From Candidatus Staskawiczbacteria bacterium RIFCSPHIGHO2_02_FULL_42_22 (GTDB taxonomy: Bacteria > Patescibacteriota > Minisyncoccia > Minisyncoccales > Staskawiczbacteraceae): DNA of 39,554 nucleotides. The DNA lies in the NCBI GenBank assembly GCA_001820175.1, contig MHOT01000022.1:1-39554 (forward strand). Reading direction: 5' to 3'. A model generated the notes under the pieces. The model had not been told where the DNA came from. It made no database searches and saw nothing but the letters and a program-made list of their open reading frames with translations. How positions within the stretch are numbered: the first letter of the stretch is position 1; each line of letters starts with the position of its first letter. The position numbers were made by a program, and so were the translations under genes. Of the stretch, positions 1 to 39,554 are shown piece by piece.

Positions 1-200
1 AATTGAGCAAAATCTTGAGCCCTACCTTGGGTAGGGCGAGGGACTTTGCGATTGAGTAGTGCTGATAGTCAGGGATGCAGTGGGCGTAGGATGGGGAAGT
101 TATTTACGGAAGTGCCCTTAGTTCATTCTACCTCTACGGCCAAAAAAACACAACCACCAACGCGTCAAGTTAATCTGGATGACGAGGGAAAAATTGTTTC

Positions 201-292
201 AAACCTTGAATTACGAAATACTTTCGTCCAGACCGGCGAATTGGCCGCGACCAATTGCGCCAGGTCTCTAGGGATTTCGTAATTCAAGGTTT
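201..292. repeat. Long inverted-repeat hairpin element (GAATTACGAAA terminal-repeat family)
   Basis: Perfect 19-bp arms AAACCTTGAATTACGAAAT / ATTTCGTAATTCAAGGTTT; inner stem AGACCGGCGAATTGG / CCAATTGCGCCAGGTCT; flanked by direct repeat GTTTCAAA. Confidence 0.85.
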
Positions 293-311
293 CAAAGTTT
301 CAAAACAGCTC

Positions 312-358
312 TAAACTAACAGCGGCCATTTTGAAAAATGGCCGTCGTTAGTTTTTTA
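312..358 (+). terminator. Intrinsic terminator
   Basis: AACTAACaGCGGCCATTTT-GA-AAAATGGCCGtCGTTAGTT followed by TTTTATT. Confidence 0.75.
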
Positions 359-371
359 TTACATTTTTTGT

Positions 372-863
372 TTATTGAACAATAATTTTTCCGAAATGCG
401 ATGAGTTGACGTGGTTATGGTATCCCCAACTGCCGGTTTTATTGAAGGTAAATGACCACGAAGTCCCCGACGCATCTCCTTTGCATTCATCAAAATCGTC
501 ATTTTCCACATCTGGGCAATGCTGCTGCAAAGTAGTGCCACTATAAACTGCGTGGACAGGATGCATAGCCGACCCCGTCCATATTTGGGCGGAACTTTGA
601 TTCTTAAAAGTTACGGTGTCCCCTGCTTTTATGGTTAACGATGAAGGAGAGTAGCCGGAATCAGTATAAATAACTTCATGGGTTTTTGGAATTTCAGTCA
701 CGGGTTCTGACGTTTCGGGGGGAGTATTTGTGGTGGTATCGGTATTCTCCGTTACCGCGGGCTGCTGGCTGGGAGTTTGAGAGGCAACATTTGCTTGAAA
801 TAGAAAATATCCCCCAACCAATACTACAACAATGACGATGGCGATGATGAGATTTCTAGACAT
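372..863 (-). CDS. Membrane-anchored cupredoxin-domain protein
   Basis: ORF 163 aa; N-terminal TM; plastocyanin-like SLTIKAGDTVTFKNQ ... GSWGYHNHVN. Confidence 0.8.
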   Translation of the reverse strand: MSRNLIIAIVIVVVLVGGYFLFQANVASQTPSQQPAVTENTDTTTNTPPETSEPVTEIPKTHEVIYTDSGYSPSSLTIKAGDTVTFKNQSSAQIWTGSAMHPVHAVYSGTTLQQHCPDVENDDFDECKGDASGTSWSFTFNKTGSWGYHNHVNSSHFGKIIVQ

Positions 864-865
864 TT

Positions 866-1008
866 TAATTATTCTAATTGACCTAATTTCTAATTATTCT
901 AATCAATCTCCAAATAAGTGAATGCCTAATCTCTAAACCGTTTTAGAATTTAGAGTTTCGAACTTGGGATTTGATTAGGTTAATTAGAGTAATTAGGTTA
1001 ATTAGGTA
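866..1008. repeat. AT-rich degenerate-word palindrome, same family as 9186-9343 in opposite orientation
   Basis: Shared GAATGCCTAATCTCTAAACCGTTTTAGAATTTAGAGTTT ... CTTGGGATTTGATTAGGTTAATTAGA. Confidence 0.8.
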
Positions 1009-1013
1009 AATTT

Positions 1014-2531
1014 TTACGCGTATCCCGGAAAGAAGTCCGTTTTAACATGACGTTTCGGGATTCCCATTTCTTTCAATATTTTTTCAAAAGAAACAATCAT
1101 TGCCCTTGGCCCTGAAATATAATACATTCTTTCCTTAAAATCAGGTGCATATGTTTTAATTATTTCCTTGTTAATTATCCCTTCTTTACAATTAAAATCA
1201 AGGGGGGCATGCTCCAAACTGTTTACCGCATATACCGTGGTAGTGCCAAACTGTGTTTTAGCTTGATCAAAAATGTCCCTATAGGCAATATCTTCATAGG
1301 TGTTATTAGCATAAAAAATAACAACGTCGCGCTTTTCGTTTTTATCCAAAAGATATTTTACCATGCTTCGAAACGGGGTAATGCCAATTCCCCCCGCTAA
1401 AAAAACCAATTTTTTATTTTTATCATAGGGCAATACAAAATCACCCGCCAGCTGCGAAGCCACCACGGTGTCCCCCGGGACCAGTGCTGCCAGCGCCTTT
1501 TTATAAGAACTTGGATTTGGGTAAAACTTTACTCCCATGCGCAATTCATGTTCAGTGGGCGACGAGGCAAGGGTAAAGTACCGGCGCATGCCGCGGGCAT
1601 CCCCTTTTTTGTGTTTTAGGGTCCATTCCATATACTGGCCGGGCCTGTACCGCAATGGTTTTTCATAAGAAAATACAAAATCGTAGGTATTGTTGGCGAT
1701 ATTAATTTTTTCTTTAAGTACGGCTGCCAGTTTTATTTTCGGGCTTACCAAAAAAGAAAAAATATTACCAGCAAGCAACGCTAACTCGGGCGAGAAGTAA
1801 ATACTGCCAAAGTGCACAAAGGGGGCCAGTAAAAAAGCGACCGAAGCGCCATAAATAATTCGCATATTTCTGGTTGGCGGAGTGGTGGCCGGTTCGGTAA
1901 GCATGACGAGTGCAAAAAATAATACCGGCGAATAGGCAAATAGTTCCCGAAAAAAGAATGTGAAATTTTGTATTGATAAAATATTTTGCGACGAAGTTAC
2001 AAAAAAAATGACAAAAAAACTTACCACTAAATCAAATCGTTGTATTTTTCTTACCAGTAAAAAACCTGCGATTAGCACTAAGGGAGCCATGTACATATTG
2101 CCAATCCACCAACCGGGATAATATCCAAATAGATAAGCCCCCGCCACCATGGAAAACGCCGCGGGATTAAATACATGCTTTTTATTGATGGCCAAAATAT
2201 ATTTTGAAGCAATGGCTAATGCCGATATCAAGATTAAAAATAAAAAGCCGCTCCATGATGCTTCCGGGCCCATCACCAGTGAAAGTATGAGGGCGGTAAT
2301 ATAAGTTGATTCGGTATTCGATGGCGCTTTAAAAAGAACTTCAAACAGCCGGTTTATTGCAACACACGAGGTAAAAATAACGGCAAGCGAAATAATTAAT
2401 TTAATCGGCCCAAAGGGCACTACCCCCAAAAAAGACCAAAAAAGCCCGGCGCACCACAAAAAAGCAAGGCACCAGCGCACCAGGCGGTACATAGTGATTT
2501 TATTGAGAAAATCGTCGATCTTTCTAAGCAT
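1014..2531 (-). CDS. RnfD/NqrB-like membrane domain fused to FNR-like FAD/NAD(P) oxidoreductase
   Basis: ORF 505 aa; multi-TM N-terminal half; C-terminal RPGQYMEWTL ... RRYFTLASSP ... LAGGIGITPFRSM flavin-reductase motifs. Confidence 0.75.
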   Translation of the reverse strand: MLRKIDDFLNKITMYRLVRWCLAFLWCAGLFWSFLGVVPFGPIKLIISLAVIFTSCVAINRLFEVLFKAPSNTESTYITALILSLVMGPEASWSGFLFLILISALAIASKYILAINKKHVFNPAAFSMVAGAYLFGYYPGWWIGNMYMAPLVLIAGFLLVRKIQRFDLVVSFFVIFFVTSSQNILSIQNFTFFFRELFAYSPVLFFALVMLTEPATTPPTRNMRIIYGASVAFLLAPFVHFGSIYFSPELALLAGNIFSFLVSPKIKLAAVLKEKINIANNTYDFVFSYEKPLRYRPGQYMEWTLKHKKGDARGMRRYFTLASSPTEHELRMGVKFYPNPSSYKKALAALVPGDTVVASQLAGDFVLPYDKNKKLVFLAGGIGITPFRSMVKYLLDKNEKRDVVIFYANNTYEDIAYRDIFDQAKTQFGTTTVYAVNSLEHAPLDFNCKEGIINKEIIKTYAPDFKERMYYISGPRAMIVSFEKILKEMGIPKRHVKTDFFPGYA

Positions 2532-2573
2532 AACTTACTTTAATCGTACCACCTCACCATCCCGAGTAAGAAT

Positions 2574-2691
2574 CGTCATTGCGAGGAGCAGCAGCGACGA
2601 GGCAGGGTACAGTACTGCACCCTGCGAAGCAATCTAACATAGAGAAGTAGATTGCTTCGTCGGTTTGCAAGCAAACCTCCTCGCAATGACG
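2574..2691. repeat. Dispersed palindromic repeat (CGTCATTGCGAGGAG...CTCCTCGCAATGACG family)
   Basis: Inverted arms CGTCATTGCGAGGAG / CTCCTCGCAATGACG, internal GCAATCTA/TAGATTGC. Confidence 0.85.
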
Positions 2692-2706
2692 ACGAAGGAG
2701 CATTAA

Positions 2707-2868
2707 TAGACCTGTCCCTAAATAACTTTTCTGCTGCAAATTCCACATTTCGGCCAAAAATTCGCTAACCCGTTTCGGCGGGCCCTCTAGGCAGGCCTCA
2801 CCATGTTATCGAATTTCTAACTCGAAATCTGAAATTTTCGCTAGTAAAATTATTTAGGGACAGGTCTA
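2707..2868. repeat. ~160-nt palindromic element, family A (TAGACCTGT termini), divergent copy
   Basis: TAGACCTGTCCCTAAATAA ... TTATTTAGGGACAGGTCTA. Confidence 0.85.
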
Positions 2869-2911
2869 ATCTTGTTTCGTGTTTTCCACTCAGAGTTGTG
2901 AGGTGGTACCT

Positions 2912-3619
2912 TTAATCAGCTAAAACACATACACCCGGATTTTCCGGAGTCCCTAATACTCCTCCGTATTTGTTCGTCATTTTATCAACATGTCGGATGC
3001 AAATGTATCCCGAGGGACATTGGTTGTTGCCGGTACAAACGCTACCTTCCGCGGAATTCATGGAATTCGTCGCGGTTTTAACAGATAAAAATTCAATATC
3101 AAAAACCAGCTTTGCATTTGGGGGAATCACCGGAGGATAGCCGCTTGAGCCGTACCCCAATTCCGGCGGAATGGTTAATTTTCTTTTTTCACCCACTTTC
3201 ATTCCCAATACTCCAAGTTCCCAGCCCTGGATAACCTTGTTTTCACCCAAGCGGAATTGAAACGGTTCTCTTCCTGGTTTTAAACTGGAATCAAACACCG
3301 TACCATCAACCAGCTTGCCCGTATAGTTTACCGTCACCAGGTCGCCCTTTTTTGCTTCGGCTCCAACGCCCTGCGCTAAAATTTCAACGTTCATATTTTG
3401 TATCATATAATTATTTGCACTTACTTGATTATTATTGGTATCGATGGTTACGGGGTAATTATTTTCGGGGGCGCTTGAATCATATCCCCTATTGTTAAAA
3501 AACAAAAAATATACCGCGCCGTATACCAACGCGCCAATGATTACATACAGCAGTATCCACTGCCACAAGGGGCGTTTGTCGTAACCATAATTTTTTTGTT
3601 GATTGTTTTGATATTCCAT
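2912..3619 (-). CDS. FKBP-type peptidyl-prolyl cis-trans isomerase, membrane anchored
   Basis: VTVNYTGKLVDGTVFDSSLKPGREPFQFRLGENKVIQGWELGVLGMKVGEKRKLTIPPELGYG; N-terminal TM. Confidence 0.9.
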   Translation of the reverse strand: MEYQNNQQKNYGYDKRPLWQWILLYVIIGALVYGAVYFLFFNNRGYDSSAPENNYPVTIDTNNNQVSANNYMIQNMNVEILAQGVGAEAKKGDLVTVNYTGKLVDGTVFDSSLKPGREPFQFRLGENKVIQGWELGVLGMKVGEKRKLTIPPELGYGSSGYPPVIPPNAKLVFDIEFLSVKTATNSMNSAEGSVCTGNNQCPSGYICIRHVDKMTNKYGGVLGTPENPGVCVLAD

Positions 3620-3726
3620 GATACTTTTGCAAAGCAAAAGAAATTCTAAATTCTAATTTCTAAATTCTAAAACGGTTTAGGATTTAGGGTTTAGTATTTA
3701 GGATTTCGTACTTTTGATTTAATTGA

Positions 3727-4119
3727 TTATTTAAAAAACATAACCACTACATATATTGACACCGCCCCAGTGATTGCTAACTGTACTATTGGGGTAAGTC
3801 CGGCGCCAAATACCAACGGCATTTTGTCTGAATATTCCCACCTTCCCGCTTTTACCGAATATATTTCCCAGCCATAGGCAAACAGAAACGCTATAAATAC
3901 AAATGCCACTAGATAATAATCTCCAAACAACAAACGGGTTATAAAATATATTATTACAATTACTATACCATCAAATGTTGATCCTTTTACCATCAAATAC
4001 ACAAACTTGTTTAATGGGGCATCCCAGCAAGTTTTATACAAAGTGCTGTGCAGTAATTCCCACAACAAGTTGATAAAAAATCCCACGAAAAATAATGTTA
4101 CCAGTAAATATATCGTCAT
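3727..4119 (-). CDS. Small multi-TM membrane protein
   Basis: ORF with internal start MTIYLLVTLFFVGFFINLLWELLH; several TM segments. Confidence 0.65.
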   Translation of the reverse strand: MTIYLLVTLFFVGFFINLLWELLHSTLYKTCWDAPLNKFVYLMVKGSTFDGIVIVIIYFITRLLFGDYYLVAFVFIAFLFAYGWEIYSVKAGRWEYSDKMPLVFGAGLTPIVQLAITGAVSIYVVVMFFK

Positions 4120-4958
4120 TTTTTCTGCGGCGGCGCGCCCTGATCTTTTTGCAATAATAAGTCCAATACCCAGCAGCCGCGCACGTGCGGACCTGGACCA
4201 CGACAATGTCCTAAAATTTCTTTGTTTGCACAACCTGCGTCTTCCAATGCGTCAGCTAAGATGGGCATTTCATCATTGAATGTTCTATCATCATAAATTT
4301 TCTGGGCAATCTTTTTAACTGCCCCATCACCCCAACTAAGCCACGAGGGTTCAATAATGGGCTTTTCGGCAAAGGGACCAAAAATATCGCGAAGTAATTT
4401 AGACTGAGTAATGCGCTCATTGTCTCTTGCCAGCCTAGCAGCATCCGCACTATCTTGGGAAAGACCGACATCCATGGCACAATACCTAGCAATGTCGTTG
4501 ACATTATCGTAGGCAGTTTCAATATCGTTGTAATAATTAGATACAGAAACGCTATAAACACGGGGCTGGGCTGGCACATTGTTCAATTCCTCGATAGTAG
4601 CATGACCGTCTGCAAATTTTTCAGATATATCTACAGATTCTCTTGATTGCAATGGTTGTTTTTTTAAATTCTCAATATTACGACAACAAGCGACAGCAAA
4701 AAGACGAATTTTTCTAAAATCCTTTATATTTTTAGTTTCTAACAGATCCAACATCTTATTAACATCCCGAGCATTGAGCCACCATTGCTCTAGTTTTTTC
4801 CCGTCTTCGAGAGGTGGTAAATTTTCTAAAGGCGAACCAGCTAGTAAATTTTCATTTTGCAGATTTCGTTCTGCCTCTTCCCTAGCTATGGCCTCCAGTT
4901 CTTCTCTTGTGAAATTTTCTGCTGGATTTGGTTCTTGAGGTTTTGGTTTTTCTGCCAT
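4116..4958 (-). CDS. Hypothetical protein resembling large planctomycete paralogous families
   Basis: Motifs LRLFAVACCR-like (IRLFAVACCRNI), LLRDIFGPF, WLSWGDGAVKKIAQKIYDDRTF, ADALEDAGCANKEILGHCRGPGPHVRGCWVLDLLL. Confidence 0.7.
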   Translation of the reverse strand: MAEKPKPQEPNPAENFTREELEAIAREEAERNLQNENLLAGSPLENLPPLEDGKKLEQWWLNARDVNKMLDLLETKNIKDFRKIRLFAVACCRNIENLKKQPLQSRESVDISEKFADGHATIEELNNVPAQPRVYSVSVSNYYNDIETAYDNVNDIARYCAMDVGLSQDSADAARLARDNERITQSKLLRDIFGPFAEKPIIEPSWLSWGDGAVKKIAQKIYDDRTFNDEMPILADALEDAGCANKEILGHCRGPGPHVRGCWVLDLLLQKDQGAPPQKK

Positions 4959-5066
4959 ATTTTTTAAAACACAATCACCAATGAATAAAATACCAACGCG
5001 CTTGGAATTTTGAATTTGGTTATTGAAATTTATTTAGAATTTAGAGTTTAGAATTTAGAATTTCAT

Positions 5067-6101
5067 TTACATTGCTGGTTTCTCCACTTCATCTATTTTT
5101 ATTTTTATTTCCCCATCAGTTAGCCGCACCACGTCTTTGTCGATTTTCAGCAACTCTGTTTTGGCTTTATTAAAGGAACTGACGGTGTTTCCCAGGTGAT
5201 CCCCCAGACGCGACATGTATTCTGAATAGGTAAATAAGTGCTTGCCCAAACGCTCCACTTCTTTAATAATGGTTTGGGCCTGCTCTGAAATTTTTTGGTT
5301 GCGAAGGCCCTGCAGAACCGTTTGCAAGTATGCCAAAAATGATGTTGGCGAAACCACGACTACTTTTTTCTTGCCGGCGTAGTAAATTAAATTATCCGTC
5401 TCGCCCGCAATCACCCCGACCTTATTAATGAGTAAATCGTAATAGACGGCTTCCGAAGGAATAAACATAAAGGCAAAATCCATGGTTTTTTCTTCGGGTT
5501 TTACATACTTTGACGTTTCATCAATGCGGGTTTTTAAATCATTGACAAATGCCGTTTCAAATCTTTTCTTTTCTTGAGCATCGCGGCATTCCACCATTCT
5601 ATTATAATTTTCCAGGGAAAACTTTGAGTCAACCGGAATAATGCGCTTATCAACAAATACTACGGCGTCTACAATAACGCCGTCTTTAAAACTGTATTGC
5701 ATTTGGTAACTCGATGGCGGCAGGACATTTTTTAATACGGTTTCCAGGTAATATTCACCTAGAATTCCCCGCTGTTTTGGGTTTTTTAAAATATCCTGCA
5801 AACCCTGCAATTGATCGGCAAAACTAACCACTTGGCGATTGGTGTCGTCTAGTTTTGCCAGGCGTTCGCGCACATCGCCAATAATTTTAGCTGATTGACT
5901 GAATTGAGCCACGGCATTTTTATTCGATTCGGATAACTTTGTATCGAGCACTTGCGAAATTTGGTTAATTTGCTGCTGGAGCATTAACAGTTGACCATCA
6001 TCTTTTTTTTCTGGTTCTTTCTTTTTTTTAATCAGCAAAAAAATCACTACGGCAATGCCGGCAATAATTAAGATGTAAAATACTGTAGTTACCGTATCCA
6101 T
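5067..6101 (-). CDS. rmuC: DNA recombination protein RmuC
   Basis: N-terminal TM + coiled coil; GILGEYYLETVLKNVLP, VDSKFSLENYNRM, FMFIPSEAVYYDLL. Confidence 0.9.
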   Translation of the reverse strand: MDTVTTVFYILIIAGIAVVIFLLIKKKKEPEKKDDGQLLMLQQQINQISQVLDTKLSESNKNAVAQFSQSAKIIGDVRERLAKLDDTNRQVVSFADQLQGLQDILKNPKQRGILGEYYLETVLKNVLPPSSYQMQYSFKDGVIVDAVVFVDKRIIPVDSKFSLENYNRMVECRDAQEKKRFETAFVNDLKTRIDETSKYVKPEEKTMDFAFMFIPSEAVYYDLLINKVGVIAGETDNLIYYAGKKKVVVVSPTSFLAYLQTVLQGLRNQKISEQAQTIIKEVERLGKHLFTYSEYMSRLGDHLGNTVSSFNKAKTELLKIDKDVVRLTDGEIKIKIDEVEKPAM

Positions 6102-6135
6102 GGACTCATTTTACTAAAAAAAATAATAAATAAAA

Positions 6136-6168
6136 AGCCCTTTGCAGAATGTTTCTGCAAAGGGTGTT
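6136..6168 (-). terminator. Hairpin terminator of the 6207-6815 gene
   Basis: Minus strand ACCCTTTGCAGAA-ACA-TTCTGCAAAGGGC followed by TTTTTATTT. Confidence 0.7.
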
Positions 6169-6206
6169 ACGTAAATACCATTATTGGTGTTTACGTCCTT
6201 GTGATA

Positions 6207-6815
6207 TTAATCCCAATAAGCGCCGGGATTTTGCCAATCGGGGTAGTTTTGGTTAAGCCAATCAATAGCCATTTGATTGACTTGATTGATGAGGGAGTAT
6301 CTTTCACTACCCCCGGGAAGTGCGATTAGTTCAGTGGTATAGACCACTTTACCGCAGTCCACGACACGCGCAACTGCAATGCCTTTGTCCTGCTGGTCGT
6401 AATCTGGCCTGAAACGAAACCGGAAAGAAAGGGTCAGGTAAGCGGAACGATCATAGAACGCCGCCTTATAAAAAATACTAGCGCGATCCCGATCTTTATC
6501 GTCCAGGAGCTTAGACCACCTGGACTCCTCAGTCGCCACTTTCTTCCACCCTTGCGGGAGTTCGACGTATTGAAATATTGGATCGTCTTTGACGATTCCG
6601 CAGAATTTGACTCCGGCAGCCTGCAAAATAGCATTGACATCCAGATCCGAACAACTCATCCGACTTGGAAGCGTGTCGCTTTCAATAAACGAACGCTGGC
6701 CATCGGCTTCCTGTTGCAGGATTTTGTCGGGATCGCCCCGCCCTACCCACATCCGCATGGAAGGATTTTCGAGCATTTGGCGCTGGGTGTTAATAGGCAC
6801 CTTCTTGTCGCTCAT
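6207..6815 (-). CDS. Hypothetical protein with SD-led start
   Basis: ORF 202 aa; upstream TTGGAGAATAATCATG; sigma70-like promoter upstream. Confidence 0.7.
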   Translation of the reverse strand: MSDKKVPINTQRQMLENPSMRMWVGRGDPDKILQQEADGQRSFIESDTLPSRMSCSDLDVNAILQAAGVKFCGIVKDDPIFQYVELPQGWKKVATEESRWSKLLDDKDRDRASIFYKAAFYDRSAYLTLSFRFRFRPDYDQQDKGIAVARVVDCGKVVYTTELIALPGGSERYSLINQVNQMAIDWLNQNYPDWQNPGAYWD

Positions 6816-6903
6816 GATTATTCTCCAAAAGATACATGCGTCTTACTTTGTAAATCGTAAACCGCACAACGCGGCAGGGATTTGACGCCTTTACCCTATA
6901 GCA

Positions 6904-6932
6904 TATAATACTCTTTTAATGAATTTTGTCAA
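6904..6932 (-). promoter_or_regulatory. Sigma70-type promoter
   Basis: TTGACA - 17 nt - ATTATA upstream of the 6815 start. Confidence 0.65.
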
Positions 6933-6933
6933 A

Positions 6934-7896
6934 CTACTTTAAAAATATTTCAGTCAATAAAAAGGTAATGTAAATGCCCAGTAATAGCAGCCCCTCTTTT
7001 TTGGTAATCTTGCGGCCGGACCTGATAAATAAAAGGGCAAACAAAGACCCGACGATTAAAAATATTCTGGCAATTAAAAATGGGGAAAAATCCTTAATTT
7101 CAAATGGAGCGATAAGTGCAACGATTCCAAGCACAAGCGTAGTGGAAACAATAACCGACCCCATCAAGTCCCCCAACACCAGCCAGTTTTTTCCTTTCCT
7201 GGCCGATATAATAGAAAAGTATGCTTCTGGAAAACAGTTTCCCAAACCCACAATTAAAATTCCCACCAAAGAAAGCGAAATGCCTAATTTAGATGAAAAA
7301 AATTGAGCCGAGGTTACGATAATTTGACTCATCACAAGCAACAAACCCAACAAGAGTAATATTTTTACCAAATTTACCAAGAAGTGCTTGAAGCCCGTAA
7401 TGATATTTTCCTCGTGGTTGTGGTACACCTTACTGAACCGTTCTTTTTTGGAAAAAACCCAAACACTGTATACCACAAAAGCCGCCAGTAGTACCAAACC
7501 ATCAAACCGGTTTAATGTTCCGTCCACCACTAAAAGTAAGGGCAATACCGCAATAATTGCGGTAAATATAGCGCTTTTTTGGACCATTTCCGATTTGGTG
7601 GAAATGGGGTTTTTGCTGAAAAATATGGCAATGGCCATCACCAGCGTCAAATCAACCAAATTTCCCCCGATAATATCACCAAAGGAAAGTTCGGGGATAC
7701 CCTGCCAGGCCGCATTAAGACCGACAAATAAATTAGGGAGCGAAGCGGCAAAGGCCATGACAAAAAAGGCGATAATAAATTCCCGCCAGCCCAAAAACTT
7801 TGCAATTTGAATCAATGATTTTATCAAACGGGAAGAGAGCCAGGATAGTACCAAGCAGGAAGCAAGAAAAATGATAATATGGAAAAGCCAAATCAT
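6934..7896 (-). CDS. Calcium/sodium antiporter (CaCA family)
   Basis: 320 aa, multi-TM; two repeats containing AASLPNLFVGLNAAWQG and GLGNCFPEAYFSIISARKG. Confidence 0.8.
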   Translation of the reverse strand: MIWLFHIIIFLASCLVLSWLSSRLIKSLIQIAKFLGWREFIIAFFVMAFAASLPNLFVGLNAAWQGIPELSFGDIIGGNLVDLTLVMAIAIFFSKNPISTKSEMVQKSAIFTAIIAVLPLLLVVDGTLNRFDGLVLLAAFVVYSVWVFSKKERFSKVYHNHEENIITGFKHFLVNLVKILLLLGLLLVMSQIIVTSAQFFSSKLGISLSLVGILIVGLGNCFPEAYFSIISARKGKNWLVLGDLMGSVIVSTTLVLGIVALIAPFEIKDFSPFLIARIFLIVGSLFALLFIRSGRKITKKEGLLLLGIYITFLLTEIFLK

Positions 7897-8004
7897 GACT
7901 GAATCTTGAATTTTGTATCTAGTAGCTTGAATTGAACCTTGAATTCAGAATTCTTTATTCCGTATTCTATTCCAGCTACAAGATACCAGATTCCATATTC
8001 TAAT

Positions 8005-9129
8005 TTATTTAATAAAATAAACTATTTCATACACGATCCCCAGTAAAAACACGATGGCCAAGGGGTAAGCAATCAGGGCCCGTCCGCCAATCTTTTTATG
8101 CATCAATAAAATGAATATGCCATTAATACCAAACAGTACTCCTCCCATCAATGATATTAATGGAATGAACGAATTAAAACCCAACAAAAAAAGCGCCACC
8201 GGAACCGTGCAGGTTACGGCCCAGGCAAAAAAATTACTGGTGCCAAGGTCATACACAAACGTCTTCTTTAAAAACAGTCCCTGGGTGATAAATGCGGCAA
8301 AGGTAGTGAAAAAACCCACGGAAAGCGCTACTAAAAATACCCCCGGTCCCAAAAAATGTTTAAGGCCCAAAAGCGCTGATTCGGTGGTGGCGTTTCCAGA
8401 AATGCTTACCACTAGGAAAACAAATAACACATACGCCACCGCGGGGATTAAGGTGCCGATGACGATGATCCGCTTTAATAATTTTTTACGGCCAGACAGC
8501 ATTTCTTCCACCTCGGGAATTAATCCCACACCCCATAGGGAGAAGATGATTGGGCCATAGGGTAAAAACCATTCAGAAAAATTAAGCGAGGGGTTTAGGC
8601 CAAATAATTGCTGGGGGTGAATTTGAGCCATCCCTTTAACCAATACCACCACAAATGCGGTTAGTAAAAAAAGCAGGGTAAACAGTTCTATTTTGCTGAT
8701 GATATTTACGTTAAAGTACACGGCGATGGCGCCCAATAAAAAATATAAAAAAATGTAATGGTAATAACTCCCTCCGAAAAGAGGGGAAACAATGGCGGTT
8801 AGGAATTGCGCTCCGACAATGACGTATACAACACAAAGACCAAACGACCCTAGTAAAATAGAAACTACCGTAATTTTTTTGGCAACAGAGCCAAGGTAAA
8901 AACCCACAAAACCGGGAAATCGCTTGTGGTCGGGGGTCTTAAGGCAAATATTTCCAAATATGACATGCAAATAAAGGACGAGGCCCACAAGAACGGCAAA
9001 ATAAAAAAGGACTGGCCAGACGCCAACCCGCACCGTTATATACGGCAGCGATAAAAAACCAACCCCAATAATACTACCCGCCAATGTGGCAATAGGGTAA
9101 ATATAATTTTTAAACAAATCTTTTACCAT
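8005..9129 (-). CDS. Amino-acid permease, HAAAP/aromatic amino-acid transporter-like
   Basis: 374 aa, ~11 TM; N-terminal ATLAGSIIGVGFLSLPYI. Confidence 0.75.
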   Translation of the reverse strand: MVKDLFKNYIYPIATLAGSIIGVGFLSLPYITVRVGVWPVLFYFAVLVGLVLYLHVIFGNICLKTPDHKRFPGFVGFYLGSVAKKITVVSILLGSFGLCVVYVIVGAQFLTAIVSPLFGGSYYHYIFLYFLLGAIAVYFNVNIISKIELFTLLFLLTAFVVVLVKGMAQIHPQQLFGLNPSLNFSEWFLPYGPIIFSLWGVGLIPEVEEMLSGRKKLLKRIIVIGTLIPAVAYVLFVFLVVSISGNATTESALLGLKHFLGPGVFLVALSVGFFTTFAAFITQGLFLKKTFVYDLGTSNFFAWAVTCTVPVALFLLGFNSFIPLISLMGGVLFGINGIFILLMHKKIGGRALIAYPLAIVFLLGIVYEIVYFIK

Positions 9130-9185
9130 TGCTTAATTTTACACTTATTTAGACAAAACGGCAATTTTAGGATAGAATACAGTTG

Positions 9186-9343
9186 AATTTCTAATTAATC
9201 TAATTATTCTAATTAACCTAATCAAATCCCAAGATTGAAACTCTAAATCCTAAACTCTAAATTCTAAAACGGTTTAGAGATTAGGCATTCATCTTTTTAG
9301 ATATTGATTAGAGTAATTAGGTTAATTAGAGCAATTAGAATAA
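9186..9343. repeat. AT-rich degenerate-word palindrome (TAATTAGGTTA / ATTCTAAA words)
   Basis: CTAATTATTCTAATTAACCTAATCAAATCCCAAG ... GATTAGAGTAATTAGGTTAATTAGAG; reverse-oriented homologue at ~866-1008. Confidence 0.8.
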
Positions 9344-9356
9344 TTTAATATAACCT

Positions 9357-9428
9357 GCTCCCATCGTCTATCGGCCAGGACACTTGGTTCTCATCCAAGA
9401 AAGCGGAGTTCGATTCTCCGTGGGAGCG
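9357..9428 (+). tRNA. tRNA-Glu (CUC)
   Basis: GCTCCCA...TGGGAGC acceptor; anticodon arm CTTGG-TTCTCAT-CCAAG; T-arm CGGAGTTCGATTCTCCG. Confidence 0.92.
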
Positions 9429-9467
9429 CAGGGACACAGTTCTTAGAAAACTCAATATGGAGGAACT

Positions 9468-10127
9468 ATGAAAAACATGGCTTGGCGCGAAAAACAAATC
9501 ATCGCGCTCTGTGAAAGCGGATATTCCGATTCAGAGATTATGGAAAAACTTGCATTGCCATTTGGTACGATAAGGTTGATAATTGAAAAACTTCTGCGCC
9601 AAGGGCGCATTAAACCCCGTCAGCGCGGCAGTAAAAAAAGTGCCTTTTGGCGAAAATTGGAAGATAGTCGCACGCAAACGATCATAATAATGATAAAAGA
9701 ACGCGCCACCCTGCAAGAAATAGCGGATCACTTCGGCTTCACTCGCCAACGAGCAAGCCAAATCATTGGATGCATTAAAGAAATGCATGGCACAACGATA
9801 CTTCTTGCAACAACAAAGTCAAGCTGGACAGTCAAAGAAGTTGCGAATGAACTTGATTTGGACATCCAGTTGATTTATACGATGCTTCATAATGGCCAGA
9901 TACCCTATCGCAAAAGAGGAAAAAATAAGTATCTTATAGACGAAGAAGGGATGCGCCTGCTGCGTGCTCACCCGCAAGCTACCGGTGAACGGATATGCCC
10001 GGTCTGCAAAAAATCATTTATTTCCCGATATAATAAACGCCTTTGTTCAAAAGAATGCTTAAAAGAGCATCGAAAACAGCGAGATAATGCGTATTCTAAA
10101 AAAAGACGCCAGACCTTGGATTCTTGA
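9468..10127 (+). CDS. Helix-turn-helix DNA-binding protein with C-terminal zinc-binding motif
   Basis: 219 aa; HTH segments, excisionase-like WTVKEVANELDLDIQLIYTMLHNGQIPYRKRGKNKYLI; CPVCKKSFISRYNKRLCSKECL; SD GGAGG 5 nt upstream. Confidence 0.75.
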   Translation: MKNMAWREKQIIALCESGYSDSEIMEKLALPFGTIRLIIEKLLRQGRIKPRQRGSKKSAFWRKLEDSRTQTIIIMIKERATLQEIADHFGFTRQRASQIIGCIKEMHGTTILLATTKSSWTVKEVANELDLDIQLIYTMLHNGQIPYRKRGKNKYLIDEEGMRLLRAHPQATGERICPVCKKSFISRYNKRLCSKECLKEHRKQRDNAYSKKRRQTLDS

Positions 10128-10167
10128 GTGAACGACAAAAACCGCGAGTGCCCTGGAAACCGCAACA

Positions 10168-10350
10168 TATGGACATCACATCCAGAAACCGCACTCCAAC
10201 TCTTGCCGGATTTGCCAATCTTTGGCAGTTTTCACAAAAAATTTGTTCGGCGTAGCTACCGGCTAGGCCTTACAAATTTTTTGCTCCAAGCCGCCCAAGA
10301 TTGCCAAACCTGCGGCGAGTTTAGTGCGGTTTCTGGATGTGATGTCCATA
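10168..10350. repeat. Large palindromic element (183 nt) with perfect 28-bp arms
   Basis: TATGGACATCACATCCAGAAACCGCACT / AGTGCGGTTTCTGGATGTGATGTCCATA; core GTTCGGCGTAGCTACCGGC. Confidence 0.9.
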
Positions 10351-10357
10351 ACCACAC

Positions 10358-10391
10358 AAGCGAAAGTCAGCCCATACTTTCGCTTTTTTTA
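10358..10391 (+). terminator. Intrinsic terminator downstream of HTH gene and palindrome
   Basis: AAGCGAAAGTcagcccatACTTTCGCTTTTTTT. Confidence 0.7.
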
Positions 10392-10441
10392 TGTAAAAGA
10401 TGGTGAATTATGAATTACAAAGTAACCCCTCACAACCCCAT

Positions 10442-10507
10442 CGTCATTGCGAGGCGCACCGAAGCAATCTAGATTGCCGCGTCGCCTGCGGGCTCCTCGC
10501 AATGACG
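10442..10507. repeat. CGTCATTGCGAG-family palindromic repeat
   Basis: CGTCATTGCGAGGCGC...GCAATCTAGATTGC...CTCCTCGCAATGACG. Confidence 0.85.
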
Positions 10508-10603
10508 ATTCTTACTCGGGATGGTGAGGTGGTACGGGGTAGGGGTAACTGCTTACACTTCTCCAATCCTACGTAGGAGTGTGACGGGTTACAGTAAAAA
10601 TGC

Positions 10604-10631
10604 TTGACATTTCTATAAAATAATATATAAA
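10604..10631 (+). promoter_or_regulatory. Sigma70-type promoter for 10690 gene
   Basis: TTGACA - 16 nt - TATAAA. Confidence 0.6.
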
Positions 10632-10689
10632 GGGTAATCATGCCTAACGTAATGGGTATGAAAATAGCACCTTTTCTGGGAGATCGACT

Positions 10690-11064
10690 GTGAAAAGGAT
10701 CCTGACAATCATCAAGTATGTAATTGAAGCCATTCTTCTTTTAGGGGTAATTGGAATAACTGCATGGAACGCCTATAATGAACAATGGATTTGGTTTACC
10801 ATATTCTTTTTTATCTCTGCCTGGCTTCTAATTGAGATCGCCGATCTCTTGCTAAGGAAAAGCTTTTGGTTACGATTACTGTTTGCAGTAGTCGCCATTT
10901 CAGTGGCATTTATCGGAACAACCTATGATGAAGTAGCGCAAATACCGATGGTGTTCCTAATAGGTGCTTTAATGGCTCATAAACTACTAAAGTGGATTCT
11001 TAGGTTAATGGTTCATCGTAGCGAAGGCAGGAAAACTCGCCCAGAGGAATCCGAACAAGAGTAA
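10690..11064 (+). CDS. Small multi-TM membrane protein
   Basis: 124 aa, GTG start, 3-4 hydrophobic segments, own promoter and terminator. Confidence 0.6.
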   Translation: MKRILTIIKYVIEAILLLGVIGITAWNAYNEQWIWFTIFFFISAWLLIEIADLLLRKSFWLRLLFAVVAISVAFIGTTYDEVAQIPMVFLIGALMAHKLLKWILRLMVHRSEGRKTRPEESEQE

Positions 11065-11076
11065 AGCTACTCAAAG

Positions 11077-11109
11077 CCCGTTTTGCATCAGCGAAACGGG
11101 CACTTTTTT
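11077..11109 (+). terminator. Intrinsic terminator
   Basis: GCCCGTTTTGCATCAGCGAAACGGGCACTTTTTTT. Confidence 0.85.
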
Positions 11110-11148
11110 TACCTATAAATGAGCACACCAACCGGTTGGCGTATTCAT

Positions 11149-12852
11149 TTAGGGAGCTATCTGGTAATCCGGCGGGATTTGCCAGTAATTAATAATGTAC
11201 TGCGCCAATTTTTTAAAAATAGGAACCGCTGACAATGCGGACTTGGGAACCTTGGGATCGTCCAATTTTACCAAGATTAAAAACTGGGGTGCCAGCGCCG
11301 GGCCGTATCCAATAAAACTCTGGATGGTTTTGTCGGCGTAGTACCCCTTTTTATTTTCATAAGGCACTTGGGCGGTTCCCGTTTTTCCGGCCAGGTAATA
11401 TCCGTGAATTTTAGCCCCGTCGCCAAATCCGCGCTCAACTACGTTAATAAGCATTTTATTTACCTCTGCAGCCGTTTGTTTTGAAATGACCCCTGATGAA
11501 ATTTCCGGACGCATTACCTCTTGATCGGTGCCATGCACAATTTTCTCCACCATGTAGGGTTTTACCATGTTGCCGCCATTGGCAAATACGGAAAACGCCC
11601 GAACCAACTGGATGGGCGTCATTTCTATTCCCTGGCCAAATGAAGCGGTGGCAAACCCAAAATTCGATCCGCCTTTTAATAGTTCATTTCTCGAAGCAAC
11701 CTCCCCCTGCAAGTCCACTCCGGTTTTTTTATTAAACCCCAATTTTTCTAGGTATCCGGTAAAAGTGTCGTGCGGGATCAGCGATGAAAGAAATACCGCA
11801 CCCGTGTTAATGGATTTTTCCAAAATACCCGTCATAGTTTGCGTGCCATACTTTTCATGGTTGAAATTCGAAACCGTATCCGGGCCAATGGTTACCGACC
11901 CAGTATCAACAAAGGTGGTATCGGGAGTAATTTTATGCTCCTCAAACGCCATAGCCATGGTAAAGGGCTTGAATACCGACCCGGGTTCAAACAGTTTTTG
12001 AACAGCCGAATTCTGGAAAATTCCCAGATCGGTCTCCTTTGAATAGTTATTCAAGTTAAATGAGGGAAAATTAGCCATGGCCAAAATTCTGCCCGAATCG
12101 GGCTTTACGACAATAACTTGTCCCGACTGTATGTTGATATTTTTATGGGCTTCGGCCAGCAGTGCTTCGGCCTGGAATTGGATATTGTAGTCAAGGGTCA
12201 AGTAGAGGTCCGACCCGTTTAAATCAAAATTCTTTTCTGAATTAATGATAGCCAAACCCCTTCTGTCTTCGTAAATCCCCTCCTTGCCCGCAAGAAGGGT
12301 TTCGTAGTACCCCTCAAGCCCATACTGACCGGTTGAGGCGCCGCCAAAAAACCCCACCACCTGAGACGCCATGCTTGCCTGGGGGTAAAAAACACGTGTT
12401 TCCTTTTCTAAATATACCCCTTCGATATCTGCATTTTTTATATCCTCGATTTCTTCTTGTGATAGATCTTTTTTTATGATTACGTAAGAATTATTTTGTT
12501 CAAATTTTGCCGTAATGGTCGCTGGCAACACCCCAATACTGTTGGCAAGCGATAGGGCCGCCGCTTCATTATCTTTTATTTTTTTAGGAACCGCTACAAC
12601 AAAAAAAACGTCTTTATTGACGGCAAGGCCTTTTTTATCCCCTCGGCTAATACTACCCTGGGTCTCTTTACTATTGGAAAAAAATATTTCACCACGATCC
12701 CCTTTAACTTCTTTAAAGCCGACCTGCTGGCCCAATGCAGCCGCTTGATAGAATTTATGCGCTACTACTTGCAAATAAAATAAACGGCTAAGAAGGATAG
12801 CCGCTGTGATGACCGCGAATGATAGAAATAGTGCTAAGCGCCAGCGCTTCAA
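11149..12852 (-). CDS. ftsI: Penicillin-binding protein 2 / FtsI-type peptidoglycan transpeptidase
   Basis: 567 aa; EPGSVFKPFTMAMAFEE (SxxK), SINTGAVFLS, AGKTGTAQVPYENKKGYY (KTG). Confidence 0.9.
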   Translation of the reverse strand: MKRWRLALFLSFAVITAAILLSRLFYLQVVAHKFYQAAALGQQVGFKEVKGDRGEIFFSNSKETQGSISRGDKKGLAVNKDVFFVVAVPKKIKDNEAAALSLANSIGVLPATITAKFEQNNSYVIIKKDLSQEEIEDIKNADIEGVYLEKETRVFYPQASMASQVVGFFGGASTGQYGLEGYYETLLAGKEGIYEDRRGLAIINSEKNFDLNGSDLYLTLDYNIQFQAEALLAEAHKNINIQSGQVIVVKPDSGRILAMANFPSFNLNNYSKETDLGIFQNSAVQKLFEPGSVFKPFTMAMAFEEHKITPDTTFVDTGSVTIGPDTVSNFNHEKYGTQTMTGILEKSINTGAVFLSSLIPHDTFTGYLEKLGFNKKTGVDLQGEVASRNELLKGGSNFGFATASFGQGIEMTPIQLVRAFSVFANGGNMVKPYMVEKIVHGTDQEVMRPEISSGVISKQTAAEVNKMLINVVERGFGDGAKIHGYYLAGKTGTAQVPYENKKGYYADKTIQSFIGYGPALAPQFLILVKLDDPKVPKSALSAVPIFKKLAQYIINYWQIPPDYQIAP

Positions 12853-12927
12853 CGTTATGAAACATGGAACATGGAACTTGGAACAAGTGACACGTTGTTA
12901 TGTGTTCTATGTTTCATGTTTTATGAT

Positions 12928-13287
12928 TTACTTGGCTTTTGCCAGTGAATTTTGTAAAATTTGGATATAGGAAATAGTAGTTGTCTTTTCAAAGCCGAGG
13001 TCTTTTGCCTGTTGCATAGTATTTCCCAAAAAACTGGATTCGGTAAAATGGGTTTGGGCTTCCCGATTTTGGGCCATCAGCACCTCTATTTTTTTATTGG
13101 CACTTTTGATGGTATACGCTCCTTTGATTAATTGATTGACCATAACAATATAGTATACCACCAATAACAGAGAAGCCAGTAATGCCAGGGCATACGCTAA
13201 TTTCCAGGGAACTTTTATGGCATAATTTCCGGTTCTGATTTTTTTTTGTAGCGCCCGATAAGGGATGGCTAGGATAGCAGTTGACAT
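12928..13287 (-). CDS. FtsL-like cell-division membrane protein
   Basis: 119 aa, one TM plus coiled coil, between rsmH and ftsI in dcw order. Confidence 0.65.
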   Translation of the reverse strand: MSTAILAIPYRALQKKIRTGNYAIKVPWKLAYALALLASLLLVVYYIVMVNQLIKGAYTIKSANKKIEVLMAQNREAQTHFTESSFLGNTMQQAKDLGFEKTTTISYIQILQNSLAKAK

Positions 13288-13379
13288 AATACTTTTGCTT
13301 CGTAAAAGAAATTCTAAATTCTAATTTCTAAATTCTAAAACGGTTTAGGATTTAGAGTTTAAGATTTAGGATTTCATAT

Positions 13380-14291
13380 TTATAATTTTATTACGGCTCT
13401 TAATTTCGCTGATCTGGCCCTTGGGTTTACTAGGACCTCGGCATCGGAAGCCATAATCGGTTTTTTAGTTAATATTTTTACAATTCCCTCCTCCGCCCTT
13501 TCTTTAAAAAAATTTTTAATTATCCTGTCTTCTAAAGAATGGAATGCTATGATGACCAATCGACCCCCGGGCTCCAATATTGAAAGCACAAGCGGCAGTG
13601 CCTTAGCCAAACTTCCCAATTCGTCATTTACCGCAATACGCAATGCCTGAAATGTCCTTGTCGCACAATGAATTTTGCCGTGGTGAAACTTTCTTGGAAT
13701 TGCCCTTTCGAGCACTGCTACCAATTGAAGCGTTGTTTCAATTTTTTTTATTTTTCTTTGAGTAATTATTTCTTTTGCAATGCGTTTTGCAAATGACTCT
13801 TCTCCAAATTCTTCCAATATTCTTTTAAGGTCACTTTCTGAATATTCGTTTACTATTTTTTTTGCCGTCAATTCGTTTAGAATTTGGGATTTAGGATTTA
13901 GAATTTCACTGTCATACCTCATGTCTAGCGCTTCGTCTTTGTTAAAAGAAAATCCCTTTTTTGAATCTTCCAGGTGCCAGGATGAATACCCCAAGTCTAG
14001 CAACATGCCACTAACTGGCCCAAACTGCACACGCTCAACAATATTTTTGACATTCACATACGAATCATGCACCAACACGACCCTGTGCCCAAAATATTTC
14101 ATCTCTGATTTAGCATTTTCTATTTGAGTCGCATCTTTATCAATTCCTAATAGTTTCCCGTCTGGCGATGTTTTTTGTAAAATAGTTAACGCATGCCCGC
14201 CCTGACCAACCGTGCCATCAATGAAATTTTCATTAGGATTAGGGGATAAATATTCTAATACTTCATTGGTAAGAACGGGAACGTGCATCAT
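13380..14291 (-). CDS. rsmH: 16S rRNA (cytosine1402-N4)-methyltransferase RsmH
   Basis: MMHVPVLTNEVLEYLSP; DGTVGQGGHALTIL; LDLGYSSWHLED; HSLEDRIIKNFF. Confidence 0.95.
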   Translation of the reverse strand: MMHVPVLTNEVLEYLSPNPNENFIDGTVGQGGHALTILQKTSPDGKLLGIDKDATQIENAKSEMKYFGHRVVLVHDSYVNVKNIVERVQFGPVSGMLLDLGYSSWHLEDSKKGFSFNKDEALDMRYDSEILNPKSQILNELTAKKIVNEYSESDLKRILEEFGEESFAKRIAKEIITQRKIKKIETTLQLVAVLERAIPRKFHHGKIHCATRTFQALRIAVNDELGSLAKALPLVLSILEPGGRLVIIAFHSLEDRIIKNFFKERAEEGIVKILTKKPIMASDAEVLVNPRARSAKLRAVIKL

Positions 14292-14459
14292 AATTTGAAA
14301 TTTGAAATTTACAATTTGAAATCAATTTGAAAAAAAGAGAATTTGAAATAATTGAACCGCGCCGTAACGTTTTAAAATTTAATCATTTAAAATTCAAGTA
14401 TTGATTTCAAATGCACTTGCGAGGAGCACCTTCGGGTGCAGCAAATTGTAAATTTCAAA

Positions 14460-14891
14460 TTAAATACCCAGGGGTCCCAGCTTCGAAACCATTTCCTCGA
14501 CTCCTTTTTCCGCGTTTTTCGAATAATCATTCCACTTTTGCTGGTCCCATATTTCCAGACGATTTGATAATCCGCAAACAACCACATTCTTTTTTAGTCC
14601 CCCATACTCTTTTAAATAATCCGGAATTAAAATGCGTCCTAACTTATCCAGTGCGACCTCCATGGCGCTGGCCAATAAGTGGCGCGCGAAACTTCGGGCC
14701 TCGCCCTGCGAAACCGGTAAATTAGCTAATTTCTGCGACATAATCTCCCATTCTTTTTCAGTGTATACTACTAGACAATTTTCAACTCCCTTGGTAATAA
14801 TCACCTTGCCTCCCAACTCTCCCCTAAACTTAATAGGCAGTGCCAATCGTTTTTTTATATCAATAGTATGCTGATATTGACCAATAAGCAT
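14460..14891 (-). CDS. mraZ: Transcriptional regulator MraZ
   Basis: 143 aa; GQYQHTIDIKKRLALPIKFR; SAMEVALDKLGRILIPDYLKEY. Confidence 0.95.
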   Translation of the reverse strand: MLIGQYQHTIDIKKRLALPIKFRGELGGKVIITKGVENCLVVYTEKEWEIMSQKLANLPVSQGEARSFARHLLASAMEVALDKLGRILIPDYLKEYGGLKKNVVVCGLSNRLEIWDQQKWNDYSKNAEKGVEEMVSKLGPLGI

Positions 14892-15016
14892 TTAAAGATG
14901 CAACTATTAACATTTGACAATTGACATGTGACAGCTAACCAACGGCGACGTCGGTTGTCAAAGGTCAATTGTCACTGGTTAATTGTCGCTTATAAGTTTT
15001 CCACAGATAACTTAAC

Positions 15017-15050
15017 TTCTCCCACTCTTATCCACTTTCATCCACTACAC
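15017..15050 (-). promoter_or_regulatory. MraZ-box operator
   Basis: Minus strand AGTGGATGAA-AGTGGATAAG-AGTGGGAGAA: three 10-bp direct repeats upstream of mraZ. Confidence 0.75.
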
Positions 15051-15054
15051 TATA

Positions 15055-15084
15055 TTTATAACTTATTAGCGGCACTTACGTCAA
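15055..15084 (-). promoter_or_regulatory. Sigma70-type promoter of mraZ operon
   Basis: TTGACG - 18 nt - TATAAA immediately upstream of MraZ boxes. Confidence 0.65.
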
Positions 15085-15300
15085 CCACAAACAAAAAATA
15101 CCTTATTTGAACTTAAAATAAGGTAATTATCCACAGCTTATCAATACTCCATTTTTACCATTTATGGATAAATCCCAAAAACCACCATTTCCCACTTTTA
15201 ATTAATTTTTGGCGAATAATATTTAGGCCTTAATTCCCTAAACACGCCACTTCCCTCCACGTTGCCACGAATGCGCCAATCAGTTGGCGTGTTTACAAGA

Positions 15301-15340
15301 TTTTACCGAAAAATTCACGATCGTGAATTTTTCGGTAAAA
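15301..15340. repeat. 40-bp perfect palindrome
   Basis: TTTTACCGAAAAATTCACGATCGTGAATTTTTCGGTAAAA. Confidence 0.95.
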
Positions 15341-15408
15341 GATTTTTAAGGTGACTAAAAAATCCCTTGTTTAAGGGATTCTTTAAACCATACTTTGTCG
15401 CATAATAA

Positions 15409-18048
15409 CTATTCGGGCGTGACTGGTTGGTTTTTTACAATACTAAAATCATCCGGATGAATTTCGATCACATCGCCCTTGGTAATAGTGCCGGCTAAGA
15501 GCGCCTCGGCAATAACGCTTTCTAATTTATCCTGAATCACCCTTCGCATCTGGCGAGCTCCGAATTCCGGCCGGTACGACAACTCCACTAATTTTTCTTT
15601 CAATGTATCGGTGATGGTAAAATCGATTTCTTTTTCCTTAAGATTTTTTTGCAAGCCCAATAAATGCAACTTTGCAATATCTATTAAATTATCTTTGGTT
15701 AAGGGATGAAAAAACACAGTGGCATCAAAACGATTGACAAATTCCGGCTTAAAAACGCCCTGCGAAAATAAGGTATCTAAAATAACATCTTTTTCTATGG
15801 TTTTCCCCGCTTCTGTCTGGCTAAAAATCAGTTCCGCGCCAGCATTTGATGTGCAAATAATAATAGTATCGGTAAAAACCACTTTTCGGCCCTGCCCATC
15901 AGTGATGGACCCCTCATCAAACACCTGTAAAAACAAATTTAAAATATTGGGGTGGGCTTTTTCTATTTCGTCAAGCAATACCAAAGAAAAAGGATTCTCG
16001 CGCACCGGCGTCGTCAAAAGACCCTGTTCCTCCACGGGCACCACTCCGCCGATGAGCCGAACAATATCAGGTACCGACTGAAATTCCGACATGTCTAATC
16101 GAATCATCTTTTCGGCGCCTTGATCTTGGGGTTTTTGGTCAATATGTCCTGCCATTTGGCCGAAATAAATTTGGGCCAGGGCTTTGGCGGTCTCGGTTTT
16201 TCCCACGCCCGTAGGACCCAAAAATAAGAATACCCCCATGGGCCTCTTTTTTGAACCAAGACCCGAACGGGATCGGCGCAGAGCAATGGCAATTTCTTTT
16301 ACGGCCTCTTCTTGGTTGACAATTCTCTGGTGAATTAAGTTTTCTAAGTCCAAGAGCACTGATTTTTCTTTAAATTCCATCTTCCCTACCGGAATTTTGG
16401 TCTTTTCGGAAATTATCTTGGCCACATGAGTGGGTGCCAGCAGTTTAAGCTGCCGGTTGCCCAATGAAAAATCTTTTAGGTTGGCCAAGTGTACTGCCGA
16501 TTCTTCAAGCACATCAATGGCCTTTTTGGGAAACGGCGTACTGGGAAAATACCTTGCGGTCAAATTAATAATTTCCCTGATGGCCGGATAGGTAATTAAG
16601 ATATGGTGCTTTTTTTCCAGCGCCGGTACCAGGTTTTGCAAAATTATAATGGTTTCAAATTCAGAAACCTCCTCTACTTCAATTTTTTTAAACATTTCCA
16701 AAAACGAAGGGTTTTGTTCCAAGTGGCGATGCAAGTCCTCAAAAGAAGTAACACCAACAAAATGGAAGCCAGGCATGGCCAAATATTTGCCAAGCATCGC
16801 CGACACATTGGTTTGGGCGATGCCTGGGGCTTGTTGGCCGATAAACTGGTCTATTTGATCAACCACCAAAATAACGTTGCCCGCCGCCAAGACCTCTTTT
16901 AAAATTTGATCCAAGGTTTGCTCAAGCGCCTCTTGGCCTTGAATTTGGGAAACCAAGGCAACCATATTTAATTCCACTACCCGTTTTCCTTTTAATTCGG
17001 CAACCCCCGTGCCAAGCCAGCAGCGCCGCGCCAGCGCATGCACGATGCTCTTGCGACCCACCCCATGCTCTCCCACAATGAGGGCATTGCCATCATGCGA
17101 CTCGATTAATGCCATTTCCACCTCTTCAACTTCTTTTGTGTGCCCCACGATTTCTTGAAAGATATCACGGCTTACCACTTTTCTCCAATCAACCGAAAAT
17201 GCATCCAAGGTAACGGTAAAGCCCGATGCAAAATCCCTACCCAACGACCCCAAGGTAGCCAAATTTTCCCGCGACCACACTTCGTTATTTTTTGCTATTT
17301 TTTTCTCAAGCGCTCCCTGCCAGGCAGTCAGATTTTCCACATCCTGCAACTTTAAATCGTGATCCGAGAGCACCTTTTTAAAAAATTCGTCATGGGCGGC
17401 CAGGCCCAAAAAAAGCTCCCGCTCCCCGATGTGGTCGCCCTGCCACACTGCCGCCGCATTGGCGGCGGCCAGAACGGCTTTTTTAAAGTCGTCCGAAATA
17501 GAGATATTAAATTCCTCATCATACTGCTGTTTTTCCAGGTAATTTTTCAATTCTGCCTGAAGTTTTTTAACATCCAACCCCAGGCGAAATATCAACACCT
17601 GACATTCCTTGCTCTCTAAAAGCAGCGTGTAAAGCAATAACCCGGAACTAGGCCCAGGTGTTTTTTTCTTGTTGCTTTTTTTAATGGTCTTCTCAATAAT
17701 TCCTGCAACCGGCAATGTTAAAAATTCCGCCAGGTTATATTTTTTAGGATTAGCCAGGGCCCTGGCCAACGGAACTGGTGTCTCTGCCTTGGTAATTTTT
17801 AACCTAACAAATAAAAAAATTTCAAAAAATACCAAGCAACCAAGAAGTAAAAAAGCACAGACGCGCACGGCAGTGTCTTCCCGCACCAATCCAAAAATGG
17901 ACAAAATACCCAGTGCCAATGAAGCAGTAAATAAGTATAAAAATAATTGACTGATAAGGCCCGCGTATTTAAATAGCGGAAAAGACCATTGCTTGTGAAG
18001 CGCGAGCGGAAGAGTATTCTTAATATTAAAATTAAATGGGGTATCCAT
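15409..18048 (-). CDS. Membrane-anchored ClpB/ClpC-type AAA+ ATPase
   Basis: 879 aa; N-terminal TMs; VGEHGVGRKSIVHALARR; FLGPTGVGKTETAKALAQ; C-terminal D2 small domain. Confidence 0.88.
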   Translation of the reverse strand: MDTPFNFNIKNTLPLALHKQWSFPLFKYAGLISQLFLYLFTASLALGILSIFGLVREDTAVRVCAFLLLGCLVFFEIFLFVRLKITKAETPVPLARALANPKKYNLAEFLTLPVAGIIEKTIKKSNKKKTPGPSSGLLLYTLLLESKECQVLIFRLGLDVKKLQAELKNYLEKQQYDEEFNISISDDFKKAVLAAANAAAVWQGDHIGERELFLGLAAHDEFFKKVLSDHDLKLQDVENLTAWQGALEKKIAKNNEVWSRENLATLGSLGRDFASGFTVTLDAFSVDWRKVVSRDIFQEIVGHTKEVEEVEMALIESHDGNALIVGEHGVGRKSIVHALARRCWLGTGVAELKGKRVVELNMVALVSQIQGQEALEQTLDQILKEVLAAGNVILVVDQIDQFIGQQAPGIAQTNVSAMLGKYLAMPGFHFVGVTSFEDLHRHLEQNPSFLEMFKKIEVEEVSEFETIIILQNLVPALEKKHHILITYPAIREIINLTARYFPSTPFPKKAIDVLEESAVHLANLKDFSLGNRQLKLLAPTHVAKIISEKTKIPVGKMEFKEKSVLLDLENLIHQRIVNQEEAVKEIAIALRRSRSGLGSKKRPMGVFLFLGPTGVGKTETAKALAQIYFGQMAGHIDQKPQDQGAEKMIRLDMSEFQSVPDIVRLIGGVVPVEEQGLLTTPVRENPFSLVLLDEIEKAHPNILNLFLQVFDEGSITDGQGRKVVFTDTIIICTSNAGAELIFSQTEAGKTIEKDVILDTLFSQGVFKPEFVNRFDATVFFHPLTKDNLIDIAKLHLLGLQKNLKEKEIDFTITDTLKEKLVELSYRPEFGARQMRRVIQDKLESVIAEALLAGTITKGDVIEIHPDDFSIVKNQPVTPE

Positions 18049-18424
18049 AGATTAAAATAATTAATAATGCTATCCAAATAAGAGGCAGGGCAAACCAAAG
18101 CACCAGCGCCAAAGCGCCCAACATTAATACTAAGAATTGCCCGGCCAACCCCAATACCACCAACACCAGGCGGCACAGCGCGCCGATGAGACGGGAAAAC
18201 ACATTGGAAACAAAGGTATTAAAATACTCGCCAATGCTAAACCCCCTGGGATAGGTCCACCGGTATTTTCTCCAGGGGGAAAACAACGTAGCCAGCAGCA
18301 ATGGGGCTGAAAAAAAATCTAAAGAAAAATACAGGTAATTTTTCCAGATAGAAAACAAAAACTTTGGCATATAGTAAAAATGCCACACAAGCCACATGAC
18401 CAATAGATTTTCCTTACTATTCAT
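18032..18424 (-). CDS. Hypothetical membrane protein
   Basis: 130 aa, hydrophobic, overlaps neighbours in operon-like spacing. Confidence 0.55.
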   Translation of the reverse strand: MNSKENLLVMWLVWHFYYMPKFLFSIWKNYLYFSLDFFSAPLLLATLFSPWRKYRWTYPRGFSIGEYFNTFVSNVFSRLIGALCRLVLVVLGLAGQFLVLMLGALALVLWFALPLIWIALLIILIYGYPI

Positions 18425-18758
18425 AATGCGGTAATTTTATTAATGAAATGCCGATACTGGCTATTTTCCCGCCGCCCAGCATCAATACCCAAGCCAGTAT
18501 CATCCACGCTCCCAAATTTAAGGTGTTATTAATTAAATCCAATGGCAGAATTTTCATAAACACATTCTCCATTTGTTTTTGAACGTCAAACGCGCCCACG
18601 TTTTTATTTTCTTGGATTTTTTGGGTTTCAAATATTTGAGGAGGCAACGACTTGCCGGTAAAAATGGCGTACGTTTGGTAAAACGGAACCACAATTAACA
18701 ATAGCCCCGCCAGTAATAATATGTAGCCGATGATAATATTTAATTTTTGCAAAGCCAT
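18417..18758 (-). CDS. Hypothetical membrane protein
   Basis: 113 aa with two TM segments; 4-bp-scale overlap with downstream ORF. Confidence 0.55.
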   Translation of the reverse strand: MALQKLNIIIGYILLLAGLLLIVVPFYQTYAIFTGKSLPPQIFETQKIQENKNVGAFDVQKQMENVFMKILPLDLINNTLNLGAWMILAWVLMLGGGKIASIGISLIKLPHYE

Positions 18759-18913
18759 AATGCTTTTACTTCGTAAAAGAAATTCTAAATTCTAATCTCT
18801 AAATTCTAAATGTTCGTGAAACCCTAAATACTAAACTCTAAACTCTAAACGAACTTCGTTTTAGATTTTAGGATTTAGAATTTAGGATTTCGTAGGTATT
18901 TAGGATTTAGAGT

Positions 18914-19258
18914 TTAGGATTTAGTATTTAGGATTTCGTTCCTGATGTCTTCCGGAATGGGAATTGAATCTCCGGGTTTTGAAATGCCCGGATAACGCCA
19001 CGCGCTAATAATTCTCCGCTCACCCTTTACATCTTTATACATGAGCCAAATCTCTCCGGGAATTTTTATTTTCTTTTGAACGGCAAATACTTTCCGGGGC
19101 GTTGAATATATTTTCCTGGTTTGCATGACGGCCACGGTTTGAGGCGCAATCCCCTCTTCCATCCTTTCTGGTTTACGCAATAATTGCGTCAACCTGCTTT
19201 TTGAAAGACCATACTGGCGCATTTTTATTTTAGCATGTCCGGTCCAATGAATATTCAT
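18914..19258 (-). CDS. Small hypothetical protein (possible DUF4258-like)
   Basis: 114 aa; HAKIKMRQYGLSKSRL ... GEIWLMYKDVKGERRIISAWRYPG; C-terminus lies in an AT-rich repeat. Confidence 0.55.
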   Translation of the reverse strand: MNIHWTGHAKIKMRQYGLSKSRLTQLLRKPERMEEGIAPQTVAVMQTRKIYSTPRKVFAVQKKIKIPGEIWLMYKDVKGERRIISAWRYPGISKPGDSIPIPEDIRNEILNTKS

Positions 19259-19314
19259 AACATTACTAATATTTTACCATTTCCTAAAGTAAATTTACAA
19301 TCAGCTTAAACTAT

Positions 19315-19475
19315 TAGACCTGTTGCGTATTAAGGATTGTCGCGAAAATTGAAGATTTTGAACCAGAAATTTGATAGAATTTTTCGGCTTGCCTAGAGGG
19401 CCCGCCGAAAAATTATAGCAAATTTGTGGCCAAAATATGCAATTTGCAGTAAATCCTTAATACGCAACAGGTCTA
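19315..19475. repeat. ~160-nt palindromic element, family A
   Basis: TAGACCTGTTGCGTATTAAGGAT ... ATCCTTAATACGCAACAGGTCTA; core GATAGAATTTTTCGGCTTGCCTAGAGGGCCCGCCGAAAAATTATAGC. Confidence 0.92.
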
Positions 19476-19482
19476 TTATGCA

Positions 19483-19516
19483 AAAAAACGCCCCGATGGA
19501 TGTTATCCATCGGGGC
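19483..19516 (-). terminator. Intrinsic terminator of 19531-19773 gene
   Basis: Minus strand GCCCCGATGGATAACATCCATCGGGGCGTTTTTTT. Confidence 0.85.
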
Positions 19517-19530
19517 CTGATCATGATTTT

Positions 19531-19773
19531 TCACCCACCCATGAAGCCGGGCTTCTTGAAGATTCGCCGGCCGCCGGCCGTACCACATTCGCCCTCGGTG
19601 CGAGGTTCACGGCGATCAAAACAAGGCGAACAGTTGGGGTGGTGATATCTCATGTTCTCCGGGAGGAGCTCATTCAGATACACTTTTTCACCAACGTTGA
19701 TTTTCTCTTCGCACCCCGGGCAGATTTGCCCGCAGGCCGGATGTGTCGCGTCGACGGTGGCCTGATGGATCAT
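19531..19773 (-). CDS. Small Cys-rich (zinc-ribbon-like) protein
   Basis: 80 aa; [12 protein letters not shown] ... [17 protein letters not shown] upstream. Confidence 0.6.
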
Positions 19774-19867
19774 GAAACGTCTCCTTTCGTTCGGATTTTC
19801 GGAATTACGGCTTCCGAAGTTGCCGCCACAACATGCGCTAATCGTGGTTTTTTGACTGGTTACTCTT

Positions 19868-20042
19868 AATGCGAATCTCGTTTGGCAAAAATATAAAAGA
19901 GTTTCGGGTTATTTGTGGATAATTTTCCCGCCAGATTTGTAAAAATGTGCTCGGCGTAGGCAAGCTACGCCTAAACATTTTTCCAAACCTGGCGATAAAA
20001 TTCTCTCACAACTAACTCCGATTGCCAAACGAGATTCGCATT
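19868..20042. repeat. Large palindromic element, family B
   Basis: AATGCGAATCTCGTTTGGCAA / TTGCCAAACGAGATTCGCATT; core GTAAAAATGTGCTCGGCGTAGGCAAGCTACGCCTAAACATTTTT. Confidence 0.9.
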
Positions 20043-20043
20043 C

Positions 20044-20355
20044 TTAGAGTTTTTTAAGTAACCCCAAGAATTTGGCTGGCGGGCTGGCCGCCCATTGAAA
20101 TACGCGTGCGGGAATCAGTTCGCCCTCGTCATTAACCTCGAACGCGTTCTCATCGGGCTTGTTAATGGGCAACGTGTCGTGGAAAATGAACTCGATCTGG
20201 TAAGGATTTTTCTTTCCTCTTGAGACGAGCTCGTGGCATTTTTCCAAAAATGCCTGTCGTTCCGACTCGAAAGGAAAAGGCCCAACCATCATGGTCATGC
20301 TTATATTAATGACACTTTCCATGGCATTGGCGATCCCCAGATATTCAAAATACAT
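20044..20355 (-). CDS. Hypothetical protein
   Basis: Start MYFEYLG chosen because of AGAAAGGAAATTGCCATG; longer ORF to 20436 also open. Confidence 0.5.
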   Translation of the reverse strand: MYFEYLGIANAMESVINISMTMMVGPFPFESERQAFLEKCHELVSRGKKNPYQIEFIFHDTLPINKPDENAFEVNDEGELIPARVFQWAASPPAKFLGLLKKL

Positions 20356-20518
20356 GGCAATTTCCTTTCTGTAAAAAGGTTGTTCGGCTGCCACAGCCGT
20401 TTCCCACGTTCGCGGGAAAAGATTGTCAAAGTCCACTTCTTAATTTTGAACCTTGAAACATTTTCAAAACTAAGAAGTGAACCCCAGTGAAATCCGTTTC
20501 ACTGGGGCTTGTTGATTG

Positions 20519-21199
20519 TTACATCTCCGGGTCACCGGACTCGGGATCATCCTCATCGGGTGAAGGAAAATCCCCCAGCATATCCAGGCCCGTAAAATCC
20601 TTTGGCTCCAAAGGCCTCATCCATTCCGGAATGGCGTTGCAGAGCGCGATTTCAAACATCCACGCCTCTCCTGCCACTCCCGAATAAAATGTGTTGCCGT
20701 CTTGGCCCTGGGAGTCAAACCCCACATCTCTTATCTTGCCCATAAGATCCTGAAGGAAGGTCTTGCGTCCTTCGGATTCCTCAAAAGACCCGATGCAGAA
20801 CTGCCATCCGCCGAAATTGGTGATTACCAGGAAAAATCCTTCCCGCATCCGCTCGTCCGCCGGCAAGTACGAAGGACCTGCCATATCCGCAGAACCGAAT
20901 CGGATGGTACCGGTCCGGCTTTGGGTACTGTAGTTGAGCAGACAAATCCGATCCGGGGCCTCCATTTCAGAATCCAGATCAAAGGCCTTCACCAGCCACA
21001 TTTGCCCGCCACCTGGCGCATTGTAGTCGCCGATGGCTTCGATTGCCAGGATTTTTAGTCCGATCTCTCGACGAACATCGTCGGGAAGAACGTACTCGAA
21101 CTTGAGCATCCGTTCCTCTTGTACGAGTCGCAGAGCATCAAACAACATTTCTCGGGAAGGACCGTTCACGAGAAGCCAGCCGTCGAACGCAGGGGTCAT
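20519..21199 (-). CDS. Hypothetical protein with very strong SD
   Basis: Start MTPAFDGWLL preceded by AAAAGGAGGGTCGT; ORF open to 21334 with GTG start. Confidence 0.6.
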   Translation of the reverse strand: MTPAFDGWLLVNGPSREMLFDALRLVQEERMLKFEYVLPDDVRREIGLKILAIEAIGDYNAPGGGQMWLVKAFDLDSEMEAPDRICLLNYSTQSRTGTIRFGSADMAGPSYLPADERMREGFFLVITNFGGWQFCIGSFEESEGRKTFLQDLMGKIRDVGFDSQGQDGNTFYSGVAGEAWMFEIALCNAIPEWMRPLEPKDFTGLDMLGDFPSPDEDDPESGDPEM

Positions 21200-21623
21200 A
21201 CGACCCTCCTTTTGTGGAGAGAACCCATTCTCTTTTAAGAAGGCAGAGAACCGGCCTTGTTCCCCTTGACTAAACTCGGGGCACCCACTCATACGAGCAG
21301 GAATTATGTGGTCTATCCGCTTGGATTTTCCCACTTCGGAAAAATCTTCCTAAAAATTCCTCTGAAGTGAGGCAAACTAGAGTTTGCCATGGCGGGAGAA
21401 ATTTTCATGTAGGTACTCTCCCAAAACCTTTTGTGCGGCCAGTTCCCCTGGCCGCTCACCGTCACCTCAACAAGAGGCCGGTGACGACCGGTATGGCCGC
21501 GAGGGTACACACCAGAAAAAACAAAACCCATACCCTCGGACTAATCTGGCGCATAGCGCCCCCTTTCTTTTGGGTTTAATTTCCTCTACGAGGTTGTAGA
21601 GTTAAAATTTCACCCACTTTTTA

Positions 21624-21652
21624 ATTATACCATTTATAATAATACGAGTCAA
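21624..21652 (-). promoter_or_regulatory. Sigma70-type promoter
   Basis: TTGACT - 17 nt - TATAAT on minus strand. Confidence 0.75.
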
Positions 21653-21760
21653 TAGCCCACCAAAAAAGCCCCGAAAGGATGTGAATTACGAAACCCCTCG
21701 GAGCTCTTTTAAATATGGGGTTTCGTAATCCACAGCCGAAAGGGGCTTTTTTGGTGGCTA
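21653..21760 (-). terminator. rplJL terminator interrupted by a hairpin element
   Basis: Outer stem CACCAAAAAAGCCCC / GGGGCTTTTTTGGTG; 57-nt hairpin insert flanked by direct repeat CCGAAAGG. Confidence 0.85.
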
Positions 21761-21767
21761 TAAATTT

Positions 21768-22169
21768 CTATTTAATTTCAACCTTCGCGCCAGCGGCTTC
21801 GAATTTCTTTTTCATCTCATCTGCCTCCTCTTTCTTTACTCCCTCTTTTACCATTTGAGGAGCGGCTGCGGCGGCATCAACTAAATCCTTGGACTCTTTC
21901 AGTCCCTTTTGGGTAATATCTCTTACCACTTTAATGACTTCAATTTTTTGGGCTCCTACTTCTTTTAATTCAACATTAAATGAAGTTTTTGCTTCTTCAG
22001 CTGGTCCGGCAGCAGCTGCTACTGCAACTGGAGCGGCGGCCGATACACCGAATTTACCTTCCAGCACTTTCACTAATTCTGCCAATTCCACAATTGACAT
22101 TTCTTCTACTTTTTTTACCAGATCCTTAAACTTTTCTGGTACTTCTATGTTTTGTTTTTCTTCTGCCAT
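21768..22169 (-). CDS. rplL: Ribosomal protein bL12 (L7/L12)
   Basis: [27 protein letters not shown] ... [44 protein letters not shown]-type. Confidence 0.97.
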
Positions 22170-22304
22170 GATATAAAATTTTCAATTTTCAATGATCAAT
22201 TTTCAATAAATTATCAATAGAGTGAATTTTCAATGACGACGTATCGTAATTGATAATTCGATAATTTAAAGATTGATTGATAATTGATACTTGATAATTG
22301 ATAA

Positions 22305-22799
22305 TTATTTTGTTTCCCTTATTTTATCCAACACCCTTACAAAGCTCGTGGTTGGACTAGCAAGGGAACCAACCAATTTGCTAAGCAACTCATTTCTTGA
22401 CGGAATATTGGCTAATACCAATACCCTTTCTCTATCAATAAACCGTTTTTCGAAGATTCCTCCAAGAATCTTGAAATTTTCATTGGTTTTAACGAACTGA
22501 TTGGAAATTCTGGCTGGGGCGATTTCGTCTTCCATGCCAAATACCAACGCCAATTGACCGGGGACACTTTTTTTAATATGGTTCCAAAAAGAAATATTTG
22601 ATTGGCCAAAAGCAATTCTCATTAAGGTTTTTTTACCTACTTTTAGCACACAGCCCGCTTCTTTTAGCTTTTTACGCAGATCAAATAAGTCCTTGGAATT
22701 TACCTTTGAAAAGTCCGCAAATACCACCGATTTTTGCTTGGCAATATTGGCTTTTAGGCCATCCAGTGATTGTTTCTTTTTTTCTTTTGTTAATGCCAT
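22305..22799 (-). CDS. rplJ: Ribosomal protein uL10
   Basis: MALTKEKKKQSLDGLKANIAKQKSVVFADFSKVNSKDLFDLRKKLKEAGC. Confidence 0.93.
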   Translation of the reverse strand: MALTKEKKKQSLDGLKANIAKQKSVVFADFSKVNSKDLFDLRKKLKEAGCVLKVGKKTLMRIAFGQSNISFWNHIKKSVPGQLALVFGMEDEIAPARISNQFVKTNENFKILGGIFEKRFIDRERVLVLANIPSRNELLSKLVGSLASPTTSFVRVLDKIRETK

Positions 22800-23186
22800 A
22801 AATCGAATTTTCAATTTTCAATTATCAATTTTCAATGACGACGATTCGTACATTGATAATTTAGTAATTTAATACTTAATTGATAATTGATACTTGATAA
22901 TTGATAATTTTACGCAAAATAAAAGTCTGCTTTCCACAGACAATAATGCACTCCATACTTGATACAAAATACCAAATACTAGAGCGGTCGCCTCGATAGG
23001 TCTTATTGTCATAGAACATACAACATGGAACACGAAACAAACTACGACGCCGCTTTTTGTTATGTGTTTTATGTTATGTATTATACGACGCTGCCTATTG
23101 TCTGTGGCTTATTTAATTATGGCTTTATACTAGTTTATATATCGGTCATTGTCAAGGAGATTGTAGCGAGCTTGGTGAATAACGTC

Positions 23187-23263
23187 CATCATTGCGAGGA
23201 GCCCCGACCGCGGGCGAGACCGACGAAGTAATCTAGATTGCTTCGCTGCGGCTAGCAATGACG
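23187..23263. repeat. CATTGCGAG-family palindromic repeat
   Basis: ATCATTGCGAGGAGCCCCGACCGCGGGC...GAAGTAATCTAGATTGCTTCG...AGCAATGACGA. Confidence 0.75.
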
Positions 23264-23384
23264 AGAAAAAATATTACACACCAAACTATAGCTTTTTGGA
23301 ATAAAATAAAGGATATTAAACCCCAGGGCAGAGCCCTGGAAGCGCGCCTTATGGGGTATTGACCCTGTATTACCTGCGTCGTTT

Positions 23385-23416
23385 GTGCATGAACACATTG
23401 CGATGCGTTCATGCAC
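23385..23416. repeat. Hairpin
   Basis: GTGCATGAACaCATtgcgATGcGTTCATGCAC. Confidence 0.7.
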
Positions 23417-23436
23417 TGCACTAATCCTGGGCAATA

Positions 23437-23471
23437 AAAAACCCCGCCACACCATTGCTGATGTGTGGGGC
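23437..23471 (-). terminator. Intrinsic terminator of helicase gene
   Basis: Minus strand CCCCACACATCAGCAATGGTGTGGCGGGGTTTTTTATT. Confidence 0.85.
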
Positions 23472-23488
23472 TATGAGGAAAGTAGTTT

Positions 23489-25408
23489 TCACTCCCTACC
23501 AAAGAATTTATCCCAGGTCCAGCCCTCCCTATTCCATTGCTCCTTATAGGCGGACTTAGGATTACAGGGCAACTTTGAATCCTTCTTATACAGGGCCTCG
23601 TACTTACGCCTGCTTCTGACACCTAGTTTCTTGGCTGCCTTGCTGGCCTCTTCCAAATTTGGATAAAAAGAGGTGCCAAGAAACTCCGTCCAATTTTCCC
23701 AATCTTCTTGATATGGGTAATACTGATCCGGATTCATGGGTAAGCGATCGTCTTCCTTATACCTTTCCTTGTACTCCTTTTGGGTTTTTATGCCCAATTT
23801 TTTGGCTGCCCTACCGGCTTGCCGAAGTATTGGATAGAATTGCTTTTTACGTTTACCTAAAAATGTTTCCCAGTTTTCCCAATCCTTGGAAAAACGCCTG
23901 TTTGGGGTACATGTCAGTTTTGGGTCTTCCGTGTATCTTGCATAGTACTCTGCTTGCGTTGTAATGCCAAGATTTTGAGCAACCTTGCTCATCTCGTCAA
24001 GGGTTTTGTAGTAGGAATCAAAGAAATGGTCCCAACTTTCCCAATCAGCATAATGCTCATGAGGATCCGATACAAGCATTGGATCGTTTTTGTACCCTGC
24101 TTCATATTCCCGAGAAGTACGAAACCCCAACTTCCGGGCTGCCTGAGCGGCTTCCTGTAACGTCGGGTAAAATTCCTGTTCGCAGTGTTCTAGAATTTTC
24201 ATCAGATCCACAATCTCGTCAGAGAATGTGAATTCGAATCCTTTTCCAGAGACCTCGAATTTTTGGCGTACATACCCTTCACTTTCAATTTCCTCTTTAG
24301 AGGTAAATTGTTCGTGGAGGTCAGAGACCTTGTTCATCATCTCAAGTACCAATCGGATGCGCTCAAGATTTCCGACAAAGTCCAAGACGATGAGTTTGTC
24401 CTTTCCGGGCCGCAACCCGCGCCCAAGCTGTTGGCGGAAGATGGTCAATGCTCCGGTTACACGGCAAAATGCCACCAGTCCAACAGACGGCACATTCACG
24501 CCTTCATTGAAGGCGTTGACTGCACAAACACGGCGAATCTGTCCATTCTTAAGAGCTTCAAGAACAGCTTGGTTTAACCTCCAAGTTTTCTCGTTGCTCT
24601 TGGCCTTTTTTGAATGGAACGTAGCCGAAAGTTTAAGAGATTTTCGTAATCCCTCCGCGTGTGGAATAGAAGCACAAAACACCACGGCTTTTTCGTTGTA
24701 GCCGTTAATGATTCTTGCAATTTCCATATCACGCTTTTTGATGAAGATACGACGATTGACTTCCGCCATCGTAAAGCGCCTTTTACTCTGTTGAATTTCC
24801 AGCACGATTTGCTGAAGCGCATTATCATCAAGACTTTCGTCAGTGATGACATGGTACTCAATCCGAGGCAACCATCCGCGGGCAATTGCTTCTTCAAGAG
24901 TAATGTTAATCACTTCTTTACCGAAGACATCGCGAATGTCTGTATCGTCCTGACGGTCAGGCGTTGCAGTAATACCAAGTTTGGCACCAGTGAAATGCTT
25001 TGCAACTGGACGATAGGTGTCGGCCTCAGCGTGATGGGCTTCATCCACAATAACAAGGTCAAAGTGATTTACGTCCCACTGTTTGAGGTTTTTACCCATC
25101 GTCTGCCATGTGGCAAAAACAATGTCTGCGTCCTGCACTCCGTCTTTTGACATGCCATTGTAAGTTGCCATCTTGGTTTTCTCGTTGAATACCAAGCAGA
25201 ACTCATCAACGGCATGTTTGAGAATAAAGTTGTTATGCACAAGAAAAAGCGTTTTTTTGAAACGCATTTTCTTCGTAATAAATGCGACGGTCAGGGTCTT
25301 ACCTAAACCAGTTGCCGAGACAACGAGTGCCCTTTTTTGGCGTCCTCGCAGTCCTTTGATTGCGGCATTAATAGCCATGGTCTGGTAGGCACGAGGTGTA
25401 ACTTGCAT
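23489..25408 (-). CDS. SF2 DEAH helicase with four C-terminal integrase-type (INT_rpt-like) repeats
   Basis: SATGLGKTLTVAF, IVDEAHHAEADTY, QQLGRGLRPGKDKLIVLDF; repeats FYPxLxEAxxAAxKLGxxxxxEYxxxYxxDxxLxxxPxxxYxxxWxxWxxFLG; SD AAAAAAGGAGATCTGGGATG. Confidence 0.88.
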   Translation of the reverse strand: MQVTPRAYQTMAINAAIKGLRGRQKRALVVSATGLGKTLTVAFITKKMRFKKTLFLVHNNFILKHAVDEFCLVFNEKTKMATYNGMSKDGVQDADIVFATWQTMGKNLKQWDVNHFDLVIVDEAHHAEADTYRPVAKHFTGAKLGITATPDRQDDTDIRDVFGKEVINITLEEAIARGWLPRIEYHVITDESLDDNALQQIVLEIQQSKRRFTMAEVNRRIFIKKRDMEIARIINGYNEKAVVFCASIPHAEGLRKSLKLSATFHSKKAKSNEKTWRLNQAVLEALKNGQIRRVCAVNAFNEGVNVPSVGLVAFCRVTGALTIFRQQLGRGLRPGKDKLIVLDFVGNLERIRLVLEMMNKVSDLHEQFTSKEEIESEGYVRQKFEVSGKGFEFTFSDEIVDLMKILEHCEQEFYPTLQEAAQAARKLGFRTSREYEAGYKNDPMLVSDPHEHYADWESWDHFFDSYYKTLDEMSKVAQNLGITTQAEYYARYTEDPKLTCTPNRRFSKDWENWETFLGKRKKQFYPILRQAGRAAKKLGIKTQKEYKERYKEDDRLPMNPDQYYPYQEDWENWTEFLGTSFYPNLEEASKAAKKLGVRSRRKYEALYKKDSKLPCNPKSAYKEQWNREGWTWDKFFGRE

Positions 25409-25543
25409 CCCAGATCTCCTTTTTTTGGTTTTTGGTATTCGAAGTTCTTATTATTCAATTTTCAACGATCTTTCCGATATTCTACATTTTGATACGTAAG
25501 CGTTATAATGTCAATTGTTTGACGTATGAGCTTGGTGAATAAT

Positions 25544-25793
25544 AATGTGAATCTCGTTTGGCAAAATATAAAAAGAGTTTCGGCCGCCCCTTTGGCGAGC
25601 CTCGCCTTTTGGCGGGCCTCTTTGCGGATAATGTTACCGCCAGGTCTGTAAAAATGTGTTCGGCGTAGGCAAGCTACAAAGATGGGAAAATTTGTTGCTA
25701 CAAATTTATCCACATCTTGACCTAAACATTTTTCCGAAGCTGGCAACAAAATTCTCTCGCAAATAGAGGCGATTGCCAAACGAGATTCGCATT
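25544..25793. repeat. Large palindromic element, family B, with internal insertions
   Basis: AATGTGAATCTCGTTTGGCAA / TTGCCAAACGAGATTCGCATT; GTAAAAATGTGTTCGGCGTAGGCAAGCTAC. Confidence 0.9.
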
Positions 25794-25806
25794 AATAGTT
25801 TTTTCT

Positions 25807-25895
25807 TGTCATTGCGAACCGCAGTGAAGCAATCTCAGTTCGCTTTTAAGATTGCCACGTCGTCCCGACCGCGGTCGGGACTCCTCGCAATGACG
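25807..25895. repeat. CATTGCGAG-family palindromic repeat
   Basis: GTCATTGCGAACC...GAAGCAATCTC...AAGATTGCCACG...CTCCTCGCAATGACGA. Confidence 0.8.
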
Positions 25896-26015
25896 AACTC
25901 GGGGCGTTGACCATATCTTTTATTTACTACACAGAAGCGCGAGGGGTTACCTACACTACTATAAACATAACAGCGGCGGCCCGAAGGCCGCCGCTTTACT
26001 TGAAACTTTACAACT

Positions 26016-26194
26016 TACCTTGAATTACGAAATGCTTTCGAGGGATTTTTTCCAAATTTGGAGATGAAAATTTGATAGAATTTTTCGGCTTACGCAACGC
26101 GTCCGCCGAAAAATTATAGCGGATTTTCAGCCCAAATTTGGAGAAAAGACCCCGAAAAGTCTTCTCAAACGGGCATTTCGTAATTCACGGTAAC
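26016..26194. repeat. Composite palindrome: GAATTACGAAA arms with a family-A core
   Basis: TTACCTTGAATTACGAAATGC / GCATTTCGTAATTCACGGTAA; core AAATTTGATAGAATTTTTCGGCTT...GCCGAAAAATTATAGC. Confidence 0.9.
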
Positions 26195-26214
26195 TTAATA
26201 ACTTTTAACTTAAT

Positions 26215-26901
26215 TTATTTTTGCATCACCTTATCTTTGATATCCCGAATCAACTCCCCTGCAGTGTCTTTTCCGCCAAGGCCAATGGCGATAGCCAGTC
26301 CCAGCGCCACCGCACCGACAACTCCCCACACGATAGCCATGTACAATGTTTTTATTAATTCGCTATTGGGCAATAACTGGTCCAGCACCAAAAAGATGGT
26401 GAAAATCCAGATGGCCCATTTTGCAATAGAAGCCGCAACATACCCATACCCCACCCGCATCTTTTCCACGGCCACCCTTACTATTTTTTCAATAATGTCA
26501 GAAATAATGACCGCCACCACAAAAATTAATGCGGCAATGACCACATTGGGCAAATAATTCAGTACTTGCGACAAAATCATACCAAATTGGGCAAGATGCA
26601 AAATATCCACGGCAATTAACAGCGACAACACTACAAACACCCACTTAAAAATAGCACCGATGAATTCGCTGGGGTTTACATCCACATTTGCCTTTTGCAA
26701 GGCCTTGCGCCAGCCCTCTTTTTCAAATACGCGATTGAACTTTATGGATTTTAAAATTTCGGTAATAATTTTGGCAATGCCAACCGAAATCAAGTATCCA
26801 ATAATAAACACCACGATTGCCAGCAATAAATTGGCAACAAACGTCACCAAATTTTGCAAAAATGGCTGGATGATCGTCAAAAACCAATCACTGTAGACCA
26901 T
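26215..26901 (-). CDS. TM-helix protein related to mechanosensitive channel (CmpX-like)
   Basis: 228 aa, 4-5 TM, repeated conserved TM-helix motifs (GYLISVGIAKIITEILKSIKF..., IISDIIEKIVRVAVEKM). Confidence 0.7.
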   Translation of the reverse strand: MVYSDWFLTIIQPFLQNLVTFVANLLLAIVVFIIGYLISVGIAKIITEILKSIKFNRVFEKEGWRKALQKANVDVNPSEFIGAIFKWVFVVLSLLIAVDILHLAQFGMILSQVLNYLPNVVIAALIFVVAVIISDIIEKIVRVAVEKMRVGYGYVAASIAKWAIWIFTIFLVLDQLLPNSELIKTLYMAIVWGVVGAVALGLAIAIGLGGKDTAGELIRDIKDKVMQK

Positions 26902-27064
26902 AATATGAGAATCTGGAATCTTGTATCTTGAAGCTGGAATAGAATGAAGAATTCTGAATTCAATATTCTATTCAAGATACTAGATACGAAATTCAAGATT
27001 CATTTTTATTACTTCATTATCCTCCTTACATCCTATACAAATCAAGTGCCTCCTGTGGATAAGT

Positions 27065-27196
27065 CCCGTTAGAAATCACGCCCGCCCCGTTAGAAGTTCT
27101 ATGGTTAGGGGAAATTATTTGACTAAAGCCCTTATTTCTAACGGGGCCCGCGCTTTGGGCGCCCGAAGGGCAGGTGGGCGGGCTATTTCTAACGGG
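27065..27196. repeat. Nested inverted repeats of CCCGTTAGAAAT
   Basis: CCCGTTAGAAAT at 27065; CCCGTTAGAA at 27086; ATTTCTAACGGG at 27134 and 27185. Confidence 0.85.
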
Positions 27197-27872
27197 ATAA
27201 GTATTTTTGCCACTCAACGGGTATTTCTATTGATAATGCAATTATCTTCTGTTCCGTGGCGGCCTTAAAAGATAAGCCGGTGGCGCATAGAGCGATAGCC
27301 CCAGAATCAGGCCAACCTTGGCCGCCATATTTTACATCCCCTAAAATGGGAAATCCGGCCAGGGATAACTGCGACCGGATTTGGTGAAATTTTCCTCCAT
27401 CTATTTTAATTTTTAACAAAGAATAATTTCCGTGAGATTTTAGAACCTGGTAATATAATTTTGCTTCCTTGCCGTCTGGAAAACCCCGAGCTTTCATGGT
27501 TTTAGTATCTTTTCCCAAAATGTTCACCAGTATTCCATTATTTTTTTCGGGCTTGCCACACACAATCGCCCGATACGTTTTTTCAACGGTTTGGTTGCGA
27601 AATTGATCTGAAAGGCGGCTAGCTCCCTTACTGGTCTTGGCAAAAAGCATAATTCCCGACACCGGCCGGTCAAGTCGGTGCACCAAACCCAAAAACACAT
27701 TTCCGGGCTTATGATACTTTTCTTTTAAATATTGCTTCACGATCTCAAGCATACTTGGACCCTGAAGCGCCAGCAACGCCTTTGGCGTAGCCAATGCGGG
27801 CTGGCTCAAAACCCCCGCTGGCTTAACTACCGCGACTACATGATTATCCTCGTATAAAACTTTAATAGTCAT
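27189..27872 (-). CDS. RluA-family pseudouridine synthase
   Basis: VHRLDRPVSGIMLFAKTSKGASRLSDQFRNQTVEKTYRAIV; KFHQIRSQLSLAGFPILGDVKYGG. Confidence 0.92.
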   Translation of the reverse strand: MTIKVLYEDNHVVAVVKPAGVLSQPALATPKALLALQGPSMLEIVKQYLKEKYHKPGNVFLGLVHRLDRPVSGIMLFAKTSKGASRLSDQFRNQTVEKTYRAIVCGKPEKNNGILVNILGKDTKTMKARGFPDGKEAKLYYQVLKSHGNYSLLKIKIDGGKFHQIRSQLSLAGFPILGDVKYGGQGWPDSGAIALCATGLSFKAATEQKIIALSIEIPVEWQKYLSR

Positions 27873-27940
27873 ATAATTTATGGTATAGGTAAATTAGAAG
27901 CGAACCCCCCTTTTTGTTTCCTGTGAAAGGAGGAAACACC

Positions 27941-28234
27941 ATGAGACGTATCTTCTACGTCTGCTCGACCCTGAAAAACGGGGCGTTGACTAAAAGCTTT
28001 TTTAAAAAAAGCTTTGAATCAAAGTCATCTGCTCTCCCCAAAACCGGCTCTATAATCGCTCCTGGGTGCCTTGCCAGTGACTACGGAACACTGAGGCAAG
28101 GAGAGATCACCGATGTCAAGGTGTCGGAAGACATCATCTCCATTCTGGTCAGGACGGAAACGGCAGAGGAAGATTTGCGGGGTTATCTTACTTCGAAGAA
28201 TGGCTGGGAAGAGGTTTCCCGCTTCGAAGAGTGA
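27941..28234 (+). CDS. Hypothetical small protein
   Basis: MRRIFYVCSTLKNG...; perfect SD AAAGGAGGAAACACC upstream. Confidence 0.6.
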   Translation: MRRIFYVCSTLKNGALTKSFFKKSFESKSSALPKTGSIIAPGCLASDYGTLRQGEITDVKVSEDIISILVRTETAEEDLRGYLTSKNGWEEVSRFEE

Positions 28235-28247
28235 ATCCCGAAAATCG

Positions 28248-28326
28248 GTCCCGCGAAAACACCTCAGTAGTAGAAACTTATGTTTCACTACGGGGCAAGT
28301 TTTCGCGGGACTTCTTACGTTTTTTT
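28248..28326 (+). terminator. Terminator-like hairpin with nested hairpin
   Basis: GTCCCGCGAAAAC / GTTTTCGCGGGAC; inner AGTAGTAGAAAC-TTAT-GTTTCACTAC; downstream TTTTTTT. Confidence 0.7.
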
Positions 28327-28386
28327 CTACTCTCCAGATGGGGCGCAATCGGCCGCGGCCAATTGCGCCTGCGCATTATCTACCAG

Positions 28387-28767
28387 CTAATCATTACCAA
28401 CTAATCTTTTGATTCTTTCCGCCTCGCCTTCCACCACATCGCCATCATATTCTCCGCTATGCCCCCTTGAGCCCTCATACGAGGGCTTTTTCTGGTCCAA
28501 ATGCAAGCTAAAATTCAGTGTCTTTCCGCCACCGTCATTGCGAGGCGCCACGCCTGCGGGCGTGGCGCTCGAAGCAATCTCTTTTATATACAAATGAAAC
28601 CTCGGATAATCATTCCTGGTCAACTGTCGCACAATAGAAACTTCGCCGTCTTTCTGAAAATATGCCGGCTGGTAGCCAATTGTTCGCATTAAATCGTTAA
28701 TACTTTTTTGTAGGTTTTTTATTGCAAATTCCACCCCAGTAGAAGAATTTTGACAGCCTGCGAGCAA
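28387..28767 (-). CDS. Hypothetical protein, paralogue of 30125-30418, with repeat-derived insert
   Basis: NDYPRFHLYIKEI...FSLHLDQKKPS...EAERIKRLV; insert ASSATPAGVAPRND encoded by palindromic repeat. Confidence 0.6.
   Translation of the reverse strand: MLAGCQNSSTGVEFAIKNLQKSINDLMRTIGYQPAYFQKDGEVSIVRQLTRNDYPRFHLYIKEIASSATPAGVAPRNDGGGKTLNFSLHLDQKKPSYEGSRGHSGEYDGDVVEGEAERIKRLVGND
28533..28581. repeat. CATTGCGAG-family repeat inside a CDS
   Basis: GTCATTGCGAGGCGCCACGCCTGCGGGCGTGGCGCTCGAAGCAATCTC. Confidence 0.8.
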
Positions 28768-28809
28768 GTTTTATTGCCGTTAAACTCCAAAACTCTTATT
28801 TATTAATAT

Positions 28810-28969
28810 TAGACCTGTTGCGTATTAAGGATTTACTGCAAATTGCATATTTCGGCCACAAATTTGCTATAATTTTTCGGCGGGCCTATGGGCAAGCCGA
28901 AAAATTCTATCAAATTTCTGGCTCAAAATCTTCAATTTTCGTAACAATCCTTAATACGCAACAGGTCTA
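28810..28969. repeat. ~160-nt palindromic element, family A (core inverted relative to 19315 copy)
   Basis: TAGACCTGTTGCGTATTAAGGATT ... AATCCTTAATACGCAACAGGTCTA. Confidence 0.92.
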
Positions 28970-29020
28970 TTTATATTTATACTTATAAAACTTGCCGCAG
29001 ATAACGATAGTCAAAATTCT

Positions 29021-29146
29021 CTACAGGGTAGCCGCAGTACAAGAGCGTAGCTCTGTACACGACGTTGCCCTGTAGTGAAATTTGGCTTTGGTTTTAACCG
29101 CGCGAGGCCCCGCAAGGCCTCGCGCGGGCTGCCAAATTTCTACTAC
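29021..29146. repeat. Two adjacent hairpins, each with a nested hairpin
   Basis: CTACAGGG[GTACAAGAGC/GCTCTGTAC]CCCTGTAG; GTAGTGAAATTTGGC[CCGCGCGAGGCC/GGCCTCGCGCGG]GCCAAATTTCTACTAC. Confidence 0.85.
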
Positions 29147-29154
29147 TGGGGCAT

Positions 29155-29183
29155 TTGACAAATTATTAATTATATAATACTAT
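29155..29183 (+). promoter_or_regulatory. Sigma70-type promoter
   Basis: TTGACA - 17 nt - TACTAT. Confidence 0.5.
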
Positions 29184-29254
29184 ATGACCAGCACACGACA
29201 AGTGGCTTGCTGAAAATTAACAATTCCCAGATAAGAATTGGAAAGGAAATAATC

Positions 29255-29473
29255 ATGAATGATTATTATCTGGCCTTTGCGAGCGGGGAGTGGTCGTGTT
29301 GTAGGACATTAGACTTCCAAGCAGAGAACGACGAGAAGGCAAAAATTTTTATGCGGGATTTCGAGGATAGAACGGGCTATGCTGTTCACTCCCTTGTACG
29401 AAAAAATTACTCAGAGGGAGCAGGGCTGCAAATCTATCATGGGGAAGTATCTTACCGTTTCCATAAAAAATAA
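29255..29473 (+). CDS. Small hypothetical protein
   Basis: 72 aa MNDYYLAFASGEWSCC...; SD-like GAAAGGAAATAATC; own promoter and terminator. Confidence 0.6.
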   Translation: MNDYYLAFASGEWSCCRTLDFQAENDEKAKIFMRDFEDRTGYAVHSLVRKNYSEGAGLQIYHGEVSYRFHKK

Positions 29474-29488
29474 TTCCCCAAGGGACTA

Positions 29489-29518
29489 CATACCAGCTGC
29501 ACTCACAGCTGGTTTTTT
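29489..29518 (+). terminator. Intrinsic terminator
   Basis: CCAGCTGcactcacAGCTGGTTTTTTAT. Confidence 0.85.
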
Positions 29519-29667
29519 ATTTGAAAATTTATTAATTGGGATTTGATTAGGAATTAGAAATTAGAAATTCCGCGCGCGCCGCAGCGCGCGCGGCCTATCC
29601 GTGTTTAAACTCAACAAATCATCCACATTGTCCGTAGCCCCTCATGCCCCTCCAATCCCACACTCGT

Positions 29668-29765
29668 CGTCATTGCGAGGTCTCGCAAGGGCGTGGCAAT
29701 CTCCACCGTATTTTTCTTACTGCATTTACAAAGATTGCTTCGTCGCTGTGGCTCCTCGCAATAAC
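29668..29765. repeat. CATTGCGAG-family palindromic repeat
   Basis: CGTCATTGCGAGG...GGCAATCTCC...AAAGATTGCTTCGTCGCTG...CTCCTCGCAATAAC. Confidence 0.75.
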
Positions 29766-29796
29766 AGCGGGGTGCGAGGGGGTTCTATTGTCCTGT

Positions 29797-29825
29797 TTGA
29801 CAAATTGTAACACATGCAATAATAT
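29797..29825 (+). promoter_or_regulatory. Sigma70-type promoter
   Basis: TTGACA - 17 nt - TAATAT. Confidence 0.65.
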
Positions 29826-29866
29826 ATGGTTAGTACAAATTTGGAACTCAAACGAAGGGCGTAGCG

Positions 29867-30085
29867 ATGAACAAGAAAATCTATTTAGGGACGGTTTCAT
29901 TTGGCCCCCATGGAGAGTTTTCCTGGAAATACCATTTTCATGCCCATAATGTAGAAGATGCTGATCGCATTTTGCGAACACTCTTTTTTGAAGACAAGCC
30001 CGAATATCGCGATAAATCAGGAGATTATGACTTTGCCTTCGTAACCTCGGTCGAAGAAATTGTGCTCCGTAAACCCAAGAACTAA
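29867..30085 (+). CDS. Small hypothetical protein
   Basis: 72 aa MNKKIYLGTVSFGPHGEFSWKYHFHAHNVEDADRIL...; flanked by promoter and terminator. Confidence 0.6.
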   Translation: MNKKIYLGTVSFGPHGEFSWKYHFHAHNVEDADRILRTLFFEDKPEYRDKSGDYDFAFVTSVEEIVLRKPKN

Positions 30086-30097
30086 TATTCTTTATAC

Positions 30098-30124
30098 CAG
30101 CCGCGCCCAGTAGCTGGTTTTTTA
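30098..30124 (+). terminator. Intrinsic terminator
   Basis: CCAGCCGCGCCCAGTAGCTGGTTTTTTAT. Confidence 0.75.
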
Positions 30125-30418
30125 TTAATCCTGAATTTTCGCAAGCGACTCTTTGATTCGCTTTATCTCTTTTTCGATCAAGGGGCCCTTACTCATAACA
30201 TCATGTGGACGGGGAGAATTTTCAACATATAAAGAGAAATGATGTCCGCGATCACCGCCATTGAGTATTTTTACCAATAAATTAAATCTTGGATAATCGT
30301 TTTGGTTTATTTTACGAATTAAACTAAATTCGTCGTCTTCAAACCCCAAGAGCACATACTCGGCAAGCCGTTCAATATCGTAAACACTATGATCTAAATC
30401 CATAAGCCTAAATTCCAT
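30125..30418 (-). CDS. Small hypothetical protein, paralogue of 28387-28767
   Basis: 97 aa; IRKINQNDYPRFNLLVKILNGGDRGHHFSLYVE...EIKRIKESL. Confidence 0.6.
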   Translation of the reverse strand: MEFRLMDLDHSVYDIERLAEYVLLGFEDDEFSLIRKINQNDYPRFNLLVKILNGGDRGHHFSLYVENSPRPHDVMSKGPLIEKEIKRIKESLAKIQD

Positions 30419-30448
30419 AATATTGCGCCCAGCAGCTGGTTTTTTTAT

Positions 30449-30608
30449 TAGACCTGTCCCTAAATAAGATTTGTTACGAAAATTACAGATTTTGAGCTAA
30501 AAATTTGATAGAATTTTTCGGCTTGCCCATAGGCCCGCCGAAAAATTATTGCAAATTTTCAGCCAAAATATGGAATTTGCAGTAAAATCTTATTTAGGGA
30601 CAGGTCTA
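30449..30608. repeat. ~160-nt palindromic element, family A
   Basis: TAGACCTGTCCCTAAATAAGATT ... AATCTTATTTAGGGACAGGTCTA variant arms; core GATAGAATTTTTCGGCTTGCC. Confidence 0.92.
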
Positions 30609-30725
30609 TTTTAAGATTTAAACGAGATTGCTTCGGCGCACCTCGCAATGGCGGACGTTTTCGTTTCCGCGTAATTCCGCGTGAATTTCTGCGTAATTCC
30701 GCGTATTATTGCTGATGCAATAATG

Positions 30726-31784
30726 TTAGCCATGTTTAAACTCAATCACATCTCCATCCTTAACCACATACTCCTTCCCTTCGGTTCTTATTAATCCTGT
30801 CTGCCGTGCAGCACCGTAGCTTCCGGCTTTCAATAAGTCATCCCAAAAAATGACTTCGGCTTTGACGAATTTTTGCTCAAAATCGCTATGAATTACTCCG
30901 GCGGCTTGCGGCGCTTTGTCGCCTTTATGAATTGTCCAAGCACGAGTTTCGTCTTCCCCGGTAGTTAAAAACGTTTGCAAGCCCAATAATTCATAGGATT
31001 TTTTTATTAAAATGTCCGTACCGGATAATTCAGGCAACCCCAACTCAATGCGTTCCTGCCTGGTCAAATTTTCGGCCTCTGCTTCAGTGCCAATATCAAC
31101 TATCAAAGTGTTGGGGTCTCCGACACCCCAATTCTGCACTTCCTCCGGTTTTCCATTTAATAAATATAATCTTGGTTTTAAGGTAAGCAATTGGTATTGA
31201 TTTAAAACCTCTTTTTCATCATCCAACCATTCCTGTTCTACCAGCACCTTTTGTTCCCTGAGCAACGCCAGGGCTTTTTTTATAACATTTACCTGCTTTT
31301 CCGTCCATCCCTTATTCGCGCGAATAAGCCGGTCTATATCCCCCACTTGTTTTTCCAGGGTTTCCAAGTCCTTCAATATTAATTCTACATCTAAAATTTC
31401 TTTATCTTTTAATGGATTTATTTCTGTTTGGGTATTAATAATGTCCGGATTTTTGAAAGCGCGCAATACATACAAAATAGCATCGGTTTCACGGATATTA
31501 GCTAAAAATTTATTACCCAACCCCTCGCCTTCACTGGCACCTTTGACAAGCCCCGCAATGTCCACAAAATCCACGGTGGTGTATATTTTTTTTAATGACT
31601 TTGAAAATTCAGCTAACTTATCAATTCTTTCATCGGGAACCAAAACCACCCCGACATTGGGGTCGATAGTCGCAAACGGATAATTGGCAATCAGCACTTG
31701 CTTTTTGGTTAATGTTTTAAATAAGGTGGACTTCCCGACATTGGGCAACCCCACGATTCCTATAGATAGTTTTGAACTCGACAT
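30726..31784 (-). CDS. ychF: Ribosome-binding ATPase YchF
   Basis: GIVGLPNVGKSTLFKTLTKKQVLIANYPFATIDPNVGVV; C-terminal TGS-like domain. Confidence 0.95.
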   Translation of the reverse strand: MSSSKLSIGIVGLPNVGKSTLFKTLTKKQVLIANYPFATIDPNVGVVLVPDERIDKLAEFSKSLKKIYTTVDFVDIAGLVKGASEGEGLGNKFLANIRETDAILYVLRAFKNPDIINTQTEINPLKDKEILDVELILKDLETLEKQVGDIDRLIRANKGWTEKQVNVIKKALALLREQKVLVEQEWLDDEKEVLNQYQLLTLKPRLYLLNGKPEEVQNWGVGDPNTLIVDIGTEAEAENLTRQERIELGLPELSGTDILIKKSYELLGLQTFLTTGEDETRAWTIHKGDKAPQAAGVIHSDFEQKFVKAEVIFWDDLLKAGSYGAARQTGLIRTEGKEYVVKDGDVIEFKHG

Positions 31785-31798
31785 ATTTTAAAAACTTT

Positions 31799-32629
31799 TT
31801 AGTAATAACAAAACGTTGGCTCAATTCCCAGTTTACCTGTTATCCAGGTTTTGACTTCCCCTGTTCCGCCAATTTCGTCAATCAAGCCATTTTCCTTTGC
31901 CGCCATTCCCAGCATTGTAGAGCCATCAGCAAGTTTTTTAACTTTTTCAATATCCAGCTTTCGGTTTTCAGCCACCTTTTTAACAAAAAATTCGTGGGAT
32001 ATTTTAATGTCTCTCATAATCAGTTCTTTTTCTTCTGCCGTCAACGACTTGTCGGGGTCGCCAGTATCTTTGAATTTCCCAGACGATAACTGATTATAGG
32101 TTATGCCATCTTTCTTGTCTTGTTGGGAATAGTCCAGATAAGAAGCAGTTACCCCTATGCTCCCGATATCCGAAATTTCACTGGCAAAGACCCTATTGGC
32201 GACCGAAGCTATCAGATAAGCACCCGAAACCCCGCCCTCCCTAATCAGGGCAATGGAGGGCTTATTTAGGCGTTTGACAGCGTTCATAATTTCCTCCGAA
32301 CCCACGGGAGAACCACCATAAGAGTCTATTTCCAAAATAACTGCTTTTATATTTTCGTCATCCCTCGCATTATTAAGCTGTGAGACAATATAACCAGCGG
32401 AAACCAAGTCATCAGACATTGCCTCTTCTGAATCGGGATTTTTGATATAGCTGACAATTTCTCCCTCTATGCTTATTACGGCTACATTTTCATCGGGATA
32501 GCAAATTTCAGCAAAAGAGTCGTCTTCAGCCGCAAAATTGAGGGCTTTTTCTCCCCAGTAAGCCAGTGCAGTCAAAATTACAAAAACAATGACGGCAATT
32601 TTTAGGATTTTTTTAATTTTTTCATTCAT
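31799..32629 (-). CDS. sppA: Signal peptide peptidase SppA (S49)
   Basis: 276 aa; LEIDSYGGSPVGSEEIMNAVKRLNKPSIALIREGGVSGAYLIASVANRVFA. Confidence 0.9.
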   Translation of the reverse strand: MNEKIKKILKIAVIVFVILTALAYWGEKALNFAAEDDSFAEICYPDENVAVISIEGEIVSYIKNPDSEEAMSDDLVSAGYIVSQLNNARDDENIKAVILEIDSYGGSPVGSEEIMNAVKRLNKPSIALIREGGVSGAYLIASVANRVFASEISDIGSIGVTASYLDYSQQDKKDGITYNQLSSGKFKDTGDPDKSLTAEEKELIMRDIKISHEFFVKKVAENRKLDIEKVKKLADGSTMLGMAAKENGLIDEIGGTGEVKTWITGKLGIEPTFCYY

Positions 32630-32643
32630 GGGATTATTTTTCT

Positions 32644-32778
32644 TTATCTACTACCGAGCATACTTAATACTAATAATAGCACTACCACTACAACCCCAAT
32701 CCACTTTCCAAACTTTTTACTTACATCCATGCTACGACGATTACTAATCCCAAAAATTTTCTTAATTTCTTCTTCCAT
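32644..32778 (-). CDS. 44-aa predicted small membrane protein
   Basis: MEEEIKKIFGISNRRSMDVSKKFGKWIGVVVVVLLLVLSMLGSR, below ORF-track cutoff. Confidence 0.5.
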   Translation of the reverse strand: MEEEIKKIFGISNRRSMDVSKKFGKWIGVVVVVLLLVLSMLGSR

Positions 32779-32792
32779 AAATTTATTTTATC

Positions 32793-32969
32793 CTAATACC
32801 AATTTAACCAATAAAATAAAATTGGAACAAGGCGATCTAAGCATTCGGGTTTCGGATACTTTCCACAAACATCGGTAGTAATATAAAAAGAAAGAAATAA
32901 AAAAACTATTACTGTAACTAAAACTCCTAATAAAAGTTTTGATAAAATCTCTTTATTTATTATTTTCAT
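32793..32969 (-). CDS. 58-aa predicted small membrane protein
   Basis: MKIINKEILSKLLLGVLVTVIVFLFLSFYITTDVCGKYPKPECLDRLVPILFYWLNWY. Confidence 0.5.
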   Translation of the reverse strand: MKIINKEILSKLLLGVLVTVIVFLFLSFYITTDVCGKYPKPECLDRLVPILFYWLNWY

Positions 32970-33014
32970 AAATTTAGTTTACTAATTTTGTAATTCTATT
33001 TCCATAAATGCTGA

Positions 33015-33680
33015 CTAATCCAATTTGTCATACAATTTAGCAACAAAAAAACCTCGTGACTTTCGTTGATCTTTATATATCCCATTATCCCAATCCTCGA
33101 CACCTAATCTCTCTTGATATATCCTATCAGCCATTTCTTCCTCAAATTTCGAATTATCCGACGCATAGTCTTCCGCATTGATATATTGAGGCATAATTTT
33201 CACGGACTCCAAAATATCTTTCCCCATTCTTTGGGTTCTTGGTTGGTGATATTCATTAGTTAGAATGGCTATTTTTCTATCTTTTAGTTTATCAATTTTG
33301 TTATGACGCTCTAGTATTTTTCTTATTGCGTGCAAATTTCCATTGGTATCAGAGCTTGATTCAATTCTTATGATTTTATTATCAGATACACCTCTTTGTA
33401 TCAAATAAAGCTTCATAAAGTCTACCTTTGTCTTACTTCCCCCAACAACTATAATTTTTTCAGCTTGGATTTCTTCGGAAAAAGCGGCCCTCATTCGAAT
33501 ATTTCCGCCATCATAAAGGAACTTTCCTGAATACTCATTTTTGTTATCACTCAAGTCTTTGAATTTAATAATTCCGTCATTGCCTACCTCGGGATCGCCT
33601 GGGCAAAGCACGACCAATATATCACATATGATTTTTATTTTTAACATACTTGTTTTATTTAATACTATATTATTTAGCAA
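33015..33680 (-). CDS. YdcF/DUF218-like protein
   Basis: IIVVGGSKTKVDFMKLYLIQRGVSDNKIIRIESSSDTNGNLHAI ... ILTNEYHQPRTQRM. Confidence 0.6.
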   Translation of the reverse strand: MLNNIVLNKTSMLKIKIICDILVVLCPGDPEVGNDGIIKFKDLSDNKNEYSGKFLYDGGNIRMRAAFSEEIQAEKIIVVGGSKTKVDFMKLYLIQRGVSDNKIIRIESSSDTNGNLHAIRKILERHNKIDKLKDRKIAILTNEYHQPRTQRMGKDILESVKIMPQYINAEDYASDNSKFEEEMADRIYQERLGVEDWDNGIYKDQRKSRGFFVAKLYDKLD

Positions 33681-33737
33681 CTGAATCTAGTTTTTCAAAA
33701 TAGTCAATTTTTTCCATTATTTTAAATTACCTATCAG

Positions 33738-33815
33738 TAGTCATATGCAATACTTCCTGGGTAGCCTTAACTGAAGGGTTACTGGTATTTTTTAAAACTA
33801 ATCTAAAGTATTCTA
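33738..33815 (-). pseudogene. C-terminal remnant of STAS-like DUF4325 gene
   Basis: Translates LVLKNTSNPSVKATQEVLHMTTDR*, matching LILKNTSNPSVKATLEILQTTTGK of 35604 ORF. Confidence 0.75.
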
Positions 33816-34745
33816 CCTTACATCTTTGCGCTCCAGAATATCAAAGCCATCTATAACAGCATCGCATAAAAAGTTTTCCAGTTGGCTTTGGTCATCCTTG
33901 GTTTGGGCCTTATAAAGATAGGTGTAGTAAAGCTGTTTTTGTTGCTGACGAATAATGGCTGGCGCCACATTATTTTCCAAGAGCATTACTGTCATCAATA
34001 ATCTCCCTACTCGGCCATTACCGTCAGAAAATGGATGGATTTGTTCAAACCTACTATGCACCTTGGCAGTTAAAGCGATAATGTCTTTAGTTTCCTTGGC
34101 AGCCTCTTTGATGACTTCTGGCACTAATTTAGGAATACTCAAATAATTGGCTGTCGGTAAATTAACGCCGGTAATTCTTACGGCATGATTGCGATATACC
34201 CCAGCATCCGGGCGGACACCATTCATAAGTATGCTGTGGAGTTTAAGAACTAAGCCTTCACTAATTTTTTCTTTTTGAGTTATAAAATCAAACAGGTAAT
34301 TTAAGGCTGTCTGGTGGTTTTTTGCCTCCAATTGTTCATTGAGGCTTTTGTTTGGTAAAGCAACATTATCAAAAAGAACGGCGGCGGTGTCGGGTTCGGT
34401 AAGAGTGCTTCCTTCTATACTATTGCTGTGATAGGTAAGTTTTAAGATAAATTGGTCGCGGATATCCGGGTTCCGCAATATTTCATCAACAATATTTTTG
34501 TGGCCAGATGCTTTGTGTTGGATAACTTGCTTTTTAGCGGCAAGCTCTGTACTGGGAATTACTTTTTGACCGGTTACTTCTAAAAAAAGTTCGTCAATTA
34601 AGGCTCGCATTTTTGGCCGCGGATTAGATTTGCCTGTCCACCAACTATTAAAGGCAGCAAAAGACACGCCAAACCTTTCGGCTAATTTGGCTTGAGTCAG
34701 ACCCGTCATTTTTTTAATAATCTCTAGCTTTTGCCTTATTGTCAT
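33813..34745 (-). CDS. Fic-domain protein with N-terminal HTH
   Basis: HPFSDGNGRVGR Fic motif; SIEGSTLT; N-terminal TQAKLAERFGVSFAAFNSWWTGKSNPRPKM HTH. Confidence 0.9.
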   Translation of the reverse strand: MTIRQKLEIIKKMTGLTQAKLAERFGVSFAAFNSWWTGKSNPRPKMRALIDELFLEVTGQKVIPSTELAAKKQVIQHKASGHKNIVDEILRNPDIRDQFILKLTYHSNSIEGSTLTEPDTAAVLFDNVALPNKSLNEQLEAKNHQTALNYLFDFITQKEKISEGLVLKLHSILMNGVRPDAGVYRNHAVRITGVNLPTANYLSIPKLVPEVIKEAAKETKDIIALTAKVHSRFEQIHPFSDGNGRVGRLLMTVMLLENNVAPAIIRQQQKQLYYTYLYKAQTKDDQSQLENFLCDAVIDGFDILERKDVR

Positions 34746-34774
34746 GAATTTACTAGTTTAAACCCATATTATCA

Positions 34775-34788
34775 AACTTTATAAAGTT
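34775..34788. promoter_or_regulatory. Candidate operator upstream of the fic gene
   Basis: Perfect palindrome AACTTTATAAAGTT; similar AAGTTTATATAGTTAG ~15 nt further. Confidence 0.4.
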
Positions 34789-34837
34789 AGTCAAAAAAAT
34801 GAAAGTTTATATAGTTAGACCTTTCGCTTGAAACAGA

Positions 34838-34862
34838 AAAAGAGGCATTTTAGCCTCTTTTC
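34838..34862. terminator. Bidirectional terminator-like hairpin
   Basis: AAAAGAGGCattttaGCCTCTTTT. Confidence 0.7.
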
Positions 34863-34961
34863 ATCTAATTGGAAGTTTTATGCTAAATGAGAATGGTATC
34901 ACTTTACCGCTAGCAAAATATAGTATTGCGTTCTGAGCTGTCCAATGGATAATGACATAGT

Positions 34962-35600
34962 TTATTTTTTAAGCCAAATTTCTGACTCTACTAAACTATT
35001 CCTTTCGTCAATGTCTTTTCTTTGTAATTTTAACTTTTTCCCCTCATTTTTATAATCAGTAAAAGTCAATTCAATTTCTTCGAAATCTTCGTAAGTCGCT
35101 TTGTCAACAAAAAATGAAATATAGTAATTTTTAGAATCATCTTTACTTATATATGATAATGATAAAATATCTTGTTCGCTTGAAATATTTATTTTATAGT
35201 CTCCGTCGGTAAAACTTAAATCATCTTTCCAGGTAAGTGAAAATTTATTAGACCTGAAAATGGTACCCTTATACATTTTTACATCTCCAGGATATTTAAT
35301 ATTCACATCAACCTGTTTTACTTCAAAACTTTTATTAGAAACTACAATTGAAGTTTTCAAAAAATAGCCGATACCGCTAGCTGAAATCTTGCCATTGCTA
35401 TAAAATTTAAAGTCTACAGCAGCGTATATGTTAAACATTTTACCGTGAAATTTCGATTTTTTAAAAATGCTCACTAAATAAGGTAAAAATATGGCAATAA
35501 TAGATATAATCAAAGCAAGTACCGATAAAACTAGTGGAAACCAGTCCCTGTACCATGGAGTTAATTGCCAATTTTCTATTATAACTTTTATTGGGTCCAT
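34962..35600 (-). CDS. Hypothetical membrane protein
   Basis: 212 aa, N-terminal TM (LVLSVLALIISIIAIFLPYLVSIF). Confidence 0.6.
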   Translation of the reverse strand: MDPIKVIIENWQLTPWYRDWFPLVLSVLALIISIIAIFLPYLVSIFKKSKFHGKMFNIYAAVDFKFYSNGKISASGIGYFLKTSIVVSNKSFEVKQVDVNIKYPGDVKMYKGTIFRSNKFSLTWKDDLSFTDGDYKINISSEQDILSLSYISKDDSKNYYISFFVDKATYEDFEEIELTFTDYKNEGKKLKLQRKDIDERNSLVESEIWLKK

Positions 35601-35603
35601 ATT

Positions 35604-35888
35604 TTAATTAATTACCTTGAATTGCTTCCCAGTAGTCGTTTGCAATATTTCCAGCGTGGCTTTTACTGAAGGATTACTGGTATTTTTTAGAATTAATCTA
35701 TCGCCGTATTTATTTAGCAATGGAGTTAAAAATTCGTCGCCCCAAGATGGAGAAAAGGTTAAAACGCCCTCAAAATTAACTTCGATGAGTTCACTCTCAC
35801 TGATGCCTAAAAAAAACGACTGGGATGCCAAAGCCGCCTCTTTTCCGGTTTGGCGGGAGATTAACGTAGTTCCAAACTTTTTTAATTC
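35604..35888 (-). CDS. STAS-like DUF4325 protein
   Basis: MIIELKKFGTTLISRQTGKEAA...VNFEGVLTFSPSWGDEFLTPLLNKYGDRLILKNTSNPSVKATLEIL. Confidence 0.75.
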   Translation of the reverse strand, partial: ELKKFGTTLISRQTGKEAALASQSFFLGISESELIEVNFEGVLTFSPSWGDEFLTPLLNKYGDRLILKNTSNPSVKATLEILQTTTGKQFKVIN

Positions 35889-35915
35889 TATGATCATAGT
35901 TTTAATTCTACTTTT

Positions 35916-35997
35916 CGTCATTGCGAGGAGTTCGCAAACGACGAAGCAATCTCGTCACCATTTACTAGATTGCCACGCCTGCGGGCTCGCAATGACG
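35916..35997. repeat. CGTCATTGCGAG-family palindromic repeat
   Basis: CGTCATTGCGAGGAG...GAAGCAATCTC...TAGATTGCCACG...CTCGCAATGACG. Confidence 0.85.
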
Positions 35998-36017
35998 ACG
36001 GGTGCGTAGATTTGGTT

Positions 36018-36300
36018 TTAATACGTTATTAGCGCTAAACAACCTCTGATACTTTGTTGCGTAGTTTCTATATTTAAATCCCGACTTCCGCTATGCAAAT
36101 TTACTTTTGCGTCGCCGGTTTGAAATTGTAAGCTAATAGGATTTTTTGAAATAACATTTCTGACATATTTTAATCCGTTTCCCCTGGCCTCCGGTTCCCG
36201 GCCGGAAACAATTTCGGTAAACGCCACTTCTACCGCCCCCTTGTGATCTTTCAGTTCCGGCCTTGATAAACATGCGGGCTCCGCAATCCGCGCGCTCCGA
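36018..36300 (-). pseudogene. 5'-truncated HATPase-like C-terminal segment
   Basis: KGAVEVAFTEIVSGREPEARGNGLKYVRNVISKNPISLQFQTGDAKVNLHSG; coding runs upstream into tRNA sequence with no credible start. Confidence 0.5.
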
Positions 36301-36321
36301 AATCCTTCAAATCGCGTTATG

Positions 36322-36360
36322 TGGACCTTGCGGGAATCGAACCCGCAACCTCCTTCATTG
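36322..36360 (-). tRNA. 3' half of an interrupted tRNA
   Basis: CAATGAAGGAGGTTGCGGGTTCGATTCCCGCAAGGTCCA, directly preceded by ATCGGGA insert terminus. Confidence 0.8.
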
Positions 36361-36498
36361 TCCCGATAACTTTGGTGGACCCTGCGGGAATCGAACCCGC
36401 ATCTCCTCATTGCAAATGAGGTGTGCTGCCGTTATACCAAGGGCCCACCAAAGTTATCGAGGATCCCGTATCAATTTACCGCAGTAAATTTATCGGGA
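36361..36498 (-). other. Insert I4 in anticodon loop: TCCCGAT...ATCGGGA, contains a complete tRNA-Ala
   Basis: Outer stem TCCCGAT/ATCGGGA; arm AAATTTACTGCGGTAAATT; GGATCC arm; TAACTTTGGT/ACCAAAGTTA stem carrying tRNA-Ala. Confidence 0.8.
36376..36446 (-). tRNA. tRNA-Ala (UGC), CCA encoded
   Basis: GGGCCCT...AGGGTCCACCA; anticodon arm CCTCA-TTTGCAA-TGAGG; T-arm GCGGGTTCGATTCCCGC. Confidence 0.92.
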
Positions 36499-36609
36499 CA
36501 AATGAGGCGCTCTAGTCCCGATTCACGATGATAAAATCATCGTGAATACGAGGACCCTCGTATGGCCACGGCCAAGCCGGGCCATCGGGGCCAATTGAGC
36601 TATGGGCCC
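36499..36609 (-). tRNA. 5' part of second interrupted tRNA (exons 36591-36609 and 36499-36515; D-loop insert I3 36516-36590)
   Basis: GGGCCCATAGCTCAATTGG + CTAGAGCGCCTCATTTG split by a CCCCGAT...ATCGGGA cloverleaf. Confidence 0.8.
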
Positions 36610-36668
36610 ACCAAAATATTCCGAGGATCCTCGTATAGTAAATTCATACCATGAATTTACTATCGGGA

Positions 36669-36780
36669 CAAATGAGGTGTGTCCCGATTGCGAAATTTAC
36701 ATTAAAAATTTTGCAATACGGGATCCCGTATCAATTTACCTATGTAAATTTATCGGGGCTGCCACTATACCACAGGCCCC
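36669..36780 (-). tRNA. 5' part of first interrupted tRNA (exons 36759-36780 and 36669-36681; D-arm insert I1 36682-36758)
   Basis: GGGGCCTGTGGTATAGTGGCAG + CACACCTCATTTG split by a CCCCGAT...ATCGGGA cloverleaf; followed by I2 (36610-36668). Confidence 0.8.
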
Positions 36781-36935
36781 GGTTTTAATTTGAAATTTAC
36801 AATTTAAAATTTGAAATCAATATTTGAATTTTAAATTACTAAATTTGAAAACATGACGTCGGGTTTCAATTATTTCAAATTCATTTATTTTTTTCGCCAG
36901 CAGGCGAATTGATTTCAAATTTCAAATTGTAAATT

Positions 36936-37388
36936 TCAAATTATCTTAAGTATCTTCACTTTCATCTTCTTATCCCGAATCTCATAGTTAAACTCTTGCC
37001 CCGCCTTTTTGCCCATTAATTGCTGGCCCAGGGGTGATTGATAGGATAACTTATTTTCCAAAATATTTGCTTCTCCTGGCGCGACTATTTCGTAGGTTTC
37101 TTTATCCTTATCCATCATAATAGTTACCATTGAGCCAATTTCCACTTTACCTGAATTCTTTTTTTCAATGATGACCGCATCATTAATGGCGTTTTCTAAT
37201 TCTTCGATGCGACGCAGTAACCAGGTTTTGCGTTCCCGGGCATCGTGGTAGCCGGCATTTTCTTTTAAATCCCCCTCCGCCGCGGCATATTTAATCAACT
37301 TAATATTTTCCGGGATTTTAACCGTTTTAAGTTCATGAAGCTCGTCTTTAAGTTTTTGAAGACCTTCTTTGGTAAAATACTGGCTCAT
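36936..37388 (-). CDS. greA: Transcription elongation factor GreA
   Basis: YFTKEGLQKLKDELHELKTVKIPENIKLIKYAAAEGDLKENAGYHDARERK. Confidence 0.95.
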   Translation of the reverse strand: MSQYFTKEGLQKLKDELHELKTVKIPENIKLIKYAAAEGDLKENAGYHDARERKTWLLRRIEELENAINDAVIIEKKNSGKVEIGSMVTIMMDKDKETYEIVAPGEANILENKLSYQSPLGQQLMGKKAGQEFNYEIRDKKMKVKILKII

Positions 37389-37514
37389 TTTTTATGGAAC
37401 ATGGAACATAAAACATGGAACAAAACTACGACGTCTTGTTATGTGTTCTATGTTATGTGTTATGTGATTTTCATCCTACTACAAATTCCGAAAAATTCAA
37501 GATCAGAATTTGCA

Positions 37515-37547
37515 AGAAAAAAGCCACGGTTTGGTGAAACGTGGCTT
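37515..37547 (-). terminator. Intrinsic terminator after tRNA pair
   Basis: Minus strand GCCACGTTTCACCAAACCGTGGCTTTTTTC. Confidence 0.85.
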
Positions 37548-37555
37548 AAGAAAAA

Positions 37556-37646
37556 TGGGGTGGCAGGGTTGAAACCCGCATACACGCTCGTTAAAGCGCG
37601 TCCCAGAGGTACCACTTCCTCCGGGCTCTAGTTGAGCTACACCCCC
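37556..37646 (-). tRNA. tRNA-like gene with extended variable arm (possibly tRNA-Pro)
   Basis: GGGGGTGTAGCTC...AGAGC; CCCGGAGG-AAGTGGTA-CCTCTGGG; variable hairpin ACGCGCT/AGCGTGT; GCGGGTTTCAACCCTGC; CACCCC. Confidence 0.6.
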
Positions 37647-37654
37647 AAGAAAAA

Positions 37655-37719
37655 CGCTGGCAATCGGCCCTGCCGTAAAGCAACGACTTACAAAGTCATC
37701 GCTTCGCCGATCGCCAGCG
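37655..37719 (-). terminator. Hairpin with nested hairpin between two tRNAs
   Basis: CGCTGGCGATCGGC / GCCGATTGCCAGCG followed by TTTTTC; inner GCGATGACTT/AAGTCGTTGC. Confidence 0.65.
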
Positions 37720-37721
37720 AA

Positions 37722-37811
37722 TGGAGCCGGCAGGAATCGAACCTACAACCTCCGGAACCGCTGAAACACCCGAAAGCGGAATCCGGCGCTCTGCCAATGA
37801 GCTTCGGCCCC
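37722..37811 (-). tRNA. tRNA gene with expanded anticodon/variable region
   Basis: GGGGCCG...CGGCTCC acceptor; GCTC/GAGC D-stem; GTAGGTTCGATTCCTGC T-arm; CCGGA...TCCGG with internal CCGC/GCGG hairpin. Confidence 0.7.
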
Positions 37812-37902
37812 TACCAAATCTTGAGTTAAAGAGCAAAAAAAGTGCTGGGCAATTGAATCCCCTCGTTTGAGGATTGCCCTCTCGCAAACCTCAAATTAAC
37901 TC

Positions 37903-37954
37903 AACTGCCCAGCCATTTATGTATTTTCTAAAATACATAAATGGCTGGGCAGTT
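37903..37954. repeat. Perfect 25-bp inverted repeat downstream of 16S
   Basis: AACTGCCCAGCCATTTATGTATTTT-CT-AAAATACATAAATGGCTGGGCAGTT. Confidence 0.92.
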
Positions 37955-38221
37955 GCCATTAAAATTATTGGTAAGTTTTTATTTACTTCATACTACATGT
38001 TTCATGTTTTATGAAGTTAGTTCCTTAAAGTTGTTTCGAATAGCCGGATTTTTTGTCGAACCCTGCTAAACGCATGTAGTTTATAATAGATTGACACTCT
38101 TCGCCAAAGCTTCGACCCCGACTTGCGTCAGGACGCCTTAGCGAAACGTGTTTCCACTATAACTTAGTCAACTCTTTTAAAAAAATGATCCACGAACAGC
38201 TTCCGCTACCCGTGCCTTGTT

Positions 38222-38540
38222 CATGATTTCTCCTTTCTTTCGATTGGCATGGACTATATCTTCATCCGTTCAACCGAACGGAGCCAACGTGTAGTCTCTA
38301 CGGGGTCATAGCGACACGAAGTGTCGCAAACAATTAACAATTGACAATTAACACTTAACCGAAAAGTTAAATGTCAAATGTTAAAAGTTAAATGTTCGCG
38401 CCCTTCGGGCGCGCTAGACTTCCCTCGGTATTGCCTTCATGCCCTCATTGTATCAAATAAGGAGCTAAGGTTCCACCGATACAGTTAGATTTTTCAGTCA
38501 CATTACTGTGAGAGGTCGCGACAAGGTGTAGTTTACACCC
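38222..38540 (-). other. Group I intron in 16S rRNA at U1498|A1499
   Basis: Core GAGACTACACG ... GAAGATATAGTCC; exon GTCGU pairs with internal GCGAC giving terminal U.G; intron ends in G. Confidence 0.85.
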
Positions 38541-38625
38541 ACGACTTAGCCCTTCTTACTGAATCTAGCTTAGGCCCATTTGCATGGAACTTCGGCTATC
38601 CCCAGCTTGCTTGGCTTGACGGGCG

Positions 38626-39452
38626 ATTATCCTCTAGAAACATAGAGTTGATGTTCCCACCGTACGAGCGGATTTCCCGCATACGGCGAGCTCTAATGCA
38701 TTTTTTGCTTAAGGTTATAAATCTTAAGCAATCCAGAATCAGTCAAATGTTCTCCCATTTTTATCTTTTTCATTATTTCACAGAACAATTTGAAGTCTTT
38801 TTGTTTAGAATTAAACTGTAGCTTGTGTTGTGTAAAAAATGGGATGATAATTTTTTCTAAATCCTCACGATTTGTTACTTCAAAACGATAACAATTTTGA
38901 TGATTTATCCGTGTATCTTTTTGAAAATACACATTACCACAACCAAAATATTTTTTAAGCTCATACAAAATATGTTTGTCTTTTTCTATAAGCTTAATGT
39001 AAAATCTTGGTTCAACTTTAACTCTTCTTGTTAGTGGGTTATGCAAAGCTGGATTTTTTACATAGGCAGTGAAGCTTCCTTCACCATCTACTAATCCAAC
39101 CACGTAATCATTAGAGAGATTCCTTCGCATAAATATAATTTATGTTTAATATGAATCAGCTGACTTCTGACGCAGCGTTAGTAGTTTCAGTATACTACGT
39201 CAGATCTCCATGGGTCAATATAGTTTCTCTTCCTGGCATTACAACAGGGTTCCTTATGATTTTTCGCTATGCTCACCGCCTCATATCATAGCTCAAATCC
39301 CCTGGTTTTTATTTGCACTGCCATTTGCCTTCAGCCCTCCGGCGTTTACCTCGCGGTAATTCGCCTGCTGTTCAGCTACGCTTCCTCGAGTCTTAACGAG
39401 AAAGGAAAAGATTTTAACTTTTTAGATACTATACCTGCCATGCGCGTTTATT
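38626..39452 (-). other. Group II-like intron in 16S rRNA at C1399|C1400
   Basis: Domain V-like CGCCGTATGCGGGAAATCCGCTCGTACGGTGGG; CAGAAGTCAGC upstream of ORF; DVI-like hairpin; ends ...AAT. Confidence 0.8.
38693..39130 (-). CDS. LAGLIDADG homing endonuclease (intron-encoded)
   Basis: 145 aa; YVVGLVDGEGSFTAYVKN; RFEVTNREDLEKIIIPFFTQHKLQFNSKQKDFKLFCEIMKKIK. Confidence 0.92.
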   Translation of the reverse strand: MRRNLSNDYVVGLVDGEGSFTAYVKNPALHNPLTRRVKVEPRFYIKLIEKDKHILYELKKYFGCGNVYFQKDTRINHQNCYRFEVTNREDLEKIIIPFFTQHKLQFNSKQKDFKLFCEIMKKIKMGEHLTDSGLLKIYNLKQKMH

Positions 39453-39554
39453 GTGAGTACAAGACTCAGGAACGTATTCATCGCCACGTAGCTGATTGGC
39501 GATTACTAGCAATTCCAGCTTCATGAGGGCGAATTTCAGCCCTCAATCCGAACT

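Follow-up and report, generated by a model that had tools for sequence, protein, structure and literature searches.

The window, a stretch of 39,554 nucleotides from Candidatus Staskawiczbacteria bacterium RIFCSPHIGHO2_02_FULL_42_22 (contig MHOT01000022.1), belongs to a metagenome-assembled genome (MAG) of 30 contigs that we label G000. Its minus strand carries, from 36779 down to 36321, a cluster of tRNA-Ala sequences interrupted by four inserts (I1–I4). The cluster opens with the 5′ part of the outermost tRNA-Ala, T1 (36759..36779; acceptor GGGCCTG and the start of the D-arm), which is broken in the D-loop (GGCAG^CAC) by I1, a 77-nt double-hairpin element (36682..36758) identified from its sequence, its dispersed copies, and its folding. 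The remaining D-arm and the 5′ half of the anticodon arm of T1 follow (CACACCTCATTTG; 36669..36681). I2 (36610..36668) then opens in the anticodon loop of T1; its left end, first hairpin, GGATCC junction, and the start of its second stem can be read from the sequence and from the direct repeat TATCGGGACAAATGAGG, and its right end is absent. The place expected for its second hairpin is occupied by the 5′ part of a second tRNA-Ala, T2 (36591..36609). T2 is in turn interrupted in its D-loop (TTGG^CTAG) by I3, a 75-nt element recognized by sequence and folding (36516..36590), and continues with the rest of the D-arm and the 5′ half of the anticodon arm (CTAGAGCGCCTCATTTG; 36499..36515). The last insert, I4 (36361..36498), measures 138 nt and splits the anticodon loop between G35 and C36. 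In its second hairpin, which reads AACTTTGGT-tRNA-Ala-ACCAAAGTT and includes a 20-nt inverted repeat (95% identity), an extended acceptor stem encloses an intact tRNA-Ala gene. The enclosed gene, T3 (36373..36446), is a tRNA-Ala(TGC) found by ARAGORN and by Rfam (RF00005, 62.4 bits). A single outer tRNA-Ala 3′ half closes the cluster (CAATGAAGG..GGTCCAC; 36321..36360), assigned by sequence, by joining exons, and by inspection of pairing. A first-pass annotation of this DNA had listed three inserts, and all three are real, with the junctions it quoted (I1, I3, and I4); a fourth, the unclosed I2, opens at TTTG in the first gene (from 36668). The inserts are best read as hairpin elements, one of the two readings it had offered; it had overlooked that the 138-nt insert has, as its second arm, an intact replacement tRNA gene.

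ARAGORN and Rfam detected T3 alone in the cluster, and the tRNA lists for the genome contained no other complete Ala-TGC gene. When the 5′ parts of T1 were joined by script to the last 3′ half, ARAGORN recognized a tRNA-Ala(TGC), and the same was true of T2, so that the earlier claim that removing the inserts restores a tRNA stands; each joined gene has one anticodon-stem mismatch. The cluster contains three 5′ halves against two 3′ ends (36321-36360 and T3's own). By inspection, the last 3′ half pairs better with the acceptor of T1 (GGGCCTG/AAGGTCC, 6/7) than with that of T2 (GGGCCCA, 5/7). This better fit points to a likely nesting of T1 around I2/T2 around I4/T3, with the 3′ half of T2 and the right end of I2 missing. 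Since the closures of I2 and I4 would both read ATCGGGACAATGA, one event between these repeats, either a deletion or an assembly collapse, would account for the loss.

Each closed insert folds more stably than its shuffled sequences (z = -6.0 for 36682-36758, -7.8 for 36516-36590, and -8.6 for 36361-36498). The outer stem closing three hairpins that had been proposed is the lowest-energy DNA fold for 36516-36590, whereas 36682-36758 and 36361-36498 fold as two tandem hairpins; the hairpin pairs previously quoted for an 'I3' are located in the 75-nt insert and not in the 138-nt one. Because GGATCC is self-complementary, tandem-hairpin and cloverleaf folds are both possible.

The inserts belong to a dispersed family of palindromic elements of 42–90 nt, in which two hairpins are joined at GGATCC and the ends TCCCGAT and ATCGGGA are fixed while the sequence of the arms is free. 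Searching for the two ends at a gap of 30–60 nt gave seven copies in the source genome, three of them identical, and none in the control; a gap of 4–34 nt also gave seven, overlapping in part with the first set. The GGATCC core pattern had 37 strand matches in the source genome, versus five for a reversed-pattern control. Combining the end and core patterns, we count about seventeen recognizable copies in this genome, including the four of the cluster, a tally that rests on the core matches examined and sets aside several in ordinary coding sequence. Degraded copies are undercounted by searches that use the conserved ends and core, and few copies without the GGATCC junction were seen. A two-gap pattern was present in 12 of 148 relatives, and a stricter element pattern occurred in 14 of the 247 genomes of the order, with zero control matches. 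Looking for the same inserts elsewhere had been put forward as a check, and the dispersed copies, together with the empty orthologous sites described below, agree with the reading in which these are precisely inserting hairpin elements. Twenty-nine elements that we folded had a mean z of -4.1 against shuffles, and their arms differ from copy to copy yet remain hairpins; the shuffles left the ends unchanged, which weakens z for the shortest copies. No element with the strict pattern was found in IMG/VR, which we searched for a viral vehicle.

The insertion sites follow a rule. In each of thirty-two tabulated insertions the element has G just outside it to the left or C just outside it to the right, and half (16/32) have both. 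CAA stands on either side in 20/32, compared with zero to two at shifted offsets. The consensus is G^CAAT, beside a C, and target duplication was not seen; the anticodon loop of tRNA-Ala(TGC), TTTG^CAATG, fits this rule. tRNA genes or fragments host five of nineteen strict copies (two in tRNA-Pro, one each in tRNA-Val and tRNA-Ala, and one in a T-arm of uncertain identity), an enrichment of P about 3e-8 if tRNA genes are assumed to make up 0.5 per cent of the DNA. Detection through the conserved ends should not favour tRNA sites, although part of the enrichment may reflect tolerance of insertions in dead duplicates. Matches to ATTTGTCCCGAT..GGATCC in G302, G315, and G486 fall outside tRNA genes. 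Several copies share two positions within another dispersed palindrome, GTCATTGCGAG..GG^CAATCT..AGATTG^CTTCG. Palindromes of the form GTCATTGCGAG..CTCGCAATGAC, repeated landing sites of TCCCGAT elements, lie in the window at 35940-36000 on the minus strand and on contigs C1, C12, C13, and C19 of G000.

Five copies lie inside open reading frames, which we named by reading their translations, without a family search: 48 nt in a DnaG-like, 42 nt in a LeuRS-like, 48 nt in an AlaRS-like, and 66 nt in a Pif1-type helicase-like frame, and 54 nt at the start of an unnamed one. All five lengths are multiples of three and all five copies are free of stop codons, which argues that they are translated and not spliced. 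This bears on the other reading first offered for the cluster, that the inserts are a new class of small intron, without group I or group II cores, spliced from tRNA precursors. The exact restoration of the exons, the ARAGORN-recognizable joined tRNAs, and the stable inserts are what introns would produce, and a group I intron does precede another tRNA in this genome (a T-arm near position 81862 of contig C18; locus L107; Rfam, 61 bits). Across 36250-36850 Rfam gave no intron match with E values as high as 10 allowed, and with the positive controls L107 and L174 detected, which bears out the earlier observation that group I and group II cores are lacking and leaves the inserts without an intron family. 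An archaeal-type bulge-helix-bulge tRNA intron is rejected as well, since the anticodon-loop junction reads directly as a continuous stem, TTGTCCCGAT/ATCGGGACAA. Beyond this, an intact tRNA-Ala(TGC) exists, splicing cannot mend three 5′ halves with two 3′ ends, the outer copies contain stem mismatches, and the same elements occur between genes and in frame within protein genes. We reject spliced introns of any kind on these grounds and regard a new class of tRNA intron as very improbable.

Comparison with relatives reveals both empty and filled sites. The synteny with greA that flanks the locus is conserved, and a search for uninterrupted orthologues, also suggested in the first-pass annotation, found a whole tRNA-Ala after greA in five relatives (G001, G002, G005, G006, and G011). 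In two other MAGs, one assigned to Staskawiczbacteria (G010, MHPA01000023.1, the same sequence as L151) and one to Wolfebacteria (L155, JAPLZW010000104.1), a TCCCGAT element occupies the identical position and its second arm is again an intact tRNA-Ala(TGC), so that three MAGs carry the tRNA-bearing form. The arm and tRNA sequences of both differ from those of the source genome, and the D- and T-arms of their outer tRNAs contain other palindromes, CCTGCCTGCCGGCAGGCAGG and ones like it. These two were the real cases among six matches in a contig pattern scan; the remaining four (L150, L152, L153, and L154) lie outside tRNA loci and seem to be chance matches. In G012 an intact tRNA is followed by the decayed remains of an outer 3′ half, scoring 46 where shuffles reached at most 29 and four relatives 10–15; by its sequence this remnant is consistent with an inner copy having taken over. 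When we searched for Ala-in-Ala nesting without using the element ends, G000 alone was found among 380 genomes of the phylum, and with a longer gap allowed, G010 alone among 247 genomes of the order; these single genomes indicate that the tRNA-bearing form is rare. No copy of this form was seen outside tRNA genes among the genomes searched.

The filled sites also speak to whether the cluster might be an artefact of assembly, produced when copies of a repeat family were collapsed onto a single tRNA-Ala gene. The genome is a MAG in 30 contigs, motifs of 13–17 nt are repeated in the cluster, and I2 is not closed, all of which would suit a collapse. The same insertion point with a tRNA inside it in two further assemblies, with different arms and tRNAs, and the conserved greA synteny argue against it, and we consider an artefact highly unlikely for the cluster as a whole. 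Collapse is plausible for the missing right end of I2 only.

A more serious rival is local duplication or template switching, in which the palindromes would cause the resident tRNA gene to be copied into itself, without movement of any tRNA-bearing unit. The carried tRNA always has the same identity as its target, Ala in three cases and Pro in one. In the Pro case, G080 (L157, from a third family), the anticodon loop of a tRNA-Pro(TGG) holds an intact tRNA-Pro(TGG) and the ends of the insert are unrelated to those described here, which means that a nested outcome is not unique to the TCCCGAT element. In two further loci a 5′ fragment with a palindromic insert, of tRNA-Pro in L158 and of tRNA-Val in L159, is followed downstream by that tRNA in intact form. 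In G002 the sequence native to the 3′ side of tRNA-Ala (CCACCAAAATTAT) is similar to the right arm of I4, which local duplication would explain too. Against these points, the tRNA-bearing elements retain the family ends, the GGATCC junction, and the first hairpin, and, like ordinary copies, they hit the preferred G^CAAT target. We judge local duplication unlikely, though deserving of serious consideration, and favour the reading, probably correct in our view, of I1–I4 as copies of a palindromic mobile element that is non-coding and non-autonomous.

Other RNA genes near the cluster and elsewhere in the genome have unusual structures. A tRNA-Arg(CCG) on the minus strand of the window (37722-37811) is 90 nt long, and its anticodon loop appears to contain a hairpin insert of some 17 nt; a second, shorter tRNA-Arg(CCG) is present on contig C10. 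At 37556-37646, also on the minus strand, a tRNA-like sequence for which ARAGORN makes no call (GGGGGTGTAGCTCAACTAGAGC..GCCACCCCA) has a hairpin between the D- and anticodon arms. The 3′ region of the 16S rRNA (38231-39434, minus strand) appears interrupted; a LAGLIDADG open reading frame (38693-39130) lies there among weak group II matches, and 38231-38581 matches group I weakly, below the gathering score. Two tRNA-like genes of the source genome (L112, near 6518 of contig C23, and L091, C7:5401-5504) have extra hairpins in the D or variable regions, and the ARAGORN lists of this genome lack several essential tRNAs.

Some integrative elements use tRNA genes as attachment sites and restore function with the tRNA sequence that they carry. 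The tRNA-bearing form is alike in both respects, and differs in having no integrase, in carrying a whole gene instead of a 3′ fragment, in its anticodon-loop position, and in its length of about 140–200 nt. Rickettsia palindromic elements (RPEs) are likewise small dispersed palindromes without a known transposase, inserted in frame in conserved protein genes and present in RNA genes such as those for tmRNA and RNase P RNA (PMC2229807, PMC3767692). The present elements are RPE-like in being small palindromes dispersed through the genome and in frame in conserved genes, and differ from RPEs proper in length and host: RPEs are about 105–146 nt, and these are double hairpins of 42–90 nt with free arms and fixed TCCCGAT, GGATCC, and ATCGGGA. 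Unlike RPEs, they are frequent in tRNA genes and can have a tRNA gene as an arm; the papers examined do not report RPEs from tRNA genes or as carriers of a tRNA. The double-hairpin or repetitive hairpin-forming elements in mitochondria of Allomyces and sponges are also tandem hairpins that insert in RNA genes and are retained in transcripts, and those of Allomyces cause no target duplication (PMC2800124). Our folds and the empty-site comparison show both features, two tandem hairpins and no duplication, though we do not claim descent from the mitochondrial elements, from which the present ones differ in their bacterial host, conserved ends of their own, strict target base, and carried tRNA. 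REP/RAYT systems resemble them in being small dispersed hairpins, some inside genes (GTAG/CGTC families; PMC3733652). The TCCCGAT/ATCGGGA ends lack the GTAG/CGTC tag and flank none of the Y1_Tnp genes found in relatives, and membership of REP/RAYT is rejected. For tRNA genes of CPR bacteria that are nested or hold palindromes, the papers searched contained no direct match.

In the mechanism that we consider likely, a mobile element akin to RPEs and double hairpins inactivates a tRNA gene while bringing its replacement. It would land without target duplication beside a C, preferably at G^CAAT, and tRNA genes would be frequent targets. The second arm of I4, and probably that of I2, is a complete tRNA-Ala(TGC) gene whose acceptor stem is extended, and insertion in the anticodon loop would kill the resident tRNA-Ala while supplying a working copy. 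The inner tRNA is presumably transcribed with the locus and freed by normal 5′ and 3′ tRNA processing. Two rounds may have built the cluster, T1 receiving I2/T2 and T2 receiving I4/T3; the outer copies, which their sequence suggests are dead, would then have taken I1 and I3 as well, and the 3′ half of T2 and the right end of I2 would have been lost. The tRNA-bearing form may move as a single unit, perhaps by a single-strand HUH/Y1-type transposase, an enzyme suggested by the hairpins, the lack of duplication, and the one-sided target. Y1_Tnp had no match in the source genome, and none of fifteen Y1_Tnp loci in relatives has paired element ends around it. An IS-derived MITE would share terminal repeats with an autonomous transposon and would usually cause target duplication; no autonomous partner turned up among Y1_Tnp genes, the one transposase family searched, and no duplication was seen. 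Single-strand transposition, an RNA intermediate, and local template switching are possible routes, and an RNA intermediate has been suggested for the double hairpins of Allomyces (PMC2800124).

Insertion in an essential tRNA gene of which the cell has one copy should kill it. If our reading is true, an element that brings its own copy of the tRNA escapes this lethality and cannot then be removed, a form of addiction through a tRNA instead of a toxin. The essential tRNA would be replaced and not lost, and dead copies would accumulate around the live one like Russian dolls. We offer more tentatively, as a possibility short of an even chance, that this is a protein-free minimal element with a complete essential tRNA as a hairpin arm, aimed at the anticodon loop of the same tRNA, such that insertion kills and replaces the resident, makes the host dependent, and by repetition leads to nesting. 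The hairpin elements gain a clear target rule, and they offer a testable case of palindromic elements that move without a known transposase. If true, this would also account for some of the cases in Patescibacteria in which tRNAs are puzzlingly annotated as split or missing.

Follow-up and report, generated by a model that had tools for sequence, protein, structure and literature searches.

tRNA introns are of the group I type in bacteria and of the bulge-helix-bulge type in archaea and eukaryotes. tRNA genes also host genomic islands (Islander, PMC4383910), large elements with a tyrosine integrase, for which a fragment restores the gene they enter. Two families of much smaller elements are palindromic: Rickettsia palindromic elements (RPEs, PMC10969869) are short and mobile and are also found in frame in protein genes, and REP dimers (PMC3733652) form two small tandem hairpins. 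In the literature searched, no report was found of an RPE or a REP that carries a tRNA. The sole paper on a "nested tRNA" that we found concerns tRNA-Sec inside selB, and a search of the open-access literature returned no published description of a bacterial tRNA nested in a tRNA. Judged on this literature and on general knowledge, tRNA-in-tRNA nesting in bacteria appears to be new.

Here we analyse such a nest in a contig of a Candidatus Staskawiczbacteria genome (821 kb in 30 contigs, 95% complete). The window, i.e., the whole stretch of DNA analysed, is the complete contig C22, 39,554 bases long. On its minus strand, a palindromic insert (36498-36361) interrupts a tRNA-Ala between G35 and C36 of the anticodon and contains a complete tRNA-Ala(UGC) of its own (36446-36373). 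As with the Islander islands (PMC4383910), mobile DNA would split a tRNA gene, supply sequence that restores it and leave a displaced fragment behind, and a complete copy of the split target stands at the junction, since every nest that we parsed holds a complete tRNA of the same isotype. Unlike these islands, the nest element is only ~140 bases long and is located in the D arm or the anticodon loop, with the restored tRNA inside a hairpin arm; it has no gene except this complete tRNA, and the 138-base insert of the window accordingly lacks a tyrosine integrase. The insert resembles tRNA introns in that it occupies the anticodon loop and that its removal restores a tRNA, but it is not an Rfam ribozyme, does not use the usual archaeal site, holds a whole tRNA and is associated with outer genes that decay.

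Results

Anatomy of the nested locus

The sequence-only reading of this DNA had proposed that a complete tRNA-Ala sits in the anticodon-loop insert of another tRNA gene, which was borne out both by ARAGORN and Rfam calls and by the recurrence of the arrangement in independently assembled genomes. The inner gene, tRNA3, was called by both programs (36446-36373/36376, anticodon TGC, 62.4 bits, E 2.4e-11). The insert around it, I4, is 138 bases long and has the ends TCCCGAT and ATCGGGA that had been described, read directly at 36498-36361, with the content TAACTTTGGT-tRNA-Ala-(ACC)AAAGTTA. In all, three tRNA-Ala genes (tRNA1, tRNA2 and tRNA3) are stacked at 36780-36320 on the minus strand, with a second, truncated nesting level at 36780-36499, outside I4. 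The parts are as follows (slashes mark junctions).

36759-36780, minus strand: acceptor and D region of tRNA1, the outermost tRNA-Ala, GGGGCCTGTGGTATAGTGGCAG; recognised by ARAGORN as tRNA-Ala(UGC) once joined to its own anticodon half and the 3' half
36682-36758, minus strand: J1, palindromic element without a tRNA, in the D loop of tRNA1, G/CCCCGAT...ATCGGGA/C (fold z -5.7)
36669-36681, minus strand: anticodon arm of tRNA1 up to G35, CACACCTCATTTG (ARAGORN reading of the joined gene)
36610-36668, minus strand: J2, an element in the anticodon loop of tRNA1, of which only the left part is present (read from the sequence)
36591-36609, minus strand: acceptor and D region of tRNA2, a tRNA-Ala with a canonical D arm, GGGCCCATAGCTCAATTGG (ARAGORN on the joined gene)
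36516-36590, minus strand: J3, palindromic element without a tRNA, in the D loop of tRNA2 (fold z -7.1)
36499-36515, minus strand: anticodon arm of tRNA2 up to G35, CTAGAGCGCCTCATTTG (ARAGORN on the joined gene)
36361-36498, minus strand: I4, palindromic element between G35 and C36 of tRNA2, its second hairpin capped by tRNA3 (fold; homologous inserts in other genomes)
36447-36457, minus strand: 5' flank of tRNA3, ATAACTTTGGT, pairing with sequence 3' of the tRNA (shuffle test)
36373-36446, minus strand: tRNA3, complete tRNA-Ala(UGC) with encoded CCA (ARAGORN, Rfam)
36320-36360, minus strand: sole surviving outer 3' half, CAATGAAGGAGGTTGCGGGTTCGATTCCCGCAAGGTCCACA (joined-gene reading; homology of its downstream flank to G018, a genome of the same genus)

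Joining the outer halves across I4 yields CTCATTTG/CAATGA, and ARAGORN recognises a tRNA-Ala(UGC) with either upstream 5' half. Taking out J1 and the anticodon insert restores GGCAG/CACACC and CTCATTTG/CAATGA, while removal of J3 restores TTGG/CTAGAGC. J2 consists of a first hairpin, the core ATACGAGGATCCTCG and then GAATATTTTGGT, which runs into tRNA2; its right end is missing from the locus together with the 3' half of tRNA1, a loss that would most simply be attributed to a deletion between the two 3' halves.

Compared with shuffled sequence, the locus folds much better (z -10.8 for the whole locus, z -8.7 for I4, with 0 of 200 shuffles folding equally well as I4). In the folds of I4, J1 and J3, the element forms two hairpins in tandem, with a single bulged base in each. 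The three-arm insert that had been drawn earlier is another way to pair this sequence, one that folds less well than two tandem hairpins with the tRNA capping the second. The flanks of tRNA3 form 14 base pairs in all, including the element end (0 of 300 shuffles as stable), and the flanks of the inner tRNA paired in 17 of the 17 nests tested, with 12-31 pairs and 0 of 300 shuffles in each case. Leader and trailer of an inner tRNA thus form a single long stem that could obstruct RNase P.

Nests occur across one class of Patescibacteria

Scans of named genomes and of 383 genomes of the class recovered tRNA-Ala nests in several lineages (Staskawiczbacteria G010, a congener of the window genome; Yanofskybacteria G217; Portnoybacteria G073; Giovannonibacteria G208; G141), as well as one Ala(CGC) and one Ala(UGC) nest in a single Patescibacteria bin (G004). 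The first scan demanded an Ala-like start and gave 25 matches, among which those outside Patescibacteria and one in Lloydbacteria look like chance matches in coding DNA. The idea that inserts are limited to tRNA-Ala was refuted by freer patterns, which revealed other isotypes. A pattern consisting of a T arm followed by the right element end, with the outer gene unconstrained, gave 15 matches, including 11 clear nests: Ala (the window, G412, G155, G358), Cys(GCA) (G253, G267, G143), Thr(CGT) (G107), Tyr(GUA) (G161), Gly(CCC) (G210) and Val(GAC) (G399). A pattern for a tRNA in the first hairpin added five Glu(CUC) nests (G336, G083, G147, G094, G132) and one Lys-like nest (G365). The Val nest (L177 in G399) lies beside its T-arm-pattern match; there, a Val(GAC) gene is nested in the D loop of another Val(GAC) gene via a different palindrome, of type TTGCCCC...GGGGTGAA. 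Because this palindrome carries a tRNA-Val, tRNA carriage extends beyond the TCCCGAT element. An empty palindrome similar to that of G399 was seen in a D loop at another locus (L131).

Altogether, ~25 further nests or remnants were found in one Patescibacteria class, involving Ala, Cys, Thr, Tyr, Gly, Val, Glu and Lys-like tRNAs. When the first of the freer patterns was applied to 263 genomes of other classes of the phylum, three matches were obtained, none of them a nest. These searches favour tRNA-carrying copies and would not capture a tRNA that an empty element had broken and that was rescued from another locus; one Cys array (L171) is rearranged and was parsed only in part. At two loci (L182 in G210 and L116 in G004), extra tRNA 3' halves follow the nest in series, as if left from earlier rounds of nesting.

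This recurrence bears on whether the nest is a product of metagenome assembly, in which tandem tRNA repeats would have been collapsed or mis-joined. A genome in 30 contigs, a palindromic insert and a missing outer 3' half are what such an error could look like. However, the same architecture, with different sequences and the same junction logic, occurs in independently assembled Staskawiczbacteria, Yanofskybacteria, Portnoybacteria, Giovannonibacteria and another Patescibacteria bin, and in ~25 genomes in all, which makes an artefact extremely improbable. For the same reason, the nest is not a random local rearrangement: relatives carry either single tRNA-Ala genes or the same nest, and the simple tandem tRNAs that would have pointed to rearrangement were not encountered among them.

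The inner anticodon equals the outer anticodon wherever the outer one is readable (it is lost in G141 and G161), even though the later searches left the outer gene unconstrained. Insertion sites are 35/36 in Ala, 34/35 in Cys and the D arm in Thr, Glu and Val. The hairpin that bears the tRNA is constant within an isotype across families, namely the second for Ala and Cys and the first for Glu.

Inner genes are intact while outer genes decay

Inner tRNAs are intact, whereas outer genes range from intact to ruined: ARAGORN recognised 13 of 13 inner genes vs. 6 of 13 joined outer genes. Damage to the outer genes includes broken stems (the CGC nest of G004, G073, G267), further palindromes in the D and T loops (G010, G155) and loss of the 3' half (the UGC nest of G004, G217). 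In G008, a member of the window's genus, a complete tRNA-Ala is followed by the right element end only and then by a ruined 3' half, apparently showing nest decay at an advanced stage. Other palindromes, of type CCTGCCTGCCGGCAGGCAGG, were observed in the D and T loops or the anticodon stem of dead outer tRNAs at two loci (L091, L185), and the translation of this palindrome (PACRQAG/PAGRQA) also occurs within proteins of relatives.

If the insert were instead an intron or processed spacer, it would be removed from the RNA and the outer halves joined, one transcript giving two tRNAs. Exact removal does restore a recognisable tRNA in the window, G107, G143, G210, G399 and G412, but in 7 of 13 nests the joined outer gene, whose stems are broken or whose D or T loop holds extra palindromes, was not recognised, so that the outer tRNA is not generally kept functional as for a group I intron. 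The insertion sites noted above also differ from the archaeal 37/38 site. An Rfam scan of the window at gathering thresholds, complemented by a lax scan of 36280-37850, returned only tRNAs and chance matches, without a conserved group I core even under lax filters, and the same element is also found in frame within protein genes, whose translation can simply run through it. With many ruined outer genes and no ribozyme detected, the intron was dropped as the main reading, and we consider it very unlikely.

In the window genome, tRNA3 was the sole Ala(UGC) gene found; the remaining Ala genes read CGC and GGC. Since no other Ala(UGC) was detected, gene content suggests that the inner gene is likely the source of Ala(UGC). 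tRNAs for Met, Asp, Asn, Tyr, Gln and Ile(GAU) went undetected in this genome, rated 95% complete; some of these may be interrupted and missed by standard tools. Elsewhere in the window, a tRNA-Arg(CCG) at 37722-37811 (minus strand) has an extra short hairpin of ~20 bases in its anticodon loop, with another, uninterrupted Arg(CCG) on contig C10 of the same genome. A tRNA-like sequence at 37564-37646 (minus strand), which ARAGORN did not call and whose D region contains the hairpin CCCGGAGG...CCTCTGGG, is possibly another decayed or interrupted tRNA. Finally, an ORF for a LAGLIDADG_1 endonuclease (38693-39130, minus strand, E 3e-18) is found near the 16S rRNA segment at the end of the contig, probably inside an intron of the 16S gene.

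Origin of the inner and outer genes

Relatives carry a single tRNA-Ala beside greA. Because the 3' flank of the window's outer gene is homologous to the downstream flank of this single tRNA-Ala in G018, the outer gene appears to occupy the ancestral position. Across 13 nests, the identity between outer and inner gene is 60-82%, and some of these nests have an outer gene with complete stems (G107 Thr, G399 Val, G412 Ala). Since this holds even for well-formed outer genes, the identities indicate that the inner gene is not a copy of its outer gene. Simple tandem duplication was ruled out on the same grounds, inner and outer genes differing by 18-40% while some outer genes stay well formed. The sequence CCTCATTTG/CAATGA, which had been cited as common to both genes, is indeed shared, but because both are tRNA-Ala(UGC) and not because one was freshly copied. 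Likewise, the earlier suggestion of a self-propagating arrangement holds in so far as re-nesting is seen (two levels in the window and, as there, two in the Glu nest of G083) and fails in so far as the inner gene is no fresh copy of the outer one.

The genes of the window are closest to different relatives: the inner tRNA to the single tRNA-Ala of G018, of the same genus (94% identical), and tRNA2, taken together with the 3' half, to that of G013 (89% identical). By sequence similarity, one locus thus seems to stack two tRNA-Ala lineages of one genus. In two Glu nests from different families (G083 and G094), the 3' arm is 95% identical and the inner tRNAs 78%; because of this discrepancy, arms and cargo would not always have a common history, and cargo exchange or gene conversion must apparently also occur. 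Reverse complementation of the 5' arm together with the first tRNA bases gives the 3' arm in G155 and G358, which suggests that one arm was copied from the other.

These observations bear on an alternative in which the tRNA never travels with the element. An empty palindrome would enter a tRNA gene, template switching at the hairpin during replication or repair would copy an intact gene from a sister chromosome or paralogue into its loop, and selection would keep only the rescued cells. Such capture in place accounts for isotype matching and for the absence of tRNA-carrying copies elsewhere, as our nest searches found no clear one away from tRNA genes (L194 being cut by a contig end). It also fits inner tRNAs of native type, such as the 94% match to G018, arms conserved around different tRNAs (G083 vs. 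G094), and the 3' arms of G155 and G358, which look like arm-to-arm copying. Against it, the identity of only 60-82% even with the well-formed outer genes of G107, G399 and G412 means that the inner gene was not copied from that outer gene, and the constancy of the tRNA-bearing hairpin per isotype across families suggests inherited or transferred units. Overall, we regard capture in place as unlikely, although far less so than an intron.

A family of small palindromic elements

The pattern TCCCGAT...GGRTCC...ATCGGGA with free spacers matched in 9 of the 36 genomes of the window's family and the reversed-pattern control in 0 (per-genome copy numbers, being exact-pattern matches, are lower bounds). 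The two-hairpin elements share the core TCCCGAT...GGATCC...ATCGGGA; spacers differ between nearly all copies, and the arms are hypervariable yet self-complementary, with pairing at 190 of 228 arm/spacer positions (mean 79.5 and maximum 108 in 10,000 shuffles). Among the 15 copies outside tRNAs that were compared, a purine precedes the element in 14 and a pyrimidine follows it in 14 (R/element/Y). No target-site duplication was present at the tRNA sites or at these 15 copies, so that the flanking direct repeats typical of MITEs are absent. This lack of duplication suggests, without proof, a single-strand, hairpin-dependent transposition.

Five copies without a tRNA lie in frame in genes whose products match Pfam families (DnaG, AlaRS, a PIF1-like helicase, FolD and TsaE). 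By its behaviour the TCCCGAT element would be a small mobile palindrome like the Rickettsia elements (PMC10969869), a likeness that is drawn from their description and lies in this in-frame insertion into conserved coding genes. Unlike RPEs, its arms are hypervariable instead of a conserved peptide-coding sequence, and some copies carry a tRNA. With REP dimers (PMC3733652) it shares the two small tandem hairpins and possibly single-strand transposition, whereas its ends lack the GTAG or CGTC tag of the palindromes associated with RAYT, and TCCCGAT does not occur in that paper. In contrast to RAYT systems, the Y1 transposase (PF01797) was not found in the window genome (G000); it was also absent from G008, another element carrier, and present in 24 of the 36 family genomes. 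Mobilisation by RAYT is ruled against by this absence from the window genome despite presence in most of the family. A separate palindromic repeat, CGTCATTGCGAG...CTCGCAATGACG, occurs at 35917-36000 of the window and resembles the CGTC-tagged REPs of PMC3733652; at two other loci (L053 and L054), the TCCCGAT element adjoins or sits within a repeat of this type.

Discussion

We favour, with moderate confidence, the explanation that a tRNA gene is split by a mobile two-hairpin palindrome, which provides a replacement of the same isotype, and that the outer gene then decays. It builds on features observed directly, i.e., the anatomy of the nests, the isotype match, intact inner and often decayed outer genes, repeated nesting, and copies without a tRNA elsewhere. 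The original functional tRNA gene would be the outer one, split by the element, and the cell would survive with the inner tRNA taking over translation. The outer halves would then decay, be invaded by further palindromes and be lost, leaving a replaced tRNA gene, and a new insertion into the inner gene could restart the cycle, as the window suggests. Several points speak against an element that travels with its tRNA: no transposase was identified, PF01797 being absent from both the window genome and G008; the inner tRNA of the window, 94% identical to that of a member of its own genus, is not simply foreign cargo; and the paired stem around the inner tRNA could impair its processing. Taken by themselves, the facts on the origin of arms and cargo are compatible with both a tRNA that travels and capture in place, of which we prefer the first.

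It is possible, although we put this forward only tentatively, that these elements are homing palindromes of Patescibacteria, each lineage bound to one isotype and one site, which move a working tRNA between species and split and replace the resident tRNA. If so, repeated rounds would drive turnover of tRNA genes.

A travelling element of this kind would show a new way in which mobile DNA without genes of its own can persist in an essential RNA gene, i.e., to break the gene and bring the replacement. It would also provide a concrete mechanism for the turnover of tRNA genes in reduced genomes, and account for split tRNA-like debris that annotation programs overlook. The nests further raise a testable question, namely how processing deals with a tRNA enclosed in an uninterrupted hairpin, and with an isotype match across about eight kinds of tRNA, the choice between homology-guided insertion and selection becomes a testable one.
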